Source: Struthio camelus
Lineage: Eukaryota > Chordata > Aves > Struthioniformes > Struthionidae
Assembly: GCF_040807025.1 (NCBI RefSeq)
Contig: NC_090956.1
Coordinates: forward strand, 1,035,517 to 1,099,516
DNA: 64,000 nt
Direction: 5' to 3'
The position numbers and the translations under genes were made by a program. Positions 1 to 64,000 of this stretch are shown piece after piece (within the stretch, counting starts at the first letter, position 1; each line of letters opens with the position of its first letter). A model generated the notes under the pieces. The model was not told where the DNA came from, did not search any database, and saw only the letters and a list, made by a program, of their open reading frames with translations.

Positions 1-2517
1 TTGTCTTACAAGAATTGTATAATTAAAATAAGGATGTTACTGTGTTGAAAGACAAGAGGTGGTCTGAAGAAAAAGAATTGCATAAGAAAGTGTTAACACA
101 CAATAGTTATAACTCGTAACACACGCACTCAACCTGCTCAGTTTTATAGTTCACAGAGTTTGTATCCATTGCTTCGTACTTTAAGGGCCAAAGAGAAAAA
201 ATTCGTTTGCAATGACACAGAATCGAAAGTGCCATATTCTGGGGGTGGTCTGTTGCACGTTCTCCCTCCCCTCATCCCGGTGGCCCTGTACAGTCTGGGG
301 GTGCGACCGTTAGGGCACAGGCAGGCTCTTCGCAGGGCACACGCTCAGTACTCTGCTCTCGTTGCTTGTTGTGCCAACTGGGTGGAGCAAACTTTTCAAA
401 CTTTTCTTCTGTTGCTGACTTTTTGCTTTCTTTATTCATAACTTTATTTTCCAATCGGGTTGTTTTCATTTTGAGTTTAGTACTCTAGCCTTTCAGAATT
501 AGATTATTTGTATCTTGTTTTGTTAACTAACATCCTAGTCACTGGGGGGAAGGAGGGGACCAGGAGAGCTGCAGCAAGTCTTGTATGAAACATACGGCTG
601 TTTTACCTTCTAGCCAAGGATTTGCTTCCTGTGGTTTGTGGACGTTCGCTATGTCTTACCCATATTCTAAGCAATTCATTCTTTGGCTTTCTATTCAAAA
701 ACAAAACAAAGTCTTAGATCATGTTTGTGTCCTCTACAGATATATTTTAAATGGAATATGTAAGTACCATGTTTTATGGTATTTTTAAATTATCTATTGC
801 CTCTTTCAGGGGAGGGGGAGATGACCTATTTAGTCTTAGATTTGCACTGCTGGATTTTTTTAAGTGTAACCTTGACTGGTTATCCTATTGTTCTATTCTG
901 TAAGATTAGTCTTATGAATTAAAGTTTGATAATTAAGCATTTCTGTGTTCGAGTGTTTTAACATTCTGTACATACTATACTTCTTACAGCATAAACAACT
1001 GTGGGCAAACAGTTTGTATGTTGAAAAATGTACCCAGAGCCAGAAATCCTTGGACACTTGTGCTTATTGTTAACTCCAACGTTATTGGTGCCTTTTGCTA
1101 AGTATGGCGAGTTGAGTGTATTTCTGCTGTACATCACTTCATACCAAAAGGCTGTGAATTATAGGATTTCTCTAGCTCCCTGTCTAAAAGCGGGATTTTA
1201 AATTGTAGAATGTCCTTGTCGTGTTGAGCATACTCAAGGATAAATTCAAGTACTCGGCTGTAAATTCTACGTACAGGCAGAATTTGTTACGATGCCAAAA
1301 GTTCCACTTCAGTTTATCAACCCACAAAAAGCAGTTGCTCAGGAGAAGCCTGGCTTATTGGGGCTTATAGCAGGCTTCAGACTTCTTTAATACTTAACCT
1401 GTGCTGCTCTATTTGTTACTGCCTTTATTTACTTTTGTTTCTCTCCCTCACCCGCTTTAAAAAATGCCCTGAAATGGTTTCATACTGTTGTCACTGAAAT
1501 AGTTTAAACTATGTGATGATTTAGTCCACCTATCATGTAAGAATTGGCAAGTTGTCTTTCATTTTTTGATTTCTAGGTGTACCTCTTCTTGTAAGGGGCC
1601 CTGTAGTTATTTACAGGGGGAGGGAGGTGTTAAATCCCACTGAAAATCCCTTTCAGCTCCAGTTTGTCTCTTTGAAAAGAGCTGTTATAAATATTTGTGC
1701 CCTATTCTTTCTTCAAATGAATCTAAAGATTATTCAAGTGGGTTGATATGAAAGTCTTTCAGGAAGAGATCTCTACTCTGAAATTGTGAATCCAGGGGAA
1801 GGCATTGCAGCAGCGCTGACGGGACCTGTCTGCCGGGGCTGTGAGGCAGCGGGGCAGTCGTGGATCCCATACCAGAACTGCGGCTGGTACCGATGTTAGC
1901 TGAGACAGCTACAGGTCCGCAGGGGCAAGTGTGGCTCGATGTCGGCTGGAGTTAGTGGAGGGTTGTGGGGCTGTTGAGTTTGGTTCCTTGCACGGGAAAA
2001 GCGTGGTTTTTCTCCGAATGGTGTTAAGCTGCGCTGGAACCGCTCAGCGCTCCTCACAGCGCTACTCGTCCTTGTGTTCGTGAAGATGGGAACCTGGGGC
2101 CGAGCACCTGCCGGCTGTCCCGCGTGTGCCGGCAGCTGGCCGCACGCAGCCCTCGGGCCGCCGCCCCGGCCAGCCTCCGCGGCCGGGCCGCCGGAGAGGG
2201 GCAGGCGCTCCCCCTGCCCCGACAGCCCCGCCGCTCCTGCGAGTGCAAAACCCCCCTGCAACGCGTTTCGCAAGCGAAGCGGCGGCGGTGGGGCGAGCCC
2301 CACGCGTGTGCGCGCAGGCCAGGCGTGGCCGTTTCCGTCGCTCGCCGCCTTCGCGGCCCCTCGCCAGCCCCGGCCGCGCAGGTCTGGCCGCTCCCCCGGT
2401 TTAGCGCCGCGGGGGCAGCGGCGCCCCGGCCCCGCCGTCGAGCAGGAAGCCGCGTCCTGGACCCGCCCCGGGCGGGGACTCGCGGCGAGAAGCGCCGCCG
2501 GCCCGGCATGTCCGGCC
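1..2517. other. Left flank without a recognisable gene
   Basis: No splice-bounded coding exon was found on either strand. The first ~960 bases are AT-rich and look like a 3' UTR. A possible poly(A) signal (ATTAAA, about 917-922) is followed 20-35 bases later by a GT-rich element (about 943-958), which would fit the end of a plus-strand gene lying to the left. From about 2080 the sequence turns very GC- and CpG-rich; this is the ERN2 promoter region and contains only overlapping spurious frames. Confidence 0.5.
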
Positions 2518-17464
<14,947 letters not shown>

Positions 17465-19602
17465 GGGGAGACGCCGCACCCCGGAGAGCGCTCACAGTAA
17501 GAGGCTGGTGGAGCCACTCAGTGCCTAGGCGTCACAGGGTTCCCAGTAGGATGGGGTCAGCCAATGCATGTCTCTGTTTTATCCTGTTAAAGCAGAGGTT
17601 TCTGGAGCTCTTTCCCTTCCAAACTCACGTTGGCAGGCATTAGCTAGAGCTTCAGCTGCCTTGCCTGTCACCCTGGCGGGAACAAGAGCCCCTGTCTCCC
17701 TGACCTGCCAGTATCTGTAGACACTGCCTTGCATCAGCTCTTGGGGAAGGTCTCTACCCACAGGGAGTTCTCTTTGGGGCCTGTGCATGGCCCCTTGGTA
17801 TGGCTCTCAGGGAGCCCATCTACCTGTTTTTTGGGAAGCAGGAACTCTGGATGGGGGCAAGATCTTTTAAAAGAAAACTGCCATTGTCTGTAATATTTAC
17901 AGTACATTAGTTCTTCCTGTACTGTGCAGATGATCAGTACCAGTGCAATCGCTGGAGCACAGGGCAAACCCAGCACTTGTCGGTCTTTCAGCAGCTGATT
18001 GCTATAACTAGTCGTGTGGGCTCTCTGGCTTCTGTCTTCCCTGTGTACAGCAGTGGACAGCTGAGCAGGCCAGGGTGACATGGGAACACAAGCCTGGGAG
18101 TGCTCACCCAGCGTGCCCAACAGTTACAGGAAGCACAGTCCAAAAGAGGTGATCGTAGTTTGCAGTTGGACTGTTTCATCTTGGTCCTCCTGAACCCAGG
18201 AGCAGCCATTTAGGCCTCTGCCTTTGCAAAACTCTAGTTCAAATTCAGTAGCCTTAAGGCCCTTGTGTCAGAGATTTAAAAAAAAACAAAAACAAAAACA
18301 AAAAAAACTCTGCCACAGACATAGTGTTTTGAAAAGTCAGAGAAAAAAAAAAAAAAAACCTCAGCGTGTTGAAGGCATTTTCTTGAGAATAGCTGAAAGA
18401 CTGTTGCAGCTGGAATGTTGGGTTGATGCCTGGAACCTGCTGGTTGTTCGTCAGAAGACGCAGCAAGCTTTGGTCCCATGGTTCCCTCCCGTGCCACACT
18501 CCTATGGAAGTGGCAGTGTGATTATGTGTTTAATACAAATACAAATGCGAATGGAAGCACTCTTATGATAGTTTTGACACTGGATATGGCACTTTCTCCC
18601 AGCTGGGGGTGGGGGCTGAGGCAAATGGGGTCAGCTTTTAGCATCCAGCCTCAGGGCTTTGGACCTGCTATTTGCATCTTCCTCTGCCTGCTAATGGCAA
18701 GGTGCGGCCAGTCCTGGAGGCAGGCTCTGGGCCTTCCAGCGCAATCCCAATAATGAAACTTTTTTTTTTAAGCTCAGATGGGCTCAGAAAAAGGGTTTTA
18801 CCCTTTTGGTAGCCAGCAGTCCATGTTATTTCAGGTCAGGTACTTATGTGTTAGCCAGGAGCCCAGATGGTTTGCACAGCAGAACAGCAGTGCTGCTATC
18901 TGCAAACAGTTTCCTCAGGGCAGAAAGGGAGAGAAACTTTGCCCTCTGTGGATCGTTTCCCTCATAACTCAGGCCTGTGCCTGCTGCTCCAAAGGCCTCT
19001 GCACAGCTGGAGCAGCAGCATGTGCTTTTGCTCCAGCACCTTTCCAGACCTGGCTTCCAGGCTCCCCAGGCAGCTGAGTGCTGCCCTGAGATAGGGTTCC
19101 CATTTTCTGTCACCCCCCTTTGGGCTGCAGTCAGCTTGGAGGCTGGGGCGCTGCAGGCCTGTGATTCACATGAGCCAGTCCATGAGCAAAGGACCTGCAG
19201 GCAGCCCTACACAGCAGCTGGAGCCAGCTATGCTGGGCAGAGAGAAAAAAATGCTTCTGTGCAAAGGTGGGAGGTGAGCCCAGGCATTCACTCAGGCTGG
19301 CACCTTACCCTGAATGCTGCCAGGCTGCACCACACACCTGAGAGCAGCTCTGCCTTCTGACAGAGACAGTTATCATAGATGCAAGAGTGAGAGGAGGCAG
19401 CCTCAATTCCCCCCTGCATCAAGCTACCTCTCAGCTGCTGTAGCTAACCATGCCCAACTGCCCCTCTGCATCAGCAATCATTTTATATAGTCTTGATTCC
19501 ACTTTGTACTGGGGTGTGGGGTTCTATTACACTGGTAACAGTCAGTTTGTACATGATTTATTCTGTATGTCCTAGAGCATTTTATACAAAACAGTAAAAA
19601 AA

Positions 19603-19608
19603 AATAAA
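19603..19608 (+). terminator. Candidate poly(A) signal of ERN2
   Basis: AATAAA inside an A-rich stretch. It was chosen because no better AATAAA was noticed between the ERN2 stop and this point. An earlier variant signal is possible, so the assignment is weak. Confidence 0.35.
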
Positions 19609-20284
19609 ATTAAATTAAAAACAAGTGATCTTATCCTGGCAGTCAGCAATGGTTGGAGAAAACCAAAGGCTTCACTTTGGAGAAAACCAAACACACTTGG
19701 AGAAACCAAACACACTTGGAGAAAACCAAAGCCATCCACTTCCTGCTGAACTACCTCAACCCAGCAACTTGCTTTATTTTCACCTTTTCAACATATTTGG
19801 TCACTGCAGGCCTGTTGATGTAATAGAGCTTCTCAAACAGGGGGAAGACAAAGGTAAAAGGAAGCACTCCTCTTCTCACTGTTAGCCTACAGTTACTGGT
19901 TAGAGCACATCTCCTACAGTACTTTGTGAGAACAGCAATAATTCCCTTCTTCCTCCAGCACAGGGGAAAGAATGAGGTACAGGCTGTGGCTCATGACAAA
20001 CACCTCCTAAACTTTAAAACTCCCACTTCTTAAGATTTCCTGCTGCTCCATGTTAGAGATGGAGCCAAGCAGCAAGGCCAGAGCTCAGCCATGCTCACCA
20101 AGGGCCAGTAGTAGGAGCAATGAAGCAGACAGCATAGGTCCCACAACAGCCTGTGGGAGTGAGAGCTCTTGCTTGGGCAGGAAGGGGCAGAGACATCAAG
20201 CTGCTGCCTCCCTCAGCTGCCTAGGTAAGTCCTTACAGCAGGCAAAAGAGAACCAAGACAGGTTGGACGCTGCAGCCAACAATC

Positions 20285-20290
20285 TTTAAT
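20285..20290 (-). terminator. Candidate poly(A) signal of PLK1
   Basis: ATTAAA on the minus strand, about 550 bases after the PLK1 stop codon. That is a reasonable 3' UTR length for this gene. Confidence 0.45.
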
Positions 20291-20840
20291 CAAGTTATGC
20301 AATATACAAAAGTTTAGGTTTCACATAGATTAATTTCAGTATTAAAAGGCTGATTGCTCAGTCTCAACCTGGGCATGTTAAATATCTTAGGTGAATCACT
20401 ACAAGAAGAAACAAAAGCCCAGAGCATAAGGCACAAACATGTACAAATAACTTACATGATAATTCTGCCCTCCCCACGCTCTGGTCTCTCATGAGAAGGC
20501 CCAGGAACCTCAGATAAGAGGTTTAGGTTTTTTTGGGGTTTTTTTGTTTGTTTGTTTTTTTGAGTCAGGCTTTTTGTTTTGGGAAGTTAGAAAAAAGACT
20601 AGATAATAAAAAATAGACTTTCTATTGGGAGTGGGAGCAAGAAACACCCTTGGGCACCAGAGTAAACACAGCACCATTCCCACAGCATCAGAGGCTCCCT
20701 CGTGGCAACTAGACCGTACTCAGGAGTGGGAGCCCAGCTGGGTGATGAGAGGTTACAGTGCAAGCAGGGATGCTACTAGACTCCCCTTATCCACAGCTGG
20801 AACAGTTTGGCACAGATGTCAAGTTCATCAAGACCAAGAC

Positions 20841-25825
<4,985 letters not shown>

Positions 25826-26017
25826 CGGACCGCGAGGGCGCGACCGGGGTCGGGGCCGAGGGGCAGCGGAGGGGCGCGGAGCCGGCGCGGTAACCCCGGT
25901 GCGGGCGGGCGGGCGCGGAGCCGCTGCGGCGAGGGTCGGTGCGGGCGGGCGCAGAGCCTGCGGTGCGGTGCGGGCGGGCGCAGAGCGCTGTGGCCGCCGC
26001 GGCAACACTGTAACAAT

Positions 26018-26066
26018 TTCAAACGCGGAGCCGGAGCGTTACGCGCGCCAGGGCGCTCCCCATTGG
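26018..26066 (-). promoter_or_regulatory. CCAAT box plus CHR cell-cycle element upstream of PLK1
   Basis: On the PLK1 strand there is a CCAAT box (ACCAATGGG, complement of about 26059-26067). About 40 bases nearer the gene is TTTGAA (complement of 26018-26023), directly preceded by CTCCGCG. TTTGAA is a known cell-cycle homology region (CHR) form bound by DREAM and B-MYB/FOXM1 complexes, and an upstream CCAAT box bound by NF-Y is the usual partner. The pair lies about 190-240 bases upstream of the start codon. The sequence match and order are seen directly; function is inferred from the known control of PLK1. Confidence 0.65.
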
Positions 26067-28865
26067 TCGAGAGGATTTAAAATCCAAGCGCCCGCCGCGA
26101 CGCACCATGGGAGCGCGCCCCCGCCCGCCGCGTTTAAAGAGACAGGCACGGCGCGGCCCGGGGGGCGCGGGCGCCGCCTGGCGGCCGGGCGGGGCGCAGC
26201 GCGGCGCTGTCCCACGCGTGACCGCGGCGCAGCCTGGGCCGGGCCGGCTGGGGGGAGCCGCCTAGTGGGACTCGGCTCGCCTGCCCCGTCTGGAGCAGCT
26301 CACGTGGTTTCTGGCGTCCTTCGAGGACGCAAAGGTGCATGTGCTCGGCCCCCTGGGGCGACACGCCAACGTGGGGCTGTGGGGTGGTGGGGCTTCCCCC
26401 ACCTCGGGGATGGGGAGCGCCGGGTTGGTGGCCCCACGGGCAGCCCGGCACCGCTGCATTCAGCCCCAGCAGCGTCCGCCGCCCTCGAGACCGCAGTCAC
26501 CGCGTGGGCAGCAGCGCGAGGAGCACCGAAATATGGAGCGGGAGAGGCGGCTGTCTTCCCGTTTGCTCGGGGACCCTGCTCCGGAGCTGGCCCCCAGCGG
26601 TGCTGGCAGGGGAGGCCGCTGGGCTCCGGACGCCTGGTGTGTTCAGCGTTGTCACATCAGGCGCTCCCCAAGGGCCCGCGTCCCCCCGGCACACGGACAC
26701 CCTTCCCCACAGGACGCCGAGGGCCGGCAGGCAGCCGTGACGCTGGACCAGCGCCGAGACCGGAGCAGGGGACGTGGTGCCTGCGCCGCAGCCTCCCCGT
26801 CCGCCCTGGGAGTGGAGGTACCTCCCATTTTGAGCTGAAAAACTGGGAAAAGAGGGCAAGTTGTTGGCAGAGCTCTCTAACAGACTTGTTGAGGTCAACC
26901 AGACAGGGCAGTTTGCCATCCACCTTAGCAGAGGCTGAAACCATCTTTGAGTTATAGATGGAAGCTTTCCGTTGTCTAAACGTCTCCCACAACAGCGTGG
27001 AAACTTCATTTACTTTTTTACAGTGCTTAATACTGCCACTCAGATGTTGATTGCTTTTCTGTGTGATAAAAGCTCTCATTAGCCTGAACTCACACAAAAC
27101 CCTCCTGGCAGCACAGCACCGATATAGCATTGATAGGACACTGCAGTCAACCCTTCAGCAGAGTTCTTTTTTACCTGTTTATTATTTGTGTGTACAAGAA
27201 GGGCTCAAGAAAGCACAGGGGGACAAGTACAAGCATGCAGGTTCTAAGGGGATGACATATAATTGAGAACCAGCTCACAAAGACTGGGGCAGCATTGGAC
27301 AATATTGAAATACTCAGAATTCCTCAAGGCAGTGTTATGCACGTCTATAGTTGTTTGAATCAATACCATCATTTGTGGATTTGGGAAGTCAAACAGAAAT
27401 TATAGACACAAATACACAGACGATACCAGTTGCAGAACTGTCCTCCCAGTAAGGAATGCAAGTGTATTTTGTTAAGTGCATTTGGAGGGGGTTACTTTTA
27501 CGAGAAACAGCCAAAGGTGACGTTAGTTTGAATCCTTTTCCCCCCGTCCTGTGGGCTGTAAGCAGCTTTTCAGTCAAGTCCTTCTAGCAGACTTAGTTTA
27601 AGCATTTTTTTGGAAGGGAAATTCATGTTACAGTTTGTACTTAGTTTTTTCTGTGAAAGAGAAATGGCAATTAGACAGCTCCGTTCCGTGCACATTTTTG
27701 AGACTCCTCCAAGCCAAGACATTGCTTGTTCATATATGGCCGCATTTCTCCAAGAACCTGGTCATCCTGCTGATTTTTTATTCTGTGGTCTCACATATTC
27801 CTGCTGTCATTTTCAGTTTCTCTTGTGGCACCTCTCCCTTCCCTCTCTGTCCCGTGGGGGTGAGATTCTGACAGCTGAGTGAAATTGTGCCTGACCTTGT
27901 TAATGACTTTTTCACCTTCCTCGTCCCAGTCACCACATGGGATACTATTTAGGAAAGAAAATAGCAGCAATGGACCACATGTGCACTAGGGCCTGGAGAG
28001 CTTGTTCCTGTAATCTAAGAACACCATCTGTTAAGAAAAATAACTTTAGTGTATGTACTCACCCCTTAATCTGATTTTGCTGCCTGCTGGCTCAGAACAA
28101 AACACCAATGAACAATAACCAAGAACGGCACAAGAACAGGTCAGCTGTAGCACCTTAGGCCATGAGCCTGCTCTCTCCCTCCAGGCATGCATGGTCATAC
28201 GCTGAAGCCAGGATGAGGACACAAAGGAGCAGCTGGATCTCCCCCCCGAGCACTGACTCAAAGCATCATGTAAGTGTAAGTATGCAGTGGGAAGGTCTGG
28301 CTCTCGGGTGTTTTGTGGTCCCGCAGGTTGGCAGAAGTTTGGCTGTGGGAGCAATGCTGTGCAGCAATGGGGAGGGTGAGTGGGCTCAGAGCACGTTCCA
28401 GCCAAATTCCAAACAGATTGTGTTTGCTGCACTGGCTGGTCTCACTCAGCCAGTTACAGTGAGTACAGTTACCCCTGATTCTAGTAGCAGGCAGGTATTA
28501 CAACCACCAGCAGATGACGGTGGACACAGAGTAAAAGAGAAGCGTTCTGAAGCCCCAGTTTTACATTCCTGAGGACTTTAAATGCCCCACATAAGAGTGA
28601 CCAACACAAATAGCATGTCCCTCCAGTCTTGGTCAGAGCAAAGGGGAGTATACAGGACTGATGAAGCAACATAGTGGTTTACTGTTTGAAGTGATTGCTT
28701 TTTGCCAAAAGATTCTTGAAAGAAGGCATTCACATTGCCCTCCCCATCCCTTTGAGCATCATGCTTCCCCACGCACCTACAGCTCCTCTTTGGCTGTGCA
28801 GCAAAGCCCTCTCTTGGAAGTCACGTTTCATTGCACTTCACTAAACTGAATGTTGACATCAGAAA

Positions 28866-28880
28866 ACTACAATTCCCAGG
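28866..28880 (+). promoter_or_regulatory. Isolated ZNF143/THAP11-type motif
   Basis: ACTACAATTCCCAGG matches the left half of the known ZNF143 (SBS) consensus, which usually sits in housekeeping promoters or at chromatin loop anchors. No gene start is visible next to it. Confidence 0.4.
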
Positions 28881-31800
28881 GGCTGTAGAAGCATGCTGCA
28901 ACCTACTGATACTCCATCATTCCAGAGAGCTGGCAGAGGTGTAGAGATGAGCCCAGGTCAGAGTGATGCTTCAGAGGACAGGAGGGTAAAGTGACCAAAT
29001 CTAAGGAATGTTAACATTGCTGAGTATTTGAGATCTTCAGTGGTGACTTGTTTTTAGACCCTGGCAGAGGCCACCTTAACAGAGACAATAAAACAGGTTT
29101 TAATCAGCCTGCTAGAAGGAAGACAAGGCTGAGAAACGTGTAAGTGGCTATACAGTTACATATCCCTCACTGCACTACAGCTGTGCTGTTCAAGTGATGA
29201 TGGAAGTACATCATTCCTGAGACCTTTCCAGATGCAGTCCCATTTCCTCTCTCAAACGCATATCCCTTAACTCAGCAGCCCTCCCTCCACCCCTCCTCCA
29301 GCAGCCTAGCTTCATGCTGCCCAACTGTGGTCGTTAATCAAGCGATCCCAGTGAAATGTACTATGTAGTGTTAAAACTTTGAAGTGACACCATGGCAACA
29401 CAGCACATATAGGCCCTTCCTGACCAAATACAGTGCTACTTCACACACTTCAAGAGACAGCTGATAGCAAGTTAACAGTGCAAAGTAGTACGAATGAGTG
29501 GCAGTATAAACGCCTAAACATCTGACATGCATACAATCTTGCAAGAATCTCCAAGCCTGTGAGGCGTGGTGACTGAGGCAGCCTCCTACTGCTCCTTACA
29601 GCAAATGGCTTCTACAAGGGTCAGTCAAGATTTTTGACAGGAGGAGCTAGTCATATTAGCAATTGAAGTCAATTAGGAAGCTGCCTGTAGTACAAGTGTC
29701 AGCAGCGCTTACAGCTTCATACTTTTCACCCAGGTAGAAAAAGTAGCAAGCCTGGCCCTTTCACATATAAGTCACCCTCTGAACCTCCACAAGATCACAG
29801 AAAGCACACAGTTCCCTTCTGCATTTGTCTCCACTCCCACTTCAGGAGGGCTTCACAAATACAGCTGCCATTAAACAGCTATTTCAAGCTTGTATGGAAC
29901 TAGGCAACAAAACAATCCTACTGAAGCTGGGCTTCTAGCAAAACATTTTGCCTCTCTCGAAACAGACGTGACCTAATTGGTCCATTGGAGAATTCAAGAG
30001 TAGCAACCTAGTTGTTACAGCCTCAACACAGAATTGCATCTTCTTGCTGCAACCGTGTTTGCGGTCATGAGAAGCTGGCTCCAGCTCCTGCTTTTTTGCA
30101 CAGACGCAAAGGGTTACACCATCTGAGACTGCTAGATCCAAAAAGCAGGCCATTTCCAAGTGCTTGAAGCAACATCATTGGAGCTGCTGCTGTACAGAAT
30201 AGGTGTGTGTAAAGTTTCAGTGCCGGAGAGGATTTTACAGTCACCCTGGTGGCTTTAGGATTCTCACTTCAGTATCAAGAATAGCAGCAAAGAGATTCTG
30301 TATTTCAGAGCCTCTACACAATAGCCATGTTGGAATCGCTTCATTTGTTGGTAAAAGTCATCAGCTCAGAAGCAGAAAAGTAGAAGCTGTTTCACACTGT
30401 ACTTCAATTTTTAACACGCTGACACTACATGCCGGTAATATTCACAGAACAAGAGACTGTGATACATGTGCACAAGCACAACAGAAACCTCACCCTACTT
30501 TCAACAGTTTGATTTGAAAAGTCACAACCTTGAGTCACTTGAATAACTTAAGAGGCTTTTAATTTATGTACAGGAAACATACAAACAAACCAGACACTGG
30601 TTTTACATTTGATTAACAGTAGTTACTTTAGTGTTTTTATAGCTGTCTGCTAATTAATGTATATCAGTACTCTGCATTATACAGAAGAGCTGAATGCATG
30701 AGGGCTGCCACGTCTCACAGTCGCATACCTACTACCTACCTAATAGGCATTCTGGCCCCTAGCTGGTACACTACAACATGCAGGAGCGAGCCCCAGTTTT
30801 AAAAACTACAAAGGGCTGATGCTAAGCTTTAATATAACAAAACCAGAGCAGGCAGATTCATTGTTGGCCATTTGTCTGGTACTAAGTACATAAAGTATCA
30901 GCTGTGTTCAACTTTCACACAGCTGCTCCCAACAAGAATAACTGCAGCTGTATTACATGTGCAAAATGAAACATTCACTCTTTCCAAGAGGTCTGAATCT
31001 CCATTCTTAAGTTTTATAATGCAAAAAAAGCACTGAAGAGCTTTCTGCAAATATACACAGTGGGTGACAAATGGGGACAACCGCAGGATTCTCCCGCCCA
31101 CCTCCAGTTTTGGCTTTTAATTCCCCACCTTCTGCTGCACTGAATTTTGAGAGTGAAATGGTAATCCTCTTTCCAAAGCCCTTTGGCTCTTTGAGGTCTG
31201 TGATGTTCTGGAAAAAGAACATGCATCAGACATGAAAATCCTAACCCTGCATGAGGTGTGAGAGCACACAACTGGTGCCTACTTCAAGAGCTAAAAGCTA
31301 AGTGTCCTATCAGGCAAGTCAGAGTAAGATAGGTTTCAATCTGTCAGCCAAAAGTGCTAAAACCAATCACAGGATGATAAGATACCTCATTCCTATAGGA
31401 GAGAATCTCGGTCCACAGGGAAAAAAGGAAGAGGTCATCCACCTCAACACACCGGCCCATAGATGAATACATATTTTTCTGAAGGAAAGCACTGGCTCTA
31501 ATGAGCTACAGTAACTGCCCAGAACAAACATGTCAGCTACATAACACTTCTGTTCAAGGATGAAGGGTGCTTCTATCAGATGCAAACCCACTTGCTTTGG
31601 GTTAGGAACACAACTGATATCAAAGACAGGCTTTGGCTGCAGAGTATGAGCTGTTAGCTCTGCCTCGTTGCTCAACTGCAACAGCCCTAAAGGGAATTTT
31701 ATCAGTTTTCCTAGCTCCAGAACATTTAATGGCACAATTCAGACAACATGGAATGAAGAAAATTTGAACGACCATACAAAGTTTAAACAACATGACACAG

Positions 31801-31930
31801 CAGTTTTCACAAGGGACTGCTTGGCCAGACCATTAGTGTTGAGGAACACCCGCAGAAGTGTTCAGGAACAGCTGAGGACCATGCCCTGGATTCTCTGACC
31901 AATATTCCTCTCCCCCTCCCAAAATGTGCC

Positions 31931-31936
31931 TTTATT
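31931..31936 (-). terminator. Proximal candidate poly(A) signal of DCTN5
   Basis: AATAAA on the minus strand about 25 bases after the stop codon. It would give an extremely short 3' UTR, and a distal site is equally possible. Confidence 0.35.
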
Positions 31937-31961
31937 GCTCTGAAACATGGTAAACAGGCTA

Positions 31962-35837
<3,876 letters not shown>

Positions 35838-35991
35838 GGCGCCGCCGCCGCCGCGCCCGACTTCCGGCGCGTCACTTCCACCCCGCCAGCCCTTCCGCCG
35901 CGGGCGCGGCCAATCCCGGCGCGGTTGCCATGGCGACGGGGGGCGGCGGGCGCGCGCCGGGTCCTTCCGGCGGGCGGCGGCGGCGGCGGCC
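35838..35991. promoter_or_regulatory. Bidirectional DCTN5-PALB2 promoter
   Basis: The 154 bases between the two start codons are CpG-rich and hold recognisable sites. There are ETS-type ACTTCCGG (35860-35867) and CCTTCCGG (35963-35970), a CCAAT box (35910-35914), and an almost perfect RFX X-box palindrome GGTTGCCATGGCGAC (35923-35937). No TATA box is present. The human DCTN5 and PALB2 genes are also head to head. The sites are seen directly; their use is inferred. Confidence 0.7.
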
Positions 35992-38900
35992 ATGGGGGAG
36001 CCCGGGGGCGGCGCGGCCCTGAGCGGCGCCGAGAGGGAGAAGGTGCGGGGCGGCCGGGCCGGGCCGGGCCGGGCCGGCGGGGGGGGGTGGGAGGGCGGCC
36101 GGGGCCGGGCGGCGCTGTCATCCCGTCACGGTTTGTCTTGCAGCTGCGGGAGAAGCTGGCGCTGCTGAGGCGGGAGTACAGCGAGACCGTCAGCCGGCTG
36201 CGGGTGAGCGGGCCGGGCCGGGGAGCGGCGCGGGGAGGCGCCTTTCCTCTGCCCCCCGAGCCCTGACCCGCTCTTGTGTTGCCAGCGCGCGCGGAGAGCC
36301 GAGAGGGTTCAGGGCTTCGTCCAGAGAACGGTGGCAGAGCGAGACGGCCTGCTCGGGGAACAGGAGGCCCCGCAGAGCCCCGCAGGTAGGCGCTCAGGCG
36401 GTGCCACTGTTTCCTGGTGGCTTGCCTTTCTGAAGGGATCTGTCTGAATACCCCCAGCTGCAGTCCCTGACAACTTTTATTTTTCCTCACGGTTGCTCCT
36501 CCCAGAGCCACTGCGCAGGCTGCAGATCTGGAGCGAGGAGCCAGCTCAGATGCCCAAGTCCTGGCACACAGCACCAAGTCCTGTTGGAGCTGGGATACTG
36601 GTTGTTCTGTTGACACGCTTCAGTTCGCACTCAGGTTGTCCACTGCTGCTGTTGCAGCATCTGCTGCCCTTTATACCCAGCGTGTGGCTTTTCCAGTATT
36701 GCTAAATCATCATCCACCATAACGCCCTCTCTTACAAGTGCTCTCTCCTTTCCCCTTCAGCAGGTCTGCCAGTGCTCCTCGGTCCTGCCTGTAAGATCCC
36801 AGGAACACTCTTATTTTTTCACTTCTGCCAAAGTTGTCTGATTTCATTATGTGCTGTTTTTCTTGGATGGGATTTTTCTGGGAGTACTTTTCACATATGA
36901 GATTTTTTTTCACAGGTTCTAGAGATACCGTATCTCCTGGTGCTCGTAAACATGAATCCTGTCAGTTACAGATCAAAAGCTGCTCTGTTCCTGGCACAAA
37001 GAAGAAAGCATCTGCCACATTTAAACACAAGCCTGAGTTCTTCAATAACAAAGTTACCTTGTCAGCCGGTTCACCGGCAGAAAGTATACAGGCTAGCCAG
37101 GAAAATGTCTGCAGTGGAATTGTTAGGCCTGCTGCTGCGGAGAAAAAAGTCAAAACCTCAAGAGGTATGATGAAGCTGAGGAGGAAGATGAAGACTGTGG
37201 TAGCAGAGGAAGGGGAATCTGTGCAAGATGCGCTGCTAATAAGCGCTGATGAAAAGGTGAAAAATCAAATGACGAGTAAAGGGGAACTTGGGTCACCGGT
37301 GTTCAGACGAAGCAGTTTCTCAAACACAGAGGAAAACGCTCACAGATCATCCAGACCAGCCCTTGTGAGGAGAGAAGGAAACAGTCTAACACCTCCAGAG
37401 GTAGAGTTAGGAGTTGTACAAGAAACACTTGAAGACTGTCTCCCTCTAGGAGTGCCAGAGCTATTTTCATGTGCTTTGAGGGACAGCAATGATGTCCAGC
37501 AGCCTGGACCCCCAAGTGCTGTAGCCACGTCTGATAACCGTGAGCCTGCACAGCTGTGTTTAGAGAACAGTGCATCTGTTTTGCTTGACACCAGTGATGA
37601 TGGAGGAAAAGAACCTTCCGATATAAAAAAACAAACAGCCAATGAGAGTACATGTGAAGGTCAGGGAGAGTTATGTAGGCTCTTGGAGTTAATGTCAGAG
37701 AAAGAAGTATTGCCCACTGGCAGAAATAACACTATAATTAATGAGAGTGAAAGCCCTGAAGGAAATCAAAATGACACTAATGGTTTAAATCCCTTTCCTG
37801 CAGATTCTCTTATGGGCAATGTTGAAAAACTGTTGGAAACTCAAGAGCTTGAAACTGAATCAAGACTTTCTCACCTAGAGAAGGTGACAGCTCCTGAAAC
37901 TGAAAGTGCATTGAATTCTTGCACAGTCATCGAAGGGCTTCTATTTCCAGTTGAATACTATGTCAGGACAACTCGCCGTATGTCTAATTGCCAGAGGAAG
38001 GTGGACCTAGATGCAGTAATTCTCAGCCAGCTGGGTAGGAGCAAGAAAAGTCTGCGAAATAAGTGCAAGAAGAAAGATGCAAATTCAGATCAGCCCTCCC
38101 AAGAAACAGTTGAAAACGAGGAGGAGTCAGGGGTCGGACCATTCCCTTTTCTTGGTGCAGAAAACGATCCGGTGAATTCAAGTAGTCCTCAACAATCCCT
38201 TCCTCCATCTAACAGTAGCAGCACTTCACTTGGATCCATCTCTCAGAACAGTATTGCCAGCACAAAGCGCGATCAGAGACAATCACGGAGGAAGCGAAAG
38301 GGAAGAAGAAAGTCTACGTGCAAACCCACTGTGAATCAAGCATCACAGGAACTTCTCCTGAGTTTGGATCTCGTAACACCAAGGGAAAGCAGTAATCTCT
38401 TATCAAATGACTGTCAGAGCAGAAAGGAGAACTCCCAGGGTAATCTTGAAAAATCACCTTTAGATGAGGTAGGATTGTCTGGTGCTGCAGCTCTTGGGTC
38501 TGGAGAGACAAAAGCACCTGGCGCTATACAGCCAACAAGTGCTGATCTTCCTCCTGTTAGAAGTCAAGTACTTGGGAAATGCCATAAGACTCTGTTAGAA
38601 CAGGTTCAAAATCCATCTCAGAAGAGTGATTCTTTGAACCCAGGGAATGAAACTTTTGCCAGGCGCATAGGAGATCTGGATGCCAACTTAAGTGTGTGTC
38701 AATCTGATAAACGTCCAGTGGAACATGTGAAGAATCAGCATGCGCGAGGAGCCTGTGGGGCTGAGCAGCTCTTAGTGATTAATGAATGTCTCTCTCCACA
38801 CCGTCCCTTACGTTTCTCTCTGAGACGGAGAGCCGGTCGAGTCTCAAAAGGTATTTCATCAAATAAAAGCACTCCCTAAAACTAGAGCCCAATTGTAAGG

Positions 38901-41900
38901 CAAGGAAATGGCCGAGTGAATCCATGCATTGCTGTTCACACCCTGACATTTTTTTTTTTTATGCAGGACAATCTGATCTGGGTTAATTTTTTTTTTCTCT
39001 TGAGAGTTGAAGCTTTTTTTTTAGTTTTAGATCATTGTGGTGCCCGTGTTATTTGCACAATTGCGGAAACTGCTGTCTTGGCACAATGGCAGGGTGTGAA
39101 CAGCATTGCATGGATGAGGAGCAGGGCTGAGAAAATCTTAGGCTGGCTTTGCTGCTGGAGTAAATTTTTTGCAAACTTGACCTGATTTTTCAGCAAGTGG
39201 ACGTAAATCTCTGTTTCGCCAATTGTGTCTGTGTTTATGAGTTTTTTAGGGCTGACAAGCGTGAAACACTTAATATAGAAACAGATTAGTATCACAGTCT
39301 GATAGTTTGTGAATACTGTGAAAAGAAAAAGTTTTGGGAGAAAGACAAGCAAAATCTAGCTACGTGCTCTGTCAATTCTGGCAGCCTTTGCCAGTGACAT
39401 TTTAGCTGAATCCTTAATGCAGAGCAGTTGTGGAGAGTAATGTCTTCCCAGAAAATGCCACTTCCATATGTTAAGAGGGATGTGCTGTTTTTGGAAAATA
39501 GAGTGTCGCGACACTCTAGATGAGAGATTAGAGGGCTAGTTGGTGGGTTTTTTATGATGTGATGTTCTCTCTCATATTTTGTCTTTCTACGTCTAGGTGA
39601 GAGCAAAAGGGGACATAGCCATCAAATGGATTCAGAGGATCCAGCTTCTCTTGGTCTCCCTGCTATGGACCCTAATACGGCAGAGTCTCTCTTTAGCTTC
39701 CGCAGTCTCCAGTGGCTGCCCTCCAGACTGGGTATCAAAGACTTTCACTTACCTGATGAGGAATTTGGGCTACTAAAACTTGAGAAATTTAAATCTTCCC
39801 CAGTGAATGACTTGGAGGAGTTTGTTCCTAATACATCTGGAGATGGTGTGGCTTCAGAGGACATCCAAGATCCGCAAATAAATGTAGAAAAGAAGAGGCA
39901 TGAGAGCAATTTGATTTCACCTTTCAAAAATGTGCTGTCCGAGTTACCTCATTTAGAAAGCCCGGCTTCCAAGAAGGGACTTTGCACAAGTGAATTGCTT
40001 TTTACTCCCATGGAAACTGTCTTTGCTGCTGCTCCCAGTCAGCCTGAGTCTCAGATTTCCTCATCTCTTTTCCCTGTGTTGGGTGCAACCCCAGCTGTCT
40101 TGCCATCAGGACACAGCAAGGCCTTTCCTCCCACACCTTCTGTGCTTCCCTTGCAAGTGAGCATTCATTCCTCCAAAGGAGCATCTGGCCAGGTTGTGGA
40201 TTGTAGGGAATGCAGAGACTTTGCCATTCCGCTGGACTCAGACAGCTGTGGTACAGAATCTGCTAGAAAAGAGGAGGGACAGTGCGCAATGTTTCATTTA
40301 GAAGCTGAAAGAGACCCTAATCATAGATCTGATGAGGTGATGGCCTTAAAGAAGCATCAGCAATCAGAGAGCAAACAGCAGGGATCTTACAGAGCACCTG
40401 CTGAACAGGTAACAAGCTGGCTTCTCTGCCAAGGGTACCAAGGCAGTGGTACTGTGAGCGAGTCCCCTCTTTCAAAGTCTCCGCTGACTTCTGCGGCTCT
40501 GCGTGCGAGCCCAGGATTCTGTCCTCTAGCTGACTCTAAATGTTTGGTTTTCTTCTGTTGCCTAAGGTCTTTTGAGCTCAAGTGCAAATTATTTACAAAC
40601 TTGCTTGATTAAACTGGAGATGTAGGCTTTGATGCTTATTGTGGGGAACAGGCTTGAAACATGCATATGAACAAAGGTTTCTGGCACCCATTTAGTGTTG
40701 GTCTGCCCTAAAATTTTAAGCTGGGATTTAGTAAAGGCAGTTATAGAGGGTAGAATGACCCACATGTGGGATGGGTACTGAGGAAATCACTAGTCTCCGA
40801 GGAGTGGGAGTGGGACTGAGAGATGCAAAGTGGTGTTAAGAGACAATTTCAGGGTGAAAACAGGAAATAACCTGTCGGGGATCTCTTGTTCTTCAAAGAC
40901 ATGCAAGTTACAAAAAGAGATGTTCCTGTAACAGCTCTCCAGCAACAGCATGCAGAGTGAGTTCACGCTTTTGCCTCGCTCTTGTGGGTGCTGAATGTAG
41001 TTTTGAAGCGGGGTTTATCCTCATTCTTTACTTTTTGTTTGTGCAGGAAAAAACTGTAGAAGAACCGTTGGCTGTGGTCCTGCTTGATGGCCTGAGAGAA
41101 GAGAGCTTGCAGCTTGTATCAAAGTTAAAGGTGGGGTAATATCAGATAATTCTTTGCTGAGTCAATAGTTGCTCTTTAATAGAAGTTTTAACAAAAATAC
41201 AATAAAAATTGCAGAACGGTTAGTTGAAAAAAAAAAAAGTAGATTGCTCTGTAATTTGATCAGTTCTTTCTTCACTTGTGGTAAAGCATGCCAGAATGGC
41301 TTTGGCTAGATTCCTGTATATTTGCTTTTAACTGAGAAAGGATTTCAATGTTTATTTCCAATGTCTAAACACATGCAAAAGTATTAACAAATAGAACCAC
41401 TACATTTTTTTTCAGCCCCAGATAAAATGATCTCAGTCCTTGTATACCTACTGTGCCTGCCCAGTGCATTCAATGGCCTCCCGTCCCCATTTCAGACACT
41501 GACTAACGCAGCGAGAAGCATATTTTATTTGGGATTACGGCATTGCCAAATGCACGTTGATTTTCACACCCCTCAGGAGCAGAGCCTTGTGTGTATGTGC
41601 CGTGACCAAGGCAAATCTTGCCCAAGGCTGTTTGCACAGCTGAGACATGGGATCTTCCTCCTGCAGTCGTGTCCTTTCACTGTCCTCTTGTGTCTCCAGC
41701 GTCTTGTAGGGGGTAGAAAACAGCTGGCAGGCAAGGAAGTGACTTCTGTGGGAAAGCCCACTGAACTCCAAATTAGCTTGCAGGTCACCTCCGGCTTCTC
41801 CAAACCAAACTGCAAAGTTTTGCTCAAGAAGCAACCCTGTGGAGTTAGCATAGCTATCGAACAATAGTATGCCTGAAGCTGAGAACTTTTTATATTTGTT

Positions 41901-44900
41901 TTTACTGCTGTCTGCACTGCTGCAAGTCCTATCTCCTATATGTACAGTAAGGGAAGCATGTGCGTGACTACAGATAGGTGGCACTCGGTCTTTGCTGTGG
42001 CTGTACCATGGTACCCCCAGGCCTGTGCAAGCTCTGGGCTTTATGGGGTCCCTGTTGTTTTCCAATAAGAATTGGTTTTTGTGAAATGAGCAAGTATCCT
42101 CAACTGCTGTAAGCAGGTAACCCGCTACACTTTTTTTCCTTAATGCCTTACTGGCACTTCACTCAAAAATCAACATCTTGAGCATTAAGTTTGAGCCTCA
42201 AATTCTCATTACACTGGATCTCAAGTAACAATTTTCTCAACCTGAACCTCCAGGTTAAATAACTGTATCAAAAGAAAATCAGAACTGTTTTGTTTTGGAC
42301 AGGATTCTTCACGTTCTTGTGCTGTGGATGTGAGTACCATGTGGTGGGAAGCAGCTGGCTGCAGAGAGCTATGTGTTGTGACAGCTTCTGAGAGCTCTGT
42401 TTCCCTGTGGAAACTTCTGGCACCTGGCCACTGGGGAAAGGTCTATACTTGGCAACCTGGAGAGGTACAAACACAGTCTTTATTTGTAGAATTCGGAACA
42501 ATTTTCTTGTTACAGTGTGTTAGTTCCCAAGGAGCTAACACAAGGAGCTTGGAGTCTTGGATGCAAGGTTATTTCTTTAGGTGGCATAAATGTTCCTTCC
42601 ATCAGGCAACAGAAGAGAATGATTTGCACTGTTGACAGGGATGGTCAGTGTTATCTGATGGATGCTGATACTTCATGTACTGAGTAGTGGTTGCACAGCA
42701 GCCACTGATTTGTTGTGCTCTTTCCCTTTTGGCCGCCTGGAATCATTTGTTGTTATCAGTGGGGACTGTTTATCAGGGAAACAGTCAGCAGTAAGTTCAT
42801 CCATTCATCTAACCGTGCTTCTTCAGAACGATCTGAAAACTAGTCCTTCTCGTATAACTTTGATTGAAACACTCCAGAGAATGGGAATAAAGTCAAAGAA
42901 AGAGGGACATTGTGGGTAACACTGAATTCTTGTTTTGCTGTCCTAGATTCCAGTAATACAGATTGTTTCTCTGCCGGACACCTGTAACCTCGTGTGTATA
43001 GCATTGGGAGATTTGGAGATTGGAGAAATAAGGTGTTGTATTTATTTCTTACTACTTCTTTGCAGCCTGAAAGTCTGCAGCTTTCTCTCCTCTCATGTAG
43101 TGGTTTAAATTATCCCTTGCTAATCTGTCACTTTCTCAGTTGCTTTAACGATTGGAAAATATGGAAGGGATATATATCCAAAAAAAAAACTACAATGGTT
43201 TGCTTATTCACCCCTAGAGGTGGTAGACTGTTTAAAGATATGTTCATTTTTTGTACACTACAGCATGTTTGAGTTCTAGTTCCTTTTGTCATTATGCATG
43301 CTTTTCTCTTAACTTAGGCTCTTGCTTTATTCTTCTGAGAGTGACTCATTCAAGCAATCACTAGTAAAAGCTGGAAATATAAAAGCTGTCCTTGGGCTAA
43401 AGGATAGGAGGCTGGTCAGCAGCAGCAGAACCATGCAAGAGCAGCAAGTGGAGATAATATCATTTTCAGAGACAGGACGGTGAGTCTCCTGGTTTCAGCG
43501 TGGTCTCAGTATGGCAGGTGGAAGGAAAGGAAGGAAGCATCTCAGATGTAGAAAAGGGTCAGGTTCCTGTTCTTCCTGGAGGTGTGCTGTGTATAGAACA
43601 TTTGAAATATTTTGACTGGCTTTTCTCACTTGCTTGCATCTGCTGTTCAGGAGCAAGGAGGGACAGACTTTGATGCCCCCTGAAGAAACTGTTCTAGCTT
43701 TTGCTGAAGTAGAAGGAATGAGAGACGCTTTGGTTGGCACCACTGCAGTGAACAGCGTTGTTGTTTGGTCAGTGTTTCCTTTGGAATTAAATTATATAGC
43801 TTGCAGGTGTAAATGGTGGCTGTAACGGCTAGCTATAGACATTATATAGTGGTTTTGGTTGGCTACTGATTTGCCCATGAACCAATAAATCAAAGGGGCT
43901 AGAGTCTGATAACATAACTTTATTTAACTTCTTTGCATTTAAATTGGTGTATATAGTGAATGAGCTATGCTGCTATAATTCTACTTGCTTTTTTATCATG
44001 TTCATTAGATCTTTCTGTAGCCTCTTGTCCTGTCTTAGTTTGGTTTGTCTGGAACCAAAACTGTGTGTCTCTGTCTTTCATAATGGTATAACTGTGATTA
44101 GAAAAATAACAGATTTGAGGATGGAAAAGCAGGCAGAATTTGTATTTTCACTGACTGCAGGAATTTGAAAACGGGCCAGCTCCTGAGAAAGATGCACGTT
44201 GGTTATTTCTACCCAGCTTCAATCTGCCATCGAGCATATTCTGACTCTGTACGTATGTGAAATAGTGGCACGCAGTTTACGCATAGACTGCACTGACTAA
44301 CTGCAGTGGGGTTGAAAGGAGTGGGTTTCCGGAATGAAATATCTGCTGTATTTAGATCCATTGAAGATATTTCAAAGGAAAATAGGTTGACTTGGAGAAA
44401 TAAGCCACATTGGTTGCCTCACATTCTTGGCTTTCTGCAGTAAACTGACAAGAGTGATGCATCCAAGCGTATTCCAAAGCAGCAGCCCAAGAGATCTTGT
44501 ATGTGGGAAGCAGACATTCTGTTGCCCAGTGCTTGGTGCTTGGTAAATCTCTTCCATTTCACACGTTGGTAGGTTGCAGCATGGTGAAGCTACACTGTCC
44601 CTGTCAGAAAACTTATTTGAATTGGTCATTATTTACAAATACCACTGAGGATATGAATCTTGGTTTTAAACATTTCATAGTGGTGATTCTTTCCCACTTG
44701 CTTCCACTTGTGCTGTGATTCCAGCTGGATTTTGTGGTTTTTAAGGGTGTGATTGTTTTCAGCAAACATTTAGCCTTTTCGGACAAGAATCTCTTGTCCA
44801 ATAATGATGCCTTGAGTCAACTCTTTGGAGACTTCTTCAGATTATCTATCCAAGGATATTTCATTCTGACCTATGGCTTTTCTTAGAGCCACTGTTTTCA

Positions 44901-46509
44901 GCCATGCCAGTTTTTTGCGGCATTCTTGTTAAATGAATAAGCTGCTAGGGATTAAACTGAGGCCCATGAAGTCTACTTTAAATGTCACCTGATCTTATTC
45001 CAGGTTTAGCTCTTTCAAGCAGAAAGATAAGTGCATAAATCCATTGGGTCACTGCAATGTCATTTTGCTGTACTGCTTCGACCCTTATCAGTCAGCTTGT
45101 GCCTTTTTTTTTAATGTAATTTGATAAGTAAACCATTTTTATTTTATTCAGTAAAAGTAATGCATCACTGTTTATGAGGTTTTGATTATAGAGAGAATGT
45201 AGCAATTAATTTTTGGAAAATTCTTTAGCTTTTTTCTCCCCTCTTGCTGTTGTTTTTAGTGATGTATTTTTCCTCTGTGTATCAGGGCCTTCTGTTTGTT
45301 GTTTTAAGTCATCCACATGCCAAAGAGAGCGAGCTCTGTGGAAACCCTGCATTCCGCGTGATAGCGTTCAATCCCAAAACAGCCAGAAGTACTGGAGTGG
45401 TTTTCTCCTCCCTCCCACCTGGACATGCTGGAAGGCAAGTACCCCGGGGACCACAGGTCTTGATGGTACCTTTGTTGTGGGTTTGGAGGAGAATCACTTA
45501 ATGAGCTGTCGTTGGCAAGGATCCATTTGCCATCTAGCTGATGATAAGGAGGCTGCCATCCGTCACTTTGTGATTTGTGCTGTATGTACACGAGAATGCA
45601 GGGAGGGTGTTGGCTGTTTCCTGCCTGCTTCCTGCACAAGTCTGTGAGCTAACCTCTGAGCTCCCTGTCATGGCTCAGCAAGGGGGCTCCACTCACCGGG
45701 GCTCTGCAGACAAACAACAGAATCGCTTTTCTGCGTGCTGTGTGCTTTTTTCTCCCAGAGAGCGCTTGTGATATAGGAAATGTTGTAACTGGATTCATCA
45801 CTCAAGCTGCCTAGGCAAAAAACACTTGAGGAAATATCTGGAAATGAGGATGTTCTAAGCCTTTGTGGTGCTAAAGAGCACTTAGCTAGCTTTATTTATA
45901 TTAGGCAGCTGTTTGCAGTTAGATGACCTTTTACTTCCTATGTCTTGCATTGTGAAAACTAAGCCGTTTAAGGCTCAGACTTGCAATGCACTTACATCCA
46001 ACTATGTTATTTCTTATGTACACAAATATTAGTAGATTGAGCTCTTAGTTTATTGAACAATTTCCAAGTATATACAAGGGACGCGGGAGGGTTGGCTTGT
46101 ACCCTTCTTGTTCAGATACACTGAAGATACAAATATTAACGTAACCTGACTTTCTACAATTGGCTTAAATTCATTTATTAATTTCCTATGTGAAAAAATT
46201 ACCTTATTTTAAAAAGATTTAATGATGTCTTCACAAAGAAATCTGTAACATTCTGACTCTTCTGCGCGTGACGTTAGGTACCTGGAAGGTGAAGTGAAGG
46301 ACGCTTCTGCTGCGGCTGTGCTAACGTCAGGAACCATTGCGGTGTGGGACCTGCTTCTAGGGCAGTGCACAGCTGTACTCCCGCCAAATTCGAATGGGAG
46401 CTGGTCGCTGGTCCGGTGGTCTGTTACAAGTGCCTGTCTGCTGGCTGGACAGAAAGACGGAAGCGTTTATCTGTATCATTATTCACAGCCTAAAGCAGAA
46501 AAAACTTGA
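35992..46509 (+). CDS. PALB2: PALB2, partner and localizer of BRCA2, 13 exons
   Basis: Scaffold that links BRCA1 to BRCA2-RAD51 in homologous recombination; nuclear. Exons: 35992-36042, 36144-36203, 36286-36385, 36916-38850, 39597-40408, 41047-41130, 42303-42464, 42947-43032, 43318-43479, 43651-43767, 44161-44248, 45286-45434, 46278-46509. Phases join to 1345 aa; human is 1186, and most of the extra length is in exon 4 (1935 bases). The N-terminal coiled coil (about 14-45: [16 protein letters not shown]) is the BRCA1-binding part. The chromatin-association motif lies at about 405-455 ([19 protein letters not shown]). An MRG15-region motif, [16 protein letters not shown], is at about 760. The C-terminal WD40 propeller that binds BRCA2 starts near 1020 ([10 protein letters not shown]) and runs to the end ([16 protein letters not shown]). 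Intron 12 begins with GC instead of GT. The mid-region is low-complexity and poorly conserved, as usual for the family. Confidence 0.97.
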
Positions 46510-46815
46510 AAGGGGGATTGGAGAGGTGCCGAGAGAAGAGTTTGCACTGACAATTCATAAAACCAGAGCAGGGCAGAATTTCTGGCTGATGGGAGCCACT
46601 GGTTCCCTTCTCCCAGGTTAGACAGGGTAGTTTCACTGCGACCACGCGGGAGCCACGGAGCCGGCCCCACGCGCCTTTGGCTTTGCGCCGCAGCTGCGGA
46701 CGTGTTGGCTCTGTGCCGCCGGCGGTGCCAGAGACTGGCGCGACCTGTGCCTTTTGTATGTGGGGTCCCTGCTGCTGGGTGCCGCCGCAGCGGTCCCCAG
46801 AGTGTGTACAATGCC

Positions 46816-46821
46816 ATTAAA
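46816..46821 (+). terminator. Candidate poly(A) signal of PALB2
   Basis: ATTAAA about 307 bases after the PALB2 stop, followed by a T-rich stretch and TCTGTG. It lies just before the G-rich minisatellite starts. Confidence 0.5.
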
Positions 46822-46865
46822 CTTAATTTTTTTGTAAGACTCTGTGCATAGCAAAGCGACTGGGG

Positions 46866-48015
46866 AGGCTGGGGATTGACTGGGACTAGGGGGTGGGAGC
46901 GGGGTTCCCCCCAGGATGGGGGACTGGGGGGTGTCTCTGGGCCTGCAGGGGTGTCCTCGGGGGGCTGGAGGGGTGTCCTCGGGGGGCTGGAGGATCCCCA
47001 GGGGGCTGGGGGGGTCCCCAAGCACTCGGGATGTCCCTCGGTGGTGGCTTGGGGGTGTCCCAGGAAATGGGGGGATCCCCCGGGCTGGGGTGTCCCAGGT
47101 GCTTGGGGGTCCCCAGGTGAGCTTGGGGGGGTCTTGGGGGACTGGAGGATCCTCAGAGGGCTAGGAGGTCCTTGAGCACTTGGGGGTCCCTGGGTGATAG
47201 GCCAGAGGGATCCTCGGGGGGCTGGAGGGTCCTCAGAGGGCTGGGGGGGTCCTCGAGTGCTCGAGGGTCCCCTGGTGAGGGCCCAGGGGGGTCCCTAGGG
47301 GGCTGGGGGGCCCTCAAGCACTCGGGGGTCCCCTGGTGATGGCCCAGGGGGTCCCTGGGAGCTGGGGAGGGTCTGCAGGGGGCTGGGGGGGTTCCTGGGA
47401 GCTGGAGGGGTCCCCAGGGGGCCGGGGGGATCCCGGGAGCTGGGAGGGTCCCCAGGGGGCCGGGGGCTCTGCGGGCACTTGGGGGTCCCTGCGGGCTGGA
47501 GGGGGTCTGCAGGGAGCTGGGGGGGTTCCCGGGAGCTGGAGGGGTCCTCAGAGGGCGGGGGGTCTCCGGGAGCTGGGGGGGGGTACCCAGGGGGCTGGGG
47601 GGGTCTGCAGGCGCTTGGGGGTCCCCGGGAACTGGGAGGGGTCCCCAGGGGGCGGGAGGTCCCCGGGAGCTGGGGGGGTCTCCAGGGGGCTGGGGGGGTC
47701 TGCAGGGGGCTGGGGGGGTCTGCAGGCGCTTGGGGGTCCCTGGGAGCTGGGAGGGGTCCCCAGGGGGAGGGAGGTCCCCGGGAGCTGGGGGGGGTCCCCA
47801 GGGGGCGGGAGGTCCCCGGGAGCTGGGGGGGGTCCCCGGGAGCTGGGGGGGTCTCCAGGGGGCCGGGGGGGTCTGCAGGCGCTTGGGGGTCCCCGGGAGC
47901 TGGGAGGGGTCCCCAGGGGGCGGGAGGTCCCCGGGAGCTGGGGGGGGGTCCCCGGGAGCTGGGGGGTCCCCAGGGGGCCGGGGGCTCCGCGGGCCCTCGG
48001 GGGTCCCCGGGTGGC
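46866..48015. repeat. G-rich minisatellite between PALB2 and NDUFAB1
   Basis: About 1.15 kb of tandem blocks of roughly 18-20 bases alternate between GGTCCCCGGGAGCTGGGG and GGTCCCCAGGGGGCGGG types. They are more diverged on the left and near-identical on the right. Runs of five to eight G recur at short spacing, a pattern prone to G-quadruplexes. The array ends about 140 bases before the NDUFAB1 start. Open frames on both strands are explained by composition. Confidence 0.85.
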
Positions 48016-48156
48016 GCCTCGCCCACGCGGCCGCCGCCCGCCAGGGGGCGCTGCCCCTGCCCCTGCCCCGGGCGCGGCCCCGCCCCCTCCCCCCGGCGCG
48101 CGCGGCCTGCCGGGATAGGCGCGGGCGGCGCGGGGCACCCTGGGTAGCAGGTCACT
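48016..48156 (+). promoter_or_regulatory. CpG-rich promoter of NDUFAB1
   Basis: A short CpG-dense stretch between the minisatellite and the start codon. No TATA box was seen. The CTACCCAGGGTGCC on the reverse strand just before the start weakly resembles the right half of a ZNF143-type site. Confidence 0.45.
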
Positions 48157-49701
<1,545 letters not shown>

Positions 49702-50587
49702 AAACAGTTCTTCAAAGCAAAGTGAGTAGAAATGTACTTCTGTTGAGTGTCTCGGGTAATGGCTTTGCGCACATGGTGCACGTGCACAGCGGTGTGTGTG
49801 ATAGCCGCCGCAGAGGGGAGTGTCCGGTGCGAGGCAACGGGAGCGGCATACAGCTGTGTGGCAGGTAGCACCTAGCATGTGTGGGAGGGAGTCCTAAGCA
49901 GCCACCTGCCCTAAGCTGGGAGGAAAAAGTGTACGTGTTTTCCTGAGGCTGTTGGAGACAGAATTGGGGCTCAGTGGACCTTTCATCTACCCCTTGTGGC
50001 ACTTCAAGCATTGAGGTTTGCTGCTGGTCTTTTGGTGGGAGGGAAACTGATTTCAGTCAAGGAGGCCTGTCTTTTCAGCACTCCTGTGAGCACGGGGTAG
50101 CTGGCTGTTTGATAGCAGGACTCTGAACTGCCTATAGCAACCGTCTCCTCCCTGCCAGCCCTGCCTGAGTCTGCAGCAGAAAAAGAACGGGGTAGGAAAG
50201 GGTTGTTCTAGAAGCTGCCAGCTGAGGCACTCTGGGGCCGCAGGGGAAATGAGCTGGTAGACTGGCCAGTTTGCAGTAGTGCGCTGGTCCATATTCCTGT
50301 TTGCTCCTCTTGTGTACATTTCTTGCCTCCCCCCACGCTTTCCTCCATCAGGATTGAAGCGTGACAGGTCAGTGGGGGAGCTATGTCCATTTGCTGCTAT
50401 CTCTGTGCCAAGAATAGATGGAATAAAGGTGAGAATCTTACTGATTCTAAAGACCTGTCACTCATTACTTGGCTTCCTTTGGTATTCTTCAGTGCTGGTC
50501 TTGTCTCTGCTTGGCTGACTTCTTCTGTGCCTTAAAAGGGTAGTTCTTGGTTGGTGAAATATTAAATGTGTGAATTTTCTTTAACAG

Positions 50588-50780
50588 GAGATGTCTCTAC
50601 CACTACGACTGGGCAGATGTCAGCAGATATGAATATAAGCGCACATGCTGTACTGTTGCTGCTTTCATTAGAAAGTTGTACTGGAAAGTTGTATTGGACA
50701 TTGTATTTAAAGTTGTCTGAATATGTTGACCTTTAAAAACAGGGAGAAAAAAAGGAATAAATATACAAGACCAGTGTTGC
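50588..50780 (+). other. Probable 3' UTR exon of NDUFAB1
   Basis: After the stop, exon 4 can end at 49721 before GTGAGT. A pyrimidine-rich acceptor TTTTCTTTAACAG ends at 50587, and an AATAAA lies at 50756-50761. This gives a final non-coding exon of about 190 bases. As I recall, the human gene also has a fifth exon; I could not align it here. Confidence 0.55.
50756..50761 (+). terminator. Candidate distal poly(A) signal of NDUFAB1
   Basis: AATAAA followed by a GTGTTGCGTTG stretch about 15 bases later. It fits the end of the proposed 3' UTR exon. An additional AATAAA occurs at 51803-51808. Confidence 0.5.
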
Positions 50781-53230
50781 GTTGATGGCCTTCTGTTTCG
50801 CATCCGGTGCCAGTGGCCCACTGTGCTTAGCGTTCAGTGTATGCAAGACCTCAGCATTAGCTATAGCGACTCCATTCCAAATGTCTCGCAGGCACTGAGG
50901 TGCTCTGCTCCCGTTACTGAGTCTTCGGCCTCTGAGTGCAGAACACTGGGAAAGGTCTCGGTCCATATCTTCACGCTCTGCATCTGACCACTGACAACTC
51001 AGCCTGCTGTTCAGATCAGGGCAACAGCGAGTCCCTGGCCAGTTTGTTACCTCTTGTTAGAAAGATGCTTTACACTGGGAATTTCCTATTTGTGCTGCAC
51101 ACAGGAAAAGTTGAAACCAAGAACCCCACCAAGTACAAAAGGCTGTATTGCACAGGTGCAGCTAGAGAAACCTATGGCAGAGAATATATGTTTTGAAGAA
51201 ATGTTAGTTGTAGCAATTTCTTTAAAAGTACTGCTCTCTGTGCTGCCTTGAACCCTTGCTGCAGGACGAATTAGTCTTCGTTTTGTCAAAGACTCGGGAG
51301 GTAATGTATTAAATCATCTGGCTTCTGTTCTATCTGCCATTCTTTAAACACGTGTCTGCTGGTTCATCTTAACGCTTAGGCCTCCCATCCTCAGACCAGT
51401 CCTGTGTAATGTTAAAATAACTGCTGAGCCCAAGGTAAGATTTTGAATTTAGTACTAAAAAAACACTTTCCTGACTCAAATTCACAGAGCTGCTTCTATG
51501 AGTAATTGTCTTTACTAGAAATGCCCCTCTTCTGTAACAGAGGCTTTTGCCAACTTCTTACCATTTGCTCAGTGCAGGCCTGTTACCTTGTAGGATAAAA
51601 GCATCACGTAGCAACCAAGCAAACTGAAAGTTGGTTGGGGATTGCTCGGCGCCGAGTGTTGCCGTTCGTCGTGGCTGTACCTGCGTGTAAGCGCTAGCAC
51701 CACCTGTACAGCTCGTGCCACCGACCTCAAAGCTTTGCACCCTGTGCTGCTGGGGTGGTCATGTTTTCCATGATCTCATTGCTTGTATTGTCTGCTCTTT
51801 CCAATAAACCAACCTTTTTCTACCTTTAGTGCATTCATTTCACAAATGGTAGTAAAAACAAGTTCCATTGGAAATGCTTCTACTTTCCAGATGGAAAATA
51901 AAAGGGGGAATGACTTTCCTGCTGCTGAAAGGCAGGATCACACCGTTTCTGTAAGCCTAACTAATCTCAGCATGAGAGGCTTGCTTTAAATCTCTCCCAA
52001 GAGAGAAATTAAAGTTATTTCTGGACGCTACACAGTTTTTCCTCTGAGCCAAGAAACACTTTCGTATGTCAAAGGGGCGCTGCTAGGCTGTGAGCCAAGA
52101 AAGTGTCACTTGATAACATGTCTTCCTCTGACAATCAGGGTGACAGGATGATGGAAAATAAACCGGAGTCTGTTTCAGCCCCCCCTTGGGTGCCTTAACT
52201 TAGTGTAGGTGTTTTGTTGTCACAGCTTGCCCTATAGAACAGTATTCCGTTTTTAAATTCAGACTGTGCTGAATCCTCAGCCAGCTCCGAGACCCTTTGC
52301 CTAAAGCTCTTGGGTGCCCGCGTTTCACTTTCATTGTTTGAGAGGATGGTACCATTAGAAACTACTTAATGGCTCCTGCCCCTAAAGTATAGCCTGAACA
52401 TTTTCTGCTCAGGCTGCACAGTGGAACGGGTGGGAAAAGTGGTTGTTTGGGACAAACCCATTCTGTATGAAAGTACAGGCAGGCAGTGAAGGAGGAGACA
52501 ACGTTGTCTTGAAACTTAAAGGTAAATTGAGGAGTCAGCAGAAAGCAGCGCTGGTGGACGGCTCCTAGGACGCTTGTGCCCCACGACCGAACAAGCACCT
52601 GAGCGCTCCCAGCACCGGTCCTCTCTCGTAGAAGCCTTCCTACCGTTACAGCTCCCCCCCTCCAACTTAGGAGCAGCAAATACCTTCTGGTGGATGATGC
52701 ATTACTTTACTTTAAAACAGGCAGGAAATCCTCCACGGCGGTATTTTATGAGTCTCGCTTAGCGTTCGCACCGTGAGAGCTGGGGTGGCTTCTGCACTGC
52801 GCCTGGCCAGGTGAGCGGCGGGTTCCCTTCGCCCCAGCGCGGCAGCCGAGCACCCGTGCAGCGGCAGGGACGACGTCGCTTTGCGAGGGGGTCGGGGCAG
52901 AGCCCTGGCGGCCCCGAGGCCAGGCACAGCGCGGCCGCGGCAGCTTTCTCCCCGCAGAGGCGTAACGCCGGGGCTTGCTCCGCGCGGGCGCAGCGATCGG
53001 CGGCGCTCGGGGCCGCACAGTCCCCACGCGGTGCCACAGCCCGGGCTGTGCTGGCGAGGTGGCTTCGAGGCGGCAGGGGCCCTGGGGGGGGCCGCTCTGG
53101 CCTGGCGTAGCCTGCACTGGCGTCCCTCGGCCCAACCGCAGCCCTTTCCGGACAAATTCAGTGTCTAGACGGGCCTGATTCAGCGCCTGCTGGGCAGTGG
53201 GGCCGGGCACACCCAGCCGCGACCCTCACG
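50781..53230. other. Intergenic DNA with an orphan CpG island
   Basis: No coding exon was found. The left 1.9 kb is ordinary AT-balanced sequence. From about 52750 to 53230 it becomes strongly CpG-rich on a par with the promoters in this window, but no conserved protein or splice-bounded exon is visible there. It could be the distal promoter or a 5' UTR exon of the mucin-like gene that starts at 53909. Confidence 0.45.
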
Positions 53231-53339
53231 GTGCAGGGTGCTGGGTGCTGGGTGCTGGGTGCTGGGTGCTGGGTGCCAGCCGCGGTCCTGCAGCTGCCTG
53301 GGGCAGGAGGGCTCTGTGGGGCCAGAGGAGGCAGGGCCA

Positions 53340-53765
53340 GGGGGCTGGGGGGGGGCACAGGGGGCCCTGAGCACCGCATGGGGCCAGGGAGCAGGTGGGG
53401 CTGGGGGGGGGCACATGGGGCTGAGGGGGGCACATGGGGCTGGGGGGCACATGGGGCTGGGGGAGCAGATAGGGCTGGGGGAGCACATCAGGCTGGGGGG
53501 GGCAGATGGGACTGGGGGAGCATGTGGGGCTGGGGGAGCACGTGGAGCTGGGGGGGACAGATGGGGCTGAAGGGGTGGATGGGGCCGGGGGGCGCACGGG
53601 GCTTGGGGGGGGGGACAGATGGGGCTGGGGGGCAGGTGGGGCTGGGGGAGCACGTGGGGCCGGGGGAGCGCACGGGGCTGGGGGGGGCAGGTGGGGCTGG
53701 GGGAGCAGATGGGGCTGGGGGAGCACGGCTCGGGGCCGGGGGGGGGGGGGGACAGGCCGGGCCGG
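53340..53765. repeat. Short-unit G-rich minisatellite upstream of the mucin-like gene
   Basis: Blocks of about 17-20 bases of the GGGGCTGGGGGAGCACATG type are repeated with variation up to about 150 bases before the start codon. It is preceded by a short array of the 8-base unit GGTGCTGG at 53236-53275. Confidence 0.75.
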
Positions 53766-53908
53766 GGGGGCCCGGGGGGGCCCGGGGGGGCGGGGCCGGG
53801 CTGCAGCTCCGCTCGCCGCCGCCGCCGCCGCAGCGGGGCCGGGCGGGGCCGGGCCGGACCGGGCGCTTCCTGCGCCGCCGCGACAGCGCCGGCCCCGGCG
53901 GCGGCACC

Positions 53909-56900
53909 ATGGGGCTGCGGCGGCTCCCGGCGCTCCTGGCGGCCGCAGGTGAGCGGGGGAGCGGGCGGCGGCACCGGGGCACCGGGGACCGGGACCGGGT
54001 ACCGATCGCCGGACACCGGGACCGGCACCGGGTACGGGGCAGCGGGTACCGGGCAGCAGGACCGGGTACGCAGTGCCTGGTACTGAGCACCGGCACCAGA
54101 TATCAGGTACCGGCACCGGGTACTCGGTACAGGGTGTTGGGCACCGGAATCGGGTCCGGGGTCCGGGGTACCTGCCCTGGGCACCGGCACTGGCACGGGG
54201 CACCAGGCGCTGGATACCGGCACCGGCTGCAGGGCAGCGGGCACAGCGGAGGAGGTACCGGTACCAGCATCAGGTCCCGGCACCGGGTCCCGGCACCGGG
54301 CAGGGCCAGCCGGAGAGACCCGCCGGCCAGCACCTTTGGGAGCAAACTGCACCCGGCTCTGGCCGGCGCAGCCCACGGCGGCGGGTGCACGGGTGGGTGG
54401 CCAGGGCCCCTGGTGGGTGCACAGGTGGGCTGGGTGGCCTGTGGCTGAGGGTGCATGGCCATCTGGGGGTCCCACAGCAGTGGGTGCATGTGGGGCAGCG
54501 AGGCCCAGGCAGTGGGTGCATGTGGGGCTGGGATGTCTGTGGTGGTGGGTGCACGTGGGGTGGCCAGTGCCTGGCAGCGGGTGTGTGTGGGGCCGGGATG
54601 CCCATGGTGGTGGATGTGCATGGGGCCGGGATGCCCGTGGTGGTCGGTGCACTTGGGGCAGTGACGCCTCGGGGGTGGGTGCATGTGGGGCCAGGATGCC
54701 CATGGCGGCGGGTGTGCATGGGGCTGGGAGGCCCCGGCGGCGGGTGCATGTGGGGCAGTGAGGCCCTGGTGGTGGGGTGCGTGTGAGGCCAGGATGCCCA
54801 TGGTGGTGGGTGCGCGTGGGGCCGGGAGGCCCTGGCAGTGGGTGCGCGTGGGGCCAGGATGCCCATGGTGGTGGGTGTACGTGGGGCTGGGATGCCCATG
54901 GTGGTGGGTGCGATTGGGGCCGGGAGGCCCCGGCGGCGGGTGCGCGTGGGGCAGTGAGGCCCCGGCGGTGGGTGTGCATGGGGCCGGGATGCCCATGGCA
55001 GTGGGTGCGTGTGGGGCAGTGAGGCCCCGGAGGCGCGTGTGCGTGGGGCTGGGATGCCTGTGGTGGTGGGTGCGCGTGGGGCCGGGATGCCCATGGTGGT
55101 GGGTGCGCGTGGGGCAGTGAGGCCCCGGCGGCGGGTGCGTGTGGGGCCGGGATGTCCATGGTGGTGGGTGCGCGTGGGGCCGGGATGCCCATGGTGGTGG
55201 GTGCGCGTGGGGCAGTGAGGCCCCGGCGGCGGGTGCGTGTGGGGCCGGGATGCCCATGGTGGTGGGTGCGCGTGGGGCAGTGAGGCCCCGGCGGCGGGTG
55301 CGTGTGGGGCTGGGATGCCCATGGTGGTGGGTGCGCGTGGGGCAGTGAGGCCCCGGCGGCGGGTGCGTGTGGGGTCCCTGCGGATGGGCGCCGGGCGGGC
55401 GATGCCGTCCCAGCAGCCCAGCCCGGTGGGTCCCGGTGCGCGGGGTGCTGCGACCGCGGGGCCCCGCGGCGGCGCGATGCTCCCGTTCCCGCTGCTCCCG
55501 TTCCCACGTGCCTTCGCCTAAGGGCTCAATTAGCGCCTTACCCGCGCCAGACCTGCAGATTAATATGGCTAACTGGGGTTTTCACCTTAAGGGAGGTGCC
55601 TGGTTTCAAAGTAAAACACGCGTTTCCAGTAGCTGGTAGATAATGCGGCAATTGGGGGTAGAGATTCTGTTTCCTTTACTGAGGCAAAAGGCCGGTGGTT
55701 TCCAGCTGGGTTTTGAATAATTCCCGAGCTTTTCCTTTCGCAGGAAATGGCTCCCTGTGAAACGCGGTGCCACAAAGGGTTAAACTCCCCCATCCTTGCC
55801 GAGCCTTAGCTTTGTGCAAACACACGCAAACGTTTTACGCAGGCTGAAAAATAATCATGCAGGTGGCTGGGAGCGAGCGCCGGGGTCGCGGCTCGGGGGA
55901 GCCCGGGGCCGGCCCGCGCCGCAGCGCTGCCGCCGTGCCCGGCCTCGCGGATGTCCTCGGCGGCTCCCGTTCGGGAGGCGATGCCAAACGTTTGGCTGTC
56001 CCCGAGCCCGGGGCCTCGCTGGGTCCCTTCGGGGACCCTTCCTGCTCGCTGCCTGGCGCCGACGGGACCTCGTGAAGCCGCGGGAAGAGCCCGGAGCGCC
56101 CGGCACTGGCGTGAGCCGTCCCGCGCGCCCCCGCGGCGCTCGGTGGGGCGGCTGTGGGCTGGCGCCGGAGCCCCCCCCCCGGGGCCGGTGCGCGCTGCGC
56201 TCTCCCCTCTCTCCGCAGTGACCGCCTGGTGCGCGCTGAGCCCGGCTCCGGGCAGCGGGACCCCCTCCCCGGCCAGCCCCGGGCCGGCGGCGGCAGTGGG
56301 GTGCTGCCCCCCTGGAACAGCCGCCTCCGCTGAGCCCCCCGGCACCGAGCGGAGCGACCGGACCCGGCCGCCGGAGCAGGAGGGAGCCGGCACCGAGCGC
56401 TCGTGGCCGCCGGACGCTGCTGGCACCGGCCCGGCGATGACAGCGGTGGAGACCCCCGCCGAGGGGACCCCGGCCGCCAGCGGATCCTGGGGAGCGGCTC
56501 CCACCGCGGCGGCGGCTCCCCCCGCGTCCGGCCCCCCGGGAACCGCCACGGCGGTGGGTGCCGCGGCGCCGACGGGGACGCCCTCGCCCAGCCCCAGCGG
56601 TGGGGGGGAGCGGGCACCCACCAGCGCCTCGCCGGCCTGGCGCCCCACGGGGACGGAGAGCGCGGGGGGCTCGCGCGGCCCCTGGCCTCCATGGGGCACC
56701 AAGGGCCCCGGCGTCCCCGGCCCCACGGACGCCTCGCCGGGGAGCAGCGAGAGCCGCGCGGCGGCCGCCGAGCCGCCCACGGGGACGCCCGCCCCTGCTC
56801 CGGCGACGTCGCCCTTGGCAGGGGGCTTGCTGAGCCCCGCCGGCGCCCCGCGCCCCGTGGGGACGGACCCGGCCCCCGCACCGACCCCTGACTCCCGCCG

Positions 56901-59900
56901 GCGGCACCAGACCGACGTCGCCCGGCGGCATCCCGGCTCTGCCGCTCCGCCAGGGGCCGGGGGCCGAGGGGGGCTCCCCACGGCGGGTGCTGCCCGGCCG
57001 CCGATGGGGACGACCCGGAGCGTGCCGCTGGCCACCGGCGCGGCGTCGGGACCCACGGCCAGCACCCCGGGGCAGGCGTCCCCCGGCCCGAGCCCGGCAG
57101 TGGGGGGGTCAGGGCCGGCCGGCACCCAGGGGCTCCCCGAGCGCAGCCAGGCCCCAGCGGTCCTGCCCGGGGAGCCCCCGGCCTCGACGGCCCCCGCGGT
57201 GCCCCACGCCGGCCCCACGGCCCCGCCGGCCTCCCCCCGCGCCCCCACGGCACCCGCCGCGCCGGCCGCCCCCGCGGCCACCCAACCCCTGGAGGGGGGC
57301 GACCCCGGGCCCCGGGCAGCCACCGACCGCGGCGCCCCACCGACGGCCCCCGGCCCGGGGGAGCCGGCCGCCCCCCGGCCCCCGGCCGCCTCCCCGCCTG
57401 CCCCGGCCCCGGGGCTGGCCACCACCACCGCCACCGCCACCGCCACGGCCCTGCCCCAGCCCAGCGCCACCGTAGCCTGGGCCGAAGCCTCCCCAGAGCC
57501 CGCGGGGGCCGCGTCCCCCCCCGGCAGCGGGAGCCCCTCGCCGGCCACGGGGACGCCCCCCGGGCGGGGGCCGGCGGCGGCGCCCGGCGTCTTCGTCGTG
57601 GAGGATCAGCCGCCGCTGCTCCGAGGTGGGTGCCGGGGGCCGGGGGGGGCCGGGGCTCGGCCGGGAGCCGGCGGCTGAGCCCCCTGGGCCCCGCAGCCGC
57701 CCTCCTCCGCGTGCCCTGCGAGCTGGTGCTGGACATGGGCTTCGTGCCGGCGCTCCGGGACCCGGCGTCGCGCGAGCGCCGCGGCCTGCTGCAGCGCTTC
57801 AACGAGACGGTGAGCCGGCGCGGGGTAGTGTGGGGAGAGGTGGGGCGGCCTGGCGTGGTGTGGGGCAGCGCAGAGTGGTGTGGGGTGACGCGGGGCGGCA
57901 TGGGGGCGGCGTGGGTTGGTGTGGGGCAGCGTGGGGGGGGTGGCGTTGGATGCTGTGGGGTGGCACAGGGTGGCGTGGGGTGACATAGGGCAGCGCAGGG
58001 TGGCGTGGGGTGACATGGGGTGGTGTTGGGCAGTGCAGGGTGCCACGGGCCAGTGCGGGGTGGCGTGGGGCTGTGTGGGGCGATGTGGGGTGGCGTGGGG
58101 CAGTGTGGGGTGACGTGGGGCAGCGCATGGTGGCGTGGGGTGATGTGGGGCAGTGTGGGGGGTGTGGGGTGATGTGGGGCAGTGTGTGGCGGCAAGGGGT
58201 GGCGTGGGGGGGGCAGCACGGGGTGGCGAGGGGCGGCATGGGGCGGTGCGGGGTGACGCGGGGCGGCGCGGGGCGACGAGGGGCCGTGTGGGGTGACGTG
58301 GGGCAGTGCGGGGTGAGGAGGGGTGGCGTGGGGCGGTGTGGGGTGACGTGGGGCAGTGCGGGGTGAGGAGGGGTGGCGTGGGGCGGTGTGGGGTGACGTG
58401 GGGCGGTGCGGGGTGAGGAGGGGTGGCGAGGGGCGGCGTGGGGTGACGTGGGGCAGTGCGGGGTGAGGAGGGGTGGCGAGGGGCGGCGTGGGGCGGTGCG
58501 GGGTGACGTGGGGCGGCGCGGGGCGACGAGGGGCCGTGAGGGGTGACGTGGGGCAGTGTGGGGTGACAAGGGGCCCTGTGGGGTGACGCGGGGCGACGAG
58601 GAGCCGTGTGGGGTGGCGACGTGGGGCAGTGTGGGGTGACGCGGGGTGACGAGGGGCCCTGTGGGGTGGCGACGTGGGGCAGTGTGGGGTGACGCGGGGT
58701 GACGAGGGGCCCTGTGGGGTGGCGACGTGGGGCAGCCCCCGCCCCGGCCTGGCGCTGCCCCCCGGCGGGCCCAGCCCTTCCCTTCCCTTCCGCGGCGCAG
58801 ATCGCCCCCCTCTTCATGGCGGTGCCCGGCTTCCTGCGCCTGGAGGTGAAAACCATCAGGTAGGAGCGGCGGCGGCGGCCGGGCCGCACCGTGGTGGGGC
58901 CGTGCAGTCCGCGGCCCCCCCCGGACTCGCCGCCCCTGTGCCGGCAGGAGGGGCAGCGTGGTGCTGGAGTACGACGCCCTGTTCGCCGCCGCGCGGGTGC
59001 CCCCGCGGGGGCCGGCGCTGGGCGCCCTCCTCAACGCCACCCTGGCGCCCGGCGGCGGCCCCCGCCCGGGGCTGGCGGTCGGCGCGGCCCCCGTCCTGCG
59101 CAACGTGGCCCTGGGTGAGTGCGCGGCGCCGGGCGGCCCCGGCCGCGGGCAGCGGGTGCCGGGGTGGGGGGCTGACACCCCCTCTACCCCCCTCCCCACG
59201 CCCGCAGAGCGGCCGCTGGACCCCTGCGCCGTGCTCTTCTCCTGCCGAGCCGGGTTCGACTGCGTGGCCGGGGCGGACGGCACCGCCCGCTGCACCTCCG
59301 TGTGCCACCGCCACTACTGCAAGAACCACGGCATCTGCACGCACCCGCGGGACCGCGAGCCCGTCTGCCAGTGAGTGCCGCCCGCCCCCCCTGCCCGCCG
59401 CACGGGGCAGAGCGGGGCGCCGACCGGCCTCCCCCGGCTGCAGGTGTCCCGTCGGCCGCGACTTCTGGTTCATGGGGCTGCGCTGCGACTACCGGGTGAC
59501 GCAGCAGAGCCTGCTGGGCATGGCCTGCGGCGTGCTGCTCAGCGTGGCCCTCGTGGGCGCCGTCGTCGCCGGCCTCGTCATCCGCAGGTTCAGGGCGCTG
59601 CTCCTGGAGGCCAAGGTCGACCAGACCAAGAGCAGGTGGGCTGCGCGTGGGGCTGAGCAGGGCTGCACATGGTGCTGGGCGTGGGGCTGAGCAGGGCTGA
59701 GTGTGGGGATGCGCAGGGGGCTGTGCATGTGCGTGGGGCTGAGCAGGGCTGCACATGGGGCTGCACAGGGGGCTGTGCATGTCCATGGGGGCTGAGCAGG
59801 GCTGCACGTGGGGCTGCACAGGGGGCTGTGCATGTCCATGGGGGCTGAGCAGGGCTGCACGTGGGGCTGCACGCGGTGCTGAGCAGGGCTGCACGTGGTG

Positions 59901-62900
59901 CTGCGCGTGGGGCTGAGCAGGGCTGCGTGTGGGGCTGTGCGCAGTGCAGAGCAGGGCTGCACATGGTGCTGGGCGTGGGGCTGAGCAGGGCTGCACATGG
60001 TGCTGGGCGTGGGGCTGAGCAGGGCTGCGTGTGGGGATGCGCAGGGGGCTGTGCATGTGCGTGGGGCTGAGCAGGGCTGCACATGGGGCTGCACAGGGGG
60101 CTGTGCATGTCCATGGGGGCTGAGCAGGGCTGCACGTGGGGCTGCACAGGGGGCTGTGCATGTCCATGGGGGCTGAGCAGGGCTGCACGTGGGGCTGCAC
60201 GCGGTGCTGAGCAGGGCTGCACGTGGTGCTGGGCGTGGGGCTGAGCAGGGCTGCGTGTGGGGCTGAGCAGGGCTGCACGTGGGGCTGCACAGGGGGCTGT
60301 GCATGTCCATGGGGGCTGAGCAGGGCTGCACGTGGGGCTGCGCGCGGTGCTGAGCAGGGCTGCACGTGGTGCTGGGTTTGGTGCTGAGCAGGGCTGCGTG
60401 TGGGGCTGTGCGCAGTGCAGAGCAGGGCTGCACATGGTGCTGGGCGTGGGGCTGAGCAGGGCTGCGTGTGGGGCTGAGCAGGGCTGCACGTGGGGCTGCA
60501 CAGGGGGCTGTGCATGTCCATGGGGGCTGAGCAGGGCTGCACGTGGGGCTGCACGCGGTGCTGAGCAGGGCTGCACGTGGTGCTGCGCATGGGGCTGAGC
60601 AGGGCTGCGTGTGGGGCTGTGCGCAGTGCAGAGCAGGGCTGCACATGGTGCTGGGCGTGGGGCTGAGCAGGGCTGCGTGTGGGGATGCGCAGGGGGCTGT
60701 GCATGTCCATGGGGGCTGAGCAGGGCTGCACGTGGGGCTGCGTGCAGTGCAGAGCAGGGCTGCACGTGGTGCTGGGCGTGGGGCTGAGCAGGGCTGCGTG
60801 TGGGGCTGAGCAGGGCTGCACATGGGGCTGCACAGGGGGCTGTGCATGTCCATGGGGGCTGAGCAGGGCTGCACGTGGGGCTGCGCGCGGTGCTGAGCAG
60901 GGCTGCACGTGGTGCTGCGCATGGGGCTGAGCAGGGCTGCGTGTGGGGCTGTGCGCAGTGCAGAGCAGGGCTGCACATGGTGCTGGGCGTGGGGCTGAGC
61001 AGGGCTGCGTGTGGGGATGCGCAGGGGGCTGTGCATGTGCATGGGGCTGAGCAGGGCTGCACGTGGGGCTGCGTGCAGTGCAGAGCAGGGCTGCACGTGG
61101 TGCTGGGCGCGGGGCTGAGCAGGGCTGCACATGGTGCTGGGCGTGGGGCTGAGCAGGGCTGCACGTGGTGCTGCGCAGGGGGCTGTGCATGTCCATGGGG
61201 GCTGAGCAGGGCTGCACGTGGGGCTGCACGCGAGGCTGAGTGGGGCTGTGCATGGTGCTGGGTGTGGTGCTGAGCAGGGCTGCGTGTGGGGCTGCGCGCA
61301 GTGCAGAGCAGGGCTGCACGTGGTGCTGCGCGTGGGGCTGAGCAGGGCTGCACATGGTGCTGGGCATGGGGCTGAGCAGGGCTGCGTGTGGGGATGCGCA
61401 GGGGGCTGTGCATGTGCGTGGGGCTGAGCAGGGCTGCACATGGGGCTGCACAGGGGGCTGTGCATGTCCATGGGGGCTGAGCAGGGCTGCACGTGGGGCT
61501 GCACGCGGTGCTGAGCAGGGCTGCACGTGGTGCTGGGCGTGGGGCTGAGCAGGGCTGCACGTGGGGCTGCGCGTGGTGCTGAGCAGGGCTGCACGTGGGG
61601 CTGCGTGCGGTGCTGAGCAGGACTGCGTGCGGGGTCCCGGCTGGGATCCACCTGGAGCGTCCCTCGGCCTGCAGTGGGGCTGCGCCCCCCCACCCCCACC
61701 CCACCCGGGAGGTCCGAGCTGGCAGCGGCGCTGAGCAGGGGCTGCCTGGGAGGCGGTGGCAGCGCCACTGGGGTCACGGGGAGCCGCGGCTCCGCAGGGG
61801 GCTCGGCTGCACCTCGGTTCATCCCTGCCAAGAACAACACCCTGCGGCGGCCGATAGCAGCTCGCCGGCGGTGCCGGCCCCCACCTGGGAGCCCCTGTCC
61901 TGCTTCTCCCATGTCTGCGCCGTGGCATCGCCCCGTGTCCCCGGGAGTGCTGGGTGTCCCGGGCAAGGGCCTCCGTGTCAGGCACCGTGTCCCCATCCCC
62001 GCCCTGCCGGCCCCCCCAGCCGGCCCTGCTCGTCCCCGGCAGGACCCTGCTGCCTTCGGGGAGCGGCGCTCGGTGCCGGAAGAAGGCTCCCTGTGCCCGG
62101 GCTGCGCGCCTGGCCGCCGGCCTCGCTTCCTGCCCGCGGCCCGCTCCCCAGGGCTTCCTCCGCGGGAAGCGCAGCCGGGGGGCTGCGGATGCACCGCGGG
62201 AAATCCGGCGGGGAGGCTGCCGGAGCGGGAGCCGCCACTGCTGCCTGGGCTGCAGCCTGCACGGCCGCCTGGCGAGAGCCCTTGCAGCGTTTCCCGCAGC
62301 CTGCGCGCCACAAAAAAAACTCTCCTGAGGCTGGTGGGGTTTTTTTTGTTTTTGTTTTTTTTTAAATCTGCTGTCCTCGCTGGAGACGGTATTTGCTGTC
62401 GCTGAGCCCTGGCTCCCTCCCGCCCTGTGCGGCCAAAGCAGCCCATCTGGGAGCGTGCCAGCTCTCCGAGCCCTGCGGCTCTGTGGCGCGGCGCCCCGGG
62501 ATCGTTCCCAAGGGAACCCCTGCAGCAGATGTTCGGCTGCAGCCAGATGTTCGGCGTGCCGGGCTCTGCCTCCACCCAGGGCGCAGGCCGGGGCTGGCGG
62601 GAGCTTTCGGCGCCCTGCAGCCTGGAGCAGCTGCCCCAGTGCCTGGCTGCCGCGAAAGCCCCAGCGCCGCGTCTCGTCCTGCTGCGCTCGCGGGCTGGGC
62701 GGGGGGGGGACTCTGCGCTCTCGGCCTTGTGCGGGGCTGCTGTGCCAGCGAGCAGCTGCTGCCGCCTGCCCCCCCGCCCCGGCTCCGCAGGCCGGCACGC
62801 GGCAGAGCCTTGCCGTGGCTGCCGAAGGTCGGCAGTGCCGGCACGGCCACGCACTGTGCCTGGGGTGGGTGAGTGCGCGTACTTGCTGCAGGGTTTGGGG

Positions 62901-63246
62901 ATGGGGCTGAAAACTGAACTGATCATTTCTTGCACAATTGCTGGGTCATGGCCGGGGGCCGGGGTGTGGGGGGGTGATGGCGTGGGGCGCTGCCGCAGCC
63001 GTCCTGCCGCGCTCTTGCAGCTACAGGCGGTTCTGCCGCCTGGACGACGTCTCGGCGCAGTACTGGTCTCAGCCCTGGCTCGCTTCGGCCAATTCGCTGG
63101 ACAATCCCGCGTTCAGCAACTCCGAAGAGCTGCTCCAGTTGCACATCCTGGACAGCAGTTGCTGCAGCTGTAGGGACGACGCGGTGGCGGCCAACAGCAA
63201 CAAGCAGCACCCGCCGCCTGGGCGCACCGGGTGCCGGCCCAGGTGA
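53909..63246 (+). CDS. SEA-EGF transmembrane mucin-like protein (IMPG-like extracellular end)
   Basis: Exons by splice sites and phase: 53909-53948, 56219-57625, 57697-57809, 58801-58859, 58948-59114, 59208-59370, 59444-59635, 63021-63246 (in-frame TGA), about 788 aa. A Leu/Ala-rich signal peptide (MGLRRLPALLAAAVTAW) leads into a ~470-residue Pro/Ala/Thr/Ser/Gly-rich exon typical of O-glycosylated mucin stalks. A SEA domain follows (about 485-590: CELVLDMGF to VLRNVAL) with the self-cleavage motif GSVV in RRGSVVLEYD. Next come two EGF-like modules with regular Cys (DPCAVLFSC..., YCKNHGIC...VCQCPVG, DFWFMGLRCDY), a membrane span (SLLGMACGVLLSVALVGAVV) and a basic tail RRFRALLLEAKVDQTKSSYR. The C-terminal ~75 residues are well formed (SANSLDNPAFSNSEELLQL). 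SEA plus paired EGF plus one span is the IMPG2 plan, but the tail does not look like the IMPG2 tail I know. The last exon may instead splice on at 63242 (AG/GTGAGG). The orthologue is unknown to me. Confidence 0.78.
54440..55375. repeat. 65-bp composite minisatellite in intron 1 of the mucin-like gene
   Basis: Two alternating sub-units of about 33 and 32 bases occur, one beginning GCCGGGATGCCCATGGTGG and the other GGCAGTGAGGCCCCGGCGG. In the right half the 65-base period is exact (GGCAGTGAGG at 55211, 55276 and 55341). Copies become more diverged to the left. The period is not a multiple of three and stop codons are rare by composition. Confidence 0.85.
57815..58735. repeat. About 50-bp GTGGGG minisatellite in intron 3 of the mucin-like gene
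   Basis: Tandem short blocks such as GGGGTGACGTGGGGCAGTG and GGGGTGAGGAGGGGTGGCG recur. Two perfect 50-base copies sit around 58285-58385, and a ~55-base variant repeats around 58605-58730. The array fills nearly the whole intron between two SEA-domain exons. Confidence 0.85.
59636..61640. repeat. 2-kb minisatellite (34-bp and ~53-bp units) in intron 7 of the mucin-like gene
   Basis: The core sub-unit is GCTGAGCAGGGCTGCACGTG plus GGGCTGCGCGT-like variants, 34 bases in most copies. An expanded unit of about 53 bases contains GGGCTGTGCATGTCCATGGG. Higher-order blocks of several units recur almost identically, suggesting recent unequal exchange. The array starts directly after the exon 7 donor. 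Confidence 0.9.
61641..63020. other. Remainder of intron 7 of the mucin-like gene
   Basis: GC-rich unique sequence without a splice-bounded conserved exon. It includes a short A-tract/T-tract pair at about 62310-62365. Open frames on both strands here continue from the neighbouring repeat or arise from GC bias. Confidence 0.4.
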
Positions 63247-64000
63247 GGCTGCTCAGCCAGGGCTGCAGGGCACCAACGAGCAGCCCAGGGAGGGGGTGGC
63301 TTGTTTGGGTTTGTCTTTTGGGGGGAAGGGGGGGGGCACAAGTGCTTTCCAGCCGAAACCTAGCTGAGCCAGTTGCCTCCCCCAAGCCTGCCTCCTCCAT
63401 AGCTGTGTGTGTTGTGGGGGGTGAGACCCAAGAGCCCTTCGGTGCCTCAGGGAGCACTAAGTGCCTTTGTTTTTTAATTGGTCAATATAAGGAGTCTTAT
63501 GGGACAGGGACTGGTTTAACTGTGGAAGGGGACAGGTTCTGGCTGCAGGGAGGAGGGCACGCCTCCGCGAGGAGCCCGCGCTGAGCCGCCAGGCCAGCGC
63601 GCCCCTGACGGTCACCCACTCACCCACGCTGGGGCGCTGAAGTGACTGAAAGCGCCAAGAGCAGCTTCCTAGCTCCTACCTGTGCCGCCAGCCGTGTGCT
63701 TTTGGAGGCGACCGTGCTCGTACCCGAGCCCCATCCTGCTGCGCTCCGAGCCCCGCTGCGCCCCATCTAACACAGGCCGAGCATGTGCAGGGGACAGCAG
63801 TTTTTGCTAATTATAGAAAAAGCTACTGGGCTTTAATAAACTTTCCGCCACCTTCTTTTTTACAGTGGGTGGGGGTGTGTGTGGGTGTGGGTGCGTGTGG
63901 GGGGTGGGTGTGTGCACACATACAGTTTGTAGCCAGCTTCCAGGGGTGTAAGTGGAAAAAGGGACCTGCAAATTTCCAGTTTCATAAGCAACGCAAAATA
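63247..64000 (+). other. Probable 3' UTR and flank of the mucin-like gene
   Basis: If the in-frame TGA at 63244-63246 is used, a 3' UTR of about 600 bases follows, ending at an AATAAA (63835-63840). That signal is followed by a GT-rich tract (63864-63920), which is an excellent cleavage context. No further coding exon was recognised before the window ends. Confidence 0.5.
63835..63840 (+). terminator. Candidate poly(A) signal of the mucin-like gene
   Basis: AATAAA with a strong GT-rich downstream element starting about 25 bases later. Confidence 0.5.

Follow-up and report, generated by a model that had tools for sequence, protein, structure and literature searches.

Introduction

MUC13 and the MUC3/MUC12/MUC17 mucins consist of a stalk, a SEA domain, an EGF module, a membrane span and a tail, with an EGF module also preceding the SEA domain, and in meprin the EGF module follows astacin, MAM and TRAF-type domains. 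For IMPG1 (SPACR) and IMPG2 (SPACRCAN), the interphotoreceptor matrix proteoglycans of the retina, the second SEA domain (SEA-2) is reported as the cleavage site, with the motif GSxxV (PMC9478142). The chicken membrane mucins named in the available part of a 2006 inventory are Muc4, Muc13, Muc16 and a weak Muc1 candidate, and no gene fitting the one treated here is described in that part (PMC1552070). Among the open papers listed as literature matches, none deals with this gene.

Here, we analyzed a locus in 64,000 nucleotides of Struthio camelus DNA (the window), for which an earlier note had proposed a membrane mucin with a SEA domain and two EGF modules beside NDUFAB1. It looks like a genuine eight-exon gene for a cell-surface mucin-like protein, referred to below as the SEA-EGF gene.

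Results

The SEA-EGF gene lies at 53909-63246 on the forward strand, where eight exons with GT-AG borders join in phase to encode 788 amino acids followed by a stop codon, as the earlier note had proposed; exons 1 to 7 end in phases 1, 1, 0, 2, 1, 2 and 2. The features are as follows.

48148..49698, +, NDUFAB1 (neighbor), exons and borders assigned by eye, with a PP-binding match in one exon
53909..53948, +, exon 1: start codon plus the initial half of a signal-peptide-like stretch; end phase 1; the least certain exon
56219..57625, +, exon 2: remainder of the signal-like stretch, then the PTS-type stalk, rich in Pro/Ala (about aa 14-482); end phase 1
57697..57809, +, exon 3: first part of the SEA domain; end phase 0
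58801..58859, +, exon 4: short, mid-SEA; starts in phase 0 and ends in phase 2, an arrangement also read in the MUC1-like gene and in a MUC16 repeat
58948..59114, +, exon 5: remaining SEA, in which the cleavage-type motif G-SVVL occupies 58952-58966; end phase 1
59208..59370, +, exon 6: four-cysteine EGF remnant, followed by the initial portion of the complete EGF; end phase 2
59444..59635, +, exon 7: last part of the EGF module, then the membrane span (about aa 673-697) and the beginning of the cytoplasmic tail; end phase 2
63021..63246, +, exon 8: rest of the cytoplasmic tail, containing the LDNPAF and CCSC stretches, then the stop codon
63835..63840, +, AATAAA polyadenylation signal, 589 bases 3' of the stop codon

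Exon 2 runs for 1407 bases without a stop inside the open frame 55855-57678, and the phase-2 intron after exon 6 splits the complete EGF module between its fourth and fifth cysteine. No relative of exon 8 was found by alignment to the IMPG2 and CSPG5 tails, by Pfam or by the whole-genome protein search. The predicted signal peptide was recovered as a signal-like start; however, the proposed exon 1 is not unique, as 47 start-to-donor combinations can be joined to exon 2 without breaking the frame; at least eight of these surpass it in hydropathy, all eight lying in the minisatellite at 54480-55374. The start context GGCACCATGG favors the proposed exon 1.

The gene looks protein-coding. Exons 3-8 have a GC3 of 0.961 and a GC2 of 0.528, and none of 5000 null joins of surrounding non-coding segments, a pool that is largely minisatellite DNA, attained the difference of about 0.44 (0.439 in the null test; null maximum 0.169). 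The description of the gene as very GC-rich and laden with minisatellites was likewise accurate.

The 788-aa protein comprises a signal-like start, a Pro/Ala-rich stalk, a SEA domain, EGF, one membrane span and a tail. The stalk contains P 23%, A 22%, G 15%, T 10% and S 9%; at 42% P+T+S it is mucin-like, as expected, although low in Ser/Thr (S+T 19%) and rich in Pro/Ala/Gly instead. Pfam recognized EGF at aa 628-656 (21.6 bits against a cut-off of 21.5, E 2.7e-4) and SEA at aa 493-555 (13.9 bits, under the cut-off of 26.4; E 0.063); with a 201-aa ectodomain alone as query the SEA match rose to 16.7 bits (E 0.008), still under the cut-off. The SEA domain is spread over three exons, and the gene is absent from the 94 rows (E up to 1) of an exon-by-exon SEA search of the whole genome. 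Despite this weak Pfam match, the domain aligned with the IMPG2 SEA far above shuffled sequences (see below), and in this sense the SEA assignment stood. The cleavage-type motif reads GSVVL and thus ends in L where GSxxV has V. Of the two EGF modules envisaged, the second is complete, whereas the first is reduced to four cysteines (C602, C608, C614, C624) and falls short of its IMPG1/IMPG2 counterpart by about 14 residues. The expected membrane span and tail were found, with a single span at about aa 673-697, where hydropathy over 19 residues peaks at 2.67, and a tail of about 90 aa. A PDB sequence search with the protein returned chance-level matches only, the best being an EGF at E 0.81.

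Comparison with IMPG2 of the same genome gave a Smith-Waterman (SW) score of 149 over the SEA2-EGF-EGF-span block, aligned throughout (1000 shuffles: mean 32.8, maximum 52), 123 for SEA plus EGF without the span (2000 shuffles: maximum 59) and 75 for SEA alone (0 of 2000 shuffles as good, maximum 46). hhalign against IMPG1+IMPG2 yielded 97.2% and E 3.2e-11 over 171 columns, and weak matches only (ADGRF1 E 0.11, NELL1 E 0.13) came from a PDB sequence search with the IMPG pair. Moreover, the IMPG2 block carries four introns of phases 0, 1, 2 and 2, the first three of which, also present in IMPG1, occupy the same column and phase in the SEA-EGF gene; the fourth shares its phase and lies within about a codon, in an unaligned stretch (exons of 192 versus 189 bases). 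The tail did not match that of IMPG2 (218 of 2000 shuffles as good), Pfam found a single SEA match in the 788 aa, and the whole-genome protein search reached IMPG2 at E 1.18 only. Taken together, the suggested kinship with IMPG2 was borne out by alignment and introns, but the gene is not simply another IMPG2, having one SEA domain, another tail and an extra intron. It looks distantly related to the retinal matrix proteoglycans, and no close relative could be named.

Of the four SEA domains compared, IMPG2 (75) and IMPG1 (73) scored above the MUC1-like gene (47) and MUC16 (21). The extra SEA intron of phase 2, however, is one that the gene shares with the MUC1 and MUC16 types. An IMPG-specific origin of the phase-0 intron in SEA was considered and rejected: a phase-0 donor-like site occurs at the same place in 13 of the 13 other distinct SEA first exons inspected in this genome (a set with only a minority of the MUC16 rows among the 94), and it is therefore a mark of SEA in general.

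A SEA exon layout shared with MUC1 and MUC16 types, together with a mucin-like stalk within one large exon, would also be expected of a member of the MUC3/MUC12/MUC13/MUC17 group, for example a bird MUC3/12/17-type mucin that resembles IMPG because all share SEA-EGF blocks. The available part of the 2006 chicken inventory lists no MUC3, MUC12, MUC15 or MUC17, which leaves room for such a gene, while chicken Muc13 is placed there on chromosome 7 beside HEG (PMC1552070), which speaks against identity with it. Pfam found no EGF before aa 600 of the SEA-EGF protein, that is, none ahead of the SEA domain, which would set the group apart on its general description. We consider membership in this group unlikely, though it is the best placed of the alternatives.

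Complete EGF modules of four genes were compared, scoring 111 for a meprin-like gene (C2:142.77M), 85 for C3:14.3M, 75 for IMPG2 and 56 for CSPG5; with the span included the scores were 125, 111, 103 and 80 in the same order. A CSPG5 (neuroglycan C)-like growth-factor proteoglycan, with the juxtamembrane EGF as working part and the SEA domain as an old remnant, would agree with two introns in the CSPG5 of this genome, the same one of phase 2 inside the EGF and another of phase 2 past the membrane span, and with the alignment of the EGF-span-juxtamembrane stretch (SW 80, z 13.1). Against this, the CSPG5 EGF is the lowest of the four, no SEA was seen in the CSPG5 exons read by eye, nor is there a row at CSPG5 in the genome SEA search (which missed the SEA-EGF gene too), and the tails do not align (875 of 2000 shuffles as good, using the first CSPG5 tail exon with some intron letters included). 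PF06567, the CSPG5 cytoplasmic family, occurs in this genome at C2:1.40M only and has no match up to E 10 in the SEA-EGF protein. CSPG5 was at first considered the likely sister on account of its EGF, which the alignments do not support, and we regard this explanation as improbable. A degenerate gene, or a chance model produced by repeat-laden DNA of high GC content, would suit the weak SEA, the truncated first EGF and the in-frame alternatives to exon 1, but is very hard to reconcile with eight open exons with intact splice sites, a third-position bias equalled by none of the null joins and collinear homology with matching introns.

NDUFAB1 was found beside the gene, as claimed, and the gene on the other side, encoded on the opposite strand, is of TNRC6 type (Ago hook). 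UBFD1, which we take to be the neighbor of NDUFAB1 in the human order, was sought with seven short motifs; across the 93 kb covered, of which about 29 kb lie downstream of the window (more than 5 kb of that N), they produced a single match, attributed to chance. No second copy of the SEA-EGF gene was found by the whole-genome protein search in Struthio camelus, because apart from its own exons there were only weak matches among the best candidates of a first look, which alone were scored: a cadherin-like gene at C2:148.8M (E 0.022), the meprin-like gene (E 0.17), and C3:14.3M (E 0.42) and C4:70.25M (E 0.50), each with an internal stop.

Discussion

The exons and their phases, the coding bias, the SEA and EGF homology and the one membrane span are all evident at the level of sequence. 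We favor, at somewhat better than even chances, the interpretation that this is a real protein-coding gene for which a second copy was not found, encoding a membrane-tethered mucin-like SEA-EGF glycoprotein that forms an old side branch nearest IMPG1/IMPG2. Following this, we propose that the precursor would enter the secretory pathway and that its Pro/Ser/Thr/Ala-rich stalk may be O-glycosylated or bear glycosaminoglycans. The SEA domain would fold and probably cut itself at G/SVVL, after which the stalk and the membrane stub would remain a non-covalent pair that may release under strain. The EGF module directly above the membrane could serve as a spacer or binding module, and the short tail, whose LDNPAF and CCSC stretches are presumed to be NPxF-like and palmitoylation-like, may anchor or recycle the protein. 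As to where it acts, we can only guess at a surface of epithelial or photoreceptor type.

A more far-reaching and tentative possibility is that the gene represents a vertebrate membrane mucin of ancient origin that split off close to the base of the IMPG1/IMPG2 (perhaps CSPG5) group, before the IMPG SEA-2 lost its second intron, and was kept in at least one bird but lost or unrecognised in mammals. If this holds true, the gene would show a route from a mucin-type SEA gene to retinal and neural proteoglycans. Should the gene prove old, its combination of an IMPG-type block with mucin-type SEA introns would allow ordinary trees to test where the photoreceptor matrix proteoglycans came from, and the mammalian loss would offer a clear example of one lineage discarding a surface mucin. 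Bird membrane mucins seem poorly catalogued, and genes such as this one sit in GC-rich, repeat-laden DNA, where assemblies and annotation can miss them.

With regard to known systems, the most similar single module is the EGF of the meprin-like genes (C2:142.77M and possibly C3:14.3M, named by eye), and the former shares the phase-2 intron that splits it. They differ, however, in showing no SEA and in a phase-0 donor after the span, and C2:142.77M has MAM-type sequence upstream (by eye), whereas Pfam, searched up to E 10, recognized no astacin, MAM or TRAF-type domain in the 788 aa. CSPG5/neuroglycan C is alike in its alignable EGF/juxtamembrane stretch and the two phase-2 introns, within the EGF and after the span, but has an acidic stalk, another tail family (PF06567) and no SEA seen by eye. 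The MUC1- and MUC16-type mucins have their SEA domain interrupted at the same two places, by introns of phases 0 and 2, although their SEA sequences are more distant than that of IMPG2. MUC13 and MUC3/12/17, compared by general description, share the order of stalk, SEA, EGF, span and tail and differ by the EGF before the SEA domain. IMPG1 and IMPG2 differ in having two SEA domains, a first EGF that is not cut down to four cysteines, a SEA-2 without the extra phase-2 intron, the motifs GSVIV (IMPG1) and GSIVV (IMPG2) in place of GSVVL, another chromosomal place and, for IMPG2, another cytoplasmic tail. Nevertheless, both possess a SEA domain followed by two EGF units, and IMPG2 continues with a span and a tail in the same order, and the protein described here is probably a further case of an established protein type and not a type of its own.

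Gene Model and Coding Evidence

The proposed SEA-EGF membrane mucin-like gene, called here the window gene (53909-63246, forward strand), comprises eight exons, all with GT-AG borders:

53909-53948, forward strand, exon 1
56219-57625, forward strand, exon 2
57697-57809, forward strand, exon 3
58801-58859, forward strand, exon 4
58948-59114, forward strand, exon 5
59208-59370, forward strand, exon 6
59444-59635, forward strand, exon 7
63021-63246, forward strand, exon 8

The spliced exons encode 788 amino acids without an inner stop, the introns measure 2270, 71, 991, 88, 93, 73 and 3385 bases in order, and an AATAAA lies 589 bases 3' of the stop. Minisatellite arrays occupy all three long introns. 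Large arrays lie at 54480-55374, 57840-58735 and 59638-61626, with periods including 65/163, 20/50 and 34/211 bases. Exons 3-8 have a G+C content of 96.1% at the third codon position and 52.8% at the second. The third-versus-second position contrast was 0.439, compared to a maximum of 0.169 in 5000 joins of non-coding intron segments of equal lengths (both strands, best of three frames), none of which reached it; because this null did not demand open frames and its pool was mostly minisatellite DNA, the test counts as one among several lines of evidence. The proposed exon 1 has a good start context and is not unique: the 3.65 kb searched for alternatives contained 57 ATGs, and of the 47 start-to-donor combinations that stay in frame at least eight were higher in hydropathy. 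The window gene is very probably a real gene.

In Pfam searches, the protein gave an EGF match at aa 628-656 barely above the cut-off and a SEA match under its cut-off. The fact that the SEA2-EGF-EGF-span block of IMPG2 from the same genome, used as control, scored E 3.8e-16 for SEA (EGF, E 9.3e-5) indicates that the window SEA is clearly more divergent. The first EGF, with only four of its cysteines retained, falls about 14 residues short of its IMPG2 counterpart; its fourth cysteine was paired by the aligner with IMPG2 C6, C4 being also compatible by spacing. The stalk is rich in Pro/Ala/Gly (P+T+S 42%). The tail matched no Pfam family and aligned neither with the IMPG2 tail nor with the CSPG5 tail exon tried; a protein search of the genome (E up to 10) returned only the tail itself and one stop-bearing frame (C4:70.25M; contig and position in Mb, as below), the match of which extends into the tail.

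Relationship to IMPG1, IMPG2 and Other SEA Genes

Relatives were sought in the ostrich's own genome (1.45 Gb, 262 contigs); the exon-by-exon SEA family search gave 94 rows, with the window gene absent from them. We take C1:98.88M to be IMPG2 and C3:43.69M to be IMPG1, judging by their sequence. The SEA-EGF-EGF-span block aligned with IMPG2 over its full length (local alignment score, SW, 149; maximum of 1000 shuffles 52), SEA-EGF-EGF without the span scored 123 (best of 2000 shuffles 59) and SEA alone 75 (best of 2000 shuffles 46). With hhalign, the window block reached 97.2% over 171 columns against IMPG1+IMPG2, a figure that owes much to the EGF, since the meprin-like EGF alone gave 96.6% over 37 columns and the MUC1-like SEA also gave 82.1% over 68 columns; the SEA-only score is the more telling measure. 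The IMPG2 block has four introns (phases 0, 1, 2, 2), the first three of which, also present in IMPG1, recur in the window gene at identical alignment column and phase, and the fourth, after the span, has equal phase; the exons ending there are 192 and 189 bases long, with the stretch before the intron unaligned.

However, the phase-0 SEA intron is general rather than an IMPG mark, as a phase-0 donor-like site was present at that place in all 13 distinct SEA first exons examined. An additional phase-2 intron immediately before GSVV sets the window gene apart from IMPG1 and IMPG2, as SEA-2 of both reads through this site, whereas an acceptor-like site at the matching place and phase was picked out by eye in the MUC16 repeats examined, in the MUC1-like gene and in three further SEA matches. 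Window SEA scored 75 and 73 against IMPG, and IMPG scored 72 and 79 against the MUC1-like gene, so that the former is about as distant from IMPG as IMPG is from the latter. The complete EGF alone scored 111 with the meprin-like gene (C2:142.77M), 85 with C3:14.3M, 75 with IMPG2 and 56 with CSPG5, and EGF plus span 125, 111, 103 and 80, respectively. The intron after the span is in phase 2 in the window gene, IMPG2 and CSPG5, in contrast to phase 0 in the meprin-like gene. Judging by the extra SEA intron, the EGF ranking, the unmatched tail and the SEA distances, the window gene would fall outside IMPG1/IMPG2, and by SEA and gene layout it is nearest them among the genes compared. The first rival, membership in the MUC3/12/13/17 group, seems to us unlikely. 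We lean towards reading this gene, with no second copy found in this genome, as an old side branch nearest IMPG1/IMPG2; our confidence is slightly reduced, and the first rival very slightly strengthened, by the column match of only three of the four introns and by an EGF ranking that was unchanged with the span included.

Several further SEA loci were observed. On the reverse strand of C12:23.20-23.22M (L030/L036/L037), a 1044-aa mucin-like open frame has a SEA first exon at its end and a second about 3 kb further, flanked by ORFs resembling, by eye, C15orf39 and NEIL1; this is a putative second SEA mucin-like gene. MUC16-type SEA exons form a long tandem array (unit about 2447 bases) at C26:3685291-3733866 (L006, L007, L009, L012-L024). 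SEA-like matches of equal score at C40:58012913-58013131 and C41:77561701-77561919 might, as a guess, be matching Z and W parts, as in palaeognath birds. In CSPG5 (L050-L051, C2:1.39-1.40M), long simple-repeat stretches were seen by eye in the introns flanking the EGF and span exons.

Gene Neighbourhood

The neighbours are, in window order:

ERN2-like gene, forward strand, first; by eye, kinase match below cut-off
PLK1, reverse strand; kinase domain match, name by eye
DCTN5, reverse strand; PF21711, E 3.7e-22
PALB2, forward strand; PALB2_WD40, E 4.5e-33
NDUFAB1, forward strand, directly before the window gene; PP-binding, E 1.5e-6, exons by eye
N stretch of about 5 kb, about 64.0-69.0 kb (locus L002), directly past the window end; hides the 3' flank and any gene there
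TNRC6-type gene, reverse strand, beyond the N stretch; Ago hook, E 5.3e-10 and 1.8e-7, GW182 M-domain below cut-off

The longest open stretch of the TNRC6-type gene, presumably TNRC6A, matched no family. From the human gene order, UBFD1 would be expected next to NDUFAB1; a comparison of seven short UBFD1 motifs with open frames across 93 kb yielded a single match, attributable to chance. We take contig C15 to correspond to chicken chromosome 14.

Predicted Cleavage and Comparison With Known Membrane Mucins

According to the part of the source available, IMPG1 and IMPG2 are cut inside SEA-2 at GSxxV (x = V or I), which for IMPG2 leaves a 32-kDa membrane piece (PMC9478142). The corresponding motif of the window protein is GSVVL, and by analogy it would be cut likewise, leaving a membrane stub that carries a single EGF module and a glycosylated stalk that is either shed or can be sheared off. 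In the tail, LDNPAF may serve endocytosis and CCSC palmitoylation.

The chicken mucin inventory, in its available portion, places the membrane mucins Muc4, Muc13 and Muc16 on chromosomes 9, 7 and 28, with a weak Muc1 candidate, for which that portion states no position, and no MUC3/12/15/17 (PMC1552070), and a 2021 review, in the portion available, names MUC4 and MUC13 as membrane mucins in chicken small intestine (PMC8521165). Among the literature matches listed, the window gene is not named; it may well already be in automated annotation under a LOC number. As far as the accessible text of a zebrafish IMPG2 paper goes, most vertebrates have one IMPG2 gene, and human IMPG2 carries a pair each of SEA domains and EGF repeats, its residues 1121-1241 being cytoplasmic (PMC10558372). 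The window gene probably adds a member to the known SEA-EGF membrane mucin-like kind.
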